DNA of 64,000 bases. Origin: Desulfuromonas acetoxidans DSM 684. GTDB taxonomy: Bacteria; Desulfobacterota; Desulfuromonadia; Desulfuromonadales; Desulfuromonadaceae. The position numbers and the translations under genes are program-made. Positions within the stretch are counted from its first letter, which is position 1, and the number at the start of each line of letters is the position of its first letter. Location: positions 1-64,000 of the forward strand of contig NZ_AAEW02000012.1 of assembly GCF_000167355.1 (NCBI RefSeq), read 5' to 3'. Below the pieces are notes generated by a model, which saw only the letters and a list, made by a program, of their open reading frames with translations, was not told the DNA's origin and made no database searches. Of this stretch, positions 1 through 64,000 are shown piece after piece.

Positions 1-1
1 A

Positions 2-583
2 CTGCGTGAAGCTGCGTTCTGTATTGTTGATCTTGAAACCACCGGACTGGATCTGACCACAGACACGATCATCAATGCGGCCGCCGTCAAAATCAAAAAA
101 GGCCGGATCACCAAAATCTACGAAACTTATGTCAAGCCGCCGACGTCCATTCCGCCGGAGTCGATTCAATTTCACGGCATTACCGACGATATGCTGGTGG
201 ATAAACCGAGCATCGGCGAAGTTCTGCCGGAGTTTATGACCTTTATCGGTGACAGCATGATCACCGGTCATCATATTAATTTCGATCTGAAAATGCTTGA
301 CCGCCACCTGCGCGAAAACTACGACTGCAACCTTGAAGGGGCACCGTGGCTGGATACCATGTTATTGCACAAATTGGTGATGGAGAATAATACCAGCACC
401 CAGCTCGATGATCTGCTCAATGTGTATTGTATTGACTGCGAACAACGCCACCGGGCGTTGGGAGACTCGATTGCCACGGCAAAAGTGTTTCTGCGCATTC
501 TTCACGAACTGTCCAACTCGTATCAGACGCTCAATGATCTGTACCGGGCGCAACAGGACATGTCACGGAAGGAAAACATGTAA
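2..583 (+). CDS. DnaQ-like 3'-5' exonuclease (5' end outside window)
   Basis: This is the C-terminal part of a DEDDh-family exonuclease, the fold of the DNA polymerase III epsilon proofreading subunit. The reading frame is open from base 2. The ExoI motif VDLETTGLD appears near the visible start, the ExoII part is HHINFDLKMLDRHL, and the ExoIII part RHRALGDSIAT supplies the catalytic His and Asp. No polymerase or UvrC-like part is seen. The stop codon overlaps the ATG of the next gene (TAATG), so the two are translationally coupled. In related bacteria such exonucleases sit beside CBS/DUF294 proteins; here that protein lies at 8865. Family call is secure; cellular substrate is unknown. Confidence 0.85.
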   Translation: MREAAFCIVDLETTGLDLTTDTIINAAAVKIKKGRITKIYETYVKPPTSIPPESIQFHGITDDMLVDKPSIGEVLPEFMTFIGDSMITGHHINFDLKMLDRHLRENYDCNLEGAPWLDTMLLHKLVMENNTSTQLDDLLNVYCIDCEQRHRALGDSIATAKVFLRILHELSNSYQTLNDLYRAQQDMSRKENM

Positions 584-2448
584 TGGTTCATCCCAAGCTG
601 AATTATGAGCGGAGAAAAATCTCCGCCCAACAATATGAAGAGTACCAGGCTCAATCGGCGTCGACATTGTTCGATACGCTGGCCCAGAAGTATATTGAAT
701 GGCACGAGCCGTACCGCAAGGTGCTCGATAACATGGCGCCGCCCTATTACCGTTGGTACACCGGCGGTAAACTAAATGTGTATCATAATATTCTCGGCCG
801 CCATCTCGAAACTGAGCGGCGCAATAAAGCGGCGCTGATCTGGCGCGGTGCCAATTTTGAGGAACGCACCTATACCTATCAGACTCTGGCCCATGAAGTG
901 CTGGCGATGATCAATGGTCTGGTTCATCTCGGCGTGAAAAAGGGCGATCGGGTGTTGCTGTTCATGCCGGATATTCCGGAAACCGTCATCGCCATGATCG
1001 CCTGTGCCAGTATCGGCGCGATTCATGTCGCTTACCACATGGCCTATTCGGCCGAAGCGCTTGCCCAGCGCCTCAACCATTGCCAGGCTAAGTTTATCAT
1101 CACCTGTGACGGCGCCCATCAGCGCACCCGTTCCCTTAAAGGCGTGGTCAACGAAGCTCTGGAACGGCTTGATTACGAGATCAATCACTGCATTGTCGTC
1201 AACCATACGCACAAGCAGGTATTGATGCGGCCGCAGCGCGATATTTGGTATCACGACCTGATCACTGATCCGGAGTTCTCCCGTGGTGCCACCGTTGATC
1301 TGGTGCGCCATGCCGACGAGCCGCTGTTCATGATTTACACCTCCACCAAGTCCAAGAAGCCACGTGCCGCCGTGCACAGTCTCGCCGGTTATCTGGTGTG
1401 GGCGCAGTTCACCACCGAGTTGCTGTTCGATCTTGACGACATGGATATCTTCTGGAATACCGCCGATCTGGTGTGGGTCAACGGTCATACCTACAGTGTC
1501 TATGGACCGCTGGCACTGGGCGCGACGCTGTTTCTTTACGAGGGGACCATCTCCTACGAAAATACCCAGTTTTTCTTCGATTATCTCGATAAGTTCCATG
1601 TCACCGTGCTCTACACGACGCCGACGATCTTGCGCAGTGTCATGCGTGCTAAAAGCACCAAACGCTATCTCAACCGTTCCAGCAACTCGTTGCGTCTCAT
1701 TGGCTGTGGTGGCGAGAAAATCAGCGAAGACCTTTACGACTGGACCCAGTTTGAACTGACCAATAACCGCAACCTGCCGATTACCCAGATCTGGGGACAG
1801 ACCGAAACCGGTGGCTGCCTGATTGCCGGGGTGCCGGGGGTACGTGGATTTGAAGACGATACTATGATGGCACCGCTGCCCGGCGTTGAAGCCCGCCTTG
1901 TCGATGCCCAGGGCCATGTTCTTGATCAACCGGGTGAACCGGGGCGTCTGGTGCTGGCGACACCATTGCCATCGATGTTGCAGGATCTTTACAAAGATGA
2001 GGTGGGCTACCAGCAGACGTTCTGGAAAAAATATCCCGAGCGTACCTATTTCAGTACCGGTGATGGGGCGATCTATGATGACAAAGGCAACCTCAACCTG
2101 ACTGGTCGCCTCGACGATATTCTCAGTACCGGTGCGGGACGGCGCAGTCTCGACGAAATCGAGGAGACCGTGTTGACCATGAAACGGGTGCGCGAATGTG
2201 CGGCCATCGTCATCGATCATCCGTCCCAGGGCTATATCCTCGTCACCTATTGCGTGCTTAAGGATTTTCGTGACGAAAGTTATCGCGAAAAAACCCTGCG
2301 TGAGGTCCGTGAGCACATTATTGAAGAGATCGGTGAGTTGAATTTGCCGGATAAAATTCGTTTTACCAAGTATCTGCCCAAGACCCCGGACAACCGGGTC
2401 AACCGCGATCTTCTCAAAGAGATCGCCTTGCAGATGGAGGGCATTTGA
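583..2448 (+). CDS. Acetyl-CoA-synthetase-like AMP-binding protein, probably catalytically impaired
   Basis: The 621-residue protein aligns over its whole length with acetyl-CoA synthetase (family about 650 residues): an N-terminal WHEPYRKVLD segment, the middle FWNTADLVWVNGHTYSVYGP block, the A5 motif QIWGQTETGG (residues 402-411) and the A8 hinge LTGRLDDIL. Two signatures are altered. The A3 loop, normally YTSGTTGKPKG, reads YTSTKSKKPRA (252-262), with no glycines. The A10 segment reads PKTPDNRVNRD (599-609), putting arginine where the adenylation lysine belongs. It overlaps the exonuclease gene by one base and is followed 32 bases later by an unknown gene. It may bind acyl-CoA or nucleotide without full catalysis; that is inference. 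Confidence 0.8.
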   Translation: MVHPKLNYERRKISAQQYEEYQAQSASTLFDTLAQKYIEWHEPYRKVLDNMAPPYYRWYTGGKLNVYHNILGRHLETERRNKAALIWRGANFEERTYTYQTLAHEVLAMINGLVHLGVKKGDRVLLFMPDIPETVIAMIACASIGAIHVAYHMAYSAEALAQRLNHCQAKFIITCDGAHQRTRSLKGVVNEALERLDYEINHCIVVNHTHKQVLMRPQRDIWYHDLITDPEFSRGATVDLVRHADEPLFMIYTSTKSKKPRAAVHSLAGYLVWAQFTTELLFDLDDMDIFWNTADLVWVNGHTYSVYGPLALGATLFLYEGTISYENTQFFFDYLDKFHVTVLYTTPTILRSVMRAKSTKRYLNRSSNSLRLIGCGGEKISEDLYDWTQFELTNNRNLPITQIWGQTETGGCLIAGVPGVRGFEDDTMMAPLPGVEARLVDAQGHVLDQPGEPGRLVLATPLPSMLQDLYKDEVGYQQTFWKKYPERTYFSTGDGAIYDDKGNLNLTGRLDDILSTGAGRRSLDEIEETVLTMKRVRECAAIVIDHPSQGYILVTYCVLKDFRDESYREKTLREVREHIIEEIGELNLPDKIRFTKYLPKTPDNRVNRDLLKEIALQMEGI

Positions 2449-2480
2449 TGTCCTTGTAACCTCGTACGTATGGGAGAACA

Positions 2481-3926
2481 ATGGCGTTCTTTTTCCCCAA
2501 TGAAGCACAGCGGCCCCATTACCGCCAGCTTTATGGACGGCTGTCCGCCGTCGAGCGTGGCATGGTGCTGCGTGAATTCATTGGGGTAACATATCGGCGA
2601 CGTTTTCACTTTTTTCGCCGAAACCGCTATGCCCATCCGCAACAAGCCTTCAAACACAACCTCAATGAAGCGGCCCGTCGTCAGCACCGTCGTTTTTGTA
2701 TCTCCCGGCGGATCTGGCGTAAAAAATCCATTACCCGTGCCTACCTGCCGCTGATTTTTCGCCATTACATTCTAGGTTTTCTGGTGCAACGGCTGCGCAA
2801 ACAGTATGGCGACCAACTGGCTGCGGAGCCGGGCTGTTATCCCGATGCACCGCTAGTGTTGGCCGCCCTGGAGTGGCTGGTGGCGCATGAGTCGCTGGTT
2901 GATGCCCTGGTGGCGGAGCAGGTCGATCAGGTGATGGAGGAGGGCAGTCGCCATCTCTATCTCTATTGTCTGCGCGCCTATGTGGTGGTGCGTTCCTGGG
3001 TCAAAGACGACGAACTCGCTGAAGCCGTGGATAGAACCCTGGCCTGTTGCTCTGGCGGCAGTGTTGCTCTGGGTGCCGAGCTTGAATTCAGTAACCTTGG
3101 TCACCGCGCCGCATTTGAGCACTCCTTTGGTCGCCACCGACAGGATGCGCAATTTCATAATTTCATCTACTTTCACCAGTTCTTTCTAGGGGATGTCACT
3201 TGGCGGCTCGGTGGTTACCTCGACCACCACGTGCGTTTGCGCCGTTATTTGCCCGTGCCGTGGATCGGTGGGTTCTTCGAATACAATTTGGTACGCATGG
3301 ATTATCCGCGCAATTTCTCCATGCCGCTGACCCGCGATGCCGGATTTCTCGCCCGCTACATTCGGCAGGTGATGGCGTTTAATCTCCAAGTTGCGCCGCA
3401 CAGTCTGCATCTCAATGTCGAGTGTGTGCCGTCTGATTCGTTGCAGGTGCCGGAGTTTGGCGATTACCTGTGTCTGTTGCTCCTCGGTGGCGATTTGGTG
3501 GTGACGGAAGATGGACAGGTGCAGGAGCGGCGCTTTGCCCGCAATGAGCTGATCAAAATGATTCAGCAGCGTGATCATCTGTCGCTGTTTGACGATCAGC
3601 GCCATCGCGTCAGCGAGTTTGCGTTTTTGCGCCTGAAACGTGATCGCTCCCACGAAGACTGGCAGATGTTGATTCTGGTTCTGGCCGGGTTTAACCGCGT
3701 CAGTGATCTGGAGCGTTACTGCCTTGAAGCTCAGGGCGAGTTGCTGCATTGGGCGCATCAGCCAAAACCGGTGGCACAAGAGTCTATTCAATCCTTTCTC
3801 GTCAAAGTTGAAGCTGGTCTCCGGGCCGATGCGTTTCTGTCTGAATCGTTTATTGGTGCTCAGCTCGACCGCGTCCAGCACCAACTTGTCGAAAAAAACA
3901 ACTGGCTCAATGATTTGATAACATAA
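2481..3926 (+). CDS. Conserved-looking protein of unknown function (481 aa)
   Basis: I do not recognise this family. The start is set by GGGAG about 7 bases before the ATG. The N-terminal 100 residues are very basic (RRRFHFFRRNR, ARRQHRRFCISRRIWRKK), with no signal peptide and no clear membrane segment. A GAELEF motif at about 199-204 and SLHLNVE near 307-313 are reminiscent of the G-x-E-x-E-F and H-x-H/N strands of glutamate-cysteine-ligase and amidoligase folds, but this resemblance is weak. It follows the Acs-like gene by 32 bases, so the three genes likely form one operon and a linked function is probable. Confidence 0.6.
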   Translation: MAFFFPNEAQRPHYRQLYGRLSAVERGMVLREFIGVTYRRRFHFFRRNRYAHPQQAFKHNLNEAARRQHRRFCISRRIWRKKSITRAYLPLIFRHYILGFLVQRLRKQYGDQLAAEPGCYPDAPLVLAALEWLVAHESLVDALVAEQVDQVMEEGSRHLYLYCLRAYVVVRSWVKDDELAEAVDRTLACCSGGSVALGAELEFSNLGHRAAFEHSFGRHRQDAQFHNFIYFHQFFLGDVTWRLGGYLDHHVRLRRYLPVPWIGGFFEYNLVRMDYPRNFSMPLTRDAGFLARYIRQVMAFNLQVAPHSLHLNVECVPSDSLQVPEFGDYLCLLLLGGDLVVTEDGQVQERRFARNELIKMIQQRDHLSLFDDQRHRVSEFAFLRLKRDRSHEDWQMLILVLAGFNRVSDLERYCLEAQGELLHWAHQPKPVAQESIQSFLVKVEAGLRADAFLSESFIGAQLDRVQHQLVEKNNWLNDLIT

Positions 3927-3996
3927 TCCCCCTCCCCCCGCTTTTTTTTGCTCTGTCGCACACATATCACTATCTTATTTGATGAAAAAATACTTA

Positions 3997-4017
3997 AATG
4001 ATAATTGACAATCATTG
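3997..4017. promoter_or_regulatory. Fur-box-like operator
   Basis: An A/T-rich imperfect palindrome, AATGATAATTGACAATCATT, lies about 100 bases upstream of the lipoprotein gene at 4113. Its halves (AATGAT and ATCATT) match the ferric uptake regulator consensus. It could make the lipoprotein iron-responsive. No -10/-35 pair can be assigned with certainty. Confidence 0.4.
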
Positions 4018-4112
4018 CTTATAGATGCAATGGTTCTCAGTGTTTGTCGCCTGCTGTTTTTTAATGCGAGGTGGCGCTTGATTGACTTGAAGTTGAGAAT
4101 GGGGGAGAACCA

Positions 4113-5939
4113 GTGAAGCTTTCAGCGTTGGTGTGGAAGGGGGCAACCGTCCTTATCGGGGTTGTTTTGATGTCTGCTTGCTCGGGGGGAGGGAGCTCCT
4201 CTACCGGTACGACCACAATAACCACATATCCGTTCGGGGTTGAAGATTCCGTTGTCGAAACCGATACCAATGAAGATGGTTATTGGGATGTCCGTGAAAC
4301 AACCAGCCATACATTGAATGGCGCACTGCAGGTTGTTGAGATTACAACAACCACTGAATACGATGACAATGGCGATGGCCTAACCGATCGGCGCGAGGTG
4401 GTGACAAACAGCTATGATCCTGAAACCTTGTCATCATCAACCGCAGCAGCGACAAGAGTTGTTGATGGGCTCGGTCTGCTGGTCGGCGTTGTCACGGAAT
4501 CTTATGGCTACGATGATGTGACCGGACAGGTTGCCTTGTATGCTGAAGAGGGTCGGGACGACACTTATCGCTACGACGCGGATGGAAATCATCTCTCCAC
4601 AACCTGCCTTCATTGGTTCGATGACGATCATGACGGCAGCGTTGATAACCATGCAACTCTGGAACAGATCAGTTCCTATGATGCCTCAGGAAACATCCTG
4701 GTCAGTACATCTATCGAAGAGCATGATACGGATGCTGACGGTGTCAGCGATTATGAACGTGAACAACGTGTCACCTATGTTTATGATGCGGAAGGCAGCC
4801 CCTTAAGTCAAAGTGTTTATTATCGGTACGATGACGATGGCGACGCCGGCAGTCTTGAACCTGAGATTCAGGAAGCCGTTATCTCGTATGACTATGTTTA
4901 TACCGATGGGGTCATCACTCAGCTCATGCTCAGCCTTGTTGCTGAGGGAGAAGAAGAGGTCGCCATAACTCTCCAATCTGTCTATGACGATGAGGGCATG
5001 TTGGTGGCACAGAGCTATCAACCCGTCAGTGACGACGAGTCGACGGTGGTGAGAGAATTTTCGGCCCAATATGCCTATGATGAAGCAGGTCGCATGACCT
5101 CATGCATTATGGAGGAGAAAATTCGGCTTGCGGACAGTGCTTCATGGCAGCATGTTCGTCAGTATGGCTACCTCTGGGGCTATGACAGCGATGGGCTCCT
5201 GACGACTGAAACGGCGTGGACGCGCGTTGAATCTCCAGAAGGAAGTGTGCCGCTGGAAAGCTACTCATATAGTACCGAAACGTTTGAGTACGAAAATGGT
5301 CGGCCGATTCGTATTTGTCTGGACGAATACACCGATGCCGACCTGGACGGCGAACTGGATTATATCAGTTTGCGAACCGAATCGACCTACTCGTATCATC
5401 TGTGGTTTTTGAGCTCACGTGTGGTGACCAATTCTTACGATGATGATGGCGATGGCACCTTTGATCGTGTTCTTGAGGCCGAACGCCGCGATTATCTCTA
5501 TGAGGGCAATCTTCTGGTGGAGGGAACGATCACGACAGAAGATCAGGAGGAAGCGTTCTATCTTGATTATGACAACCAGCAACGGTTGCTTGGTTACCGT
5601 TACACCAACGATGAAGATGGCGACAGCGTGGTTGATACTGATATGACTCTTGCCTTGGATTATTCGGTTGCCGGTGTTGTTACAGGGGTATTTGAGAAAA
5701 ACGATGGAGCGCTTGCCACTGGTTTGTTGGAGGTCGGTCTGGTCGACAATGTTGATCTGCAAGGGACGGATCTCTTCAGTGTCGGGGAGGTTGACGTGGA
5801 CTATCCCATTTCGCAACCGGTATGGGACGGGCCGAGATTTGATGTGGATACACGAAGTTATTCGCTGATCTTCCCTAATCCGAAAGTCTTGAGCTTGCTT
5901 GATGATGGTATCGTCCTGGACGGACTGCTGCCACACTGA
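4113..5939 (+). CDS. Large lipoprotein with YD-type and Asp-rich calcium-loop-like repeats
   Basis: The GTG start follows a strong GGGGGAG. The N-terminus has a positive end, a hydrophobic core and the lipobox LMSAC, so this should be a lipidated, exported protein. The rest is strongly acidic and built from irregular repeats. Tyr-Asp pairs (SYGYDD, YRYDADGN, YVYDAEGS, YRYDDDGD) recall RHS/YD repeats. Interleaved DxDxDG loops (DTDADGVSDYE, DDDGDGTFD, NEDGDSVVD) look like thrombospondin-type-3 or EF-hand-like calcium loops. No toxin or RHS core box is present. It stands alone between a Fur-like site and a terminator. Function unknown; a surface protein is the likeliest reading. Confidence 0.65.
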   Translation: MKLSALVWKGATVLIGVVLMSACSGGGSSSTGTTTITTYPFGVEDSVVETDTNEDGYWDVRETTSHTLNGALQVVEITTTTEYDDNGDGLTDRREVVTNSYDPETLSSSTAAATRVVDGLGLLVGVVTESYGYDDVTGQVALYAEEGRDDTYRYDADGNHLSTTCLHWFDDDHDGSVDNHATLEQISSYDASGNILVSTSIEEHDTDADGVSDYEREQRVTYVYDAEGSPLSQSVYYRYDDDGDAGSLEPEIQEAVISYDYVYTDGVITQLMLSLVAEGEEEVAITLQSVYDDEGMLVAQSYQPVSDDESTVVREFSAQYAYDEAGRMTSCIMEEKIRLADSASWQHVRQYGYLWGYDSDGLLTTETAWTRVESPEGSVPLESYSYSTETFEYENGRPIRICLDEYTDADLDGELDYISLRTESTYSYHLWFLSSRVVTNSYDDDGDGTFDRVLEAERRDYLYEGNLLVEGTITTEDQEEAFYLDYDNQQRLLGYRYTNDEDGDSVVDTDMTLALDYSVAGVVTGVFEKNDGALATGLLEVGLVDNVDLQGTDLFSVGEVDVDYPISQPVWDGPRFDVDTRSYSLIFPNPKVLSLLDDGIVLDGLLPH

Positions 5940-5963
5940 TTCTTTGGTTTTGTGATCTGCTAA

Positions 5964-5997
5964 GGCGCACTTTTCGGGGTGCGCCTCTTCTCTTTTG
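5964..5997 (+). terminator. Intrinsic terminator after the lipoprotein gene
   Basis: Perfect 7-bp stem GGCGCAC/GTGCGCC with an 8-base loop, followed by a T-rich run (TCTTCTCTTTT), 24 bases after the stop codon. Confidence 0.7.
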
Positions 5998-6037
5998 CCA
6001 TGTTGTAACAGCCTTTTGTTGGTTTTTTAGTGAGAAC

Positions 6038-6217
6038 CTATTCCTCCTCAACCTCGCGGGTAAACAAAACAAACGCCATCCCCGGCCGCTTGCTCCCCTC
6101 ATACATGGCAAACTGAATCCGCTCAAATTCCCATCCCTGGCTGACCCATTCATTAATGGTGCGTTCCAGGGTTTCATCGGTTACAATAGAGGTCTCTGCA
6201 ACCTTGTATTCAACCAT
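6038..6217 (-). CDS. Small DUF4177-like protein (59 aa)
   Basis: The start at 6217 is chosen because AAAGGA sits 8 bases before that ATG; a longer reading from 6262 lacks such a site. The sequence MVEYKVAETS ... LERTINEWVSQGWEFERIQFA has the layout of DUF4177 proteins: a short beta strand with EYKV, an amphipathic helix, then the GWEFER strand. No catalytic residues are evident. It is divergent from the gene at 6255. Function unknown. Confidence 0.6.
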   Translation of the reverse strand: MVEYKVAETSIVTDETLERTINEWVSQGWEFERIQFAMYEGSKRPGMAFVLFTREVEEE

Positions 6218-6254
6218 GTGATGTCCTTTCTTGTTTCTATGATGAGGTAAAATT

Positions 6255-6524
6255 ATGGCCATTGCCGGTAGTCCGAAAAAACTCGCCCAAGATCTTGCCG
6301 AAGGCTACATGAGTATGACACCGCCCATGTTGCGCCAATATACCGCGACGGATATGAAAACCATCCTCAATAATATTGCCATTGTCCTGCGTGACTTGCG
6401 TCAACAGACCATTCCTGCTGAGGATGTTATGGCCATCAAGCAGCGTAATACCAAGATGTCGCGTTTGAATCAGGCGTCGGTGGTGATTCGCAGTTTTTGT
6501 AAGAAGCGGAGGATTCCTGTTTAG
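6255..6524 (+). CDS. Hypothetical small protein (89 aa)
   Basis: A GAGG site precedes the ATG by about 8 bases. The protein is predicted helical and basic at its end (CKKRRIPV), with no signal peptide or membrane segment. I do not recognise a family. Its start lies only 37 bases from the divergent DUF4177-like gene, so the two may share a promoter region. A repeat-filled gap follows. Confidence 0.5.
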   Translation: MAIAGSPKKLAQDLAEGYMSMTPPMLRQYTATDMKTILNNIAIVLRDLRQQTIPAEDVMAIKQRNTKMSRLNQASVVIRSFCKKRRIPV

Positions 6525-6534
6525 TACAATGTAG

Positions 6535-6590
6535 CAAAACCGGGACTGTCCCCGCACGGGGGCTGTCCCAGGCTTTTGCGGCGCGAACCT
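6535..6590 (-). repeat. Intergenic repeat family A (GGGACAG...CTGTCCC hairpin)
   Basis: Contains GGGACTGTCCCC followed by GGGGGCTGTCCC, able to fold back on itself. The reverse complement matches the ends of the longer copies at 19827-19975 and 23792-23923, which share the text GCAAAAGCCTGGGACAGCC. Confidence 0.6.
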
Positions 6591-6681
6591 CCATCGTATC
6601 TTGGTCCGTAAACTCTTTGGTTACAAAGGTCTTTAACGCTTCAACTGCTTGCTTTCTTAAGCCACATCCGTTTGTGCAGCT

Positions 6682-6762
6682 TGGTGCCCACGTGACGTGG
6701 GCTTCCGCGCCCACACCTCGGGTCCCTTTTGCGTCGACAAAAGGGACGCAAAATCGACTCCC
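6682..6762 (+). repeat. Intergenic repeat family G, block 1 (double hairpin)
   Basis: An 81-bp block with two hairpins: GCCCACGTGACGTGGGC (6687-6703), and GTCCCTTTTG/CAAAAGGGAC around loop CGTCGA (6722-6747). The same 81-bp block recurs at 10883-10963, with paired base changes that keep the second stem. Confidence 0.75.
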
Positions 6763-6805
6763 AAGGGGCTGTCCTCAATCAGAATTCACGGAGTTGTTGC
6801 AGATC

Positions 6806-6893
6806 TTTTTCACGTCAGACTGCGTTATCCCTCGTCGCTATAGAACCACTATCGCTCCTCAGTCTGCCTTGCTGACGCAAAAAATCTCAAGCA
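6806..6893 (+). repeat. Intergenic repeat family E, copy 1
   Basis: Runs from TTTTTCACGTCAGACTGCG to TTGCTGACGCAAAAAATC with ATAGAACCACTAT in the middle. A diverged copy lies at 20533-20627. The outer parts are mutually inverted (CGTCAG/CTGACG). It sits between the two blocks of family G and looks like a nested insertion. Confidence 0.5.
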
Positions 6894-6940
6894 ACACCAC
6901 TCGTTCACCTGATTAATAACAACCCCAGTGCGCCCTCCGG

Positions 6941-6993
6941 GTTCCCTCTCTCCATTCACTTACATCGTGATGTCAGCAAAAACTCGGCCTGTT
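6941..6993 (+). repeat. Intergenic repeat family G, block 2
   Basis: 53-bp block from GTTCCCTCTCTCCA to AAAACTCGGCCTGTT. It matches 10982-11034, where it lies directly after block 1; here about 178 bases separate the blocks. Confidence 0.7.
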
Positions 6994-7217
6994 CAATTTT
7001 AGTAGCCGTGGGGCGGGCAACGCCCGCTCCCTCTTTGCTGAGGTGCCAGCACAACTTCGTTGAGCAGAGCAATGACGGTTATCACCGTCAATGCCATAGC
7101 TGATGATGCGCACGATTCGTTGACCTCAAGGGCGACGAGCCGAATCCGTGAAGCATTCCGGAAAGCGATTCATCCTATCTTAGTCAAGAAATCGTTGTGA
7201 ATCCCAGCCGGTTTTTG

Positions 7218-7247
7218 CTTCCTTTTGGGCGGCAAGCCAAAAGGAAG
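7218..7247. repeat. Hairpin related to family G (CTTCCTTTTGG stem)
   Basis: Perfect 11-bp stem CTTCCTTTTGG/CCAAAAGGAAG with an 8-base loop, followed by a second hairpin TCGCC...GGCGA (7248-7273). The CCTTTTG/CAAAAGG part of the stem repeats the family G design with a different loop. It lies 64 bases beyond the asnS stop and might also serve in 3' end formation. Confidence 0.5.
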
Positions 7248-7310
7248 TCGCCTGCCGGGGCGAAACCCGGCGACCTTGACTTTAAGATTTTATCCGTCAA
7301 AAAAACGTCC

Positions 7311-8684
7311 CTAAAACTCCGCATGACCCGGCGTACGCGGAAACGGAATCACATCACGGATATTCTCCATACCGCTCAAATACATGATCAGCCGCTCAAA
7401 CCCAAGACCAAACCCGGCATGCGGGCAACTCCCCCAGCGGCGAATGTCGAGATACCAGTCGAGGCTTTCCGGTGCCATGTCCAGCTCTTCCATCCGGGCG
7501 GTCAGCACGTCGAGCCGTTCTTCACGTTGGCTGCCGCCGATGATTTCACCGACGCGCGGCACCAGCAGATCCATGGCTGCCACGGTTTTGCCATCCTCGT
7601 TGGCGCGCATGTAAAACGCCTTGATCTCCTTGGGGTAGTCGGTGACAAACAACGGGCCGTTGACCACCTGCTCACACAGGTAGCGCTCATGCTCCGATTG
7701 CAGATCCAATCCCCATTCCACCGGGAATTCAAAGTTTTGACCACTGTTTTTCAGCTGCTCAATCGCTTCGGTATAGGTCATGGTGCTGAAAGTCGCATCG
7801 GCCAGGGCGGTCAGCTTGTCGAGCAAACCTTTTTCAATGCGATCATTGAAAAATTGCAGATCTTCTGCGCAGTGTTCCAGAGCGTATTTGACCAGATAAC
7901 GTAAAAAGTCTTCCGCCAATTGGCAGTCGTCGGCCAGGTTAGCAAAAGCGATCTCCGGTTCAATCATCCAGAACTCCGACGCGTGGCGGCTGGTGTTGGA
8001 GTTCTCCGCGCGGAAGGTTGGGCCAAAGGTGTAAATGTCGCTGAATGCCGTGGCAAACAGTTCGCCCTGCAACTGGCCGCTGACGGTCAGGCCGGTGCGT
8101 GCGCCGAAGAAATCCTTCTGCCAGTCGATGCGACCGTTGTTTTTCGGTGGGTTTGCCGGATCAAGGGTGGTCACACGAAACAGCTCTCCGGCACCTTCGC
8201 AATCGCTGGCCGTAATGATCGGCGTGTGCACGTAGAGAAAGTCGCGCTGCTGGAAAAATTGATGCACCGCGTAAGAGAGCGCATTGCGCAGCCGAAACAC
8301 CGCGCCAAAGGTATTGGAACGCGGCCGAAGATGGGCGATACTGCGCAGGTATTCAAACGTGTGGCGTTTTTTCTGCAGCGGATAGCTCGGGTCGGCGTTG
8401 CCGATGACGGTCAGTTCGCTGACGTGTAGTTCCCAGCGTTGCCCTTTGGCTGGTGAATCAACCAGGTTGCCGCTGGCCTTGATGCAGGCGCCGGTGCCGA
8501 TGTGGGCCAGCTCGGCAAAGTTGTCCACGGTGCGATCCGCCACCAGTTGCAGCGAGGCAAAGCACGAGCCGTCATTCAGCTCAATAAAACACACCTCTTT
8601 GCTGGCACGCAGGGTGCGCACCCAGCCTCGCACTTCAACGTTTTGCTGTGGTGCTTCGGCTGCGAGCAGTTTTTTTAATCGCAT
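7311..8684 (-). CDS. asnS: Asparaginyl-tRNA synthetase
   Basis: Cytosolic class IIb synthetase that charges tRNA-Asn. The 457-residue length is normal. Residues 1-110 form the OB-fold anticodon-binding domain ([24 protein letters not shown]). The catalytic core has motif 2 ([21 protein letters not shown]) and motif 3 ([13 protein letters not shown]), with the AsnRS-typical signature [26 protein letters not shown] precedes the ATG at 8684. It appears to be transcribed alone, with a repeat-rich region beyond its stop. The choice of AsnRS over AspRS rests on the AsnRS-like N-terminus and the [11 protein letters not shown] block. Confidence 0.95.
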
Positions 8685-8864
8685 GATAATTCTCCATGGT
8701 CGAATGATATCATTATAGAACTATGTCTCATCTTTTGACATGTTGGCTAACCGATTGATGCCAAAGATTTTTTATGGCTTTTATCCTTAAAAGAGTTTTG
8801 CCTTTTAAGACCACAATGATAAACTGTTTGAACTTTCCCAGACATCTGACCGCCGGAGGCATTT

Positions 8865-10778
8865 ATGTCCGACCTCAGTCTATTGCGTGACCGTGAGCCA
8901 TTCAGTCATCTACCCGATGAGTTGTTTGAACAGCTTCGAGCTTCCGCCAGTATAAAAAAATTCCCGCAACACTTCCATGTTTTCAACCAGAACGATCCGT
9001 TTAACGGCAATTTGTACGTGATCAAAGACGGTCTGGTCGAGATTACCGTGCTGACCCCCGGTGGCGAAGAGATCGTTGTTGATTACCGCCACCCCGGTAG
9101 TACCTTCGGTTGTACGCCGTTGTTTACCGGCGATCCGTACACCGGTGGTGCGCGCACCGTTAAAAGCACGGAGTGCTTCCTGCTGCCACAGCCGCTGGTG
9201 GTGGATGTGGCCGACAAGGTTCCCCGCTTTAAAGCGTATTTCAACCACATGGTCGTTGATCGTGTACGTCATCTCTATGCCGACATTGTTGCCGAGCATA
9301 GCCAGAAGGCGCTGACACAGATGGAATCCTATCCATTTAAAAAGCGTCTGTCCGAGATCATGAGTGCGCCGGTGTTGCACTGTCGTACTGAGGCCTCAGC
9401 GCGTGAGATTGCTGAACTCATGAGCCAACATCAGGTGCGCTCCGTGGTGGTGACAGACGATGGTGGCAGTATGGTCGGCATGGTCACCTGCCGCGACGTG
9501 ATCGGTAAAGTTCTGGCGATTAAAGGAGCCGATGCCGAGACCATCACGGCCAGTGAATTGATGGCCGAAGATCCCGTCTCCATGTCGCCGCAGACCTATA
9601 TGTATGAGGCCATGGCCTACATGTCCGGGCATAAGCTCAAGCACCTGCCGATTGTTGACGGTGGCGAACTGGTCGGCATGGTGTCGATGAGTGATCTGCT
9701 GCGGTATCGCAGCCAAAAAGCCATGATCATGATCGGCAGTGTCGAAGAAACCGACACCATCGATGGTCTTGCCGCCATCCATCGCAGTCTGGTGCGGGTG
9801 GCGTCGTCGCTGTTATCCGAGACGCGCAGCGCGCCCGAAGTGATGGAGATTCTGTCCTATATTCATCATGCCCTGATCAAGCGCACCTTTGAGTTGTGCT
9901 GGCAACAGATGATCGATGAAGGCCATACGCCGCCCAATGTCCGTTACTGCTTTTTGATTATGGGCAGTGGTGGTCGTCGTGAAATGTTGCTTGGTCCGGA
10001 TCAGGATAACGGCTTTATCTTTGAGAACTTTCCCGACTGGCAGCAGAAAGAGGTCGATGATTTCTTCATCCCGCTGGCCGATAAGCTGGTGCATGCCTTG
10101 GATGACGTGGGCTATCCACTGTGTGAAGGCGATGTTATGGCCAGCAACGAGGCCTGGCGCGGCCGTCTCATCGATTGGCGCGCGCGGATTGACGACTGGG
10201 CCGCCAACCCCGAGCCGCACAAGGTGCGCTACTCGTCAATCTTCTTCGACTTTACGCCGCTAGTTGGTGATGCCGGGTTGGCGCACTCGCTGCAGAGCAT
10301 CGTCTTCCAGTCGGTGCGCGAATATCCCGGTTTCCTATACCATGTTATGCAGTTGAACCTGACCCACAAGGTGCCCACCGGCCTGTGGGGGCGATTTACT
10401 GTTGAGAAGAGTGGCGACAACAAAGGCAAGCTGTCCTTGAAGAAGGGTGGCTTGGTGTACATTGTCGATTGCTTGCGTATGTTTGCGTTGGAACATGAGA
10501 TTCGCGCGCTGACCACACTTGATCGGCTACGGCAGTTGACCGAAGAGCACGTGTTTGCTGAAGAGACGGCCGAGCATATCCGGGTGGCGTTCGAGGCGTT
10601 GTCGTTCCTGCGTTTGCGTAATGAGATCAGCTTGCTGCAAAACGGTGAACCGGCCAGTAATTATATTGATCCCAATGCTTTGAGTAAGACGGAACAGGAT
10701 TTGTTGCGTAGTTCGTTTGATGCGGTGAGTAAGTTGCAGAGTGCTACGCGGAGTCATTTTGGTAAGGGATTGTCGTAG
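8865..10778 (+). CDS. cNMP-binding/CBS-domain protein with DUF294 nucleotidyltransferase domain
   Basis: A 637-residue cytosolic regulator. An N-terminal cyclic-nucleotide-binding-type barrel (about 10-125: PFNGNLYVIKDGLVEITV) is followed by two CBS domains (about 165-285; LMSQHQVRSVVVTDDGG, HKLKHLPIVDGGELVGMVSM). A DUF294 nucleotidyltransferase-like domain has the G-S-G-G-R-R-E motif and a DQDNG acidic pair (about 365-385), and DUF294_C fills the end. A clear GGAGG precedes the ATG. Proteins of this build often lie next to a DnaQ-type exonuclease and an acyl-CoA synthetase; both occur at the start of this window, about 6 kb away. Ligand and target are unknown. Confidence 0.9.
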   Translation: MSDLSLLRDREPFSHLPDELFEQLRASASIKKFPQHFHVFNQNDPFNGNLYVIKDGLVEITVLTPGGEEIVVDYRHPGSTFGCTPLFTGDPYTGGARTVKSTECFLLPQPLVVDVADKVPRFKAYFNHMVVDRVRHLYADIVAEHSQKALTQMESYPFKKRLSEIMSAPVLHCRTEASAREIAELMSQHQVRSVVVTDDGGSMVGMVTCRDVIGKVLAIKGADAETITASELMAEDPVSMSPQTYMYEAMAYMSGHKLKHLPIVDGGELVGMVSMSDLLRYRSQKAMIMIGSVEETDTIDGLAAIHRSLVRVASSLLSETRSAPEVMEILSYIHHALIKRTFELCWQQMIDEGHTPPNVRYCFLIMGSGGRREMLLGPDQDNGFIFENFPDWQQKEVDDFFIPLADKLVHALDDVGYPLCEGDVMASNEAWRGRLIDWRARIDDWAANPEPHKVRYSSIFFDFTPLVGDAGLAHSLQSIVFQSVREYPGFLYHVMQLNLTHKVPTGLWGRFTVEKSGDNKGKLSLKKGGLVYIVDCLRMFALEHEIRALTTLDRLRQLTEEHVFAEETAEHIRVAFEALSFLRLRNEISLLQNGEPASNYIDPNALSKTEQDLLRSSFDAVSKLQSATRSHFGKGLS

Positions 10779-10882
10779 CCTATCCTGAGTCTTTTAGGTG
10801 TGGCAGTAGAGTTCCTTACTCGTTATTAGTGGTTCAGTACGTGGAACGCATTGCAAAGGCCAGCATCATCCCTTCACCAACA

Positions 10883-11034
10883 TGGTGCCCACGTGACGCG
10901 GGCTTCCGCGCCCGCACGTCGGGCCACTTTTGCGTCGACAAAAGTGGCGCAAAATCGACTCCCGGGCTTCGCGCTCTTCGAGTTCCCTCTCTCCAGTCTC
11001 TTACGCCGTGATATCGGCAAAAACTCGGCCTGTT
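10883..11034 (+). repeat. Intergenic repeat family G, complete copy
   Basis: Fills the 414-bp gap between 10779 and 11192, which has no supported gene. Block 1 (10883-10963) and block 2 (10982-11034) are adjacent. The stem GCCACTTTTG/CAAAAGTGGC (10923-10948) differs from the copy at 6722-6747 at positions that change in pairs. Confidence 0.75.
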
Positions 11035-11192
11035 TGCAACAGTCCTCAAACAGTTTGCCGAAAATCATCACGGCGACGTTCCTTACGTTCGGCGCTGCAG
11101 TACGGGAGGGCATGGCTGCTTAGTTCGATGAGTGGTATTATTTACAAGTTATACGTTTGCAATCTGAGTGCTATTTGTAGAAAAGGTCCTCA

Positions 11193-11879
11193 ATGGTTTT
11201 ATCACTGAGAAAACGCTGGCGTCAGGAAAACGAGCTGCGCGCCCGCGATGTGGACGACTGCGCGACGTTCTTTTTTTACGGCAGCCTGATGGAGCGGTTC
11301 AGCAACTTCAACCGCTACATCAAAAAGCGCGTCAACACCATCCGTATCGGCTACTGCCGTGGTTATCTCTACAATTTGCCCCTTGGCTTTCCCGGCCTCA
11401 TCGTGCCGGAAGATCCTTGCTCCACCCTGGTGGCCGGTGAGCTGATGACCTTTGACGATCCGCTCAAGGTGATCAAAGTGCTCGACCGGCTCGAAGATTA
11501 TCTCCCCACCCGCGAACATCGCAGTATCTACCTGCGCCGCAAGATGTCCCTGATCTGCGAAGATCCGGCTCAACCCGGCCAGCTCAGCAAAGTCGATGCC
11601 TGGGTGTATACCTATCCCGAATCCCACCTGAGTAACCAGCACCACCGCGAGGTGCGTATCCAATGCGGTCAATGGAAGGCCTTCAACGGCCCGGCCCGCC
11701 CTGAATCCGAACTTGATCAGATGTATGAACGCCTCAGTTATTGTGATGTGAATCAGCAGGTGATGGTTGATCCGTTGTTGCGTGAGGAAGCATTGTTGCA
11801 GGAGGTCTTGACCCATCATCCGTGTCATGAGTTTTGTGAAAATCGTGAGCAGTGTGGGTGGGGTAAGCGGGAGAGGTAA
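11193..11879 (+). CDS. Gamma-glutamylcyclotransferase-like (AIG2/GGCT fold) protein
   Basis: The N-terminal strand FFFYGSLM (about 27-34) is the Y-G-S-L motif that binds gamma-glutamyl or amine substrates in this fold. G-x-L-Y-N-L-P-L-G-F-P-G and the acidic LDRLEDY (about 97-103), which carries the likely catalytic glutamate, follow in family order. The C-terminal 70 residues are extra and end in a cysteine-containing CHEFCENREQCGW, unusual for the family and possibly a metal site. The gene follows a repeat-filled gap; AAGG lies just before the ATG. Substrate unknown. Confidence 0.75.
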   Translation: MVLSLRKRWRQENELRARDVDDCATFFFYGSLMERFSNFNRYIKKRVNTIRIGYCRGYLYNLPLGFPGLIVPEDPCSTLVAGELMTFDDPLKVIKVLDRLEDYLPTREHRSIYLRRKMSLICEDPAQPGQLSKVDAWVYTYPESHLSNQHHREVRIQCGQWKAFNGPARPESELDQMYERLSYCDVNQQVMVDPLLREEALLQEVLTHHPCHEFCENREQCGWGKRER

Positions 11880-11957
11880 TTTGATTTGCTATGATGGATG
11901 CAGCTTTAACTCTGCAGACTGCAAAGGGATAGGAGGCGGGGCTGCCATATTTAAATT

Positions 11958-11989
11958 AAAAAGGGGACCGATAAAACGGTTCCCTTTTT
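11958..11989. terminator. Bidirectional terminator between 11193 and 12013 genes
   Basis: Stem AAAAAGGGGACCG/CGGTTCCCTTTTT with a 6-base loop. A-rich and T-rich flanks serve both converging genes. The stem text resembles that of the desulfoferrodoxin terminators. Confidence 0.7.
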
Positions 11990-12012
11990 AATCTGCCTAA
12001 GCCAGTAGTAGT

Positions 12013-12621
12013 CTAAATACTTTTGATGATATCTCCTCTTTTACTGTCGTATTCTTCTTTTGTTATTAAACCCTCCTTGAAAAGCTCTTTCAGCTTTGCA
12101 AGTTTTTCTCTGTGGTTTATCTGGTGTGAAGAATCAGAGTTGATAAAAGACCTTATGTATTCATCGTTAATTATGCTAGCGATAGTTTTTGTTATGGCAA
12201 AGTTACATGCCTGAGCAAGCCCGATTCCAGAATTGTTATGTTCTTGAAAGGTTTTAGTTGTACCGTCGCTTGTTTTTACTTTAATAGTAGATGTACATCC
12301 TACGACCATAAAATAGTCACTAAAATAGAAATTTTCTACAGAAACAAAGATTTTCTTTTTTGAGTCTTTATTGTTTTTAATGCCTTTTTTGTTTAGCTCA
12401 CTTTCTAGTAAATTTATAGTAGACTCAGTTGCTTTATGTAGATCAACATTCAATAGTGAATTTTCTACTTTAGCAGATTGAATGTCCTGTTCGTTGACAA
12501 TGTTTATTGATGAATTCGATCTAAAATTTGTAACCATACCAGACTTCATTGGGTATGGTTTCGCCGAATAAGAACAACCGGAAAGTGTAATTATGAATAG
12601 AAACAGAATCGTATTTCTCAC
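12013..12621 (-). CDS. Lipoprotein with C-terminal SHOCT domain
   Basis: A GTG start at 12621 follows GGAGG. The leader MRNTILFLFIITLSGC is a lipoprotein signal with the cysteine at residue 16. The middle is A/T-rich in codon use and low in similarity to anything I know. The last 30 residues, LAKLKELFKEGLITKEEYDSKR, are a SHOCT domain, a short helical pair often found at protein ends. The gene is richer in A+T than its neighbours, hinting at acquisition by transfer. Function unknown. Confidence 0.7.
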   Translation of the reverse strand: MRNTILFLFIITLSGCSYSAKPYPMKSGMVTNFRSNSSINIVNEQDIQSAKVENSLLNVDLHKATESTINLLESELNKKGIKNNKDSKKKIFVSVENFYFSDYFMVVGCTSTIKVKTSDGTTKTFQEHNNSGIGLAQACNFAITKTIASIINDEYIRSFINSDSSHQINHREKLAKLKELFKEGLITKEEYDSKRGDIIKSI

Positions 12622-12821
12622 AAGGCCTCCATGTCATTTTAAGTTTGAAAAAGAAGATACCGTAACAAAAAGGGTTGCCTTGTAAAATATATTTAATCAT
12701 TTGGCCGTTGTTATCATTAAGGGGCACAAGATGCTCTAAGGTCGCACTTAGCACGGGGGATCGAGAAATCGGTTCCCCGCTCTTGTCTGTGGCAAATAAT
12801 TTCTTTAACCCGTGCTGATTC

Positions 12822-12849
12822 TTGAAAATGAGGTCATGGCTGTTACGCT
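12822..12849 (+). promoter_or_regulatory. Possible sigma-70 promoter of desulfoferrodoxin copy 1
   Basis: TTGAAA (12822-12827) is followed after 16 bases by TACGCT, about 40 bases before the gene. The same sequence occurs at 18193-18220 for copy 2. The -10 match is weak. Confidence 0.35.
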
Positions 12850-12885
12850 ATTTAACATTACGAACCCAAACCAAAAGGATACGCT

Positions 12886-13266
12886 ATGGCAACTCGAAAC
12901 GAAGTCTATAAATGTGCAACATGCGGCAATGTTCTCGCTATTTTGACGGGTGGGCAGGGTGAGCTTATTTGCTGTGACGCTCCTATGGAACTCATGGCTG
13001 AAAATAGCACGGATGCAGCCCATGAAAAGCATGTGCCGATGGTTGTCGGTATCCTTGACGACATTGAGGTTTCTGTGGGGAGCGTTGCACATCCCATGCA
13101 GCCTGAGCATTATATTGAGTGGATTGAGCTGTTGACGGATCGTGTCAGTTATCGAGAATTCCTGAAACCCGGAGACACACCGGATGTCAACTTTTCAGTA
13201 GACACCGAGGACGTTACTGCGCGTGCTTATTGCAACCTGCATGGGCTATGGAAAAGTAAGCCCTAA
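12886..13266 (+). CDS. dfx: Desulfoferrodoxin (2Fe superoxide reductase), copy 1
   Basis: Reduces superoxide to hydrogen peroxide in the cytosol of anaerobes. The 126-residue length is standard. The desulforedoxin-like Fe(Cys)4 site is Cys10, Cys13, Cys29 and Cys30. The catalytic iron site is complete: Glu47, Lys48, His49, His69, His75, Cys116 and His119, the same numbering as the characterised enzymes. The protein is identical to copy 2 at 18257. It lies inside the duplicated 637-bp segment with its own promoter region and terminator, so both copies should be expressed independently. Confidence 0.97.
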   Translation: MATRNEVYKCATCGNVLAILTGGQGELICCDAPMELMAENSTDAAHEKHVPMVVGILDDIEVSVGSVAHPMQPEHYIEWIELLTDRVSYREFLKPGDTPDVNFSVDTEDVTARAYCNLHGLWKSKP

Positions 13267-13314
13267 GGATAATAACTGCCGTAACGGGCCGCTTTGCCTC
13301 TCTGAAGTCATCAC

Positions 13315-13352
13315 AACAGGGGAACCGAGAAAATCGGTTCCCCTGTTTTTTT
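13315..13352 (+). terminator. Terminator of desulfoferrodoxin copy 1
   Basis: Stem CAGGGGAACCGA/TCGGTTCCCCTG followed by TTTTTTT, about 50 bases after the stop. Confidence 0.85.
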
Positions 13353-13386
13353 ATCAGATCACAGAGTCATTAAATTTTGCCTGTTC

Positions 13387-13413
13387 TAAAAATGAATGAT
13401 ATATTCATTTTTA
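13387..13413. promoter_or_regulatory. 27-bp palindrome, orphan copy of a likely TetR operator
   Basis: TAAAAATGAAT and ATTCATTTTTA form perfect 11-bp arms around GATAT. The same palindrome at 18758-18784 stands directly before the TetR gene. Here it is followed only by the 3' end of the MocR gene, so it looks like a passenger of the duplication. Confidence 0.6.
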
Positions 13414-13458
13414 AGTGTTTGTAGGGGTAGGGGACGTAGTTGATATTTTGACATTCCT

Positions 13459-14889
13459 TTAGAACCACGCTTTGCACAAGAGTGTTACTCCCTCAATAAC
13501 CTCCTCTTCTTCCAACCCACTAAATCCCAACTGAATCAAACTGTCTGCGGCCTTCTCCGGCTGCAGCCAATATTGCCGAGTCGGATAAACTTTGACCTGA
13601 AGCGCGGCGGCTTTTTGGATCAAATCCTCCTGCAGCGTTTGATCTAAAACCTCGACAAGCAGATGCAACCCGCCACCTGCACCATGAATCTTAACGCGCT
13701 CGCCCATCATTTCACGAATCGTTCGCACTAACACGTCGTGCTTTCTTTTATTCTGCAGGCACATTTTCCGTAAATGCTTTTCCCAATGGCCCTGTGCCAT
13801 GAACCGGGTCATCACCTGCTGTTGCAACCACGGCACGCTGGGGTTGTAGCGGGCAAAGGCGGTTTGGTATTTGGCTAGGAGGCGTTGCGGCAGGATCAGA
13901 TAGCTGGTGCGTAACGCTGGCGATAGGGCTTTGGAGAAGGTGCCGAGATAAATTACCCGTCCATTCCGATCAATCGATTGCAGCGCCGGGATGGGGCGGG
14001 TGTGGTAACGCAGCTCGCTGTCGTAATCATCTTCGAGGATGACGCCGTCCACCTGCTCAGCCCAACGTAACAACTCCATACGCTGATTGATCGGCATGAC
14101 ACATCCGGTGGGGAATTGATGCGACGGGGTGATGTACACCATCTTGGCGGGGCTGTGTTGCAGATCGTCCAGACTGATTCCTGATGCGGTCACCGGAATG
14201 GGCGCAATATCGTAGCCATGATTTTGAAACACGATGCGGGTAAAGTCATAGCCGGGATCTTCCATGGCCAGGATGCGGTTGTCGTCACTGAACAGGGTGC
14301 AGATGAGGCCGAGAGCATCCTGCAGGCCGTTGCACAGCACGACTTGGTCCGGCGTGCTCACAATCCCGCGCGAATCGTGCAGATAATCGATCAGTTCACG
14401 GCGCAGCGCCAACTCGCCTTGCTTGTCGCCGTAGGCGCAAATGTTTTCCGACTCAAAAGAAGCCAGAGCTTCGGCGGTTAAGCGTCGCCAGATCTGGCGG
14501 GGAAATGATTCTGACGGCAGGTTGCCATATTGAAAGTCAAATTTGTAGTTTGCGCTCTTCTTTGATGAACAGTCTGGCTGAGCCTGTTGTTCCTGCCGTC
14601 CTGAGTTGGCGATTCTGGCCATGGTTTTGTACGGACGATCCAGCACGGTTTCCTGAATATCCTGCACGATAAACCCGCACCCTTGTTTGCTGACGGCATA
14701 GCCTTCGACGCATAGCTGTCCGTAGGCGTTTTCGACCGTATTGCGGCTGATGCACAGTTCTTTCGCCAGCACGCGCATGGCGGGCAAACGTTTTCCTTGG
14801 CTCCACTCTCCGGCAATAATCTTCTGTTTCAGTTGCTCGTAAAGCTGTTGATAGAGCGGTTCTTTGTGGTTTTGGTTGAGATAGATCAT
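13459..14889 (-). CDS. MocR/PdxR-type GntR regulator with aminotransferase domain
   Basis: A 476-residue chimera. An N-terminal GntR winged helix (YQQLYEQLKQKIIAGEW ... LAKELCISRNTVENAYGQL) is joined to a type I aminotransferase-like domain that binds PLP; the Schiff-base lysine is in YLGTFSKALSPALR. The start at 14889 (MIYLNQNHKEPLYQQL) fits the family; longer readings add unrelated sequence. MocR proteins sense pyridoxal phosphate or PLP-amino-acid adducts. It is divergent from the flavin-type oxidase gene at 15029, the usual arrangement for regulator and target. A short palindrome lies between them. Confidence 0.9.
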   Translation of the reverse strand: MIYLNQNHKEPLYQQLYEQLKQKIIAGEWSQGKRLPAMRVLAKELCISRNTVENAYGQLCVEGYAVSKQGCGFIVQDIQETVLDRPYKTMARIANSGRQEQQAQPDCSSKKSANYKFDFQYGNLPSESFPRQIWRRLTAEALASFESENICAYGDKQGELALRRELIDYLHDSRGIVSTPDQVVLCNGLQDALGLICTLFSDDNRILAMEDPGYDFTRIVFQNHGYDIAPIPVTASGISLDDLQHSPAKMVYITPSHQFPTGCVMPINQRMELLRWAEQVDGVILEDDYDSELRYHTRPIPALQSIDRNGRVIYLGTFSKALSPALRTSYLILPQRLLAKYQTAFARYNPSVPWLQQQVMTRFMAQGHWEKHLRKMCLQNKRKHDVLVRTIREMMGERVKIHGAGGGLHLLVEVLDQTLQEDLIQKAAALQVKVYPTRQYWLQPEKAADSLIQLGFSGLEEEEVIEGVTLLCKAWF

Positions 14890-14933
14890 GACGACTCCAT
14901 GGAAATTGTCCCTATAAAATATCTCAAAACTGG

Positions 14934-14947
14934 CACTTATTAAAGTG
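14934..14947. promoter_or_regulatory. Candidate MocR operator
   Basis: CACTTATTAAAGTG, a 5-bp inverted repeat around ATTA, lies in the 139-bp divergent region between the MocR regulator and the oxidase-like gene. Confidence 0.3.
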
Positions 14948-15028
14948 ATAATTGTGCAATAGGATTCACAGGAAATCGTCGTGATATTTATTCCCGAACT
15001 TTGCTTAAACCCAAAAGGAGGAGTGGAC

Positions 15029-15502
15029 ATGCGTAGAAAAGATTTGAAAATTTCATCCACAGAAGAAATCGAAGCGATTATCAAGCAATCCAACGTCTGT
15101 CGTCTGGGGCTGTGTGACGGTGACACACCCTATGTGGTGCCGTTGAATTTTGGCTATGAGGATGGGAAGTTTTATTTTCATTCAGCGGCTGCGGGCCGTA
15201 AGGTCGATCTCCTCAAGGCTAATCCCAAGGTGTGCCTTGAATTTGATATGGAGCTTGGATTGATTAAACACGAAAAAGCCTGCAACTGGGGCTTTCGTTA
15301 CAGAAGCGTGATTGTCACCGGCCATGCAACTGTGCTCAACGGACTTGAAGAGAAAGTGCAGGCGTTTAATATCATCATGAAAAATTATTCGGACAAGGAC
15401 TATACCTTTCCCGAAAAGGTCTTAGGAAGCACCTTTGTCTTTGTTGTTGATGCTCAGGAAATTTCAGGTAAGCAGACCGACGAATCGACGATTGTCGATT
15501 GA
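15029..15502 (+). CDS. Pyridoxamine 5'-phosphate-oxidase-fold (NimA-like) flavin protein
   Basis: The ATG at 15029 is preceded by AAAGGAGG, which decides against the upstream GTG at 14981. The 157-residue protein has the split-barrel flavin-binding features of the NimA/PPOX group: VCRLGLCDGDTPYVVPLNFGYEDG, then FYFHSAAAGRKVDLLKANPKVCLEFD, and a central RSVIVTGHATVL strand. Such proteins bind FMN or related cofactors; some reduce nitroimidazoles. It is divergent from the MocR regulator, which may control it in response to pyridoxal phosphate. Confidence 0.85.
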   Translation: MRRKDLKISSTEEIEAIIKQSNVCRLGLCDGDTPYVVPLNFGYEDGKFYFHSAAAGRKVDLLKANPKVCLEFDMELGLIKHEKACNWGFRYRSVIVTGHATVLNGLEEKVQAFNIIMKNYSDKDYTFPEKVLGSTFVFVVDAQEISGKQTDESTIVD

Positions 15503-15585
15503 TAGAAGAAAATGTTTCCCAGTTTTCTCCTTTCTCTATCTATTGATGTCTAATATAGTCGTCAAAGAGTTGCATTGACGCCATT

Positions 15586-15616
15586 GACGGGCGCAACGTT
15601 TTGCCCGTCTCTGTTT
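15586..15616 (+). terminator. Probable terminator after the oxidase-like gene
   Basis: Stem GACGGGC/GCCCGTC around a short loop, followed by TCTGTTT. Confidence 0.45.
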
Positions 15617-15648
15617 GTCGTCCCTGACGGTAGAAAGGAAAATGGAAC

Positions 15649-16263
15649 ATGTTTAGCTCGGAGTTTTTGCTGACGTCACTTGTTGTGGTTTTGATCCCGG
15701 GGACTGGTGTTATTTATACCGTTTCCACGGGACTCTTTCATAGCCGGCGTGCGAGCATCGCCGCGGCATGTGGCTGTACAGCAGGAATTGTTCCTCATTT
15801 AACGGCGAGTATCTTGGGGCTGTCAGCGATCCTTCATATGAGTGCTGTCGCGTTTCAGGCGGTAAAGTATGCCGGGGTTCTCTATCTGCTGTATCTTTCA
15901 TGGTCGATGTGGCGGGAGACGGGTTTGCTACAGGTCAATGCCCCGGAATCGGCCAGGAGTTTGCGGCATGTGGCCATCAAAGGATTTCTGATTAATATTC
16001 TGAATCCCAAACTGTCGATATTTTTTCTGGCGTTCCTGCCGCTGTTTGTTGCACCGGATAGCGCATCCCCCGCGCTGCAGATGTTAATTCTCAGTGGTCT
16101 TTTTATGCTCATGACGTTGGTTGTTTTCATCCTGTACGGACTCCTGGCGACGTCCGTGCGCAGATATATCGTCAATTCCTCAAAGATTACGGGTTTTCTG
16201 CAGAAATCATTCGCGGCTATTTTTGCCGCCCTTGGTTTAAAGCTGGCTTTGACTGAACGATAA
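15649..16263 (+). CDS. LysE/RhtB-family amino acid exporter
   Basis: A 204-residue inner-membrane protein of normal length for the family. It starts with a hydrophobic segment holding the family signature PGTGVIYTVSTGLFHSRRAS and has about five to six membrane segments, with the typical KYAGVLYLLYLSW helix and a GFLINILNPKLSIFFLAFLPLF block. These exporters remove amino acids or their derivatives. AAAGGA precedes the ATG. It sits between the MocR-linked oxidase-like gene and a GNAT gene; one regulon is possible. Confidence 0.9.
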   Translation: MFSSEFLLTSLVVVLIPGTGVIYTVSTGLFHSRRASIAAACGCTAGIVPHLTASILGLSAILHMSAVAFQAVKYAGVLYLLYLSWSMWRETGLLQVNAPESARSLRHVAIKGFLINILNPKLSIFFLAFLPLFVAPDSASPALQMLILSGLFMLMTLVVFILYGLLATSVRRYIVNSSKITGFLQKSFAAIFAALGLKLALTER

Positions 16264-16310
16264 CAGGGGATTGAAAAACGCTCGCGAGGTTAAAAATAAG
16301 GGGGAAAGCC

Positions 16311-16775
16311 ATGGTTATCCGTTCCGCAGAACTTTCCGACACGCAAAAAATCGCGGCAACGCACAAAGCCTCGATTGAAGGGCTTTGTGCGGACTCTTAT
16401 GATGCACAATCGATTGCCGGTTGGGTGGCAATCCTGTCACCTGCGATCTATGAAAGTGCCATAGAGGATAAGGTCATGATTGTGGCGGAAGAACAGGGTG
16501 ACATCCTTGGTCTGGGTATTCTCGATATCGAACAAGCAATCATCGGAGCGGTTTATATCCATCCGAAAGCCAAAGGTACAGGATGTGGCTGGAAGCTCTT
16601 GTCGGAATTGGAAGCAATTGCCTTGAAAAACAAGGTCACTGAGCTGACCCTCTTCTCGACAATCAATGCGTTGGGTTTTTACCAACGCCATGGATATGTC
16701 CGCATGGAAAAAGCCTTCCATAAACTACCCAACGACGTAAAGCTGGAGTGCGTCAAAATGCACAAGGTGCTCTAG
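16311..16775 (+). CDS. GNAT-family N-acetyltransferase
   Basis: A 154-residue protein with the acetyl-CoA binding motif in AVYIHPKAKGTGCGWKLL (the R/Q-x-x-G-x-G/A loop is K-G-T-G-C-G) and the motif B region LTLFSTINALGFYQRHGY. A GGGGGA site precedes the ATG. It follows the LysE exporter by 47 bases and may be co-transcribed. Substrate cannot be told from sequence. Confidence 0.9.
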   Translation: MVIRSAELSDTQKIAATHKASIEGLCADSYDAQSIAGWVAILSPAIYESAIEDKVMIVAEEQGDILGLGILDIEQAIIGAVYIHPKAKGTGCGWKLLSELEAIALKNKVTELTLFSTINALGFYQRHGYVRMEKAFHKLPNDVKLECVKMHKVL

Positions 16776-16804
16776 GAGCATGGTTTGAATTGAACCATTT
16801 GTAA

Positions 16805-16835
16805 TGTCCGCTCTTGTCCGCTTTTGTCTGTGGCT
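16805..16835 (+). repeat. 10-bp-phased repeat family F
   Basis: Three 10-base units, TGTCCGCTCT, TGTCCGCTTT and TGTCTGTGGC, followed by an A-rich tract. Related arrays lie at 12777, 18144, 22917, 30471 and 30704. Confidence 0.6.
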
Positions 16836-16917
16836 AAAAAATTGGAGGCCGCAGAATATACCTTTGTAAGGTGTTTTTTATAAAGCAAAGGCGTGCAAGT
16901 TTACTGTTTGATTAAAT

Positions 16918-18015
16918 TCAAAACTGAAGTTGATAACTCGTACTGCGCCCGCCAGCAGGATCTTTGGCCAGGATATGACGAGAAAGCAGGTCGTTGATAT
17001 CACGCAAGGCGGTATCCTGAGAGCATTTTTCAAGCTTGGCCCATTTTGACGAGGTCAGCTTGCCGGTAAATCCATCCAAGAGTCGGTTGAGGATATCCCG
17101 TTGACGGGCATTGAATGGCTCATGCGCATGAGACTCCCAGAAGCGGGCTTTGATCAAAATCGCTTCGAGGGTTTGTTCGGCGGCTTCAATGGACCGCTTC
17201 AGACAGCCCAAAAACCATTCAACCCATAAAGAAATGTCGAGATCGCCTTTTTGACAGCGTTCGAGGATGTCATAGTACTCTTTACGTTCCTGTTGGATAC
17301 GGGTCGACATGCTGTAAAAACGCAACGGACTTTGCTCTGAGCGCGCCAGTAGCATATCGGCTATCGCACGCGCCAGGCGACCATTGCCATCGTCAAAAGG
17401 ATGGATGGTGACGAACCAGAAATGAGCAATGGCCGCCGCAATGACCGGGTCTGTCGGGCTGGGAGCATTAAACCAAGCGAGGAAGCGCTTCATTTCCGCA
17501 TTGAGTCGCTCAAAGCTCGGGGCCTCGTAATGGACCCTCTCTTTTCCGAACGCCCCGGAAATAATTTGCATCGTACCACTGGACGCATCACGCCACTGGC
17601 CAACCTGGATGCGTTGCAGGCCGCTTCGTCCTGTGGGGAATAGGGCTGCATGCCAGCTGCACAGTCGTTCTTGATCTAATGGTCGCTGATAGTTTCTGGT
17701 GGCATCAAGCATGACTTCCACGATGCCTTCCGCGTTGCGATCAATCGTTACGGATTCTCCGCGATCAATCCCCATTCTGCGGGCGATGGACGAACGGACC
17801 TGCTCGCGGTTAAAGGTTTCACCCTCAATTTCACTGGTTTTTAAAACGTCTTCCGTCAGAATTTGCAGCCCGGCTTCCTCGCGCAGGGCAAATCCCAATG
17901 CGTCCATGCGGCCGAGCAGCCGTCCTTGAAGATGGCGGACTTCGGCGAGGAGAAAAGCCAGCTTTTCCCGATCCCAATAAAAATCAGGCCAGTGCTGTTG
18001 TTGATGGATATACAT
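16918..18015 (-). CDS. Fic-domain protein (probable AMPylase)
   Basis: A 365-residue protein. The start at 18015 follows a G-rich site and gives the usual N-terminus YIHQQQHWPDFYWDREKLA (DUF4172). The inhibitory helix motif T-x-x-x-E-G is present as TSEIEG, placed before the Fic core (class II type). The active loop HPFDDGNGRLAR matches HPFx[D/E]GNGR exactly, so transfer of AMP to a target hydroxyl is likely. A C-terminal winged-helix-like part (WAKLEKCSQDTALRDINDLLSRHIL) could bind DNA. A 39-bp near-perfect palindrome lies upstream. Confidence 0.92.
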   Translation of the reverse strand: MYIHQQQHWPDFYWDREKLAFLLAEVRHLQGRLLGRMDALGFALREEAGLQILTEDVLKTSEIEGETFNREQVRSSIARRMGIDRGESVTIDRNAEGIVEVMLDATRNYQRPLDQERLCSWHAALFPTGRSGLQRIQVGQWRDASSGTMQIISGAFGKERVHYEAPSFERLNAEMKRFLAWFNAPSPTDPVIAAAIAHFWFVTIHPFDDGNGRLARAIADMLLARSEQSPLRFYSMSTRIQQERKEYYDILERCQKGDLDISLWVEWFLGCLKRSIEAAEQTLEAILIKARFWESHAHEPFNARQRDILNRLLDGFTGKLTSSKWAKLEKCSQDTALRDINDLLSRHILAKDPAGGRSTSYQLQF

Positions 18016-18065
18016 ATAACCCCCGCATGATATAAGGAGATTGTGCCCCGTATTCTCCGCATTGG

Positions 18066-18104
18066 CAAGCATAATCTCTGCATATCGTGCAGTGATTATG
18101 CTTG
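18066..18104. promoter_or_regulatory. 39-bp near-perfect palindrome upstream of the Fic gene
   Basis: Outer arms CAAGCATAATC/GATTATGCTTG and inner arms CTGCA/TGCAG, separated by single T/T mismatches around TATCG. It lies 51 bases upstream of the Fic start and could be an operator, possibly autoregulatory through the C-terminal winged helix, or an mRNA hairpin. Confidence 0.5.
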
Positions 18105-18256
18105 TTGTCGTTAACAAAAGGTCACGATTTTGATGGGTTGCCCTTGTCCGCTCTTGTCTGTGGCAAATAATTTCTTTAACCCGTGCTGATTCTTGAAAAT
18201 GAGGTCATGGCTGTTACGCTATTTAACATTACGAACCCAAACCAAAAGGATACGCT

Positions 18257-18637
18257 ATGGCAACTCGAAACGAAGTCTATAAATGTGCAACATGCGGCAA
18301 TGTTCTCGCTATTTTGACGGGTGGGCAGGGTGAGCTTATTTGCTGTGACGCTCCTATGGAACTCATGGCTGAAAATAGCACGGATGCAGCCCATGAAAAG
18401 CATGTGCCGATGGTTGTCGGTATCCTTGACGACATTGAGGTTTCTGTGGGGAGCGTTGCACATCCCATGCAGCCTGAGCATTATATTGAGTGGATTGAGC
18501 TGCTGACGGATCGTGTCAGTTATCGAGAATTCCTGAAACCCGGAGACACACCGGATGTCAACTTTTCAGTAGACACCGAGGACGTTACTGCGCGTGCTTA
18601 TTGCAACCTGCATGGGCTATGGAAAAGTAAGCCCTAA
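18257..18637 (+). CDS. dfx: Desulfoferrodoxin (2Fe superoxide reductase), copy 2
   Basis: Identical in protein sequence to the copy at 12886, with the full Cys10/13/29/30 desulforedoxin site and the His49/69/75, Cys116, His119 superoxide-reducing site. It is followed by the same terminator and by a palindrome just before a TetR regulator gene. Identical sequence over coding and non-coding DNA points to a very recent copy event or to gene conversion. Confidence 0.97.
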   Translation: MATRNEVYKCATCGNVLAILTGGQGELICCDAPMELMAENSTDAAHEKHVPMVVGILDDIEVSVGSVAHPMQPEHYIEWIELLTDRVSYREFLKPGDTPDVNFSVDTEDVTARAYCNLHGLWKSKP

Positions 18638-18685
18638 GGATAATAACTGCCGTAACGGGCCGCTTTGCCTCTCTGAAGTCATCAC

Positions 18686-18723
18686 AACAGGGGAACCGAG
18701 AAAATCGGTTCCCCTGTTTTTTT
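18686..18723 (+). terminator. Terminator of desulfoferrodoxin copy 2
   Basis: Same hairpin and T-run as at 13315-13352. Confidence 0.85.
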
Positions 18724-18757
18724 ATCAGATCACAGAGTCATTTAATTTTGCCTGTTC

Positions 18758-18784
18758 TAAAAATGAATGATATATTCATTTTTA
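18758..18784. promoter_or_regulatory. Likely TetR operator upstream of the 18810 gene
   Basis: 27-bp palindrome (arms TAAAAATGAAT/ATTCATTTTTA) that ends 25 bases before the TetR start codon. The TGAAT-n-ATTCA form is common for TetR-family operators, so autoregulation is likely. Confidence 0.6.
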
Positions 18785-18809
18785 GATGTTGAACAAATGG
18801 AGGCATGTC

Positions 18810-19442
18810 ATGGTTCAGGTTTTAAAAGATCATGTGAAGCAACAGATTTCCAAAGTGGCAGAGCAATTATTTGCCCGCGTCGGCTATCAGAAAGCCACCA
18901 TGGGCATGATTGCCGAGGAAGCCGGGGTGGCCACTGGAACGATTTATAAATACTACACAAACAAGCAGGCGCTGTTTGAGTCGATCATCACCGAGGCGTT
19001 TGTCGCGGAGTTTAAACAACTGACGCACAAGCGGGTGGCTTCGTTGATTGATCCTTCACGGGCGAAAGAGTCCGTGTCCATCGACAGCGGGGCGGCAGGC
19101 CAGTTGTTGCGCTTTTGGATCGACAATCGTCTGAAAGTGATCATCCTTTTAGCGCGTGCCGAGGGATCGCGTTACGCATCCTTTGAGCACGACTACATTC
19201 AGGCCATGACCCAACAGGCGCTGGTTCATCTTCCCCTGACACATCCCAACTTTAACGACAGCAAAATTTTTCGTTTTGTCTTCAATGCGCGGCTGGTGGA
19301 CACCGTGAAAGGGATTGTGTCCATCCTGGAGACCTTCGATCAGAAGCAGGACATCCGAGATGCCTTTGCTTTGGGGTGGACCTATCATTTTGCCGGAATC
19401 AGTGCTGTGATTGCCAACTGCAGCCAGGGAGGAAAGCAATGA
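18810..19442 (+). CDS. TetR-family transcriptional regulator
   Basis: The ATG at 18810 is chosen because TGGAGG lies 6 bases upstream. The 210-residue protein has the TetR helix-turn-helix: VAEQLFARVGYQKATMGMIA then EEAGVATGTIYKYYTNKQALFESI. The ligand-binding C-terminal part is not assignable to a known effector. Its stop overlaps the ATG of the next gene (ATGA), so the two are co-translated. The palindrome just upstream is a good self-operator. Which efflux or metabolic gene it controls is not visible here. Confidence 0.92.
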   Translation: MVQVLKDHVKQQISKVAEQLFARVGYQKATMGMIAEEAGVATGTIYKYYTNKQALFESIITEAFVAEFKQLTHKRVASLIDPSRAKESVSIDSGAAGQLLRFWIDNRLKVIILLARAEGSRYASFEHDYIQAMTQQALVHLPLTHPNFNDSKIFRFVFNARLVDTVKGIVSILETFDQKQDIRDAFALGWTYHFAGISAVIANCSQGGKQ

Positions 19443-19798
19443 GTCTGTTCAGCGTCATCTGCGAAGCAAAAATACAGGACTGGTTTAAAAAGAAACAGGC
19501 CGGGGAGGTCCAGCCCGTTGAAAATCAAGTGACAATAGATCAGATCAAATCCTCAGAAACCTATCTGCTGGAGGATATTCTGCGGCTCATCGAACAAGCA
19601 TATTTGTCAGATTGCAACACACGAGAAATTGTATTGCACAAAGCGAAAGAGATGGAGGTTCAATTGTTGATGAGCCTTGAAAATGAAGGCTATACACTTA
19701 TGGCACAAATGACAGCAGAAACAATTCGCCAGCATAAGGTGGAAAACGCCGGTAAAGATGAACACGGATTGTCGCGTTGTGATAACGAAACAGAATAG
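19439..19798 (+). CDS. Small hypothetical protein co-translated with TetR (119 aa)
   Basis: The ATG overlaps the TetR stop and is preceded by GGGAGGAAAG. The N-terminus MSLFSVICEAKIQDWFKKKQ faintly resembles the start of DUF1992/DnaJ-C28-type proteins, but the conserved glycine-rich continuation is missing. The rest is helical and acidic. No membrane segment or signal is present. Tight coupling to the regulator suggests a linked role, unknown. Confidence 0.6.
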   Translation: MSLFSVICEAKIQDWFKKKQAGEVQPVENQVTIDQIKSSETYLLEDILRLIEQAYLSDCNTREIVLHKAKEMEVQLLMSLENEGYTLMAQMTAETIRQHKVENAGKDEHGLSRCDNETE

Positions 19799-19826
19799 GC
19801 TCGTGCCTCGTTTTGTTAGCTTTATC

Positions 19827-19975
19827 GTAGCAAACTCGGGACTGCCCCAAGCCCTATCTGAGGCTGTACCAGATTTTTACAGGTTATGGAACGCTGGCGG
19901 TTTGTACCGCAAAAGCCTGGGACAGCCCCCATGCGGGAACAGTCCATTTTCTGCTGCTTTTTTCCCTTAAACTCG
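19827..19975 (+). repeat. Intergenic repeat family A, long copy 1
   Basis: Shares GCAAACTCGGG, then TATGGAACGCTGGCGGTTTG and GCAAAAGCC...GGACAGCCCC with 23792-23923. The end part is repeated in inverse orientation at 6535-6590. Confidence 0.65.
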
Positions 19976-20044
19976 TTCTCTGTCAACACGCAATCTTCTG
20001 GTCTGGCTTCGCCTCGCACCATTCCCACTGCGTTGCAAAATCTT

Positions 20045-20076
20045 GAGTGAATGGCACGATGTTGTGCCATTCACTC
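20045..20076. repeat. Perfect 13-bp inverted repeat
   Basis: GAGTGAATGGCAC/GTGCCATTCACTC around GATGTT. It lies in about 110 bases of DNA found between families A and B here but not at the 23.9-kb locus, so it seems inserted. Confidence 0.6.
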
Positions 20077-20094
20077 GAATTTCTAGCATTGACA

Positions 20095-20410
20095 GAGCAC
20101 TAGGACCCGAACACCGTCAACTTTGTCATCGGAGTGACCACCTGTAGGAGCGAATTTATTCTCGAATTGTTCTGGTTATCGATCCTTTTCATGATGGGGA
20201 TTTGCGGCTAAAGCCGCTCCTTGAATATACAATTTTAATTATGCTGAAGTACTAGCGTCATTCAGGCCCCCGGCAGGATGTTGAAAAAGCCCCGTCCAGG
20301 GATTTTCCAACGACGCAAGCCGAAAATGCGATTTTCGTCTTACTCACAAGATCAAGGACCTGAAAACCTGTCCTTGATTTTGATCGCCCGGCCATGGACT
20401 CCACAGTCTT
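20095..20410 (+). repeat. Composite repeat B+C, copy 1 (truncated)
   Basis: Family B (20143-20222) has REP-like ends, GTAGGAGCGAATT and AAAGCCGCTCC, in inverse order. Family C starts at 20273 with GCAGGATGTTGAAAAAG but stops near 20410 without the opposite terminal repeat. Confidence 0.65.
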
Positions 20411-20532
20411 CTAGAGAATTTGTCTATTGTTGTTGACAATTTACTCTAATGAGCTTATTGATGGTTTGTCTAAATATTAAGATTTGTATATTTAGTCTAT
20501 TTCAAGGGCTGTGCGTTTGTCTGACGCGCCCC

Positions 20533-20627
20533 AGGGGTTTTTCCGTGTCAGCAACGTTACACGTGGTTGCCATAGAACGCCGATGCCCCCTCCGTGTTCC
20601 TTGCTGACACGAAAATTTCCCATTCCA
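20533..20627 (+). repeat. Intergenic repeat family E, copy 2
   Basis: From TTTTTCCGTGTCAGCAACG to CCTTGCTGACACGAAAATT, with CATAGAACGCCGATGC inside. The CGTGTCAGCAA and TTGCTGACACG ends are perfect 11-bp inverted repeats. Confidence 0.55.
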
Positions 20628-20654
20628 TTCCATTCAATTTATTGGGAACCGTTC

Positions 20655-20962
20655 TAGTCCTTGAACACAGTCAATTTTGCTATCGGAGTGACCACCTGTA
20701 GGAGCGAATTTGTTCGCGAATTGTTCTGGTCATTGATCTTTTTCATGATGGGAATTCGCGGCTGAAGCCATTCCTGCAATGTACAATTTCGAATATGTTG
20801 ATGTCCTGGCAGGATGTTGAAAAAGTCCCGTCCGGGGATTTTTCAACGACGCAAGCCGAAAATGCGATTTCCGTCTTGCTCACAAAATCAAGGACTTGAA
20901 AGCCTGTCCTTGATTTTGATCGCCCGTCCATGGGCTCCACAGTCTGTTTTTCAACAGCCTGC
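20655..20962 (+). repeat. Composite repeat B+C, copy 2 (complete)
   Basis: Family B at 20698-20777. Family C at 20809-20962 (154 bp) has imperfect terminal inverted repeats GCAGGATGTTGAAAAA and TTTTTCAACAGCCTGC. Confidence 0.7.
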
Positions 20963-21047
20963 TAGGCTGTTACGCGACGTCACTATTGTTTGAAATTGTG
21001 AAGAATGCTCACGTTTGATCGCTGTATTTCATTGCGAAGGAGGACAT

Positions 21048-22235
21048 ATGTATCGTTTGATTGTTTTGTTTTTTTTGCTGTTGGCAGTTCTGGGTGGTTG
21101 TAGTGATGGAGGTTCTAACAGGACTGTACAAACGGGTGAGGGTGAATGGACGATTACCAGTTTAGGCACGCTCGGCGGAGCATTGACGTTTGTGGTGGAT
21201 GCCAACGAGGAGGGCCAAGTTATTGGTATCGCAACAAATGCCGAAGGGAGAATGAACGGCTTCTACTGGGACAGTGAGCGAGGCATGATAAATCTCGGCA
21301 CGTTTGGTGGTGAGGAAAGTTTTGCTCTCGATATCAATGAACAGGGAACCGTGGTTGGCTATGCGACAGATGAATTAGGGAATCGTCGCGCATTTGTCTG
21401 GACACCAGAGACCAAGGAGAAGGTTGATCTCGGTACTCTTGGCGGTGATGACAGCATCGCTTACACAATCAATGAAGCGGGTCAGGTTGCCGGTTCCTCC
21501 GAACTCGCTACCGGCGAAGAGCATCCTTTCGTCTGGGAGAGTGAGGCCGGTATGTTTGATATTGGTGATGAGGACATGCGCGAGTGTGTTGCTTATGACA
21601 TCAATGACAATGGTCAGGTTGTAGGACGCTATGAAACCTATGATGTTGACGAGTTCGGCGGTTTTGTCGGAACAAAGTTTGGTTTTGTGTGGGATCCTGA
21701 AGAAGGGATGACCTCTATTGAGGTTGATGCCGATACCGATGTTTCTCCATTGCAGATCAATGCATCGGGTCAAATTACTGGTGTGGTAACGGATTCAAGT
21801 GATACCAGTATGGCTTTTGTCTACGACGCATCTTCCGGTATGACGTTGATCGAAGAGACGGAGACAACCGATCTGGAAGGGGATGTCGCTGCAATCAGGA
21901 TCGATGATGATGGCCAGGTGTTGGGAGTCTATAAAGGGGGATCATTTGTCTGGAATCGTGAACAAGGCTTGACGACGATTCACACGCCGGAAGATGGCGA
22001 ATTCAGTGTCGCATTGGATAATAACAGCACTGGATTGATTGTTGGTGCGACCTACAGTGAGGATATGGCATCTTCATCTGTTCTTCTCTGGTCTGAGGAC
22101 GAGGGGGCTATGGAGCTTCCAGATCTTGGTGGTGTGTTTGTTGTAGCCACTGTGGTTACTGATTCCGGGAGAATCTATGGGGGGGCGTCAGCGTCTGAAG
22201 ATGTTCTTGAAGCAGTGGTATGGGTCAAAGAATAG
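21048..22235 (+). CDS. Lipoprotein with HAF-type beta-propeller repeats
   Basis: GGAGG before the ATG at 21048 sets the start. The signal peptide ends in the lipobox VLGGCSDGG. The 395-residue protein then repeats a block of about 45 residues: LGTLGGALTFVVDANEEGQV, LGTFGGEESFALDINEQGTV, LGTLGGDDSIAYTINEAGQV and so on, each with a later FVW or FYW strand. This is the extracellular HAF repeat pattern and suggests a propeller exposed outside the inner membrane. The last 16 bases overlap the next gene. Ligand unknown. Confidence 0.85.
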   Translation: MYRLIVLFFLLLAVLGGCSDGGSNRTVQTGEGEWTITSLGTLGGALTFVVDANEEGQVIGIATNAEGRMNGFYWDSERGMINLGTFGGEESFALDINEQGTVVGYATDELGNRRAFVWTPETKEKVDLGTLGGDDSIAYTINEAGQVAGSSELATGEEHPFVWESEAGMFDIGDEDMRECVAYDINDNGQVVGRYETYDVDEFGGFVGTKFGFVWDPEEGMTSIEVDADTDVSPLQINASGQITGVVTDSSDTSMAFVYDASSGMTLIEETETTDLEGDVAAIRIDDDGQVLGVYKGGSFVWNREQGLTTIHTPEDGEFSVALDNNSTGLIVGATYSEDMASSSVLLWSEDEGAMELPDLGGVFVVATVVTDSGRIYGGASASEDVLEAVVWVKE

Positions 22236-22891
22236 TTGCCAAGAATACGATTCGTCTGGTTTTAGCGCTGTTGCTGGTGTGTGCTTTGGGCGTCGTTGTT
22301 GCGTATGTTGATTCGACCTCGCAGAAAGATCCGCATCAACAAACTGCCAAACAACAGAACCTGCTTTCAATCAGGGGTGTCCGATCAACCGTCTATTCGG
22401 GAGGAAGCGCTGAATGCAGCGTGGTGATTGAAAACCTGACCATCCCACGTCAAGCGCAATCGTTTTCACTGACACCGATCTCTGCTGAGTTTGATGCGGT
22501 TGCTCATGGTGTCGAGTTAACATTTTACTCTGAAGCAAAAGACAGCGCCGTGGGGCATTTGTTTAAAAAAACAGGGGATATCGTGTTGGATATCATCCTG
22601 AACCAAGAAGATGCGGAAAAATTTTCCATCAAGAAAATTTTCTTTTACGACGTTACCCTTGAACTCAAGGATAAAAGTGAAAGTGTTTTCCTGGTTGATG
22701 CAGAGAGGATGGTTCTGAATCAAAAAAATGGCCATTGCCGGATCAGCGGATGTTCGATCCTGCTGCCTGAAACAAAAACACCGGCACACTATCCCCTGAT
22801 TATCTGGGATGACGGGCACAAGTCCTTTTTTCTGCCTTCGGGCAAAGCTGTTGGCCCGCTGAACCAAGCAGCCGAACAGGGCAGGTCTTGA
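22220..22891 (+). CDS. Single-pass membrane-anchored protein of unknown function
   Basis: The start lies within the end of the HAF gene (16-base overlap); no strong ribosome site is visible, so coupling is likely. Residues 12-29 (IRLVLALLLVCALGVVVAY) form one N-terminal membrane helix; the remainder is mainly beta and should be periplasmic, with a Cys pair (CRISGC) that may form a disulfide. The layout loosely recalls LptC-type or exported anchor proteins, but I see no diagnostic motif. Confidence 0.55.
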   Translation: MGQRIVAKNTIRLVLALLLVCALGVVVAYVDSTSQKDPHQQTAKQQNLLSIRGVRSTVYSGGSAECSVVIENLTIPRQAQSFSLTPISAEFDAVAHGVELTFYSEAKDSAVGHLFKKTGDIVLDIILNQEDAEKFSIKKIFFYDVTLELKDKSESVFLVDAERMVLNQKNGHCRISGCSILLPETKTPAHYPLIIWDDGHKSFFLPSGKAVGPLNQAAEQGRS

Positions 22892-22916
22892 AGTGCAATC
22901 CTAAAAAAAATTCGCC

Positions 22917-22940
22917 TCTGTCCGTTGTTGCCTGTCGTCA
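22917..22940 (+). repeat. 10-bp-phased repeat family F, degenerate
   Basis: TGTCCGTTGT and TGCCTGTCGT in tandem, 25 bases after the stop of the 22220 gene. Confidence 0.35.
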
Positions 22941-22980
22941 ATTGTGACACATGGGCACGCGGTCAGATTCTTCAGTTGGT

Positions 22981-23631
22981 TCAGGTTATGTTACGTCGCT
23001 CTCGAATCGCCAAAAACTCATCCAGCCGATAGTTGCTTTGCAAAAGCCGTAAATCGCGTTGATACACCTGATTCTGTTTTTTTGTCAGATGGAGGTTATG
23101 GTCTTTTATCTTGTGATTGATCGTAGCGAACTCAGTGCCGATGAGTTCGGCGTTGCTGCGCTCGGCAACCATCCATTCCATTCCGCTCAGACCCTCTTTG
23201 GGCATGGGCAGATCGCAGTAAAAATCCCCCACACTGTTAACACCCCAATAGATAAGTCCAAGCGCCAGATAAAAGTCGAGTGATTGTGAAATACAGGTGA
23301 TGTTGAACCGAGTTGCATTTTGGGCGATGGCGAGATTAAAAACCCGCTCAAGGAGGATTTGGGCATAGCCATTCCTGCGCTGGGCGAAAGGGGTAAAAAT
23401 GTTATGGATGCTCAGGTAGTTGGTTGTTCTGTTGATGATAAAAAAGATATAGCACAGGTGAATGTTCTGTTGATCAGCCAGAGCAAAACAGCCTTGGCTG
23501 TGCCAGCCCAACTTTTTATCCCACCAGTTGAGAGACATGTTAGCAAAACGAATGGTTTTGTCTTCCTTGAGTTGCGAGATAGAGCGTTGATATTCAATAC
23601 GGTTTAACGGGATCAGTTCGTATTGATGCAT
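22981..23631 (-). CDS. GNAT-like acetyltransferase with C-terminal extension
   Basis: The start at 23631 is preceded by AAGGAG; the ATG at 23655 is not. The core has a GNAT motif A, FTPFAQRRNGYAQILLERVF, with Q-R-R-N-G-Y in the acetyl-CoA loop, followed by the SLDFYLALGLIYWG motif B region. About 80 further C-terminal residues, rich in Gln and Arg, are outside the usual fold. It ends in a repeat-free stretch and lies opposite to its neighbours. Substrate unknown. Confidence 0.65.
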   Translation of the reverse strand: MHQYELIPLNRIEYQRSISQLKEDKTIRFANMSLNWWDKKLGWHSQGCFALADQQNIHLCYIFFIINRTTNYLSIHNIFTPFAQRRNGYAQILLERVFNLAIAQNATRFNITCISQSLDFYLALGLIYWGVNSVGDFYCDLPMPKEGLSGMEWMVAERSNAELIGTEFATINHKIKDHNLHLTKKQNQVYQRDLRLLQSNYRLDEFLAIRERRNIT

Positions 23632-24573
23632 GTTTTTTGTCTCCTTAGTATGCATTCTATCAGAGCAAAAAAGTTCAAATGGCGAACTTGATCAGTCAAA
23701 TATTATGTCAGGTGTTGATATTTTGTTGTTCTGCCTCGTGATAAATGGTGTTTTTTTAAGTGAGACTGGAATGGCGCAAGTTTAAGCACTTTCGTAGCAA
23801 ACTCGGGGCTGTCGCAGATGTTTGCGGGCTATGGAACGCTGGCGGTTTGCACTGCAAAAGCCCGGGCCAGCCCCCTGCGGGGACAGTTCCGTCTTTGCTG
23901 TTTTTTCCCTTTAAACTGGTACTTGAGCACACTCGATTTTGTCATCGAAAAGAGCCTCTATAGCAGCGAATTTATTCGCGAATTGTTCTGGTCATTGATC
24001 CTTTTCATGATGGGAATTCGCGGCTGAAGCCGCTCCTACAATGCACAATTTCAATGATGCTGACGTCCTGGCAGGATGTTGAAAAAGTCCCGTCCGGGGA
24101 TTTTTCAACGACACAAGCCGAAAATGCGATTTCCCTCTTGCTCACAAAATCAAGGATTTGAAAACCTGTCCTTGATTTTGATCGCCCGTCCATGGGCTCC
24201 ACGGTCTGTTCTTCACAACAGCCTGCTAGCGCCATTCACGTGAGACTGAGAAAGAAGCATATCACAGAAAAACGATGAGGGCTTTCTGTCGGGTTTTTTA
24301 GACGAAAACTTCTGCGTTTGAAATGAAATAACCGTCAGAAGCTGAAGGTTATTAAGTCGAATCGAAAAATGTCGGATTTGCGCTTACGCGATCAGCTCGT
24401 GAAAATTACAGGGTGGTGCTTATTCCGCCTGCCTGCATGATGAAAAACCGGAAAATCATTAAAACGCGTTTGAATCCCATCGGCAAAACGGATAACATGT
24501 ATCTGCACTCCTTGACTTGCGGTTGCGTGATGAATAAAGACCCTGTTAACCTTTTGGAATCATTAGGAATCCA
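23632..24573. other. 942-bp gap: repeats plus the upstream region of the sensor kinase
   Basis: No supported gene. Families A, B and C occupy 23792-24226. The last 340 bases before the kinase gene show only a short inverted repeat AATAACC/GGTTATT (24328-24354) and no clear promoter. Confidence 0.65.
23792..24226 (+). repeat. Composite repeat A+B+C, copy 3
   Basis: Family A (23792-23923), family B (23960-24039) and family C (24071-24226, 156 bp with terminal inverted repeats) lie in the same order and spacing as at 20 kb, without the inserted hairpin seen there. Confidence 0.7.
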
Positions 24574-27500
24574 ATGCCGCTAAAACTCTTCAACCCTAAA
24601 TCGTTAGTGCCGCGGATTGCTGTGAGCATCCTGCTGGTTGTGGTTTTTTGCGGCTGTTCCGCAGCGCAGACGGTTTATCCACAGGCACAGCAAGGGCGCT
24701 TTGACCTGCGTGATTGGAGCTTTGGCGACCAAGGGGCGGTTCCTCTCAATGGCCAGTGGGCCTTTTATTGGGATCAACTTCTTTCACCGACTCATTTTAG
24801 CCAGAACCAAGCGGAATCTCAGAGAGACTATGTCACTGTGCCGAAGCTGTGGTCCGGTCACGTGACGCCGGAGGGTCAAACCTTAGATCCATCCGGCATG
24901 GCGACGTTGCGCCTGACCGTGCGCGTTGATGCCAATCAACCGCTGTTGGCATTAAAAATCACCGCTATGACCGCCGCCTACCGCTTATGGCTCAATGATC
25001 GTCTGTTGGCCGAGCAGGGCATTGTCGGCACGAACAGCCAATCGGAGTGGCCCTCTTTCGGGCGTAAAACCGTCAGCTTTCAGCCTCCCGGTGATAGTTT
25101 TGACCTGACCTTGCAGCTCTCCAATCACAACCTGATCGGCGGGGTTGTTTCCCATCCACGGTTGGTGCTGGGCGACGCAGCACAACTTAGTACTGCTGCG
25201 GAAGCAGAGCGCCGCCACTCAGCTATTCTGCTCTGCGTGTCATTGTTTATGGTGGTGTACCATCTGGCGCTGTTTCTGTTTTATCGCCGCGACCGCTCCA
25301 CTCTCTATTTTGCCCTGTATTGTTTGCTGTGGCTGATCAATGGCACGATCACCTACGTCAGTTCCTGGCTGCTGTCGTTCACTGAAATTCACAATATGGT
25401 GTGGATCGTCTATCGCTGTGACCTGATCAGCTATTATCTGACGATTCCCCTGATGGTGCTGTTTTTGCGCTCCCTGTTTCGCGACGAGATGCCCGCAGCC
25501 ATGCCAAAACTGGCCCTGCTTCCAGCCCTTGTATTCAGCGGCTATGTTTTGCTGCCGGAATCCGTGGGGCTGCATCCGCTGCAAGGCAGTAGTCCGCAAT
25601 TGTACCATCTGTTCACCGTGCTGATCATTTTTTGGTCTGCCTATGGTTTGCTCAAAGCCTGGCAACACAAACGCAGTGGCGCCGGGCTGATTCTGGCTGG
25701 TTTTATTTTGATGACCATGGTTGGCGTCAACGACATGCTGTTCGATATCAAAGTGGTCAACACCGGGTTTTTCATGCCGTTCGGCATGTTGCTGTTCATC
25801 GTCTTTCAGGCGCTGGCCCTGGCGCAGCGTTTTTCCAATGCGTTTACCACCACCGAGCGGCTGTCCGTGGAATTGCAGGAGAAAAACATCGCCCTGTCGC
25901 GCATGGACCAGCTTAAAGATGAGTTCCTCGCAAACACCTCGCACGAGCTGCGCACGCCGCTGGCCGGGATTATCGGCATCGCTGAATCCCTGCTGGCCGG
26001 AAGTGGCGGGCAACTTTCCGAACTGGCCCGCCACAACCTGCACATGGTAGTGAGCAGCAGTCGCCGCCTGACCTCGCTGATCAATGACATCCTCGATTTT
26101 ACCCGGCTGCGCAACCGCGATCTGCCGCTGAACCTTAAAGCCGTGGACGTCAAAGCCGTTGCCGATGTGGTGCTTTCATTGCTCACTCCACTGGCCGAGG
26201 CCAAGCAGTTGACACTGGTGAACCAGATCGACGCGGCGCTGCCTTGTACCCATGCCGATGAAGATCGTATCCAGCAGATTTTTTACAACCTGATCGGCAA
26301 CGCCATCAAATTCAGCGACCAGGGAGAGATTGTCGTTACTGGTCAACAGGTCAACGGCTGGCTGGAACTCAGCGTGCGCGATCAGGGGATCGGCATCGAC
26401 GCTGACAGCCTTAAAACCATCTTCGAGCCGTTTGAACAAGCCGATTCCGGGGCCGGACGCGCCAGCCAGGGTGCCGGACTCGGGCTGGCCATCACCCGCA
26501 ATCTGGTGCAGCTGCACGGCGGCGACCTCAGCGTTGAATCCCAACTCGGCCAGGGCAGCACGTTTTGCTTTACTCTGCCGGTGAGTGAGTGGGCCGCGCA
26601 AACCGCTGCAAGCTCAATCGCGACTCTTCAACCGTTGTCTGCGCCTTTGCCCAGCAGTGTCCTGCTGCCCGAACACGCGGCAGAAGAGGCCACGCCGCCG
26701 CAAACGCAAGAAGAGGGCGACTTCAGCATCCTGGTGGTGGATGACGAACCCGTTAACCTGCAAGTGTTGGTCAATCAGCTCCACGTGGCCCGCTACCGGG
26801 TGCGCATTGCCAACAGCGGCCAACAGGCGCTGGATCTGGTCGAGGAGGAAACCCCGGACCTGATTCTGCTCGATATCATGATGCCGCACATGACCGGCTA
26901 CGAGGTGTGCCAGCGCCTGCGCCGCACCTATAACGCCGCACAGCTGCCGGTGATCATGCTCACCGCGCGCAGCCGGGTTTCCGATGTCGTGCAAGGCTTT
27001 CAGGCCGGAGCCAACGACTATGTGGCCAAGCCGTTTTCCCGAGATATTCTGCTGGCGCGGGTGCGCACCCAGCTGCAACTCGGCCGCGCTTACCAGACCC
27101 TGGCGGAAAACATGCGCCTGAAAAAAGAGCTGGAACAGCGACAGCAGACCGAACTTGAACTGCGCCAGACCCAGCGCCGACTTGCCCAACTGCTCGACAG
27201 CGTCGATGACATGGTCATCACCGTCAACGAAAGCCGCGAAATCTCCTTTTACAACCACAGCGCCGCCCAACTGCTTGGTGTCGATGACGACGCCTTGCTC
27301 GGACATGGCCTCGAAGATGTGTTCACAAAGGCCTGGGTGGAGAAATTCGACACGTTGTCGGGCTGCCCGCATCCGGGGGGGAATGAAAATGGCACCGCCT
27401 GCTCCTTGACCGGGGTCGATGTTGTTAAGGCCGATGGCCACACGCAACAGGTTGATGTGATTGCCACCATGCTCACCCTGGAAGATGAAGCATTGCAAAC

Positions 27501-28032
27501 CCTGATCCTGCGCGTGTCCCAAGAGATTGCTCCTGCACCATCACCCGTGACCGTTAACGTTATTGCCGCCGTGAACCGCCATCAGCAACGCCTGCGCGGA
27601 CTGGAAAATGCCCTCAACGGCTTGCTGCCCCGTTTGCAGTCCGATGCCCCGGAGGTGGTTAACGAAATTCGCACCCTCGATCAGGCCCTGGCCGATGTGG
27701 AAAAAAATCTCTACACCAGCGCCGAAAACGACCGCCGCCGCTTGGCCGTGCAGGTGATGCAACTCAGTATCGACTACTGGTACGAGGTCACCGATCTGGG
27801 CAAGGTTGATCTGGCGCGTGAATCCGGTATCTGGAAACTCTACACCGACCGCAACGGGTACACCCGCGCCCAGACCCTCGACAAATATCTCGGCGAAGAC
27901 ACCTTTCCCCGCCGACCTCGCTGGAAATCCATCAGCAATACCGCCGTCTACGTACTTGCTGCCTGCACCACACCTTCCCCCTTGCGTGATCGCCTGGAAA
28001 ACGCCCTCGCCGCCCTGCGCCTGCAGGAGTAG
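24574..28032 (+). CDS. Hybrid sensor histidine kinase with 7TMR-DISM sensor, receiver, PAS and a C-terminal extra domain
   Basis: A 1152-residue inner-membrane signalling protein. The N-terminus has a hydrophobic leader with a lipobox-like FCGC, then a periplasmic beta domain (GQWAFYWDQLL ...) and seven membrane helices at about 210-420, the 7TMR-DISM arrangement. The kinase core has His457 in SHELRTPL and an ATPase domain with DQGIGID and GAGLGLAI. The receiver (ILVVDDEPVN at about 719) carries Asp768 in LLDIMMP and the lysine in YVAKPF. A PAS-like domain (about 870-990) and a conserved 100-residue C-terminal domain (VQVMQLSIDYWYEVT ... TLDKYL ... FPRRPRW) follow. The latter recurs as the next gene. 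Signal unknown. Confidence 0.93.
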   Translation: MPLKLFNPKSLVPRIAVSILLVVVFCGCSAAQTVYPQAQQGRFDLRDWSFGDQGAVPLNGQWAFYWDQLLSPTHFSQNQAESQRDYVTVPKLWSGHVTPEGQTLDPSGMATLRLTVRVDANQPLLALKITAMTAAYRLWLNDRLLAEQGIVGTNSQSEWPSFGRKTVSFQPPGDSFDLTLQLSNHNLIGGVVSHPRLVLGDAAQLSTAAEAERRHSAILLCVSLFMVVYHLALFLFYRRDRSTLYFALYCLLWLINGTITYVSSWLLSFTEIHNMVWIVYRCDLISYYLTIPLMVLFLRSLFRDEMPAAMPKLALLPALVFSGYVLLPESVGLHPLQGSSPQLYHLFTVLIIFWSAYGLLKAWQHKRSGAGLILAGFILMTMVGVNDMLFDIKVVNTGFFMPFGMLLFIVFQALALAQRFSNAFTTTERLSVELQEKNIALSRMDQLKDEFLANTSHELRTPLAGIIGIAESLLAGSGGQLSELARHNLHMVVSSSRRLTSLINDILDFTRLRNRDLPLNLKAVDVKAVADVVLSLLTPLAEAKQLTLVNQIDAALPCTHADEDRIQQIFYNLIGNAIKFSDQGEIVVTGQQVNGWLELSVRDQGIGIDADSLKTIFEPFEQADSGAGRASQGAGLGLAITRNLVQLHGGDLSVESQLGQGSTFCFTLPVSEWAAQTAASSIATLQPLSAPLPSSVLLPEHAAEEATPPQTQEEGDFSILVVDDEPVNLQVLVNQLHVARYRVRIANSGQQALDLVEEETPDLILLDIMMPHMTGYEVCQRLRRTYNAAQLPVIMLTARSRVSDVVQGFQAGANDYVAKPFSRDILLARVRTQLQLGRAYQTLAENMRLKKELEQRQQTELELRQTQRRLAQLLDSVDDMVITVNESREISFYNHSAAQLLGVDDDALLGHGLEDVFTKAWVEKFDTLSGCPHPGGNENGTACSLTGVDVVKADGHTQQVDVIATMLTLEDEALQTLILRVSQEIAPAPSPVTVNVIAAVNRHQQRLRGLENALNGLLPRLQSDAPEVVNEIRTLDQALADVEKNLYTSAENDRRRLAVQVMQLSIDYWYEVTDLGKVDLARESGIWKLYTDRNGYTRAQTLDKYLGEDTFPRRPRWKSISNTAVYVLAACTTPSPLRDRLENALAALRLQE

Positions 28033-28112
28033 TCGCCCTTTTGGGGCCGATGTTTTTCGACTCCTTCGCTCTTTTTGAGACTGTTCAGTTCACTATTTAA
28101 AATATTTATTTA

Positions 28113-28153
28113 TCAGATACTTACAAGCCGTTTTCACAGTTTTTAACAGTACC
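28113..28153 (+). repeat. Direct repeat flanking the small domain gene, left copy
   Basis: The stretch ending TTTTCACAGTTTTTAACAGT is repeated with few changes at 28669-28709. Each copy precedes a gene start (28282 and 28802), so a shared regulatory function is as possible as a relic of tandem duplication. Confidence 0.5.
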
Positions 28154-28226
28154 TTTTTGCCCTTTATTACCGCCGGGCTGTTAGCGTGGTGTCGCCAAGT
28201 CTGACAAAAAAAGGAGAAGAGGAAAG

Positions 28227-28292
28227 ATGCATTGTGTGAATCTGTGTGGTTGGTTTGTGCTGGTGCGCGCGGGAGGCAGTTTTGAATTCTAA
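28227..28292 (+). CDS. Possible 21-residue leader peptide
   Basis: A short frame (MHCVNLCGWFVLVRAGGSFEF) has a strong AAGGAGAAGAGG site before its ATG. Its last codons cover the GGGAGG and TTG that would start the next gene, so its translation could control that gene. No repeated regulatory codons are seen. Speculative. Confidence 0.3.
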   Translation: MHCVNLCGWFVLVRAGGSFEF

Positions 28293-28677
28293 ACAGAGCA
28301 GAACCGATATGGCAGAGCGGCTTTTTGATCCGGTCTCTTCTGACCGTTGTCATTTGGGGGTGCAGGTGATGCAACTGAGCCTGGCCTGCTGGCAGGAAGC
28401 GACCTCCCGTGATCGCAAGGATCTGGCCCGACAATCCGGTTTATGGAATCTTTATACCGATATAAACGGCCATGAGCGGACCCAAACTCTGGATAAATAC
28501 CTCAGTGAAGAAACCTTTCCGCGCCGCCCGCGCTGGAACCGGATTTATGCCACGGCCCGCTATGTTTTATCCGCCGGCAAGGAGTCGTCTTTGTTGTGTG
28601 ATCAGCTCAAGCAGATGCTCGAATCGCTGGACAAGATTGATGGAAATCCTTCTGATAAGTCTATTTGTATTAGATAG
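28282..28677 (+). CDS. Free-standing copy of the kinase C-terminal domain (about 131 aa)
   Basis: The core LGVQVMQLSLACWQEATSRDR ... DLARQSGLWNLYTDINGHERTQTLDKYLSEETFPRRPRWNRI is clearly homologous to residues 1045-1140 of the upstream kinase, with most positions identical. The start is uncertain: TTG at 28282 has GGGAGG upstream; GTG at 28246 and ATG at 28309 are alternatives. The protein is small, soluble and basic at the conserved RRPRW. It may compete with or bind the same partner as the kinase domain. I do not know a name for this domain. Confidence 0.7.
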   Translation: MNSKQSRTDMAERLFDPVSSDRCHLGVQVMQLSLACWQEATSRDRKDLARQSGLWNLYTDINGHERTQTLDKYLSEETFPRRPRWNRIYATARYVLSAGKESSLLCDQLKQMLESLDKIDGNPSDKSICIR

Positions 28678-28709
28678 TTAGAAGCTTTTTCCACAGTTTT
28701 TAACAGTCT
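28669..28709 (+). repeat. Direct repeat flanking the small domain gene, right copy
   Basis: Matches 28113-28153 (ends TTCCACAGTTTTTAACAGT). It overlaps the stop codon of the small domain gene and precedes selO. Confidence 0.5.
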
Positions 28710-28801
28710 TTCTGTTTGCGTTCAAATGTGTTTTGCCGCTAGTTTTCACGCAAGACAGTGTCATACTGAAAAGAGTGGTGGGGCGAGAAAGGGACACGTT
28801 G

Positions 28802-30256
28802 ATGAATTTCATCAATTCATATTTACAGCTCAAAGAGATCTTTTACGAAAAAATCCGACCGTCCACGGTCGCGAATCCGCAGTTGTTATTGTGGAATTCG
28901 GCTGTGGCACAGCAGTTGATGGTCGGCGAGGAGTTGGCGCATGATCCAACAGCGTTGGCGGCGATCTTTTCCGGCAATGAGCTGTTGCCGGGATCAGAAC
29001 CCGTGGCCACCGCCTATGCCGGGCATCAATTTGGTCACTTTGTTCCCCAGCTTGGTGATGGTCGCGCCCATCTGCTCGGAGAGGTGGTTGATCTAGCGGG
29101 CAAGCGCTGGGATATCCAGTTGAAAGGTTCCGGACCGACCTCTTTTTCTCGTAATGGCGACGGCCGTTGTGCTGTTGGTCCGGCGGTGCGTGAGTTCATC
29201 ATGAGTGAAGCCATGCACGCGCTCGGCGTACCGACTACCCGCTGTCTGGCGGTGGTGACCACCGGTGAAACCGTGTATCGCGATACGCCGTTGCCGGGGG
29301 CGGTGGTGACGCGGGTGGCGTCAAGTCACTTGCGCGTCGGCACGTTTGAGTATTTTGCGGCACGCGGCAATCATGAGGCGCTTAAAGCGCTCTGTCACTA
29401 TGTGATTGAGCGTCATTATCCCGAACTGGAAGGCGGCGAACCGGTTTTGTATCTCGCGCTGCTCGATCAGGTGATTGAACGGCAGATTGAACTGGTGGTG
29501 GAATGGATGCGGGTTGGTTTTATTCACGGTGTGATGAACACCGACAATACCGCACTGTCAGGCGAAACCATCGACTATGGGCCGTGTGCCATGATGGGTG
29601 CCTATGATCCGCAAACGGTGTACAGCTCGATTGATGCCATGGGGCGCTATGCGTTCGGCAATCAACCGAAAATTTTGCAGTGGAATATGTCGCGTTTTGC
29701 CGAGTGCCTGTTGCCGTTGCTGGATGATGACCCCACCAAACCGGTGAAGCTGGTCGAGTTGATCATTGATGAATTGCCCAGACGTTTTGAGCAACATTAT
29801 CTGGAGATGATGGCGGGGAAACTCGGCTTGAGTGCATGTAAGACGGGAGACAATCAACTGATTGATGAGCTGTTGGATCATCTCAAGGAACATTCTTTCG
29901 ACTACACCCTGACGTTTGACCGGCTGACCAAATCGCAGTCGTGCGAAGTGGTGGCGGGGCAGGTAAGTCAGGAGCTCGGAGTATGGTGGGATCGCTGGCG
30001 CAACCGGCTGGACGAGCAGGGCGATGATCCACAAACGGTGCAACAGCGGATGCGTCAGCACAATCCGGTGGTGATTCCGAGAAACCATCATGTCGAGGCG
30101 GCGATCCGCGAGTGTGAACAGACCGGCAAGACGGAGCTGGTGGAGAAATTCCTCCAGGTGTTGCGTTCGCCTTATAAAGACCAGGAACATACCGCCGAGT
30201 TTCAAGATCTTCCGGCAGATGGGGATCGGTATTATCAGACCTTTTGCGGAACATGA
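28802..30256 (+). CDS. selO: Protein adenylyltransferase SelO (YdiU/UPF0061)
   Basis: Pseudokinase-fold enzyme that transfers AMP to protein hydroxyls during oxidative stress in characterised members. The start [18 protein letters not shown] fits the family; the frame extends 69 bases upstream without a better site. Family blocks are intact: [39 protein letters not shown] (nucleotide-binding Lys and Arg), [18 protein letters not shown] and the metal-binding N and D in [18 protein letters not shown]. The end YYQTFCGT carries a cysteine in the region where eukaryotic SelO has selenocysteine. Length 484 is normal. Confidence 0.93.
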
Positions 30257-30328
30257 TCAGACCGTATGGCTACAGACAAGGGCAGACAAAGGCTTAGACC
30301 TTTTTGTAATCTAAGAGTCAAAAACAAA

Positions 30329-30519
30329 GAATTCGCCTCACGATAAAGGCCGCGATAAGTTCGGATAAAGATTTAAATCAAGCCTTCTGTTTTTAGAGTT
30401 TCATCGTGGATCTTATCCGATTTTATCGAGAGGGTATCGCGAAGCTAAAACAAAAAGAGGTTGTCTTTGATGTGTCCGCTTGTGTCAGCATTTGTCTGTG
30501 ACAAAAAAGGTTTTGACCT
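30329..30519 (+). repeat. Tandem intergenic repeat, unit 1
   Basis: Starts GAATTCGCCTCACGATA and ends in a family F array then AGGTTTTGACC. Unit 2 at 30546-30753 has the same order. Several CGATA and TATCG words are inversely arranged, so each unit can fold. The two units fill the gap from 30257 to 30819; no gene is supported there. Confidence 0.7.
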
Positions 30520-30545
30520 TTTGTCTTCCCAAAGCCCAAAATAGT

Positions 30546-30753
30546 GAATTCGCCTCACGATAGCGGCCACGATACATTCGGATTAGACCGACCCCACTGA
30601 AAAACACCGACACACAAAAGATCTTTTGATTTTTATCGCGGATCTTATCCGATGTTATCGGGAGGGAATCGCGAAGCTAAAAACGCAAAGATATTGTTTT
30701 TGATGTGTCCGCTTATGTCCGCTCTTGTCTGTGGCAATAAAAGGCTTTGACCC
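30546..30753 (+). repeat. Tandem intergenic repeat, unit 2
   Basis: Second unit of the repeat at 30329-30519, with shared GCGGATCTTATCCGAT-like and ATCGCGAAGCTAAAA text and a three-unit family F array (30704-30737). Confidence 0.7.
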
Positions 30754-30819
30754 ACTACGTGTCGGGTTGAGATATTTCAGGATACCGTAAGAGACTGACC
30801 ACGAAAGAAACGCGGCTCC

Positions 30820-32118
30820 ATGGCGAAGGACTCTCAAAAATCTGTGAACAGGTCAACCGCTAGAACCGCTGCTGTCGGCTGGTTGGCCAGTGCCAGCGCC
30901 TTCACTTACCTGCTAAGTCTGAAATTTCCACTCACTCCCATTGTCGCAGCCGTGTTGGCGTGGCTGGCCATAATCATCAGCTGGCCGCAGCTCAGCCGGT
31001 CAGCCCGGCAGCAGTCTTCAACGCTGCTTGCGGCGGGGATGATTCTTATCGGCTGGTCTCTGTTTAAGGGCACTGCCATCGATACGGTTGCGCTGCTGGG
31101 AAAGAATCTGCCGTTGCTGTCGATGTTTGTTGCGGTGTCGTTTCTCTCCCTTACCAATCCGCTGGTTCCGGACAGCACGCAGCCGCGTGGAAGAAAAGGG
31201 GTTTTGTCAACACTGCTCACCAGCCATCTGTTGGGCTCGGTGATCAACATCTCCATTATTTTCGTCGTCGGCGACCGCCTGGCGCGTCACGGGAAATTGA
31301 AACCCGTCCAAGCGCAGGTGATGATGCGCAGTTTCTGTTCTGCAGCCTTCTGGTCGCCGTTTTTTGTGGCCATCGGCGTGGCCATGACTTACGCGCCCGG
31401 CTCGGAGTGGCGGCATACGGTGCTCCCAGGGCTGATCATGACGTTGCCGATGTTTGCCATCAGTTTTGTTGACGCCATGCGCAAAAGCGGCGAAGAGTTT
31501 GAAGGGTATCCTTTAAGTGTGGAAAGTCTCTTTATCCCTTTTGCACTGGCAATCGCTGTACTCGTCGGCCATGTCTTAATTCATTCCGTCAGCATTCTCA
31601 CTATTATCACCATCATGGCTCCCTTCGGCGCGCTCCTTTTTATGCGCGAGCGGCCCCGTCTGGGGAAAACCAGAGACTATGTGGAAACCCGTCTGGAGAA
31701 TATCTCCAGTCAATTTGCCCTGTTTCTGACCGCGGGCGTTTTTTCAACCGGCATCTCTTCGCTCATCGCCAGCTACCCCGATGTTCTCTCGTTTGAAATT
31801 TCGCGGTTTTCACCACTGCTGTTTTTCGTCTTCAGCGCAGTGATGATGATTGTCGCGCTGTTCGGCATCCATCCTGTGGTCAGCATTGCGCTGGTGAGTC
31901 CCTTTCTGGCGCCTGTTGTCATCAACCCCAGCCAGCTCGCCTTTCTGTATCTCACAGTCTGGGGCATTGCCACGGGAGCCAGCCCGTTGTCAGGCGTTGG
32001 CTTGGCCATTGTCGGTCGCTATCACGTTCCCAGCCGTACTGTATTAAAAATGCAACTGAACTATATGGTGCTGATGTGGCTTTGCTCCGGTCTGGTCAAC
32101 ATGCTCTGGTTTGGGTGA
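30820..32118 (+). CDS. Polytopic inner-membrane protein, possible permease
   Basis: A 432-residue protein with about eleven or twelve hydrophobic helices (AVLAWLAIIISW, GSVINISIIFVVG, FIPFALAIAVLVGHVLI, ILTIITIMAPFGALLF and others) in two halves. The second half contains a G/P/S-rich hairpin, WGIATGASPLSGVGLAIVG, typical of re-entrant loops in ion-transporter-superfamily permeases. I cannot assign a substrate or named family. The ribosome site before the ATG is weak. It stands alone after a pair of tandem repeats. Confidence 0.7.
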   Translation: MAKDSQKSVNRSTARTAAVGWLASASAFTYLLSLKFPLTPIVAAVLAWLAIIISWPQLSRSARQQSSTLLAAGMILIGWSLFKGTAIDTVALLGKNLPLLSMFVAVSFLSLTNPLVPDSTQPRGRKGVLSTLLTSHLLGSVINISIIFVVGDRLARHGKLKPVQAQVMMRSFCSAAFWSPFFVAIGVAMTYAPGSEWRHTVLPGLIMTLPMFAISFVDAMRKSGEEFEGYPLSVESLFIPFALAIAVLVGHVLIHSVSILTIITIMAPFGALLFMRERPRLGKTRDYVETRLENISSQFALFLTAGVFSTGISSLIASYPDVLSFEISRFSPLLFFVFSAVMMIVALFGIHPVVSIALVSPFLAPVVINPSQLAFLYLTVWGIATGASPLSGVGLAIVGRYHVPSRTVLKMQLNYMVLMWLCSGLVNMLWFG

Positions 32119-32241
32119 TGGGCTATTTGAAGGAGGGCAATTTTAGTTCTGATTTGTACAATAGGAGAGACATTCCGTGAAGTCAAAATGTCAACTATGT
32201 CTCTAGCCTTTCTTCGGGTCACGAGGAGCTTGGGGCAGGTC

Positions 32242-32280
32242 TTGAATTGCAATATTTTTAGAGAAAATGTTGCAATTCAA
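32242..32280. repeat. Inverted repeat TTGAATTGCAA within a dispersed GGGGCAGGTCTTGA element
   Basis: Perfect 11-bp arms TTGAATTGCAA/TTGCAATTCAA around 17 bases, preceded by GGGGCAGGTC. The first part recurs at 36374-36403 (GGGGCAGGTCTTGATTTGCC) and near 22880 (AGGGCAGGTCTTGAAGTGC). It lies in the 287-bp gap between the permease and the chemoreceptor, which holds no supported gene. Confidence 0.55.
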
Positions 32281-32405
32281 AATTTCTTGACCCTGTGGGA
32301 TTCGTGTGCCATTCCTTTGCTTTTGGCAATAATCGCGAAAGGACACAGAAGTTTGAACACTCCCTTCGCCGGTGAATTCCTCGTTATGATGAATAAAAAA
32401 CACTA

Positions 32406-33743
32406 TTAGTATTTGTTGAAAGTATCATCATCCAGCGATATGACGCTGCGGGAACCGCTTTCACTTTCAAATTGTTTCACAGGGCTTTCTAATGGCGCTT
32501 CAGATGCCGTAACCGTTCCTTCCGGTTCGGTTTGTTCTTCGCCAATATCTTCCGTAACGGAAATTCCTTCGGTCAGTTTTAATAGCCGATTAACCTGAAA
32601 CTTCAGTTCCTCTGAAGCGGAAGCGTTTTCTTCGGAAATTGACGCGTTTTGCTGGACAACAGTATTTACTTGAGACAAACCGTTGCTGATTTCCTTCATA
32701 CTGGAGTTTTGCTCATTTGAACTGCCGGAGATCTCACTGACGAGATCGTTCATTTTATCCATTGAGGAGACAATTTCATTCAAAATCAAGGCTGTTTCAT
32801 GGGCATTTTGCACTCCCGCCTCAACGCCTTTAATGGATTTTTCAATTAGTTGAGCGGTCTCCTGGGCCGCCTCCCCGCTACGCCCAGCTAAGGCGCGAAC
32901 TTCTTCAGCGACAACCGCGAACCCTTTTCCGTACTTTCCCGCTCTGGCGGCTTCAATCGCGGCGTTTAGCGCTAATAAATTTGTTTGGAATGCGATTTCA
33001 TCAATGACTTTAATTACTTTGCTTACCTCAGAACTGGTATCATTTATATTTTTTACGGATTCGACCAAAACTTCCATCTGCCGGTTACCTCGTTGAACGG
33101 TTTCTCTGGTCTCATTGGATAATTTTTTCGCCTGTTCCGCGTTATCGCTATTCGTCTTTGTTTGGTTCTCGACTTCATTTAATGAAGCGCTGATCTCTTC
33201 AATCGATGCCGCCTGCTCTGTTGTCCCGGCTGATAAAGTCTGCGCGGAATTTGTCAGTTCATTTGAACCAGATGCGACACTTGCTGCTGCTTGGCGAGTG
33301 CTTTTCAACAATTGACTCAATTGCTTTTGGGCGTGAATATTTGTGACAATCTCCGCGTGACCGATCTTTTCGCCTTTTCGGTTTGTCAGATAATGTGTAT
33401 TTACGCGAAAATCCATGTCCCACTGATTAAAGAATGATTTGGGCTTTCCTTTGCGCAGGCAGATGACTCCGCAGTTGTCGGTGTTACAGATATTCGCTCC
33501 CCAATTACTGCATTGTTGACCAAGTACCTCGGAACGTTTTTTCTTGAGCAAATCTTCAACTGTTTTATTGACGAATGTCCAGTTCATATCCATGTCGGTT
33601 ATGGACAGGGGATTCTCCCAAAGATCGATGATTTGCTCATACCAGTGATATTTCTCCAGCACTTGATTTTCCACTTTGACGGTTAAGATCAGAGTAACGA
33701 TTAATACTCCTGTTAACGCCAATAGTAAAATGTCTTTAGACAA
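32406..33743 (-). CDS. Methyl-accepting chemotaxis protein with Cys-rich PAS domain
   Basis: Starts at a TTG (33743) with only a weak ribosome site, so the start is provisional. One N-terminal membrane helix (about 5-22) is followed at once by a cytoplasmic PAS domain ([21 protein letters not shown]) containing a cysteine cluster: [22 protein letters not shown]. The C-terminal half is a standard signalling coiled coil with the hairpin tip [21 protein letters not shown]. No periplasmic domain exists, so the sensed signal is intracellular; the cysteines could hold a redox cofactor or sense thiol state. Relays to CheA/CheW, encoded elsewhere. Confidence 0.92.
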
Positions 33744-33994
33744 ATCAAGCGATCTTTCACAATAGAAGACATAGTTCTCCCTTTTTCTGAGCTATGGGTG
33801 CTTAAAACTGGCGATAATGTCTCTTCGGCTCTTCAGTTTGAGAGCAGGTCTACCTTATTGGCCATGTTGTAAGCGGTCCTCGCATCGAGTGGCGGTAACG
33901 ATCAACCAGATCATCTGCGTTTGCAGTGACAATTAGTTTGCGGCCATCTCGACGCGAAGGGTGTTCTCTTAATTGCAGAATGCAGTTGTCATAC

Positions 33995-35266
33995 TCAGGC
34001 AGCGCTCAGATATTGGCTTTCACAAGCAAAGACACGGTTGCGATCAAAGTGACCACCGGATTTGTACCAGCCGTAGAATAACTTCAGAAATTTCCTCATC
34101 ACTGCTGTCATTGCCTTAGTGCCAGACATGCCGTGAGCTTTTTTATTGTGGTAATAAGCTCCGTAAAGTCCGGTTCTTTTCACCAGAGGAAGAACGATCA
34201 GGCCAAGAACCTTGCGTAGCAACCTGCGCCCTTTCTTACTTAGTTTGTTTTTGCCGCGATAGGTTCCGCTCTGTTTTTCCCGCAGGTTCAGACCAGCATA
34301 GCGCATGAATTTGCGTAGAGTCTCAAAATCTCTGACGGGACCCGTTTCAGCAACAATGCGCGCCAGATGGAAAGTGGAAATAACGCCTGGTTGCTGTTGA
34401 GGCAAATGCGGGTCAAACTGGCAAAGCTCCTGATAAAGGTTTTCCATTTGTTGTCTGGCTTCCTCTTTGCGAGCCTGGTGCCGCTGGCAATCGTCCCATA
34501 GTTGCCGGAACCGCCACTGTTGAATATCGACTAAACGCGAACCTCTCTGGTTTTTGACCGAACTCTGAGCTTGACTGAAAAGCTTGTCCAAGGTCCTTTG
34601 GCGCATTCGAGATACCGCCTGTTTCATCTGTTGACAAAAGCGATCCTTGCCGTCTTTAGTTATCTGTTGTGGATTGGCTCCATAAAGTTCGATTAAAGCT
34701 ACTCCTGATCGCGTATAAAGAAAATCTTTCTGGAAGTCATAATCGGGAAACAGCACTTTCAGCTGGCTCGCGAGAAGACATTTGGTGCGCACAGATTCGA
34801 TATCGGCCTGCTCGTAAAGAGCGTGCCACTGCCGCAACAGAGCATACGTTTCATCATAATGACGACAAATAAGGGTCTTCCCCATGCTCGCAAGCGTATG
34901 TATGACATGAGGGTCCTTGAGATCTGTTTTTCCTGAATCGTTGGTCTCGATAGCACGCATTTTAAAAACAGCCTCGCCAGAAACCCAGGCTGTCTTCAAG
35001 CCAAGGCGATGGGCCGTGGCCAGTAGGCTGATGTGATAACAGCCTGTCGGCTCACAAACGACAAGAATTTCAGAATATCCGGCCATATGTGCGCGTTGTG
35101 TCCATCTGTTGAGATGTTTCTCAATCTCCGGCGTCGAATTACGAAACTCGTGATCGGTTAGCTGACCGCTGATTCCGGTTGCCATGTTCAGATATTTTTT
35201 GCTGACATCAAAAGCCAAAATGGCAACAGGCTGATTCGTTTGTGCCGGTGATGTGATAGTCTTCAT
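33995..35266 (-). mobile_element. IS110-family transposase (DEDD recombinase)
   Basis: A 423-residue recombinase. The N-terminal DEDD nuclease domain has ILAFDVSKKYLNMATG, the glutamate in VVCEPTGCYH, and SGKTDLKDPHVI. The C-terminal transposase_20 domain has ARIVAETGPVRDFETLRKF and SGTYRGKNKLSKKGRRLLRK, which includes the family's catalytic-serine region. AAGGAGGAGCCC precedes the ATG, and the gene appears intact. IS110 elements lack clear terminal repeats, so the element's ends cannot be set here. Non-coding flanks (33744-33994 and 35267-35493) are where a bridge RNA would be encoded. Confidence 0.9.
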
Positions 35267-35493
35267 TGGGCTCCTCCTTGATCATGATAGAAATTAGCGG
35301 ATCTGCCAGGATCACGCTCGTAGGTTCACTGTCCGAATTACAGTGATTATGACAGGGAGGAGTCCTCTTTGTTAAAGTGATTAGAATAATAGTAGATCAA
35401 CCGGACGGAAAATACGTCTGTGCTAAATTGAAAAGCAAAATCTAAAATTGCGGTGGTCGGCAAGCAGTTCGTCGCCGCCGGTTATCATGAACC

Positions 35494-35500
35494 GTTAAGT
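35494..35500 (+). other. Possible left boundary of an integron cassette (GTTRRRY)
   Basis: GTTAAGT fits the GTTRRRY crossover core. With the attC-like site at 36213-36311 it would bracket the HNH gene as one cassette. Seven bases are weak evidence alone, and no folded half-site is recognised upstream. Confidence 0.3.
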
Positions 35501-35519
35501 GTACTCACATGGAGTCGTA

Positions 35520-36218
35520 ATGGATTCATATTTAGATATTTTACCTAAAGGCTCTACTGCTGTTGCAGTCAAAACAAAAGGGCACAATTTCTCAATCGAG
35601 AATGATGGCATTTCATCGACAGGTTGTTGGGTTGTATCAAAAGATAGGGTCGACGATTATGTAATCGTATTTCACCAAACAAACTCTGGGAATAATGTCT
35701 ATATTGGTGAGTTTGTAGGCAAAAATGCAGAAGAGTATACTGAGCGCCAAGGCAAGAAGTATCCGCGCTACCGAATTTTCATAAAAAACTTAAAACTGGC
35801 TCTAAAAACAAACACAAACTGGACCTCTTTTGTTGAAAAAGGTAACGGCGGATTTGAGCGTATATATTTGGAGAATGAAGGACAGGAGAAACCTAAATAC
35901 CTTGATCCTGACTCTATCGAAGCCGAAGAAGGGTATAGAAAAGACTCCAGTAGAATGACGAGCACTAGAGATAGAAAATTAGCTGATGCGCGAAAGAAAA
36001 AGGATAATTACACTTGCCAATCATGTAAAAATCAATACTTTGTCAATGACAAGTACGTTATCGATTGCCATCATTTGAACCCAATAAATTTAGGTAAAAG
36101 AAACACAAGAATTGAGGACCTTATTTCGCTGTGCCCAACATGCCATCGAATTGCTCATACTCGGCTTCCCCCATACTCTCTTAAAGAGTTGAGAAATATC
36201 GTGGAAAAGTACACCTAA
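35520..36218 (+). CDS. HNH endonuclease, probable restriction-type, carried as an integron-like cassette
   Basis: The ATG at 35520 has GGAG 9 bases upstream. The 232-residue protein ends in a zinc-supported HNH domain: CQSC ... VIDCHHLNPINLGKRNTRIEDLISLCPTCHRIAHT, with the His-His pair, Asn and final His in place and two C-x-x-C pairs. The N-terminal 120 residues (KTKGHNFSIENDG ... VYIGEFVGK) are a possible DNA- or modification-recognition part, as in McrA-like or COG3183 nucleases. Codon use is A/T-rich compared with its neighbours. The stop codon lies inside the attC-like site, typical of gene cassettes. Confidence 0.85.
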   Translation: MDSYLDILPKGSTAVAVKTKGHNFSIENDGISSTGCWVVSKDRVDDYVIVFHQTNSGNNVYIGEFVGKNAEEYTERQGKKYPRYRIFIKNLKLALKTNTNWTSFVEKGNGGFERIYLENEGQEKPKYLDPDSIEAEEGYRKDSSRMTSTRDRKLADARKKKDNYTCQSCKNQYFVNDKYVIDCHHLNPINLGKRNTRIEDLISLCPTCHRIAHTRLPPYSLKELRNIVEKYT

Positions 36219-36311
36219 CAAATTGCTCAAAAGGACGTAAAATGCTTGGCTTACGCTCCTTCGTCGCTAATTATAGCCAAGCATTTTACGCATCTTAGCA
36301 AGGCGTTAGGC
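36213..36311 (+). other. Integron attC-like recombination site (99 bp)
   Basis: The left core ACCTAAC (36213-36219, RYYYAAC) and right core GTTAGGC (36305-36311, GTTRRRY) are complementary at six of seven positions. Inside lie paired segments TTGCTCA/TTAGCAAG and a long central stem CGTAAAATGCTTGGCT/AGCCAAGCATTTTACG. The site overlaps the stop codon of the HNH gene. These are the defining features of attC; no integrase gene lies in this window. Confidence 0.8.
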
Positions 36312-36443
36312 ATTTAAAATTATCAATAAAAAAGCCAAAGGGGTCAAATCTACGGTTGACGTAAGAGCAGTGGGGGGCAGGTCTTGATTTGCCATATTTT
36401 GTACATGACATAAAGGAACGCTGACCACCACCTTAAATAAACG

Positions 36444-36474
36444 AGCGGGGAATCAATAATCTTGATTCCCCGCT
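36444..36474. terminator. Terminator beyond malonyl-CoA decarboxylase
   Basis: Stem AGCGGGGAATCAA/TTGATTCCCCGCT. The same stem idea recurs at 38902-38935 and 41071-41106. Confidence 0.55.
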
Positions 36475-36506
36475 TTGCTTTTCTCCGTGTCTCAGTGCCT
36501 CCGTGG

Positions 36507-37973
36507 TTAAGCCGAGCCCTTCCCCTTACGATTTCCCCACTTTCGCAGCCCGGATAAAGGCCCTAGTTTTGGTTCATGCTCGCTGATCAGCTTGCGGATG
36601 CGCGGGGCTGCGGCAATCTGTTTCTCCTGCGAATAGGCTTCAATGTTGTCCTTGATGTCATCCAATGCATAGAGGTAATTGATCATCAGGCCACACGATT
36701 CACGCATCCCTTTGCTGGACACATCCCCTAGCCAGTTGAGTTGTTCAATCCGCGCACCGTTGCCGAGGTGGAAGCGGGCCACCGGGTCGAGGGGCGCACT
36801 GTCGCGCTCGCGGCGCTCGTGCAGATAGCGGGCGCACAGGGTGAGCAGCGGTTCTTTGAGCAGATCGCAGACTTCTGAATTCTCCAGCCAGCGCGGATCA
36901 TCGATGACATGGGCTAACGTGGGTTCGACGTCAAGCAGTTGGGCGGCTTCGGCCAACACTGTGGCAAAGGAATCTTTATCGTGCGCTGAGCCGTTATCGG
37001 CCAGCCGTTTTTCCAGCCAGCGGCGGAAGCCGGGGATTGGCGACAGGGTGGAAAAGGTCTTCAGGTTGGGCAGACTGTGGCTGAGTGAATCGACTACTTT
37101 CTTGATCAGAAACGGCCCGAAGCTGATTCCTTTAAGTCCTGTCTGGGCATTGGAGATGGAGTAGAAGATGGCGGTGTCGGCTTGTTGCGGATCGATATCT
37201 TCGCGCTGATCATCGAGCAGGCTCTGGATGCTGGACGCTAGACCTTTAACCAGTGCGACTTCGATAAAGATCAGCGGCTCGCCGGGCAGCACCGGGTGGA
37301 AGAAGGCATAACACTGGCGATCCCATTCGAGGCGGTGGCGCATGTCACGCCACGAGCTGATGGCGTGGACGGCTTCGTAGGCCATCAGCTTTTCCAGCAG
37401 GGCGGCCGGGCTTTGCCAGTCGAGTTGTTTGACGCGCAAAAATCCAACGTCAAACCAGGTGGCGAGCAGTTGTTGCAGGTCGTAGTCGAGCCGTTTGAGG
37501 TTGGGGGAATCGTGGAGAAATCCCAACAATTCGGCGCGCATGTCGATGAGAAATTTCACCCCTTGGGGCAGAGCATTAAACTGTTGCAGCAGTTGCTGGC
37601 GTGGAGAGATCAGGGCTTCGCGTAACTCCAGCACCTGCTGACGGAAGGTTTCGTCATCGTCGCTGTGCGCCAGGCGGTGGGACACCTCGCGCACCTGATC
37701 CTGATCGACGGCAAATTGATCGGCGAGAATTTCGAGAAAATGGCGTCTTCCCGTAGCATTGAGAGTCAGGTACAGCTCACCGATACCGGCGGCATGCTGG
37801 CGCGCGGTAACCGCGCCATGACGGGCGGCAACACATTCGTTGAGCAGTTTTGTGACGGTGTCTCTTTCCTCTTCGGGCAGATCCGGCGAGATGCCGGGCA
37901 GGCCGTCGCTGCCGCGCCAGTCGCTCCAGGTGCGTTGCAGGGTTTTCCAACTGAAAATAAAGCGGCTGTTCAT
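36507..37973 (-). CDS. Malonyl-CoA decarboxylase
   Basis: Converts malonyl-CoA to acetyl-CoA and CO2. The 488-residue length fits bacterial enzymes. The N-terminal helical domain (residues 1-190) is followed by the GNAT-like catalytic domain with FYSISNAQTGLKGISFGPFLIKKVV and LKTFSTLSPIPGFRRWL, which includes the conserved serine region, and the catalytic His lies in DPVARFHLGNGARIEQLNWLGD. GGAGGAA precedes the ATG. No malonate or fatty-acid genes are adjacent, so it seems a stand-alone gene adjusting the malonyl-CoA pool. Confidence 0.92.
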   Translation of the reverse strand: MNSRFIFSWKTLQRTWSDWRGSDGLPGISPDLPEEERDTVTKLLNECVAARHGAVTARQHAAGIGELYLTLNATGRRHFLEILADQFAVDQDQVREVSHRLAHSDDDETFRQQVLELREALISPRQQLLQQFNALPQGVKFLIDMRAELLGFLHDSPNLKRLDYDLQQLLATWFDVGFLRVKQLDWQSPAALLEKLMAYEAVHAISSWRDMRHRLEWDRQCYAFFHPVLPGEPLIFIEVALVKGLASSIQSLLDDQREDIDPQQADTAIFYSISNAQTGLKGISFGPFLIKKVVDSLSHSLPNLKTFSTLSPIPGFRRWLEKRLADNGSAHDKDSFATVLAEAAQLLDVEPTLAHVIDDPRWLENSEVCDLLKEPLLTLCARYLHERRERDSAPLDPVARFHLGNGARIEQLNWLGDVSSKGMRESCGLMINYLYALDDIKDNIEAYSQEKQIAAAPRIRKLISEHEPKLGPLSGLRKWGNRKGKGSA

Positions 37974-38130
37974 GGTGTTCCTCCTGGACAGGTCGTTTCC
38001 AATCGCTCAGTAACAATAATAATAGCAGGCATTTGCATGGATGGTAGGGGGAGGCACAATTCACACGTGATTGATATCTGTTATGCTTGCAGTGTCATGA
38101 CAACAACGCTTTTGCGAAAGGATAGACATC

Positions 38131-38868
38131 ATGAAAACGCGTATTTTTCTGACACTGTTGTTGTGTTGTCTGTTTGGCTGGACAGCGGCAGCACAGCAGT
38201 TTGAACACGATACCATTGACACCAGCGCCGGGCCGGTGGAGATCACCTTTATTGGCCATGCCACGCTGATGCTGACGTTTGCTGACCAAACCATTCACAT
38301 CGACCCGTGGACATATCTGGCCGATTACAGTCATTTGCCCAAGGCGGACCTGATTCTCATTACTCATGAACATCGTGATCACCTGGATACCAAGGCTGTG
38401 GACGCCCTTCGCACTCCGGATACCGAGGTGGTCCTGACCGAGGTGTGCGCTGAACAGGTGAGTGGCGGCATGGTCATGCATAATGGCGATGTCAAACAGG
38501 CCAAGGGCCTTAAGATCGAAGCGGTTCCGGCCTACAACAACGTTCACATGCGTAGCCCGGGTGTGCCCTATCATCCCAAAGGGCGGGGCAACGGCTATGT
38601 GCTGACCTTTGGCGATAAAAAAATCTATATCGGCGGCGATACCGAGAACATTGCCGAGATGAAGGATTTAAAGGAGATTGCCGTGGCGTTTCTGCCGATG
38701 AATCTGCCCTACACCATGACCCCGGCCATGGTCGCGGATGCGGCGCGCATGTTTAAGCCGGAAATCCTCTATCCGTACCATTATGGCCAAACGGATACCT
38801 CGGAGCTTGTCGAACTGCTGAAAGAGGATCAAGAGATTGAAGTGCGGATTCGCAAGATGAATTTGTAG
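38131..38868 (+). CDS. Exported metallo-beta-lactamase-fold hydrolase (UPF0173-like)
   Basis: A clear signal peptide (MKTRIFLTLLLCCLFGWTAAAQ, cleavage near residue 22) sends the protein to the periplasm. The rest is a compact MBL-fold hydrolase: THEHRDHLD (H-x-H-x-D-H metal site), the VPAYNNVH strand, GGDTEN with a metal-binding Asp and PYHYGQTD with the last His. This set matches the UPF0173/UlaG-like group. AAAGGA precedes the ATG. Substrate unknown; signal-bearing members are common in this lineage. Confidence 0.88.
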   Translation: MKTRIFLTLLLCCLFGWTAAAQQFEHDTIDTSAGPVEITFIGHATLMLTFADQTIHIDPWTYLADYSHLPKADLILITHEHRDHLDTKAVDALRTPDTEVVLTEVCAEQVSGGMVMHNGDVKQAKGLKIEAVPAYNNVHMRSPGVPYHPKGRGNGYVLTFGDKKIYIGGDTENIAEMKDLKEIAVAFLPMNLPYTMTPAMVADAARMFKPEILYPYHYGQTDTSELVELLKEDQEIEVRIRKMNL

Positions 38869-38901
38869 GCGTTTTAGCTCAAGAGAACGCTTGAGACAAA
38901 T

Positions 38902-38935
38902 AAAGCGGGAAATCAATTGGATGATTTCCCGCTTT
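38902..38935. terminator. Bidirectional terminator
   Basis: Stem AAAGCGGGAAATCA/TGATTTCCCGCTTT between the converging genes ending at 38868 and 38965. Confidence 0.8.
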
Positions 38936-38964
38936 GCTATTGCACAAGGAGGTTTGCCTCTGGG

Positions 38965-40887
38965 TTACTGAAATTTGCCATCCTGTGAAAAGGGCAACAC
39001 CCACAAGGCACTGCTGCCTGGAGCGGAGTAGGTTGCCGTGGTCCCTGACGCGATAATTTGGCCGTCGTTGTTGATTTTCACAGCGCTGAATGAATCGCTT
39101 TGATTCGTGTCACCCAGCGGGTTGATCCATTTCTGGTTGCCTTCGTTGTCCAGACGGCAGAGGTAGGCGAGCTGCATGGCGTCTCCGGCGATGATCGCTT
39201 CGTCGTTGATCAGGGCCAGGTCATTGACGTGAGAACTCTGGTCCGTGAGGTTTTCAAAGAGAATCTTTTGCCATAACACGTTGCCCGATGCATCGGCTTT
39301 GACGGCAATGGCTTGATTGATTGAGTCGCCGATGATTTCTCCAGCGGTGATGATTGATCCGTCCGCAGCTTTGAGCGCTTTGATAAAGAGGGTGCCGCTG
39401 TCTGCACAATATTGTGTCCAGCGAAATTGCCCGTCGCCATCAATCTCAGCTAGAAAACCGCGGCTGATGTCTGTGCCCGGTTTGGTGCCATAACCGCATA
39501 ACAAGAGGTTGCCGTTGTCGAGTGCGGTGATGCCGGCGAGGGTATCTTTGTTTGCTGAGCCGCCGATGGTTTTTTGCCAGAGGACCGTGCCGGATGGGGA
39601 AAGCTTGATCAGAACGGCATCGCGGTCTTGCGTTTGTTGCGTGTGAGTGCGGCCACCGGCGTAGTAGTTGCCGTTGTTGTCTTCGGCAACGATATTGAGG
39701 ATGACATTGGGGAAATCTTTTTGCCAGAGCAACACGCCCGTTGAGCTGAGCTTGGCCACGGAGCTGGTTTGATTGCCGTTGGCTGTCTGGAGCAGGGCTG
39801 TCAGCAGATCGTGTGTTTGTGTTTCAACAATGGCCCTGGAATGGATATCGACACCTTCAGTGCCCGGCAGCAGTTTTTGCCATTGCAGGTGGTTATTGGC
39901 GTTGAATTTGAGCAACAGAGGCTGGGTCGAGCCGTTGAGAGAACTCTCACCGGCAATGATATACCCGGCATCGGCGGTTAAGGCCATGGCCTGATCAAAC
40001 ATATCTTCGTCGCTGTTACCGAAGCCGAACGTGTGCAGGAACATCTCCTTGTTCTTTTTGTACGCAGCACGGTTGTTCTCATAATACTCGGCAAGGACAA
40101 CATCTCTTCGGTTGCGGACATCGTTGGCGAACCCACGACTCCAGGTGGCCAGCTTGTCAAGTTCTCCCATGATGTCTGTTTCGGAGAGCTGTTTGTTGTA
40201 TTGGATGTACTCATTCCGTTGCTCAACCAGTGATGTTGCAATGTCGTCACTGAGTTTTTCGGCACGGTCAATGAGCTGATTAATTTTAATCCGGTGTGTT
40301 TCGTCCAGCAGGTCTGCTTCAGTGACGTTTAATTGTCTGTAGGTTTCTTGAAGGGCTTCGGATGTTCTGAAAAAGGATGGCACTCGGAACGCGACACTAA
40401 GCAGATCCGCTTCTTTCAGTTTGTTTTCTTCTGGGAGACGCAGAGAAAGTTCTAGAACAGCATGGTTGCGTTCTTCGACAACCTGGTGAAGAAATTCATT
40501 GATATTGAGCAAAGGGCCTTGATCATACTGATTGTTCCATGCCACGTTGGTACGATAAAGGCTGGTTCCGGTGCAGGTGATTTCGCCAAACAGTTGTGCC
40601 TGCTGTTTGAGCAGATGGTTTAGTTTTTGAGAGGCCGCGGGGTCGTTCTGCAGGTCAATGGTTTCAGGGATAAACAACACGTCAGACGTGATCAGGTAAA
40701 TGCTGATGGTGTTGCCATCAATAACATACCGGAGGGTTTTGCCGAAACGGTTAGGGGGGTGTTCAAGCGCCTTATCAATCCGGTTGAAAACCATTGCGGA
40801 ACTGTCATCACTGAAATAGTAGTCTACATCTGCATAGGCAGGAAAAGCTGCTGTTATAAATAGAAGAGCGATAAACAGTCTAAGCAT
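38965..40887 (-). CDS. Secreted protein with propeller-like W-Q-K repeats
   Basis: GGGAG precedes the ATG; the signal peptide is MLRLFIALLFITAAFPAYA. Residues 20-290 are helical with no known domain. From about 300 to the end, a repeat of about 45-50 residues returns: GYIIAGES...LLKFNANNHLQWQKLLPG, LLTALLQT...VAKLSSTGVLLWQKDFP, YYAGGRT...LIKLSPSGTVLWQKTIGGS, LLLCGYG...AEIDGDGQFRWTQY. This is the pattern of delta-60/PQQ-like propeller repeats in secreted proteins. Role and ligand unknown. Confidence 0.75.
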   Translation of the reverse strand: MLRLFIALLFITAAFPAYADVDYYFSDDSSAMVFNRIDKALEHPPNRFGKTLRYVIDGNTISIYLITSDVLFIPETIDLQNDPAASQKLNHLLKQQAQLFGEITCTGTSLYRTNVAWNNQYDQGPLLNINEFLHQVVEERNHAVLELSLRLPEENKLKEADLLSVAFRVPSFFRTSEALQETYRQLNVTEADLLDETHRIKINQLIDRAEKLSDDIATSLVEQRNEYIQYNKQLSETDIMGELDKLATWSRGFANDVRNRRDVVLAEYYENNRAAYKKNKEMFLHTFGFGNSDEDMFDQAMALTADAGYIIAGESSLNGSTQPLLLKFNANNHLQWQKLLPGTEGVDIHSRAIVETQTHDLLTALLQTANGNQTSSVAKLSSTGVLLWQKDFPNVILNIVAEDNNGNYYAGGRTHTQQTQDRDAVLIKLSPSGTVLWQKTIGGSANKDTLAGITALDNGNLLLCGYGTKPGTDISRGFLAEIDGDGQFRWTQYCADSGTLFIKALKAADGSIITAGEIIGDSINQAIAVKADASGNVLWQKILFENLTDQSSHVNDLALINDEAIIAGDAMQLAYLCRLDNEGNQKWINPLGDTNQSDSFSAVKINNDGQIIASGTTATYSAPGSSALWVLPFSQDGKFQ

Positions 40888-41070
40888 TTTAAGTCTCCCG
40901 ATGACGTATTTCCCTGATAGGTGTGAAGAGAGTATTTGAGTCAGCTAGAGGTGTATTCAGCCGATTTTTAAAATTTCATGTTAAATATTAATAAGTTGAA
41001 ACCTTACAAAATCGACTTAAATTTGTCTATAGATATATCTGGTTCTTTCCTTCAACGGCGATTGGTATAA

Positions 41071-41106
41071 AAAAAGCGGAAAATCGATTTTCGATTTCCC
41101 GCTTTT
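41071..41106 (-). terminator. Terminator after trpS
   Basis: Stem AAAGCGG...CCCGCTTT with internal AATCGATTTTCGATTT, 22 bases beyond the trpS stop; T-rich on the trpS strand. Confidence 0.7.
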
Positions 41107-41127
41107 GAATTTCAATGTGTCGAATTG

Positions 41128-42093
41128 CTAGTAAGCAATACCTGATTTTTTGCGGATCTTGCGCATCACCTTGGAGGCGGCATAACGCGCTTTCTGCGCG
41201 CCCATCTCCAGGGTTTTGTGCAGGGTTTCCTTATCTTCGAGAATCGCATTGCGCCGTTCAGTGAACGGGGTGAAATAGTCGCGTACCGTCTCGAACAGTT
41301 CCTGCTTCACATCGCCGTAGCCGAGACCGCCAGCCAGATAGCGCTGGCGCAGGGCGTCCTGCTGCTCTTTGTCGAGGAACAGGCGGTAGATCTGGAACAC
41401 GTTGCAGGTGTCCGGATCTTTAGGATCTTCCACCGGGGTCGGGTCGGTGACGATGCGCATGATCTGCTTGCGCAGTTGCTTTTCAGTTTGGAACAGGTCG
41501 ATGGTATTGCCGTAGCTTTTGCTCATCTTCTGGCCGTCGAGGCCGGGAACTGTGGCCACGTCATCGTCGATGTCCGGCTCGGGCAGGGTGAAGATCTCGC
41601 CGTATTCGTTGTTGACCTTGGCGGCGATGTCGCGGGTGACTTCCACGTGCTGCTTCTGGTCTTTACCAACCGGCACTTTGTCACTGTTGAAAATGAGGAT
41701 GTCGGCACTCATCAGCACCGGATAGGCAAACAGGCCGTGGTTAGCGGCAATCCCTTTGGCGATTTTATCCTTGTAGCTGTGGCAGCGCTCGAGCAGGCCC
41801 ATGGGGGTGAAGTTGGACAGAAACCAGGCCAGCTCCTGCACTTCAGGCACGTCGGACTGCACCCAGAAGGTGCTGCGCTCCGGGTCCATGCCCAGAGCGA
41901 GAAAGTTAGCGGCTGCCTCCAGAGTGCCTTTGGCCAGGGCTTTGCCGTCGGAGACGCTGGTCATGGCGTGGTAGTTGGCGATGAAACAGAACAGTTCGCC
42001 CTGTTCCTGATAGTCGATCATCTTTTTCATCATGCCGAAGTAGTTACCCAGATGCAGGGAACCGGACGGCTGGATACCGGATAGAATGCGCAT
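41128..42093 (-). CDS. trpS: Tryptophanyl-tRNA synthetase
   Basis: Cytosolic class I synthetase that charges tRNA-Trp. The 321-residue length is normal. The HIGH-type motif is PSGSLHLGNYFG (about 9-20), the tRNA/Trp pocket region YPVLMSADILIFNSDKVPVGKDQ is conserved, and the KMSKS loop is GQKMSKSYGN. The gene follows its own leader region (42138-42343), which encodes a Trp-rich peptide and an intrinsic terminator, so expression is likely governed by tRNA-Trp charging through transcription attenuation. No trp biosynthesis genes are nearby. Confidence 0.96.
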   Translation of the reverse strand: MRILSGIQPSGSLHLGNYFGMMKKMIDYQEQGELFCFIANYHAMTSVSDGKALAKGTLEAAANFLALGMDPERSTFWVQSDVPEVQELAWFLSNFTPMGLLERCHSYKDKIAKGIAANHGLFAYPVLMSADILIFNSDKVPVGKDQKQHVEVTRDIAAKVNNEYGEIFTLPEPDIDDDVATVPGLDGQKMSKSYGNTIDLFQTEKQLRKQIMRIVTDPTPVEDPKDPDTCNVFQIYRLFLDKEQQDALRQRYLAGGLGYGDVKQELFETVRDYFTPFTERRNAILEDKETLHKTLEMGAQKARYAASKVMRKIRKKSGIAY

Positions 42094-42137
42094 GGTGTTG
42101 TCCTTGTGGTGAAAGTAGTTTTATCGTTCAGTAAAAG

Positions 42138-42180
42138 GTCCAAAAACAAAACAAGCCGCGATACGATCATCGCGGCTTGT
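42138..42180 (-). terminator. Attenuator terminator in the trpS leader
   Basis: On the trpS strand, ACAAGCCGCGAT/ATCGCGGCTTGT form a perfect 12-bp stem, then TTTTGTTTTT. It lies 45 bases upstream of trpS, between the leader peptide and the gene. The 5' arm (GCCGCG, 42176-42171) can instead pair with CGCGGC at 42200-42195, an antiterminator that excludes the terminator. Confidence 0.85.
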
Positions 42181-42247
42181 GTGATTTCATTGTTGCCGCG
42201 CCGTGCCCGGCGCAGTCTGTGATGTCAAAAAAGCGAAAGGCACGCGA

Positions 42248-42307
42248 TCAGTCCATAAAGGCTGAGCGCCACCACCATCGCTGTAATGTCATCGTGTGTG
42301 TTTTCAT
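42248..42307 (-). CDS. trpL: Trp leader peptide of trpS
   Basis: A 19-codon frame reads MKTHTMTLQRWWWRSAFMD and stops 68 bases before the attenuator stem. Three consecutive TGG codons (42277-42269) are the hallmark of a tryptophan attenuator; compare the enteric TrpL end GWWRTS. No ribosome-binding site precedes the ATG, but a promoter ends only 7 bases upstream, suggesting that the transcript begins at or next to the ATG. The symbol is used by analogy with trpL of trp operons; here the regulated gene is trpS. Confidence 0.8.
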   Translation of the reverse strand: MKTHTMTLQRWWWRSAFMD

Positions 42308-42314
42308 AGCGCGC

Positions 42315-42343
42315 AGAGTAGCAGGTTCGGGAGGCACGGTCAA
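42315..42343 (-). promoter_or_regulatory. Promoter of the trpS leader transcript
   Basis: On the minus strand TTGACC (42343-42338), a 17-base spacer and TACTCT (42320-42315). Only 7 bases separate the -10 box from the leader ATG. Confidence 0.6.
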
Positions 42344-42352
42344 TGCTGTTGT

Positions 42353-42397
42353 CAGGATGTTGAAAAAGCCACGACCGAGGGCATTTCAACAGCCTGT
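42353..42397. repeat. Minimal copy of repeat family C (45 bp)
   Basis: CAGGATGTTGAAAAAG and CATTTCAACAGCCTG are the two family C ends, with only about 14 bases between them. It looks like an internally deleted form of the 154-bp elements at 20809 and 24071. It overlaps the 3' end of the transglutaminase-like gene. Confidence 0.65.
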
Positions 42398-42970
42398 CTG
42401 CGTGATGTCGGGCAGGTTATGATAGACCTCCTCGACCGTCCGGTAGCGGGTTAACACCTTGACCACCTCAGGCAACGGTTCGGCATGGCGCTGTGGTAGA
42501 TCGTATTCGCCACCGGTAACAGTGGGAAAAGCCAGTTGCTCGACGGGTGGGCAGAACTGAGCATCAACGCCGGGCTTGTTACCGCGTGGGTCGATCCGAT
42601 ACCAGCCGTCGTGGTCCAGCCATACCGCAGTCAGGCCATGCAAGCAGAATGAGACAGGTTGCTGTGTTTCATCAAGGATCAGCCGTTGGTAGCACAGGGC
42701 TGCTGGAATGGCGTTGGCGCGCAGCAGAGCGACCAGCAGGTGGCTTTTGGCGTAACAGTAGCCGGTGCCGTGCTCCAGCACATCGGAGGCGATGCAGGTG
42801 ACCGGTCCCAGACGGTAATCCCAGCTGTGCTTGATGGTGTCACGGACAAACTCAAAGCAGTTTTTGGCCGTTTGCTCATTATCGTTGTCAATGCGCAATG
42901 CGGCAGCCTTGGCTTGAATGGCCGGATGGTGATGATTAATGATGTCGCTCTGGGCCAAATACGCTTCCAT
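42386..42970 (-). CDS. Transglutaminase-like cysteine protease-fold protein
   Basis: A 194-residue cytosolic protein with the transglutaminase-core triad: Cys in HGTGYCYAKSHLLVALLRANAIPAA, His in LHGLTAVWL and Asp in WYRIDPRGN. The preceding NCFEFVRDTIKHSWDY helix is also typical. The start at 42970 is preferred on domain grounds; a GTG at 43012 is possible, and neither has a good ribosome site. The last codons (QTGC) derive from a family C repeat, so the C-terminus may have been replaced when the repeat arrived. Substrate unknown. Confidence 0.85.
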   Translation of the reverse strand: MEAYLAQSDIINHHHPAIQAKAAALRIDNDNEQTAKNCFEFVRDTIKHSWDYRLGPVTCIASDVLEHGTGYCYAKSHLLVALLRANAIPAALCYQRLILDETQQPVSFCLHGLTAVWLDHDGWYRIDPRGNKPGVDAQFCPPVEQLAFPTVTGGEYDLPQRHAEPLPEVVKVLTRYRTVEEVYHNLPDITQTGC

Positions 42971-43071
42971 GAGAGCACTCCGTGTGATCAAAAATAGCTG
43001 TGATATCGACACATAACATCATGGTTGGGCAGGGTAAAGAAAAATCATTTTACCCTATAGCAAGGTGGTGA

Positions 43072-43494
43072 TTACAACGGCACCTGCTGGCGGTTTTTGC
43101 CCTTCTCAAGATCAAAGCTGAACACGTCCATCGACATCTGATGGATGCGGTCGCCGTTGCGACCGACAGTGTCGTTGAGGAAAACAGCGGTTTCACCGGA
43201 AGCCAGGGTCCGGCAACCTTGTGGGCCTTTGATCTCCTTGCGGCCATGGCTGAGGATGTATACGCGTTTGCCGAGTTGGGCACAATAGAGGGTTTGCTTG
43301 GACCGGTTAGTGGCGCGCCATTGGGCGCGCGGCGGCCAGTTGCGTGAGTAAAAGTTGCGTACCTCAAGGGTGATAAACGGTTTTTCTTCGGCGCTGATGG
43401 TGGTGTATTCCTGCCATAGAGACCAGTCCGCCTGAGCCGGAATCGCACAGATGAGGACAAAGAACAGCAGCAGGATGGAGCGCAAAGATCGCAT
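43072..43494 (-). CDS. Hypothetical periplasmic protein (140 aa)
   Basis: GGAGC precedes the ATG; the signal peptide MRSLRSILLLFFVLICAIPAQA is clear. The mature part is a small beta-rich domain with two cysteines (LYCAQLG, QGCRTL) that may form a disulfide. I recognise no family. It stands alone downstream of gspB/gspA, on the same strand but behind their terminator. Confidence 0.6.
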   Translation of the reverse strand: MRSLRSILLLFFVLICAIPAQADWSLWQEYTTISAEEKPFITLEVRNFYSRNWPPRAQWRATNRSKQTLYCAQLGKRVYILSHGRKEIKGPQGCRTLASGETAVFLNDTVGRNGDRIHQMSMDVFSFDLEKGKNRQQVPL

Positions 43495-43606
43495 CGCTTG
43501 CTCCTTTCGCTGGTAAGAGAAAGAGGTGTTTCTACGTGTTGTACATCTACTGTTTCGACTGTTGACGGGAAAAGATTAAGTCTGTTGCGGAATGTGAAAC
43601 AAAAAG

Positions 43607-43654
43607 AAAATCCTGTTGCCGAGTTGTCAATAGACGGTTCGGCAACAGGATTTT
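43607..43654. terminator. Terminator after gspB
   Basis: 16-bp perfect stem AAAATCCTGTTGCCGA/TCGGCAACAGGATTTT; T-rich on both strands. Confidence 0.85.
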
Positions 43655-43664
43655 TTAGAGAGGG

Positions 43665-44513
43665 TCAGGCTCCGCGACGCGGAACCAGGAAATAATAGCC
43701 TTGGTAACTGAAGATGGCACCGTCTGTGGTGATCTCCTCAAGACGGTAGCGGTTTTCCAGCATGCTGCCTGCGCGCATGATGCGATCATTGAGGCGAATC
43801 AGGCTGGTGCTCTGGTCGCCGGTAAAGGCATGAACCGACATGTGCAAGCGGGGCAGTTGTTGCTGAATGCTGCCGGGCAGTTCGGTTAAGGCCAAGATCT
43901 TGCGCGCCGGAGGCTGTGGTGCCGCCACGGGCTGAGCGATCGGCTTGGCAACTTCAGCCGTTTGTTCAGGCTGCGGCGGCTCAGGTGTGGTGACAACAGC
44001 TTGTGGTGCGGGTTTTTGTACTGGAGCCGATTGTGGGGCCGGTTGTGGAACCGATTGCGCCACTCCGGCCACGGGCTTTGTGGTCACAACGCTCTGTACG
44101 ACGGGCTCTTCCGTCGGCGGGGTTGTGATCGGTGTTTCTGTTACCGCGACCTGTGGTTCCGGCATAACCGTTGTAGCAGGAGTTGTCGGGGCCGGTTGTT
44201 GCACCGCAGGCTCGGGGACCGGTGGTGTGATGGGTGCCTTTGGTTCTACGACTGCGGTTTGTACCGGAGTCTCAACAGCAGTTTCTGTTTTTGGAGCTGT
44301 TGCAACCTCTGGAGCTTTAGCGCTGCTCCATGGACCGAACAGCCACAACAGAATTGCGGCATTGAGCACTAGAACCACGACCAGCACCAGCGGCCAGATC
44401 GGACGCTTGCGCGGTGCGGGCGACGCAGAGTCGTGTTGACTGTCCAGAGTCGGGGTGGTGTTTTCCTGGCGATTTTTTTCCGACTTCTTCAGGGCTTCGA
44501 GAATGAAAGACAT
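43665..44513 (-). CDS. gspB: General secretion pathway protein B-like (GspB)
   Basis: Inner-membrane anchor protein that works with GspA in placing the type II secretin through the cell wall. MSFILEALKKSEKNRQ is the diagnostic N-terminus, one membrane helix lies at about 38-60 (IWPLVLVVVLVLNAAILLWLF), then a 130-residue Pro/Val/Thr/Gln-rich spacer. The C-terminal domain, LPGSIQQQLPRLHMSVHAFTGDQSTSLIRLNDRIMRAG, matches GspB. GGAGGG precedes the ATG, which lies 6 bases after the gspA stop, so they form an operon. Confidence 0.88.
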   Translation of the reverse strand: MSFILEALKKSEKNRQENTTPTLDSQHDSASPAPRKRPIWPLVLVVVLVLNAAILLWLFGPWSSAKAPEVATAPKTETAVETPVQTAVVEPKAPITPPVPEPAVQQPAPTTPATTVMPEPQVAVTETPITTPPTEEPVVQSVVTTKPVAGVAQSVPQPAPQSAPVQKPAPQAVVTTPEPPQPEQTAEVAKPIAQPVAAPQPPARKILALTELPGSIQQQLPRLHMSVHAFTGDQSTSLIRLNDRIMRAGSMLENRYRLEEITTDGAIFSYQGYYFLVPRRGA

Positions 44514-44519
44514 GGTCGG

Positions 44520-46178
44520 TTAGCCCTCCGTAGGCGCCGTCAGTTGCGGGTGCTGAACGGCGAGATGATTGTTAAGGTGGATCAGGGTGATGGGGCCGAT
44601 AATGCCATCGGCCGCCAGACCTTCGGATTGCTGGAACTGCTGCAGTTCGTCGAGCAGTAAACCATTGAGGCGCAGGGTTGCATCGGGCCGTGGCTCGCGT
44701 TGCATCAGGTGCGCCAGTTGTTGTTCCAGCCACAACACCATCGGGCCCTCTTCATCGGGGGGAACCGCTCCGCTGTAGGCACTGGGCGGTTGCCACAGCA
44801 GGGTGAATTCGCCGTACCACTGTTCCATCAGGTCACTGGTGGCGACGGTGTGGATCTGGTCGCCGATGACAAAAGTGGCCACATCAGCATTGAGGCCGGT
44901 CAGGGTGGCGAAGAAGCGTTGGCCATGTTGGTCCTGCAAGGTGAGGATCGCCGGTCGGTTCAACTGGCGCAGGCTGCCGAGGCTGCCGCGTTTGTTGAGA
45001 AAACGCAGGCCCTGTTGCAGGGCATAATCTCCGGCAAGCATCTGTTCTGGCGCAAAGTCGTGTCCCCAGACGCGGAACAGGGTCTGGTAGGCCATCTGCT
45101 GACTTTGAGTCAGGGGGATATGGCTGGGCCAGGCAAGAACATCAACTTCAGATGTTTCCGGCTGTGCCGGGGATGCCGTAACCGCCGGCAGTTCGACAAC
45201 GGTTTGCTCGACCACCTGGGCCGGGGCCATGGGCTGCCGGGGCGCTGGTGCCGTGTCTTGGCCGGGATTCCATGTCGTGGCTGCGACTGCGGCAACACTG
45301 GCCAGAGCCAAGCTGCCGAGAATCCAGTTCCAGCGCAGTGCTGATTTTTGCTGGTGGCCATCTGCGGATGGATCGCCGAACACTTCGCGTGCTGTGATGG
45401 CCATGAGTTTATGGCTGACCGTGTTCTGTTCTTTGACATAGGCACCGAGCAGGGCGCGGTCGCATAACAGGTTGATCAGGCGTGGCACACCGCCACTGAG
45501 ACGGTACAGTTTGCGGATGGTGGCGGCCGGGAACAGGGGGCGTTCCACTCCGGCGACCTTGAGACGGTGGCTGATGTAACCAACCATCTCCTGCTGTGAC
45601 AGCGGCTCAAGGTGGTAGCGGGCGGTAATACGTTGCGCCAACTGGCGCAGCTCAGGACGCTCGAGCATGGCCTTGAGTTCCGGCTGACCGAGCATAATGA
45701 CTTGAAGGAGCTTTTGGGTGTTGGTTTCCAGATTGGTCAGCAGACGAATCTGTTCCAGAACATCGACGGACAGGTTTTGCGCCTCGTCAATGATCAACAC
45801 CGTCTTGCGGCCCTTGGCGTGGGTGTCGAGCAGATATTGGTTAATGCCGTCGACAAACACCTTGATGCTCTGGTTGTCTTGTGGATAGCGGATGCCCAGC
45901 TCATCGCAGATCGTCGCCAACAGCTCGACGGCGGTCACTTTGGGATTGAGCACAAAGGCGATCTCGGCGTCCTCGGGCACCTGCTCGAGCAGACAGCGGC
46001 ACACCGTGGTTTTGCCGGTGCCGACCTCACCGGTGAGCAGGACGAAGCCGCCGTCAGACTGCAGGCCGTAGATCAAGTGGGCCAGCGCTTCGCGGTGGCG
46101 TTCACTCATGTAAAGATATTGGGGATCCGGTGCAATGGAGAAGGGTTTGTCTTTGAGACCGAAATAGTCTTTGTACAT
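44520..46178 (-). CDS. gspA: GspA/ExeA-type AAA ATPase with peptidoglycan-binding domain
   Basis: MYKDYFGLKDKPFSIAPDPQYLYMSERHREALAHL is the standard start. The AAA domain has the Walker A GEVGTGKTT and Walker B TVLIIDEAQNL. One membrane helix follows at about 275-295 (ILGSLALASVAAVAATTW). The periplasmic part includes a C39-protease-like degenerate region and ends with a peptidoglycan-binding-1 domain (LDELQQFQQSEGLAADGIIGP). With GspB it couples ATP use to secretin passage through murein. The rest of the type II system is not in this window. Confidence 0.92.
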   Translation of the reverse strand: MYKDYFGLKDKPFSIAPDPQYLYMSERHREALAHLIYGLQSDGGFVLLTGEVGTGKTTVCRCLLEQVPEDAEIAFVLNPKVTAVELLATICDELGIRYPQDNQSIKVFVDGINQYLLDTHAKGRKTVLIIDEAQNLSVDVLEQIRLLTNLETNTQKLLQVIMLGQPELKAMLERPELRQLAQRITARYHLEPLSQQEMVGYISHRLKVAGVERPLFPAATIRKLYRLSGGVPRLINLLCDRALLGAYVKEQNTVSHKLMAITAREVFGDPSADGHQQKSALRWNWILGSLALASVAAVAATTWNPGQDTAPAPRQPMAPAQVVEQTVVELPAVTASPAQPETSEVDVLAWPSHIPLTQSQQMAYQTLFRVWGHDFAPEQMLAGDYALQQGLRFLNKRGSLGSLRQLNRPAILTLQDQHGQRFFATLTGLNADVATFVIGDQIHTVATSDLMEQWYGEFTLLWQPPSAYSGAVPPDEEGPMVLWLEQQLAHLMQREPRPDATLRLNGLLLDELQQFQQSEGLAADGIIGPITLIHLNNHLAVQHPQLTAPTEG

Positions 46179-46353
46179 AGCAATCCTGTCGCGGGAGTCG
46201 TCGAAACACTGGGGGCTGATCGAAAACCGATCTGCCCATCATAGTCAATTAGAACGGCTATTCCCAGTTTTTTCTAAAGATGGGGATTGGCAGGATTAAT
46301 GGTCAACATGGTCGGCAAACAGGACCGATGATGGCGGTGTGGGGACTGTAGGT

Positions 46354-47604
46354 TTAAGTCGTTTCAACCGCTGCCGCGCTCTGGCCGGCGACAAAGCCGG
46401 TTGAAAAGGCGGCCTGAAGGTTGTAGCCGCCGGTGTCGGCCTGAAGGTCGAGCAGTTCGCCGATCAGATACAGACCTTTGACTTTGCGCGATTCCATGGT
46501 GCGTGGATCCACCTCTTTGAGGCGGATGCCGCCGGCGGTGACGATCGCTTCTTTAAACGGGCGGTGGTCAGTGACCGTGAGGCGGAAGTTCTTCAGCCAC
46601 ACCCGCAGTCGTTTGCGTTCATCAGCGGTGACGTCCTGACCGAGGCGTTGCGGTGAAATGCCGGTGAGGTCAAGGCACACTTCGACCATCTCTCTGGGCA
46701 GAAGTCCGCGCAGAATGCTCGAAAGCTCCTCTTTGTTCCGTTTGGCAAAGTCGCGCAGCAGGCGGGCATCAAGCTTTTTATCGTCAAGGGCAGGTTTCAG
46801 ATCGAGCACCAGTTCCACGGCTTTGTCTGCACGCAATGCATCGACGGCTTGAAGACTCAGGGTCAGGATGACTGGACCAGTGACGCCGTGTTTGTGGAAC
46901 ACCAGCTCGCCAAAATCCTGAGCGGCCTTTTTACCGCCGACATACAAGCTGGCGTTGATATTGCGCAAATTCAGGCCATCCATCCGTCCGCAGATCTCGG
47001 GTTCGGCAATCAGGGGCACCAGGGCCGGGCGGATGGTTTCAATGGTGTGGCCGAGCGGCTCCACTAGTGCATAGCCGTCGCCGCTGGAGCCGGTGGCGGG
47101 ATAAGAGGCTCCACCCGTGGCGAGAATCACAGCATCGCCGAGCAGTTTGCGTGAGCCATAGCCGACACCGCGTATCACGCCGTCATCGACAATCAGATGG
47201 TCAACCGGGGCATCGCGGATGATTTTGACACCGCACTGCTTGAGCCAGTCGGTCATGACCGTGACGACATGCTGGGCCTTGCCGTCGCTGGGAAACACCC
47301 GTCCCCCCCGTTCGGTGGTGAGCTTGAGACCTTGCTTCTTGAAAAAATCACACAACTCGGTGTTGAAAAAGCGGTGAAACGATTGGCGCAGAAAACGACC
47401 GTTTCTACCGAAATGACCAATGAACTCCGGGATCTCTGCACTATTGGTCAGGTTGCAGCGTCCTTTGCCGGTGATGGCCAGCTTGAGTCCGGGGCGGCGC
47501 ATTTTTTCAATGAGGATGGTTTCGGCTCCGGCCAGCGCGGCTTGCCCGGCGGCCATCATGCCCGCAGCACCGGCTCCGACAACAATCACTTTATTTTTTT
47601 TCAT
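46354..47604 (-). CDS. HI0933-family flavoprotein (YhiN-like)
   Basis: The start at 47604 (MKKNKVIVVGAGAAGMMAA) is chosen because it begins directly at the FAD-binding GxGxxG strand and has GGAGA upstream; a longer reading to 47643 adds an unlikely lead. It has IIVEKMRRPGLKLAITGKGRCNLTN, CGRMDGLNLRN, and the C-terminal IVTAGGIRLKEVDPRTMESR and GLYLIGELLDLQADTGGYNLQAAFSTG, all family signatures. A 416-residue cytosolic oxidoreductase; substrate not established for the family. Confidence 0.92.
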   Translation of the reverse strand: MKKNKVIVVGAGAAGMMAAGQAALAGAETILIEKMRRPGLKLAITGKGRCNLTNSAEIPEFIGHFGRNGRFLRQSFHRFFNTELCDFFKKQGLKLTTERGGRVFPSDGKAQHVVTVMTDWLKQCGVKIIRDAPVDHLIVDDGVIRGVGYGSRKLLGDAVILATGGASYPATGSSGDGYALVEPLGHTIETIRPALVPLIAEPEICGRMDGLNLRNINASLYVGGKKAAQDFGELVFHKHGVTGPVILTLSLQAVDALRADKAVELVLDLKPALDDKKLDARLLRDFAKRNKEELSSILRGLLPREMVEVCLDLTGISPQRLGQDVTADERKRLRVWLKNFRLTVTDHRPFKEAIVTAGGIRLKEVDPRTMESRKVKGLYLIGELLDLQADTGGYNLQAAFSTGFVAGQSAAAVETT

Positions 47605-47724
47605 CCGGGTCTCCACGGGGAAGGTCTCTTGGGCTGAGAACAAAGGGGTTCAGGAGCGTCATTGTCGCACTGTGGCAGCGAAAAAGATAGCCTGATCATT
47701 GCGCTGCAGAGCGTTGCAAAATGA

Positions 47725-48336
47725 TCAGAAGCGCAGTGTCTTTGCCGCCTGGCAGGGGTCGTTGGCGGTAAGAATTGCCGAGATCACGGCGCAGCCGCTG
47801 GCTCCGGCGGCCAATACCGCCTGGCGGCGTTGCGCGTTGATTCCACCCAGGGCGATCACCGGCAGACTGACCTGGCGACAGAGGTTCCGCAGTTTGTCGA
47901 GTCCTTGGGGGGCACCATAGGCGGCCTTGGATGGTGTGGCATAGATGGGACTGAAGGTGATGAAATCAGCGCCCTGTTGCTCCACCGCCACGGCCCTGTC
48001 AACATGATGGGTGGAGACGCCGATCAGTTTGTCGGGGCCGAGTAAGCGGCGGGCAACCTCCACCTCCAGCGATTGCTCAGTGAGGTGTACGCCATCCGCG
48101 TCGACGGCCAGGGCAATGTCAATGCGGTCGTTGATCAACAAGGTGGCCTGGTAGCGCTGGGTCAGCTTGCGCAGCGCGCAGCCCATGGTGAAAAGCTCTC
48201 GAGTTGAAAGATCTTTTTCACGCAATTGCACGGCTTGTACGCCGCCGCTCAGTGCGGCTTCAATGACCTCAAGAAGATCACGACCGCCGGTTTGGCGGCG
48301 GTCACTGATCAGGTACAGGGAAAAATCAACGGCCAT
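47725..48336 (-). CDS. thiE: Thiamine-phosphate synthase
   Basis: Joins the pyrimidine (HMP-PP) and thiazole phosphate parts of thiamine. A TIM-barrel of 203 residues with LYLISDRRQTGG, VQLREKDLSTRELF (diphosphate site), LLINDRIDIALAVDADGVHL, GVSTHH, FSPIYATPSKAAYG and VIALGGIN. The start at 48336 lies 3 bases past the thiH stop. Last gene of the thiFSGHE operon, under the TPP riboswitch at 51434. thiC and thiD are not here. Confidence 0.95.
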   Translation of the reverse strand: MAVDFSLYLISDRRQTGGRDLLEVIEAALSGGVQAVQLREKDLSTRELFTMGCALRKLTQRYQATLLINDRIDIALAVDADGVHLTEQSLEVEVARRLLGPDKLIGVSTHHVDRAVAVEQQGADFITFSPIYATPSKAAYGAPQGLDKLRNLCRQVSLPVIALGGINAQRRQAVLAAGASGCAVISAILTANDPCQAAKTLRF

Positions 48337-48338
48337 GG

Positions 48339-49463
48339 TTACATGGACGAAGCATTGAGGAAGGCGGTGTCCCAGTCTTTCCACACCGCTTCGTAGCCTT
48401 TGGCGCGGATCACTTCACTCATCTGTTCGGGACTGCGGTCATCATCAATGACAAACTGCTCTTTGTTCTTCCCTTCATCGGCATGACCACCGGGGGCGGT
48501 GCACGACCCGGCGCTCATGTGCGTGATGCCGAGCGGCATGAGGCTGTCGCGAAATTGCGAGCTTTCGCGGGTGGAGAGGAACAGTGCCGCATCCGGAATC
48601 AGCAGGCGTGACGCACACACCGCCTGCACCAGTTGTTTGTCGTTGACCGGATTGATCGGGGCAAAGCCGCCGTCGGCCGGGCGGATGCGCGGGAACGAGA
48701 TGCTGACATGGCTGCGCCAGTAGCGATGCGCCAGATAATAGGCGTGCAGGCCGGTGTAGAACGCTTCGCTCTCAAATGGACCGAGGCCGAGCAGGGCACC
48801 GACGCCGATGCGGCGCAGTCCGGCTTCGCCGGCGCGGTCCGGCGCTTCGAGGCGGTAGCGGTAATCACGCTTTTTTCCATAAGGGTGCAGTTGCTCGTAG
48901 AGCACTGGAGCGTAGGTTTCTTGATACAGGGTCAGTCCATCCACCCCGGCGGCAACCATTTTTTGGTAGCCATCGGTGTCCATGGGGTAGACCTCGATAC
49001 TGATGGAGCTGAACAACGGCTTGATCCGTTCGACGGCTTGCGCCAGATAGCTGTTGTCGTCCATTTTGCTGTGTTCTCCGGTGAGCAGCAGGATGGCACG
49101 AAAGCCATAATCGTGAATAATCTGTGCCTCTTTCTCGATCTGGTCAAAGGTCAGGGTGGCACGCGGAATCTTGTTGCTGGCGTTGAATCCACAGTACTTA
49201 CAGCCGTTGCTGCACTCGTTGGACAGATAGAGCGGCGTGTACAACTGGATGATGTTGCCGAAACGCTGGCGGGTCACCTGATGGGCGCGCTGGGCCATGG
49301 GCTCGAGATAGTCGAGTGCGGCAGGCGACAGCAGGGCGAGGTAATCTTGCGGCGTCAGGCGTTCGGCATCCAGAGCTTGTTCAACGCGCAGACCTCTGGT
49401 GTTGGCCATCTGTTCGTGAATCTGTTCAGCCGGATATTTGAGTATTTCGTCGGCGAAACTCAT
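48339..49463 (-). CDS. thiH: 2-iminoacetate synthase (radical SAM)
   Basis: Cleaves tyrosine to dehydroglycine for thiazole formation in anaerobes. The radical SAM cluster motif is CSNGCKYC (about 80-87). NIIQLYTPLYLSNE upstream and the C-terminal HMSAGSCTAPGGHADEG, which includes a cysteine seen in the family, are present. The 374-residue length is normal. It follows thiG with a 2-base gap. The use of ThiH rather than the oxygen-dependent ThiO fits an anaerobe. Confidence 0.96.
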   Translation of the reverse strand: MSFADEILKYPAEQIHEQMANTRGLRVEQALDAERLTPQDYLALLSPAALDYLEPMAQRAHQVTRQRFGNIIQLYTPLYLSNECSNGCKYCGFNASNKIPRATLTFDQIEKEAQIIHDYGFRAILLLTGEHSKMDDNSYLAQAVERIKPLFSSISIEVYPMDTDGYQKMVAAGVDGLTLYQETYAPVLYEQLHPYGKKRDYRYRLEAPDRAGEAGLRRIGVGALLGLGPFESEAFYTGLHAYYLAHRYWRSHVSISFPRIRPADGGFAPINPVNDKQLVQAVCASRLLIPDAALFLSTRESSQFRDSLMPLGITHMSAGSCTAPGGHADEGKNKEQFVIDDDRSPEQMSEVIRAKGYEAVWKDWDTAFLNASSM

Positions 49464-49465
49464 GA

Positions 49466-50239
49466 TTATTCCTCCCGCAAGAAGCCGGTGAGGGGGCTGG
49501 ATGCTTCGGCCTGGTTGCGTTGTTTGCCGAGTCCGGCCAAATATCCTTGGCGTCCGGCTTCAACGGCCTTGCCAAAGGCTTCGGCCATCAGGGTCGGATT
49601 ACCGGCAACCGCCATGGCGGTGTTGACCAGTACCGCATCGGCACCGAGTTCCATGGCTTCGGCAGCGTGCGACGGCGCACCGAGTCCGGCATCGACGACA
49701 ACGGGGACAATCGCCTGTTCGATGATGATGGCGACGTTGTCACGGGTTTTCAGCCCCTTGTTAGTGCCGATGGGCGCACCGAGCGGCATGACCGTGGCGA
49801 CACCGACCTCCTGCAGGTGTTTGGCCAGCACGGGATCGGCGTTGATGTAGGGCAGAACGTTGAAGCCGTCTTTAACCAGTACTTCCGCGGCTTTCAATGT
49901 TTCAATCGGGTCGGGCAGCAGGTAGTAAGGGTCTGGCGTGACTTCGAGTTTGACCCATGGTTCGCAACCGGCGGCGCGAGCCAGGCGGGCGAGACGAATG
50001 GCCTCTTCGGCATCGCGGGCACCGCTGGTGTTGGGCAGCAGCAGGTACTTGTTGCGATCGATATGATTGAGCAGGTCATCCTGCTGATCATCAACATTGA
50101 CACGGCGCAGCGCTACGGTGACGATTTCAGCGCCAGAGGCGGCGATGGTGTCAGCCATCTGTTGATTTGAGGCGAATTTTCCGGTTCCAACCATCAGGCG
50201 GGAGCGGAATGTCCGGCCGGCGATTGTCAGTTGATCCAT
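49466..50239 (-). CDS. thiG: Thiazole synthase
   Basis: Condenses 1-deoxyxylulose-5-phosphate, dehydroglycine and ThiS-thiocarboxylate to the thiazole. AGGA before the ATG at 50239 sets the start. Family blocks: [39 protein letters not shown] (lysine that forms the imine with the sugar), [13 protein letters not shown] and [28 protein letters not shown]. 257 residues. Works with ThiS, ThiF and ThiH. Confidence 0.96.
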
Positions 50240-50323
50240 GGTACTATCCTTTCTCGTGGCGAACATCTGTTTCGTCACAGATAAATAAAAATGCAGGTGA
50301 GTGTGTCACGCTATGTCGAGCGA

Positions 50324-50524
50324 TTAGCCGCCACCGACGAAGTTGACGATCTCAATGGTATCGCCTTCTTTCAGGGACACTTCCGCGAGTTGCTCACGTG
50401 TCAGGATGTCGCGGTTATATTCCACGGCAATGCGTGCCGCATCCAGTTTCATGTCGTTGATCAGGTCCGCCAGGGTCTGACCTTGTGTGACGGTGCGAGA
50501 CTGGTTGTTGACGGTGATGTCCAT
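50324..50524 (-). CDS. thiS: Sulfur carrier protein ThiS
   Basis: A 66-residue ubiquitin-fold carrier. The ATG at 50524 gives MDITVNNQSRTVTQ; it ends in VNFVGGG, with the di-glycine that is adenylated by ThiF and then loaded with sulfur. It directly follows thiF (1-base gap) and precedes thiG by 84 bases. Confidence 0.93.
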   Translation of the reverse strand: MDITVNNQSRTVTQGQTLADLINDMKLDAARIAVEYNRDILTREQLAEVSLKEGDTIEIVNFVGGG

Positions 50525-50525
50525 A

Positions 50526-51344
50526 TTAAGAATCCTCCTCAACGGGATCGAGCCCGAGTAACAAGCGAATAACAACATTGGCCTGATGGTGAGCGGCAAT
50601 ACCGACCCGTGGCGCCATCAGGCCGTGGCCGGCGTCAACTTCACTGGTGCCGTCGCCGCACAGGTAGAGTTGGCCCATGGCGCGGCGAGTGCGGATGGTG
50701 TTGCCCGGTCCGTATCCGGCCATCCCCGATCCGGCCACCAGAGGGGTGTTGGGGTAGGTGCGCAACCATTGTCCAGTGATCATGGCCTTGGTTTCGGCGC
50801 AGTCCACCGCTTCAACGAGGATATCGACCTCGGCGAATAGATCGGTCAGGTTTTGTGTGGTCAGAAAGCGATGCTGGGCATCGACGGTCATAAACGGGTT
50901 GATCCGCTTAAGATTGTCTTTGAGCGCGTCGACTTTGTTCATGCCGATCTGGTCGATGAAGAACTGCTGGCGGTTGAGGTTGGATGGTTCCACCACATCA
51001 TAATCCGCAATGATAATTCGGCCGATCCCGGCGCGGACCAGAGCTGTTGCAATCGAAGAACCGAGGCCACCCGCACCGGCAATCCCGATGGTTGCCTGCT
51101 TTAGCGGCTCATGGACTTCGGGGGTGTGTCGGGCAACCAGAAAGGCTTCCAGCTCGGCTTCGGAGGGGATTTCTCCGCGACGGATGAGGATGACGTGATC
51201 AAATGGTTGCAATGTGCGGTCGCTTTGAATCGGCAGACCGTTGCAGATCAGGACATCCGCCTCCGGTTTGATCTGGTCGCGCAAATCGAACAGGCTCTGG
51301 TTTTCTTCCACCTGTATTTTATTTTCATTGAGTACGATAATCAT
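50526..51344 (-). CDS. thiF: ThiS adenylyltransferase ThiF with N-terminal ThiS-like domain
   Basis: Activates ThiS by adenylating its C-terminus. The ATG at 51344 begins a ThiS-like domain (residues 1-70; IIVLNENKIQVEENQSLFDLRDQI) that lacks a terminal Gly-Gly. The E1-like domain follows: ATIGIAGAGGLGSSIAT, DYDVVEPSNLNRQQFF, a cysteine in VEAVDCAETKA and MAPRVGIAAHHQANVVIRLLLG. This is the shorter, bacterial fam2-type ThiF. First gene after the TPP riboswitch and terminator. Confidence 0.92.
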   Translation of the reverse strand: MIIVLNENKIQVEENQSLFDLRDQIKPEADVLICNGLPIQSDRTLQPFDHVILIRRGEIPSEAELEAFLVARHTPEVHEPLKQATIGIAGAGGLGSSIATALVRAGIGRIIIADYDVVEPSNLNRQQFFIDQIGMNKVDALKDNLKRINPFMTVDAQHRFLTTQNLTDLFAEVDILVEAVDCAETKAMITGQWLRTYPNTPLVAGSGMAGYGPGNTIRTRRAMGQLYLCGDGTSEVDAGHGLMAPRVGIAAHHQANVVIRLLLGLDPVEEDS

Positions 51345-51382
51345 GACACATTGGTGAGCGGAAAGTGCTCTTGGATCCAAAA

Positions 51383-51410
51383 TAGAAAAAGGTCGCGAAA
51401 GCGACCTTCG
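51383..51410 (-). terminator. Riboswitch-controlled terminator
   Basis: On the minus strand AAGGTCGC/GCGACCTT is followed by TTTTCTATTTT, directly after the TPP aptamer. A second hairpin CGGGATTTCTCCCG (51411-51424) lies between. Ligand-dependent termination is likely. Confidence 0.75.
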
Positions 51411-51433
51411 ACGGGAGAAATCCCGTATAAAGT

Positions 51434-51520
51434 GCCGCTTCCCTACGCCGGTATAACCCGGATCAGGTTCTAAGGGTCGTCCCGCAACAGGACTCTCAGT
51501 AATAAACTCCCCCAGGGCTT
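51434..51520 (-). promoter_or_regulatory. TPP riboswitch (THI element)
   Basis: On the minus strand the conserved aptamer words occur in order: CCCTGGGGGAG, ACTGAGAG, GACCCTTAGAACCTGATC, CGGGTTATACCGGCGTAGGG and AAGC. It lies 90 bases upstream of thiF and should repress thiFSGHE when thiamine diphosphate is abundant. Confidence 0.96.
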
Positions 51521-51703
51521 TTCACAATTTTTCAAACAAAAAACTAACGTCCGTATACCTTAAAGTCAACTTTTTTATCGGTTTGCCGTTGTTTTTCAGG
51601 GTGGCTTTCCACTAGTATGGGCGCAACTTAAACGAAGACGGTTCGACCACGTGTTTTTTGTGTGCTCGACTTATGATAAATAGCATTGTAAAGGAGTGTC
51701 GTG

Positions 51704-52024
51704 ATGAGTATTTCTGAGCGTTATCGTGATCTGGTAGATGAGGTTGATGTGATGATCAAGTCTTTTCACAGCGACGAAGTGACCCGAGAGGCGAAACGCG
51801 CGTTGCAGGTGCTCAATCAGGCACGCAACACTCTGGCTGATCTGGCGGAGGATGTCGGTGAGATTCCCCGCATGAAAATCGAGTCGCAACTGAGTCCGGT
51901 GTTGCTTGATGCCCATAATCTGCTTGATCGCGGGCGGTTGCTTCTGGAAGAGCAGCAACTTGCTGCCGCGCATAAAGTGTGGGATATCCAGAAAAAGCTC
52001 TACCGACTGCTCAACGATTTATAA
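51704..52024 (+). CDS. Hypothetical helical protein (106 aa)
   Basis: AAGGAG lies 7 bases before the ATG at 51704. Almost entirely helical and highly charged, with heptad-like spacing (REAKRALQVLNQARNTLADLAEDVGEI), so a coiled coil is likely. No signal, membrane segment or known domain. It converges on the GGDEF gene that ends at 52036. Confidence 0.6.
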   Translation: MSISERYRDLVDEVDVMIKSFHSDEVTREAKRALQVLNQARNTLADLAEDVGEIPRMKIESQLSPVLLDAHNLLDRGRLLLEEQQLAAAHKVWDIQKKLYRLLNDL

Positions 52025-52035
52025 CTCTGATTGGG

Positions 52036-53001
52036 TCAGGCGATATCCGAAGTCTCGCAATCCTGATTGGTGGGCAGCTCCGTGGCGCAGACTACCTGGT
52101 CGCGTCCGGCTGATTTGGCCGCATACAGGGCATCGTCCGTCAGTTTCAGCAGGTCATCTTCCGATTCTACCCCATCTGCGGGACAGGTGGCTACGCCGAT
52201 GCTGATGGTGATCTCCAGATCGCGAATCTCGCCACTGAAACGCAACTCTTTTGCAGCCAGTCGCAGCCGTTCCGCGACTTCGCGGGCACACTCCATATTG
52301 GTATTGGGCAACACCAGGGCAAATTCCTCGCCACCAAATCGGGTTGGGACATCGTAAGGGCGTAGATAGCTGCGCAGCATCCGCGCCAGATTGATGAGTA
52401 CCGTATCGCCGTTAAGATGTCCGTAGCGATCGTTGATGTTTTTGAAATGATCAACATCCACCATCAACAGTGAGAACGATTCCTCGGTGCGCACTTGACG
52501 CTGAAACTCTTTTCTTAGCGTGCGCATCAGGACACGGCGATTGTAAAGCTGGGTCAGCGAATCGGTACTGGATAGGTTTAGGAGCAGGCGATTGCTGCGT
52601 TTGAGATTGTCCTGCAGAGTTTTGACCTTCAACTGAACCTTGATGCGGGCAACCAGTTCGCCAATGTCCACCGGCTGGACGATATAATCGCTTGCGCCCT
52701 GTTCAAGCAGTTCGATCTTGGTCTTGGTCCGGTTGTCATCCGCCAGTACAATAAAAGGGATATCGCACAGTTCTTCGTCCTGCTGCATGTTACGCAACAA
52801 CTCCAGTCCCGACATCTGATACAGCTTCAATCCGCAAACGATCACATCGATCGGATCCTTCGCGACAATTTCCAAGCCTTCGCGGCCACTGTTTGTTTCC
52901 AAATAGCGGGTAAACGGTGACGTGTCTTTGAGCGCGTCTATGATCGTCTGGCGCGTTGCCGCAGACTGGGCAACGACCAGGATTCCCGGTCCCATAAGCA
53001 A
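52036..53001 (-). CDS. Diguanylate cyclase with degenerate receiver domain
   Basis: A 321-residue protein: receiver-fold domain (1-120), linker helix and GGDEF domain (about 155-305). The GGDEF part is intact, with RFGGEEF and the inhibitory RxxD site RPYD five residues before it, so it should make c-di-GMP. The receiver lacks every phosphorylation residue: the acidic pair is replaced in ILVVAQS, the phospho-Asp position is Gly57 in DVIVCGL, the Ser/Thr is Ala in FIVLADD and the Lys is Gln in DYIVQP. Control by phosphorylation is therefore unlikely; protein or ligand binding is more plausible. Confidence 0.92.
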   Translation of the reverse strand: MLMGPGILVVAQSAATRQTIIDALKDTSPFTRYLETNSGREGLEIVAKDPIDVIVCGLKLYQMSGLELLRNMQQDEELCDIPFIVLADDNRTKTKIELLEQGASDYIVQPVDIGELVARIKVQLKVKTLQDNLKRSNRLLLNLSSTDSLTQLYNRRVLMRTLRKEFQRQVRTEESFSLLMVDVDHFKNINDRYGHLNGDTVLINLARMLRSYLRPYDVPTRFGGEEFALVLPNTNMECAREVAERLRLAAKELRFSGEIRDLEITISIGVATCPADGVESEDDLLKLTDDALYAAKSAGRDQVVCATELPTNQDCETSDIA

Positions 53002-53283
53002 TCCCTTGGGGTGGTGAAAATAAAATCAGAATAACCAATGCTGTTTTCACAGTGTAACGCAGAATCGTGCAATGTCCTTTTTTCTATCGACATGATGGCC
53101 CCGGGTCTTTATCGATTTTTATCGTCCGTATCAAAATCAATTGTCATCTGTGTTCGTCTTGGGTGGTTTTCACGAAGAGAAATTTTTGATTTGGCTATGC
53201 AGGTGGTGTATACGAGATATAATAAATGAAACAGTCCGTATTGTTGCAATGTAATAAGAGTTTGAAAAAAAAGGAGGTAACCG

Positions 53284-53481
53284 ATGGCGTTGGTAAAAAC
53301 ATGGTACGATATTGATGCTGCTGCTGAAAAATTCGGAATCAAAGAGGCCACACTCAAGTTTTGGGCTTCGGAAGGTTTGGTCCGCAGTGAGCGCGAAGAG
53401 GGAGACATCGTTCGTGTTCATATTGATGACGTCCGTTTGCAGGTTGCGGATATGATCAAAGAAGCTGAATCTAAATCCTAA
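53284..53481 (+). CDS. Small MerR-type helix-turn-helix protein (65 aa)
   Basis: AAGGAGG precedes the ATG. The 65 residues are a single winged helix-turn-helix: WYDIDAAAEKFGIKEATLKFWASEGLVRSEREEGDIVRVHIDDVRLQ, similar to the DNA-binding part of MerR/excisionase-like proteins. There is no effector domain. It lies 18 bases before lhgO and is probably co-transcribed; it may regulate it. Confidence 0.8.
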   Translation: MALVKTWYDIDAAAEKFGIKEATLKFWASEGLVRSEREEGDIVRVHIDDVRLQVADMIKEAESKS

Positions 53482-53499
53482 GCCGTTCAGGATGTTCCC

Positions 53500-54711
53500 A
53501 TGTCATGTGATGTTGTTGTCATCGGTGGCGGGATTGTCGGTACCGCAACCGCGTTGGCCTTGACCAGCCAAGTCAAGGATTGCCGAGTTCTCGTTGTTGA
53601 AAAAGAAGCCACGCTTGCTGCCCATCAGACGGGCAACAACAGTGGTGTGATCCATTCCGGGCTCTATTACCGTCCCGGCTCTCTCAAAGCGAAAAACTGT
53701 GTTGAAGGGCGTGATGCTCTGTACGCTTTTTGTGCTGAACATGCGATTGCCCATGAACAATGCGGCAAAGTGGTCGTCGCCACCAGCGAGGAAGAGTTGC
53801 CGGCATTGGCCGAGCTGGAACGGCGTGGCCGTGCCAACGGGCTCAAAGGGGTTGAACGTCTTGATGCGGAGGGGATTTGCCGCCGCGAACCTCATGTTCA
53901 GGGTGTTGCCGGATTACTGGTACCGGAAACCGGCATCGTCGACTTTGTCGAAGTGGTGGAAACCTATGCCCGTCTGATCAAAGGGCGCGGTGGCGCCATT
54001 CGTCTCAATTGTGCGGTGATGCGGGTGGAGCGTCATGATCAGGGCTTTGTCCTGCATACCAACCAGGGACGGATTGAGACTCCTTTCATTATCAACTGTG
54101 CCGGGTTGCAGTGTGACCGGGTGGCTTTGATGTGTGGTTCTCAGCCGCACATGCGCATTGTGCCGTTTCGCGGTGAATACTACACACTGGTTGAACAGTG
54201 CCGCAGCAAGGTCAAACACCTGATCTATCCGGTTCCCGATGCAAAATTTCCTTTCCTCGGTGTGCATTATACCCGCATGATTAACGGTGAAGTTGAAGCC
54301 GGTCCCAATGCGGTTCTCTCCTTTAAACGCGAAGGGTATCAGCGCAGCAGCTTCTCTTTGCGCGATACTCTTGAAACCTTGACCTATCCGGGTTTTCTGT
54401 CGATGGCGCGCCGGTTCTGGCGGGTGGGGCTGCACGAATACCATCGCTCGTTTTCCAAACGCAAATTTGTTGCCGATTTGCAGAAGTTGATGCCCGATCT
54501 GGTTGCTGAAGATATTGTTCGCGGCGGTGCCGGAGTAAGGGCCCAGGCTGTGGCTGAAGACGGCTCGCTGCTTGATGATTTCAAAATCCTCGATGAACCG
54601 GGTCTGATCCATGTGCTTAATGCTCCCTCTCCGGCAGCAACCGCTTCGTTGAGTATTGGTAAAACCATTGCTGAAAAAGCTGCTGCACATTTTGCCTTGA
54701 AACCGGTTTAA
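53500..54711 (+). CDS. lhgO: L-2-hydroxyglutarate oxidase/dehydrogenase (LhgO)
   Basis: FAD enzyme that returns L-2-hydroxyglutarate to 2-oxoglutarate. DVVVIGGGIVGTATALAL is the FAD-binding strand-turn-helix, followed by HQTGNNSGVIHSGLYYRPGSLKA, the family signature. Further blocks: GILKAVVPETGIVDF-like LLVPETGIVDFVEV, INCAGLQCDRVA, FRGEYYTL, FPFLGVHYTRMINGEVEAGPNAVL and GAGVRAQAV. 403 residues, normal. Downstream of the small MerR-type gene. Confidence 0.93.
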   Translation: MSCDVVVIGGGIVGTATALALTSQVKDCRVLVVEKEATLAAHQTGNNSGVIHSGLYYRPGSLKAKNCVEGRDALYAFCAEHAIAHEQCGKVVVATSEEELPALAELERRGRANGLKGVERLDAEGICRREPHVQGVAGLLVPETGIVDFVEVVETYARLIKGRGGAIRLNCAVMRVERHDQGFVLHTNQGRIETPFIINCAGLQCDRVALMCGSQPHMRIVPFRGEYYTLVEQCRSKVKHLIYPVPDAKFPFLGVHYTRMINGEVEAGPNAVLSFKREGYQRSSFSLRDTLETLTYPGFLSMARRFWRVGLHEYHRSFSKRKFVADLQKLMPDLVAEDIVRGGAGVRAQAVAEDGSLLDDFKILDEPGLIHVLNAPSPAATASLSIGKTIAEKAAAHFALKPV

Positions 54712-54797
54712 TCCCAGAGAAGTGGTGCCTGTTCTTTTTTGCGGGCGTGTCTGCTCTCAATTGTCTAACGTTCAGTATCTTTAGCCGAGATAGTGCT

Positions 54798-56534
54798 ATG
54801 CCCCAACGCATCCATCTAATTGAATCGAGTGTTCTACTGTACCTGGTTATCGGCTTTGTCCAGGGGGGTGTCGGCTGGGCCGGGGTGTTCTGGTGGCCTA
54901 AAAGTCATCCTCTCGCGGCGAGTGTGGTGTTGTGTGCGATGACGGCGATTGCCGTTATGGGGCTGACTGCACAGTTGACCGCAGGGAAGCACTTCAATCG
55001 CCAGGTACTGGTTTTGATCCTTCTGCTCGGTGGTGTCGTGGGGCTTGCCTCGGCCTGGGTGATGTGGCAGATGCCGGGCTCCTCTCAACCGTCCAATCGG
55101 GGTGGGACGGTTTTAATGACCAGTTGGACGGTCTCTTCATTTGTGCTGGCCTATATTCTGATCCCCTTTATTCAGGCCTGGCCAACACGCAAGCAGGGTC
55201 GATATCGGTACTCTGACCTTTACCGCCACAGTTGGGATAATTTTTTTATTCTGATGGTGGCGGCAATGTTGACTCTAGGCTTCTGGCTGTTGATTGTTCT
55301 GTGGGTCATGCTGTTCAAGATGGTGGGGATTGAGTTGTTTGAAACTCTTTTCTTCAATGCCGTGTTCCCCTGGCTGAGTCTGGCAATGGTGTTCTCACTG
55401 GGGGTTCGTCTGGCACGCACCCATGAGTCTGTGATCGGCGCTCTGCGTAAGATCGCTCTGTCGTTGTGCTCCTTTTTGATGCCACTGACGGCGGTTATTA
55501 CCATCCTGCTGGGGGGCAGCTTGCCCTTTACCGGACTCAGTCCGTTTTGGGATACAGGCTATTCAACACCGATTCTGCTGTGCCTGATCAGCGCCAATCT
55601 GCTGTTTGTCAATGGCATTGTTCAGGATGGCACGGTGCGGTCCTTGCCCGGAGGTCTGGTCCGATTGTACGAACTCTCCATGGTGTTGTTGCCTGTTTAT
55701 GCCGTGATCGGAATCTATTCCGTTTCTCTGCGTATTGATCAGTATGGTCTGACGCCCAACCGGATTTTTCTGCTGGCCCTGGTTGTTGTTGCCACCTGTT
55801 ACAGCGTGGTTTACGCAAGCGCTGTTTTGTGGCGATCAGCGGTTTGGATGGGGATCATTCGTCAAGGGAATATGGTTATTGCTTTGATGATAGGCGCTCT
55901 TATCCTGTTGCTGCACAGCCCGGTGTTGAATCCGATGGCATTGAGTGCCGGCGACCAGTATCAGCGTTTAGTGACCCAAAGAATTTTGCCACAGGAGTTT
56001 GATTTTGGTGCGTTAAAGTTTCATTTGGGCTCTCCCGGTCTGGCGTATTTACAGCAGCTTAAACAGTTACCTGCCGAGCATCCGTTGACGCCAACACTGC
56101 GAACATGGTTGCTGGCGGTTGACGAGGCCACAAGCTATTCTCAATGGAAGAGGCATAAGCAAAGCGAAGGCATTGCTGACCATCCACTGGTTGAATTCGT
56201 GACGGATAGCCATACTGTCCCACAAGAATTTCTTCAAATGTTGGATGAGGATCAATGTCGCAAAGCGACCTGTTATCTTTTTCCGGTTGATCTTGATCGC
56301 GATGGCGTCGAAGAACTGGTGCTGCTTAATATGCAGGAGCGCTGGTCGGTGCTGGAACTTTATGATGTTGATGACACGGGACAATGGGTGCAGCAGGGAA
56401 GGCTGGGCAATTCAATGAGAAAGGAGCAACGGCGGGCCTTGGTTGATCAGCTCAGGCAGCAGCAATACCGCGTTGTCTCTCCGCACTACCAGGACCTTGA
56501 AATTGGTGGTGAGGTTTTCATGTTTGAGCGTTAG
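54798..56534 (+). CDS. DUF4153-type polytopic membrane protein
   Basis: The ATG at 54798 starts MPQRIHLIE; its ribosome site is weak. About ten to eleven membrane helices fill residues 15-395, with the family-like YILIPFIQAWPTRKQGRYRYSDLYRHSWDNF loop. The last 180 residues are soluble (HPLVEFVTDSHTVPQEFLQ ... VDLDRDGVEELVLLNMQ), including a DxDxDG loop that may bind calcium. A terminator follows. Function of the family is unknown. Confidence 0.8.
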   Translation: MPQRIHLIESSVLLYLVIGFVQGGVGWAGVFWWPKSHPLAASVVLCAMTAIAVMGLTAQLTAGKHFNRQVLVLILLLGGVVGLASAWVMWQMPGSSQPSNRGGTVLMTSWTVSSFVLAYILIPFIQAWPTRKQGRYRYSDLYRHSWDNFFILMVAAMLTLGFWLLIVLWVMLFKMVGIELFETLFFNAVFPWLSLAMVFSLGVRLARTHESVIGALRKIALSLCSFLMPLTAVITILLGGSLPFTGLSPFWDTGYSTPILLCLISANLLFVNGIVQDGTVRSLPGGLVRLYELSMVLLPVYAVIGIYSVSLRIDQYGLTPNRIFLLALVVVATCYSVVYASAVLWRSAVWMGIIRQGNMVIALMIGALILLLHSPVLNPMALSAGDQYQRLVTQRILPQEFDFGALKFHLGSPGLAYLQQLKQLPAEHPLTPTLRTWLLAVDEATSYSQWKRHKQSEGIADHPLVEFVTDSHTVPQEFLQMLDEDQCRKATCYLFPVDLDRDGVEELVLLNMQERWSVLELYDVDDTGQWVQQGRLGNSMRKEQRRALVDQLRQQQYRVVSPHYQDLEIGGEVFMFER

Positions 56535-56575
56535 CCACATGAAACAAGGGAACGCACATCATAGCGTTAAAAACA

Positions 56576-56605
56576 AAAGAGGCTGCGTTGTACGCAGCCT
56601 CTTTT
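56576..56605. terminator. Bidirectional terminator
   Basis: Stem AAAAGAGGCTGCG/CGCAGCCTCTTTT with loop TTGTA, between converging genes. Confidence 0.85.
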
Positions 56606-56631
56606 GACACTCTTATGTCGGCACGGACTCC

Positions 56632-57693
56632 TTACGCAGAACGGCCGTTATTCTTCTTCAGGCTGCTGTGAATCATGCGCAACAGTCGGTCGGTTGTGTC
56701 CCAGCCAATGCATTTATCTGTAATAGAAACCCCGTATTTTAACCCCTCCTGAGGACCAATGGGCTGGTTGCCCTCTTCGATGTTGCTTTCGATCATCAGG
56801 GCACGGATGGTGTTGTTGCCATTGGCGATCTGCTCGAGAACGTTTAGAATCACCTCTTCCTGACGGTTGTGATCCTTGCAGGAGTTGGCGTGGCTGCAGT
56901 CGACCATGATGGCGTTGTTGAGGTTTTGGTCGGCCAGTTTTTTTTCAGTAAAGGCGATGGCCTCGGACTGATAGTTCGGACCATTGCTGCCGCCGCGTAA
57001 CACGATGTGGGCATCGGGGTTGCCGCAGGTTTCGACAATGGAAATTTTGCCCTGGCGGTTGATGCCGAGGAAATTATGGCCGTGCTGGGCGGCGCTCATG
57101 GCGTCCATGGCGATCTGCAGATTGCCGTCGGTGCTATTCTTAAAGCCGACCGGGAATGACAGGCCGCTGGACATTTCGCGATGAGGCTGTGATTCGGTGG
57201 TGCGCGCGCCGATGGCCCCCCAACTAATCAGGTCGGCAAAATATTCCGGGGTAATGGTGTCGAGCATTTCCGTGGCAATCGGCAGTTCCAATTCCGTAAT
57301 AGCGCAGAACAGTTGGCGGGCAATGCCGAGACCTTTGGAGATCAGGTGGCTGCCGTCGAGATCCGGGTCGTTGATCAAGCCTTTCCAGCCGATGGTGGTG
57401 CGCGGTTTCTCAAAATAAACGCGCATGACAATGTGCAGCTGATCGTCGAGTTCGCGGGATAGCTTGCTCAAACGGCGGGCATAGTCGAGGGCAGCTTCCG
57501 GATCGTGAATGGAACACGGACCAACCACGATCATCAGACGTTGGTTGCGGTTATGGAGAATCTCTTGAACCTCGTTACGCGCTCTGGTAACGAAGGCAGC
57601 CGATTGTTCAGAAAGCGGGAACACCTGCTTGAGATCGGATGGAGCGATAACTTCGGTGATGCCCTTGATGTTGAGATTGTTTGTACGGTACAT
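56632..57693 (-). CDS. aroG: 3-deoxy-7-phosphoheptulonate synthase (DAHP synthase, AroF/G/H type)
   Basis: First step of aromatic amino acid synthesis: condenses PEP and erythrose 4-phosphate. The ATG at 57693 is preceded by AAGGGG. Class I-alpha signatures: MIVVGPCSIHDPEAALDYARRL, VMRVYFEKPRTTIGWKGL, IGARTTESQPHREMSSG, VGFKNSTDG, IVLRGGSNGPNY and DCSHANSCKDH (metal Cys/His/Glu/Asp set). 353 residues. Which aromatic amino acid inhibits it cannot be told here. Confidence 0.93.
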   Translation of the reverse strand: MYRTNNLNIKGITEVIAPSDLKQVFPLSEQSAAFVTRARNEVQEILHNRNQRLMIVVGPCSIHDPEAALDYARRLSKLSRELDDQLHIVMRVYFEKPRTTIGWKGLINDPDLDGSHLISKGLGIARQLFCAITELELPIATEMLDTITPEYFADLISWGAIGARTTESQPHREMSSGLSFPVGFKNSTDGNLQIAMDAMSAAQHGHNFLGINRQGKISIVETCGNPDAHIVLRGGSNGPNYQSEAIAFTEKKLADQNLNNAIMVDCSHANSCKDHNRQEEVILNVLEQIANGNNTIRALMIESNIEEGNQPIGPQEGLKYGVSITDKCIGWDTTDRLLRMIHSSLKKNNGRSA

Positions 57694-57985
57694 GATGGAT
57701 TGTTCCCCTTGCAGCTTCATGTTAGTTTATCGAAACGTCACATGGCGGCAGTCGCGTGATGTGTGTGGTGAATATGAACGGTGCCATCCCTCCAGTCGGC
57801 ACGAGTTTCCATACGGATATGGTGCGAAAAAACCCCGTCAGAGTACAGTAAAATTTTGATGAGGTGAACCTTTTTTGCCCGGTTTGCCAGCGAAGATTAA
57901 AAAAAGTTTTGAGTGTTCAGCGAGAGTGATCTGTCCGTTCGAAATGATCGATAATAGGACGTTTTTTTTGTGAAAGAGAGTGACA

Positions 57986-58279
57986 ATGATTTTGCGTGAA
58001 TTATTTTTGGCCATTGCCGGTCTGGTTGATCTGGTCTTCAGTATCTATGTTCTGATTCTGGTCGGGCGCGCCCTGATCTCATGGGTGAATCCTGATCCGT
58101 ACAACCCGATTGTCCGGTTTCTTCACAGTGCCACCGATCCGGTCCTGTATCGTATTCAGCGTTTGGTGCCGCTGCAATTCGGCGGTATTGATTTCAGTCC
58201 GTTGGTTTTGCTTCTGGCGCTGTCTTTTATCCAGAGGATTCTGGTCGTTATCCTGCGTTCCATCGCCTACAGTTTTTGA
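57986..58279 (+). CDS. yggT: YggT-family membrane protein
   Basis: A 97-residue protein with two membrane helices (LVDLVFSIYVLILVGRALISW and FSPLVLLLALSFIQRILVVIL) and the family motif W-V-N-P-D-P-Y-N-P-I-V-R-F-L. GAGAG lies before the ATG at 57986. It is followed after 3 bases by yggU, the common pairing. Family function is not settled; links to cell division or osmotic tolerance have been proposed. Confidence 0.9.
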   Translation: MILRELFLAIAGLVDLVFSIYVLILVGRALISWVNPDPYNPIVRFLHSATDPVLYRIQRLVPLQFGGIDFSPLVLLLALSFIQRILVVILRSIAYSF

Positions 58280-58282
58280 TTC

Positions 58283-58594
58283 ATGACTTGCGAAGAACTG
58301 AGCGCCTGTGTCAACGCCCAGCAGGATGGGGTGGTGATTGCCCTGTTCGTTCAGCCGCGGGCAAGTAAGAACAGTCTGTGTGGTTTGCAAGGCGAAGAAC
58401 TCAAAGTGCGGTTGACGTCGCCGCCGGTCGAGGGTGCGGCCAATAAACTGTGCTGCACTTTTTTTGCGAAGTTACTGGGTGTGTCAAAAAGCTCTGTGAC
58501 CTTGATTCGCGGCGATAAAAGCCGTCACAAACAGATTGTTGTCGAAGGTGTTTCGCTTGACGAGGTAAAACAGCGTCTGGCAAAAGCCTTTTAG
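58283..58594 (+). CDS. YggU/UPF0235 (DUF167) protein
   Basis: A 103-residue cytosolic protein with the signature VQPRASKNSLCGLQGEELKVRLTSPPVEGAANK and LIRGDKSRHKQIVVEG. Coupled to yggT. Function unknown. Confidence 0.9.
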   Translation: MTCEELSACVNAQQDGVVIALFVQPRASKNSLCGLQGEELKVRLTSPPVEGAANKLCCTFFAKLLGVSKSSVTLIRGDKSRHKQIVVEGVSLDEVKQRLAKAF

Positions 58595-58715
58595 GCGTGT
58601 GGTTTGAATAAGCGCTCAGGCAGCCCGTGGCGCGATGTGTGAATGAATCGGGTTCGTTGGGAACCCTTTGTTCTGGGAAAATTTCTAATTGATTTGCGAC
58701 AGGAGGAGAGTCGTC

Positions 58716-59879
58716 ATGCAACCGTTTGTGTTTCACAATCCGACTGAAATTGTTTTTGGTGTCGACACTGCCGACAAGGTGGGGAAATATGCTGCTCGTC
58801 AGGGCGGTAAAGCGTTGCTGGTCTATGGCCGCAACAGTATCAAGACCACCGGACTTTACGACCGGGTCACAGCATCGTTGCAGGCCGCCGGTTTAAGCTG
58901 GGTGGATCATGGTGGTGTCAAGTCCAACCCGGTGCTCAGCCATGTGCGCGAAGGGGTGGCTGTGGCTAAGCGGGAACAGGTGGATGTGGTTGTTGCCGTT
59001 GGCGGTGGCAGTGTGCTCGATGAATCGAAGGCCATTGCCGCCGGCGCTTTGTGCGACCACGATGTCTGGGAGTTTTTTTTGCAAGCCAAGGTGGAGAAAG
59101 CCTTGCCGCTGGTGACGGTATTGACCCTGGCGGCCACCGGATCGGAAATGAACTCCGGTGGCGTGGTTACCAATGAGAACACCGCCCAGAAGTTTAATAT
59201 CGGTTCGCCGTTGTTGTTTCCGAAAACCTCAATCCTTGATCCGGCATTAACCTATACAGTGCCGGCGGATTATACCGCCTATTCGGCCGTCGATGCGATC
59301 TCCCATATTATCGAAGGTTATTTTACAAGTAACGATCAGGCGACACCATTGCAGGACCGCTTTGTCGAGGGGCTGGTGAAAACCATTATGGAGAGCACCG
59401 AGCAGATTCTGCAACAGCCGGATCATGCCGATGCGCGGGCAACCATGATGTGGTCGGCCACCTGGGCGCTGAACGGATTGTCCACGGCGGGAATCGGTTT
59501 GTATCAGTTTCCCAACCACATGATTGAACATTCGCTGAGCGCCATGTATGACATTGCCCATGGTGCCGGACTGTCCATTGTTATCCCCGGTTGGATGGAT
59601 TATGCGGCCACACAGAATCCGGCCAAGTTTGCCCAGTTTGCCCGGCGGGTGTTTGATTGCGAACTGAGTGATGATCTGGAGTGTGCCCGCTACGGCATTG
59701 AGGCGTTGAAAACCTGGTTCCATTCCATCGGCAGCCCGGTCTCTCTGGCGCAGGGGAATATCCCTGATGAGGAGATTGGTGCCATTGCCGACAATGCGGT
59801 GATGTTGGCCCGCAAGTGGGGACTCAAGGCCTACACTGCTGAAGTGATTGCCGATATTCTTAGCCGCTGTCGAAGCTGA
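58716..59879 (+). CDS. Iron-containing alcohol dehydrogenase (BdhA/YqhD-like)
   Basis: AGGAGGA sits before the ATG at 58716. The NAD(P)-binding half has GKALLVYGRNSIKTTGLY, VVVAVGGGSVLDESKAIAAG and LTLAATGSEMNSGGVVTNE. The metal half has SAVDAISHIIEGYF, NHMIEHSLSAMYDIAHGAGLSIV (iron/zinc His residues and an Asp). 387 residues, normal. The W-E-F-F/GSEM pattern fits the butanol-dehydrogenase or YqhD branch that acts on aldehydes. xthA follows within 14 bases. Confidence 0.92.
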   Translation: MQPFVFHNPTEIVFGVDTADKVGKYAARQGGKALLVYGRNSIKTTGLYDRVTASLQAAGLSWVDHGGVKSNPVLSHVREGVAVAKREQVDVVVAVGGGSVLDESKAIAAGALCDHDVWEFFLQAKVEKALPLVTVLTLAATGSEMNSGGVVTNENTAQKFNIGSPLLFPKTSILDPALTYTVPADYTAYSAVDAISHIIEGYFTSNDQATPLQDRFVEGLVKTIMESTEQILQQPDHADARATMMWSATWALNGLSTAGIGLYQFPNHMIEHSLSAMYDIAHGAGLSIVIPGWMDYAATQNPAKFAQFARRVFDCELSDDLECARYGIEALKTWFHSIGSPVSLAQGNIPDEEIGAIADNAVMLARKWGLKAYTAEVIADILSRCRS

Positions 59880-59892
59880 TCAGGAGCTGGAT

Positions 59893-60705
59893 GTGAAAAT
59901 TATATCCTTCAATGTCAATGGGTTGCGTGCCCGCCATCACCAGGTTAAAGCGGTGATTGACACCTACCAGCCCGACGTTCTGGCCTTACAGGAAACCAAG
60001 GTTCATGACGACCAGTTCCCGTTGGCGGAGGTTGAATCGCTGGGTTACGAGGTGCGTTATTATGGTCAGAAAGGCCATTACGGTGTGGCCTTATTGTCGC
60101 GGCAAGCCCCTGTGGATGTGCAGTACGGTTTTGTTGATGACGATGACGAGGCCCAGCGTCGATTGATTGTCGGGCGCTATGCATTTGGTGACCAGATGGT
60201 CACGGTGGTCAACGGTTATTTCCCTCAAGGGGAGAACCGTTCCCATGCGGTGAAATTTCCGGCCAAGGAGAAGTTTTATCGCGATCTGCGACAGATGCTG
60301 GAAAATTATGAGGCCAAGAACGATGCGCTTCTGGTGGTTGGAGATATGAATGTGGCTCCGTTGGCGGAAGATATCGGTATCGGGCCGGACAATGAAAAGC
60401 GTTGGCTGGCGCAGGGCAAGAGTTGTTTCCTTCCCGAGGAGCGTGCCTGGCTGCAGAGCGTGATGGACTGGGGACTGCACGACAGCTTTCGCCACTGCTA
60501 TCCTGATGTGGATGATCGGTTCAGTTGGTTTGATTACCGCAGCCGCGGGTTTGAGCGTGACCCGAAGCGTGGGTTGCGTATTGATCTGATTCTAGCGAGT
60601 CAGGCACTCATTTCCCGTTGTCAGGATGCCGGGATTGATTACGATATTCGCGCCATGGAAAAACCTTCCGATCACTGCCCGATCTGGGCGGAATTTTCAC
60701 TTTAA
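59893..60705 (+). CDS. xthA: Exodeoxyribonuclease III
   Basis: Base-excision repair AP endonuclease and 3'-5' exonuclease. A GTG start at 59893 follows CAGGAG and gives VKIISFNVNGLRAR, the canonical N-terminus. Catalytic blocks: QETKVHDDQFP (metal Glu), GHYGVALLSR, VVNGYFPQGENR, LVVGDMNVAP (Asp, Asn), RGLRIDLILAS and EKPSDHCPIWAEF (Asp-His). 270 residues. Confidence 0.96.
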   Translation: MKIISFNVNGLRARHHQVKAVIDTYQPDVLALQETKVHDDQFPLAEVESLGYEVRYYGQKGHYGVALLSRQAPVDVQYGFVDDDDEAQRRLIVGRYAFGDQMVTVVNGYFPQGENRSHAVKFPAKEKFYRDLRQMLENYEAKNDALLVVGDMNVAPLAEDIGIGPDNEKRWLAQGKSCFLPEERAWLQSVMDWGLHDSFRHCYPDVDDRFSWFDYRSRGFERDPKRGLRIDLILASQALISRCQDAGIDYDIRAMEKPSDHCPIWAEFSL

Positions 60706-60717
60706 GCTGTTTTTTTG

Positions 60718-60746
60718 CCGGGCCGAACCAGACGTATTCGGCCCGG
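60718..60746 (+). terminator. Hairpin after xthA
   Basis: Perfect 10-bp stem CCGGGCCGAA/TTCGGCCCGG with a 9-base loop, 13 bases after the stop; the following run is only moderately T-rich. Confidence 0.5.
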
Positions 60747-60852
60747 TCGTTTGTCGCTGTGTCGTGAGCACAACGAAATTTCATACGCTGTTTTCCGTTG
60801 ATCTGGCAGAATTCCTCCCTCCAAGCGAAATCCGTTGAAAACATGATTGATT

Positions 60853-60880
60853 TTGCGACTTTTCAAAAGCGTGCTAAGAT
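60853..60880 (+). promoter_or_regulatory. Possible promoter of the receiver-PAS/HDOD pair
   Basis: TTGCGA, a 16-base spacer and TAAGAT, about 45 bases before the start codon. Confidence 0.4.
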
Positions 60881-60925
60881 CGTAGAATTCTATCATGAAG
60901 CGATGTGGTCGAAGGGGAAATGCTT

Positions 60926-61738
60926 ATGCACAAAATCATGTTCGTTGATGATGAGCCGAATGTCCTGCGCTCTTTACGGCGTCTGTTTATGGATGAAGGG
61001 GACTACGAACTGTTTTTCGCCAACTCGGGAAGTGAAGGCCTTGAGCTACTTGAAGAGGAGCCGGACGTGTGTGTTGTGGTCTCGGATTACCGTATGCCGG
61101 ATATGAATGGTGTCGAGTTTCTGAGTCAGGTGCATGCCCGCAAGCCCGATACGATCCGCATTGTGTTGTCCGGTTACGCGGATACCGCCTCCGTGGTTGA
61201 AGCGATCAATATCGGTCATATCTACCGCTTTATCCCCAAACCGTGGAATGATGACGAGTTGCTGGTTAATATTGCCAATGCCGTCGACACCTATGATCTC
61301 AGCCGTAACAATAAGCAGCTTTCTGAGGCGTTGGAGCAGCGCAACGATCAACTCGAACATGTCAATGCCAACCTTGAAGAAACGATTCTGGAGCGCACCG
61401 AAGCTTTGGAGCTGCGCAGTGAAGTTCTGCAGATGGCTCAGGATATACTCGACAGCATGCCGGTGGCGGTCATCGGCGTCGACATTGAGGATCAGATCGT
61501 TCAGGCCAATGTTGCGGCAACCCGACTGTTGAAACCGCGTGGGATTCTGCTTGGCGAACAAACCTCGGCCGTACTCAACGACGGGATCCTCGCCTTTATT
61601 GAGCAGGTGAAGTTAACCGACGTCTCAACAGACCGGATCGTGATTAACGGTGACAATTATCGGGCGAATGGTCAGTATCTCAACGATGACCGCAGCCGGG
61701 GAATCGTGATCACCCTGGTTCCTGTTGAAACGGAGTAG
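60926..61738 (+). CDS. Response regulator with coiled coil and PAS-like domain
   Basis: The ATG at 60926 has GAAGGGG at a good distance. The receiver domain is complete: FVDDEPN acidic pair, phospho-Asp in VVVSDYRMP, IVLSGYAD, and Lys in RFIPKPW. Such receivers usually head HD-GYP or RpfG-like outputs. Here a coiled coil (LEQRNDQLEHVNANLEETILERTEAL) and a PAS-like fold (MAQDILDSMPVAVIGVDIED) follow. It lies 6 bases upstream of an HDOD gene, likely its output partner. Confidence 0.9.
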   Translation: MHKIMFVDDEPNVLRSLRRLFMDEGDYELFFANSGSEGLELLEEEPDVCVVVSDYRMPDMNGVEFLSQVHARKPDTIRIVLSGYADTASVVEAINIGHIYRFIPKPWNDDELLVNIANAVDTYDLSRNNKQLSEALEQRNDQLEHVNANLEETILERTEALELRSEVLQMAQDILDSMPVAVIGVDIEDQIVQANVAATRLLKPRGILLGEQTSAVLNDGILAFIEQVKLTDVSTDRIVINGDNYRANGQYLNDDRSRGIVITLVPVETE

Positions 61739-61744
61739 AGAGCA

Positions 61745-62620
61745 ATGAGTCGCGCCTTTTCTCCAGAGATTGCCGTGGATGTCGAAGCGGTTCTGGCAAC
61801 GGTTCACTCCAATATCGGCATGCCGCTGGTGGCGCATAAGGTCTTGGATCTGATGCATTCCGGGCAGGTTAATGCTCACGCGCTGGCGGCAGTGATTGCT
61901 CAGGACCAGGCGCTGGCTCTGCGTGTCCTCAAGCTGGCCAACTCACCCTATTATGGCTTCTCTCGGCGGATCAGCACCGTTCGGGATGCGGTGGTGATTC
62001 TTGGCGATAAAGCTTTGCGCAACATGGTGTTGATCTTGGCCATGAAGGGGATGCATAACCACTTTGGTAACACCGAGCGGTTATTGTGGGAAGAATCGGC
62101 TGCTTACGCCATGGGCGCACGCTTTATTGCCGAAAATGTTCCCGGTGTGCATCCTGAAGAAGCTTTTATGGCCGGACTGATGAGCAATGTTGGCGAAGTG
62201 GTGTCGAATAATGACGATCCGCAACGGTTCCTGATGGTTTTTGATCGCTGTCGTCGGCAAAATTTATGCGATGAGAGTTCCTGTCCCGAGTTGCCATACC
62301 CTTTTACAGTTCTTGGTGCCGCCGTGCTCAGTTCGTGGAATTTCTCACCGTTGCTGGTCGCCAGCCTCTATTACGTGGAGACCGAGGACCTCATGGGGGA
62401 CTCTGAGGACTTACTGTTCCGTCTGTGCGCCGTGGTTTTTCTTGCCCGGCAACTGTGCCGTTCGTTAAAGCTGGGTGGTTATCAGGGCAGCACCCATCCT
62501 GTTCGCGCCGGCTACTCCGGCAGGGCGCTGGGACTCGATGGCACAGCTTTACAGAACCTCCAGAGCGATTTTGCAACGTTCTTTACCGAAAATGCCCCCA
62601 CGCTGCTCTATCCGGACTAA
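61745..62620 (+). CDS. HDOD-domain signalling protein
   Basis: A 291-residue cytosolic protein with the HDOD core: MPLVAHKVLDLMHSGQVNAHALAAVIAQDQALALRVLKLANSPYYGFSRRISTVRDAVVILGDKAL, and a degenerate HD-like motif in AFMAGLMSNVGEVV (no His-Asp pair). HDOD proteins act as scaffolds in signalling. Coupled to the receiver-PAS gene upstream. Confidence 0.9.
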   Translation: MSRAFSPEIAVDVEAVLATVHSNIGMPLVAHKVLDLMHSGQVNAHALAAVIAQDQALALRVLKLANSPYYGFSRRISTVRDAVVILGDKALRNMVLILAMKGMHNHFGNTERLLWEESAAYAMGARFIAENVPGVHPEEAFMAGLMSNVGEVVSNNDDPQRFLMVFDRCRRQNLCDESSCPELPYPFTVLGAAVLSSWNFSPLLVASLYYVETEDLMGDSEDLLFRLCAVVFLARQLCRSLKLGGYQGSTHPVRAGYSGRALGLDGTALQNLQSDFATFFTENAPTLLYPD

Positions 62621-62726
62621 GCTGCCGTTTTTCTGACACCATGACCGGTGTTACGATCCTTTGCCGTTTTCATTCCGTTAACAATCAGGACCAGAGTGAG
62701 TTCTGATGACCGTGTTGACCGTGGCC

Positions 62727-63089
62727 TCAGTTGGCTTTGGGTGCATTGGCTGTCTGGCTTTGCGGAAACTCCTGGGAGATTTTGGTCATGGCGGCTTTGA
62801 CCTCAATCTGCATCGTATTCCAGCCGGCGTTGGTCAGTTGCAGTGTCTTTGCATCCACCTCTTCTACCAACCCTTTTTTCTCCAGTGCGGCCAAGGCTTT
62901 GTTCAGGGTGTTTTTCATTTTTTCCGGCGGTGTGGTGTTGCCGGTCATCTGGGCAAATTTGTTGGCCAGTTCGACGTTCTTGGCGTTGATGAGGTCTTTT
63001 TTGGCAAACGGTGTCTGGGCCTGTTTAGCAAATTTACTCAGAAACAAAAAAAGAATCGATTGCCACAATTCATGATTGGTCGATGCCAT
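62727..63089 (-). CDS. Hypothetical winged-helix-like protein (120 aa)
   Basis: AAAGGA lies 8 bases before the ATG at 63089. The order of helices and the pattern LNKALAALEKKGLVEEVDAKTLQLTNAGWNTM look like a small winged helix (recognition helix then beta hairpin). No ligand domain; low complexity in the last 15 residues. I do not recognise a named family. Confidence 0.55.
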   Translation of the reverse strand: MASTNHELWQSILFLFLSKFAKQAQTPFAKKDLINAKNVELANKFAQMTGNTTPPEKMKNTLNKALAALEKKGLVEEVDAKTLQLTNAGWNTMQIEVKAAMTKISQEFPQSQTANAPKAN

Positions 63090-63162
63090 AGAAATATCCT
63101 TTCGTAAACGCAATAGCACCGGATTGTAACGGGGACGGCAAGGAATGTCCAGAGGTGAGCGG

Positions 63163-63777
63163 TTAGGCTGGTATGGCGATGGTGATGCGGCCGTGACTCA
63201 AGTCGGTGATATGGGTGGTGAAGCGTGTCAGGTGCTCCTCGGGTAGGCGCAAAAACAGGGTAACCTGATCGGCAAACTGTTGATCGTCAACCACAACTTC
63301 ATACGCGTCAAAAAGCCGTTGCAGCGGTTCAAGCAGTGCATAGTCACAGCCGATCTCTACTGCGCAGTAGTCAATTTTTTCTTTTGTTGTCACCCCTGAC
63401 AAGGCCGCGAGAACGGCATCGGTATAGGCGCGGGCCATGCCGCCTTTGCCGAGATGAATGCCGCCGAAGTAACGAGTGACCACCACGGTGATATCGCCAA
63501 GACCGCTGTGTTGCAGCGCTGTGAGCATTGGTTTGCCTGCGGCACCGTGGGGTTCGCCATCGTCGCTCATGGCGGTATCCGCAGTGGCGCCGGGCGCGCC
63601 GACAACGCACGCCCAGCAGTTATGGTTGGCATCAGGAAATTCCTGTTGCATGGTGCGAATGAAGTCACGCGATTGTTCGATGGTTGGCGTGGCGGCCACC
63701 GTGGCGATAAACCGGCTGCGTTTTACCTCAATTTCACAGCGATAGCGCTGGGCCGGAACTGTGTAACGTGGTGTCAT
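63163..63777 (-). CDS. yigZ: YigZ/IMPACT-family protein (UPF0029)
   Basis: The ATG at 63777 overlaps the stop of the upstream lemA gene (TAATG). The 204-residue protein has the N-terminal UPF0029 signature KRSRFIATVA, NHNCWACVVG, SDDGEPHGAAGKPML and VVVTRYFGGIHLGKGGMARAYTDAV, then a C-terminal DUF1949 domain. Some members influence ribosome or stringent-response control; the biochemical role is not settled. Confidence 0.93.
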   Translation of the reverse strand: MTPRYTVPAQRYRCEIEVKRSRFIATVAATPTIEQSRDFIRTMQQEFPDANHNCWACVVGAPGATADTAMSDDGEPHGAAGKPMLTALQHSGLGDITVVVTRYFGGIHLGKGGMARAYTDAVLAALSGVTTKEKIDYCAVEIGCDYALLEPLQRLFDAYEVVVDDQQFADQVTLFLRLPEEHLTRFTTHITDLSHGRITIAIPA

Positions 63778-64000
63778 TATAAATGGTCGAATGACACGTC
63801 GACATCGGCGCGATGTTCCGGTTGGATCTCCCACAGGTCGCGGGCGGTGAAGTTGAATTTGCTGGCGACCAGCACATCCGGAAACTGGGCGATGCGAATA
63901 TTGTAGATGGTGATATATTCGTTAAACAGTTCGCGGCGATCGGCGATCTGATCTTCCAGTTCGGAGATGCGGTTGCCGAGGCTGCGAAATGCCGTATCCG
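63777..64000 (-). CDS. lemA: LemA-family protein, C-terminal part
   Basis: The frame is open to the window edge and ends at the TAA at 63777-63779. The visible 73 residues include LGNRISELEDQIADRRELFNEYITIYNIRIAQFPDVLVASKF, the typical end of LemA proteins, which are membrane-anchored four-helix bundles of unsettled function. It is the upstream partner of yigZ and overlaps it. Confidence 0.85.
   Translation of the reverse strand, partial: DTAFRSLGNRISELEDQIADRRELFNEYITIYNIRIAQFPDVLVASKFNFTARDLWEIQPEHRADVDVSFDHL

Follow-up and report, generated by a model that had tools for sequence, protein, structure and literature searches.

Ribosome-mediated attenuation is a classic mechanism of transcription control. 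The classical trpL leader has four RNA segments; the his attenuator has segments A to F, and its pairs A:B, C:D and E:F are mutually exclusive with B:C and D:E. In many Firmicutes, trpS is controlled by T-boxes. The leader described here lies upstream of trpS in the window (the whole stretch of 64,000 nucleotides that was analysed) and recurs in the order of the window, the Desulfuromonadales. The trpL leaders of enterobacteria and rhizobia have tandem Trp codons, competing stems and an intrinsic terminator in common with the trpS leaders of the order; however, they control trpE, whereas the leader of the order precedes trpS and has six segments rather than four. The proposed pairing logic of the trpS leader, 1:2, 3:4 and 5:6 versus 2:3 and 4:5, resembles that of the his attenuator, but the latter has His codons and controls a biosynthetic operon, whereas the former has Trp codons and precedes a tRNA synthetase gene.

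Leaders before trpS have been described in other bacteria; the statements that follow refer to the accessible part of each paper. An attenuator was predicted before trpS2 of Streptomyces avermitilis (PMC1262725), a trpL2-trpS arrangement with one Trp codon was reported in S. lividans, where both trpL1 and trpL2 are described as leaderless (PMC8079986), and a putative small leader CDS was placed on the Caulobacter trpS mRNA (PMC4117421). In Sinorhizobium meliloti the trpL RNA begins with its ATG (PMC7298713). A pheST attenuator of gammaproteobacteria is also named (PMC1262725); it resembles the present case in placing a leader peptide on a tRNA synthetase operon, but it has Phe codons and another gene. 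Leu, Trp and Met leaders are reported in Campylobacter, and trpS is unmentioned in the accessible part of that paper (PMC3847290); the words trpS and tryptophan are likewise absent from the accessible main text of a screen for premature terminators (PMC2965389). In the open-access literature searched, we found no report of leader-peptide control of trpS in the Desulfuromonadales. The first-pass annotation of this DNA had called a Trp leader for trpS unusual; that is right, yet there are precedents in S. avermitilis, S. lividans and Caulobacter (PMC1262725; PMC8079986; PMC4117421). The Streptomyces and Caulobacter leaders are like those of the order in having a leader ORF before trpS, and trpL2 of S. 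lividans is leaderless too; however, trpL2 has one Trp codon and, in the accessible part of the report, no U-rich stretch was found (PMC8079986), whereas in the order two or three Trp codons are usual and the intrinsic terminator is strong. Streptomyces and Caulobacter belong to other phyla, and the likeness is one of layout.

Results

All strings and coordinates in the first-pass annotation were re-read and were identical base for base. The features of the locus are given in Table 1; on the minus strand they follow one another in the order −35 element, extended −10 element, leader ORF, competing stems, terminator with its T-rich tail, AAGGA and trpS. The trpS product scored 306.5 bits against TIGR00233 (cut-off, 176.75). 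It was 97% identical to the TrpS of a MAG named Desulfuromonas sp., and its matches of more than 75% identity carried names such as Desulfuromonas, Desulfuromonadaceae, Desulfuromonadales, Geobacteraceae or Deltaproteobacteria, which points to a Desulfuromonas-like member of the order. The annotation had noticed a 19-codon frame with three TGG codons, followed by a terminator with a T-run before trpS; both were found again, the terminator with a stem of 13 pairs when G-T pairs are allowed. An ORF on the same strand (42386-43012, −) ends 78 nt 5' of the leader ATG; judged by eye its product resembles a transglutaminase-type protein, and it gave 0 NCBIfam matches. Among the other neighbours, ORFs 44520-46178 and 43665-44513 (−) resemble by eye an ExeA/GspA-type ATPase and a GspB-type partner, and ORF 38965-40887 (−; 640 aa) had weak, below-cut-off matches to SBBP beta-propeller lipoprotein and delta-60 repeat models.

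Table 1 Features of the trpS leader region of the window
Feature	Sequence or description	Position	Strand	Basis
−35 element of the trpS promoter	TTGACC	42338..42343	-	Spacer and pattern conserved across families
Extended −10 element	TGCTACTCT	42315..42323	-	TGN-TANNN[TC] conserved in leader loci
Leader ORF	MKTHTMTLQRWWWRSAFMD and stop, 19 codons, probably leaderless	42248..42307	-	Direct reading
Three consecutive Trp codons	TGGTGGTGG, putative sensor	42269..42277	-	Direct reading
Segment 1	GCGCUCAG, can pair with segment 2 if free of the ribosome	42262..42269	-	Reading; RNAalifold consensus, 11 family leaders
Segment 2	CUGAUCGCGUGCC, overlaps the leader stop codon; partners 1 or 3	42239..42251	-	Direct reading
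Segment 3	GCGCCGGGCACG, GGCACG to segment 2, GCGCCG to segment 4	42202..42213	-	Reading; RNAalifold consensus, 11 family leaders
Segment 4	CGGCGCGGC, partners 3 or the terminator 5' arm (antiterminator)	42195..42203	-	Reading; 4:5 pairs conserved
Intrinsic terminator hairpin	Segments 5 and 6	42151..42180	-	Terminator scan; stem conserved
T-rich tail of the terminator	TTTGTTTTTG	42141..42150	-	Terminator scan
Shine-Dalgarno sequence of trpS	AAGGA	42101..42105	-	Direct reading
trpS	Tryptophan--tRNA ligase, regulated gene in the proposed scheme	41128..42093	-	TIGR00233 above cut-off

Apart from the leader frame, no ATG-started ORF of 8–40 codons in the 64-kb window contains WWW, whichever strand is read, and shuffled windows (n = 40) contained a mean of 0.15 such ORFs. 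None of 200 shuffles folded as well as the 216-nt region (z, −4.29), and the terminator was the sole terminator-like site in 42080-42420, where 0.3 would be expected from shuffles. On the trpS leader region no Rfam family reached its gathering score, and at E ≤ 10 there were sub-threshold matches to unrelated families alone. Near the leader of one relative (L212) there was a sub-threshold match to Rfam Thr_leader (27.2 bits against a gathering score of 55; E, 0.26). In the whole window, just one match reached its Rfam gathering score, a TPP riboswitch at 51423-51523 (−; 67.8 bits).

The −35 and −10 elements of the window are separated by a 17-nt spacer, and 7 nt lie between the −10 element and the leader ATG. 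The spacer was 17 nt in 33 of 34 leader loci and 18 nt in the remaining one. The pattern TGN-TANNN[TC] was found 7–10 nt 5' of the leader ATG in 34/34 leader loci, which were chosen partly by this promoter pattern, and it was present in 32 of 33 loci picked by Trp codons alone. A generic sigma-70 scan scored 0 promoters at the window locus, so that the promoter call there rests on conservation. Because the gap between promoter and leader ATG is no more than 7 nt, the leader is probably leaderless, and transcription would start at or adjoining the A of that ATG. None of the 34 leader ATGs was preceded by a Shine-Dalgarno-like tetramer, compared with 32 of the 34 trpS starts. The position of the promoter and the ATG thus suggest that the leader ORF is probably translated as a leaderless mRNA.

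The Trp codon runs and alternative stems, whose conservation in relatives the first-pass annotation had proposed as a check, recur upstream of trpS across the order. We sampled 98 upstream regions of trpS from the Desulfuromonadales, 93 of them 450 nt long and the others (L020, L068, L078, L087 and L096) shortened by contig ends. Trp leaders of the same build were present at 34 of the 98 loci and in 12 of 21 families (12 leaders in f1, eight in f4, two each in f6, f7, f9 and f19, and one each in f8, f10, f11, f12, f15 and f17); this count leaves out L045, whose start is off the promoter pattern, and keeps L029, although its frame is broken before the Trp codons. By-eye reading gave WW-type leaders at 33 of the 98 loci, with WW, WWW and WWRW as recurrent Trp runs, and single-Trp-codon leaders at L013 and L031. 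From ATG to terminator the leaders measured 145–177 nt. In an automatic test, ATG-WW-stop ORFs of 8–40 codons were found in 31/98 sense regions versus 0/98 antisense, and shuffles of the 98 regions (n = 20) gave a mean of 0.8 and a maximum of 3. An intrinsic terminator lay between leader ORF and trpS in 32/32 leaders given (in L021 as the second-best hairpin), these being 32 of the 35 known leaders with L013, L031 and L045 left out. Three named loci beyond the 98 regions (L105, L108 and L141) also have leaders. The leader was absent from 30 of 31 f8 loci, by eye, and from all 13 f13 loci, and the control must therefore be dispensable. At L029 (G029) promoter, Trp codons and terminator are present, and close to an A run there is a break in the frame that begins at the expected ATG, with which sequencing error, slippage and decay are all compatible.

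The strings from which the first-pass annotation had built its alternative pairings were re-read as CGTGCC (42244-42239), GGCACG (42207-42202), CGCGGC (42200-42195) and GCCGCG (42176-42171), and the arms of its hairpin as GCGCCG (42213-42208) and CGGCGC (42203-42198). It had overlooked helix 1:2, in which 42269-42262 would pair with 42251-42244 and which can explain termination of an untranslated or early-stalled leader. The strings of its 6-bp 2:3 helix are present, but covariation within the family of the window is weak: in 11 family leaders, 72.7% of the cells were paired and two-sided changes were found at one pair, in three sequences.

In most leaders of the families other than f1, segment 1 is GGACC directly after the Trp codons, segments 2 to 5 are GGUCCGCG, CGCGGACC, GGUCCGCGGC and GCCGCGGCC, and segment 6 is the 3' terminator arm. 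In 21 leaders from these families, the termination set (1:2, 3:4 and 5:6) was paired in 88.3% of cells, versus 32–49% for slid versions, and had 10 pairs with two-sided changes; its covariation score was reached by 0/500 shuffles. The terminator stem by itself was 97.0% paired, with compensatory changes. The antitermination set (2:3 and 4:5) was paired in 90.3% of cells, versus 31–47% when slid, and the 4:5 pairs in 95.2%. The termination fold covaries, whereas the antitermination pairs are conserved without excess covariation (278/500 shuffles reached the score). For these mutually exclusive terminator and antiterminator folds, then, both pair sets are conserved, and covariation exceeds that of shuffles in the termination set alone. 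Each segment pairs with two partners, which would limit covariation; this is an explanation and not a proof. The duplex between the terminator arm and upstream sequence was matched by at least 5% of composition-matched shuffles in 28/32 leaders. This outcome of the per-leader energy test is due to the G+C-richness of all the sequence; alignment counts and ribosome placement were then used.

For ribosome placement, the folded stretch of each leader ran from the leading edge of the ribosome through the terminator 5' arm, and the read-out was the probability of capture of this arm by upstream sequence. The leading edge was assumed to lie 13 nt from the A-site codon, counted from the first base of that codon. 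The model is one of equilibrium without kinetics, and its capture values are not values of read-through. Capture with the ribosome at the last Trp codon minus capture at the stop codon had a mean of +0.36 in 32 leaders, versus +0.04 with shuffled inner sequence, and the difference exceeded 0.1 in 28 and 0.3 in 20 of the 32. The predicted switch was absent in four of them (L021, L032, L034 and L098). For the window leader, capture was 0.85 at the last Trp codon versus 0.41 at the stop codon, a difference reached by 3/60 shuffles; taken singly, 13 of the 32 leaders had a difference reached by at most 3/60. Followed codon by codon, mean capture was 0.57–0.69 while the ribosome was at least six codons short of the Trp codons, 0.49–0.53 when it was three to five codons short of them, 0.84 over the first two Trp codons, 0.43 at six codons past the last one (22 leaders), 0.49 at the stop codon and 0.61 with no ribosome; given the first and last of these values, the model does not predict firm termination at those two states. 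The leader stop codon coincides with the point at which the fold switches under the modelled footprint of the ribosome, and in silico the position of the ribosome, on the Trp codons or on the stop codon, is predicted to decide the fold in 28/32 leaders.

An RNA model was built from 22 leaders; its RNAalifold structure is without the 3:4 helix. In 58 relatives 29 of its matches scored above 35 bits; by their coordinates all of these lie upstream of trpS, and the other rows among the matches listed reached at most 33 bits. A search of 194 genomes of the class, run with stricter filters than the first, gave matches at E ≤ 1e-6 in 31 genomes, one in each, all of them in the order of the window and upstream of trpS. 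Many of these 31 are members of the model or near copies, and the independent ones are leaders left out of it; the held-out leader MAMTLIQIDRFWWRWPN in G170, which has the usual promoter and terminator, was found in this way.

These matches lie upstream of trpS and so do not make the element a Trp operon leader, which would control a trp biosynthetic operon. In the genome of the window, trpE follows rplQ, and its start is preceded by a hairpin, a T run and about 20 nt; no Trp leader was seen upstream. By our reading, a plausible Trp leader preceded trpE at 0 of 25 assessable loci of the order; 13 of the genomes surveyed for trpE carry the trpS leader. The 25 come from 30 loci, L184, L197 and L198 being left out because the start was mis-assigned and L185 and L195 because they have 9 and 70 nt upstream; L191, with 202 nt upstream, is counted. 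W-pair matches before trpE were found at L179, L181, L193, L201, L207 and L208. The L179 match falls within rplQ, in another frame, and the others were dismissed by eye, the least clear being the W-S-W frame of L181, which is 15 nt from the trpE start on its upstream side.

In the rest of the class, the TrpS proteins listed were 35–39% identical to that of the window, versus 69–99% in the order, a sharp break which suggests gene replacement in one lineage. Twenty trpS upstream regions from the rest of the class were without a convincing Trp leader; W-pair matches at five of them (L241, L250, L253, L257 and L259) were not taken for leaders on inspection by eye, and L253 is a tandem repeat. Among 33 trpS loci of distant lineages, W-pair matches occurred in two, L151 and L175; that of L151 lies out of frame inside an apparent coding sequence, and a terminator was not seen there.

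On a tree of 76 TrpS proteins, made by a quick method and with long outgroup branches, the leader label (given to L029 by hand) needed 7 changes, versus 24 when shuffled. The tree does not polarise these changes, so that gain and loss of the leader are not distinguished by it. Several loci that lack the leader have part of the element. In L028 and L047 the promoter is present, and a terminator hairpin lies no more than about ten bases from the place of the ATG; in L027 the promoter is soon followed by a hairpin that is shorter and carries a T run; in L077 the promoter is accompanied by a stretch resembling the 3' terminator arm; and in L054 it is accompanied by a five-codon ORF as well as a hairpin and T run. 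At L018 there are stems and a terminator but no Trp codons at the place where L045, its neighbour, has WWR. At L011, trpS starts 4 nt past the stop of the upstream ORF. The partial loci have the appearance of decay of an ancestral element.

Discussion

The trpS leader is very probably, to judge from its sequence and modelled folding, a ribosome-mediated transcription attenuator that would match trpS expression to the charging of tRNA-Trp, and the interpretation given in the first-pass annotation is supported overall. Transcription would begin at or adjoining the leader ATG. When charged tRNA-Trp is plentiful, the ribosome would reach the stop codon and cover segment 2, segments 3 and 4 would pair, and the terminator (5:6) would form before trpS. 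When charging is low, the ribosome would stall on the Trp codons and cover segment 1 alone; 2:3 would then pair, segment 4 would be free to capture the terminator 5' arm (4:5), and polymerase would continue into trpS. If the RNA carried no ribosome, 1:2, 3:4 and 5:6 could form and transcription would stop. Translation of the leader and the response of trpS to Trp we infer from this arrangement. By all that sequence can tell, this is a real attenuator, a device of a known kind whose target is uncommon, in bacteria for which no report was found; its place and spread in the Desulfuromonadales seem to be undescribed.

Single-Trp versions (L013 and L031) and the many loci without a leader indicate that tight control cannot be essential. 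They would fit a leader that answers to translation in general or is mainly a constitutive attenuator lowering trpS expression, as would the mean modelled capture without a ribosome, which is not low; we regard such a leader as improbable, since the recurring WW, WWW and WWRW are hard to account for without Trp sensing. Direct sensing of Trp or of uncharged tRNA by the RNA, which would then be a riboswitch or T-box and the small ORF a by-product, is less probable again: alternative folds are present, and many Firmicutes have T-boxes before trpS, but no T-box was among the Rfam matches listed for the window and nine relatives, the leaders span 145–177 nt from ATG to terminator, and the conserved core consists of the Trp codons and competing stems, with the stop codon at the modelled switch point of the footprint. 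Least credible of all is a terminator that just ends an upstream transcript, with the WWW frame there by chance, for although ORF 42386-43012 ends close by on the same strand, the promoter sits between it and the terminator, promoter, Trp frame, stems and terminator accompany trpS in 12 families, and ATG-WW-stop frames far exceed the number expected from shuffling.

On the history of the attenuator we lean, by a little, toward the view that the Desulfuromonadales had an ancestral leaderless six-segment homeostat of tRNA charging, placed on trpS and not on the trp operon, which was dismantled several times and left promoter and terminator remnants. If the attenuator reading is true, leader-peptide control of a tRNA synthetase gene is extended to a group without a report found, and the intact, single-Trp and apparently decayed versions are a natural series on the worth of the switch to the cell. 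The leader would also offer a test of leaderless translation in these bacteria, because it must be read from the 5' end to work.

At L037, L038, L053 and L068, which have no leader, GGGGACA...TGTCCCC inverted repeats near trpS look by eye like mobile repeat elements.
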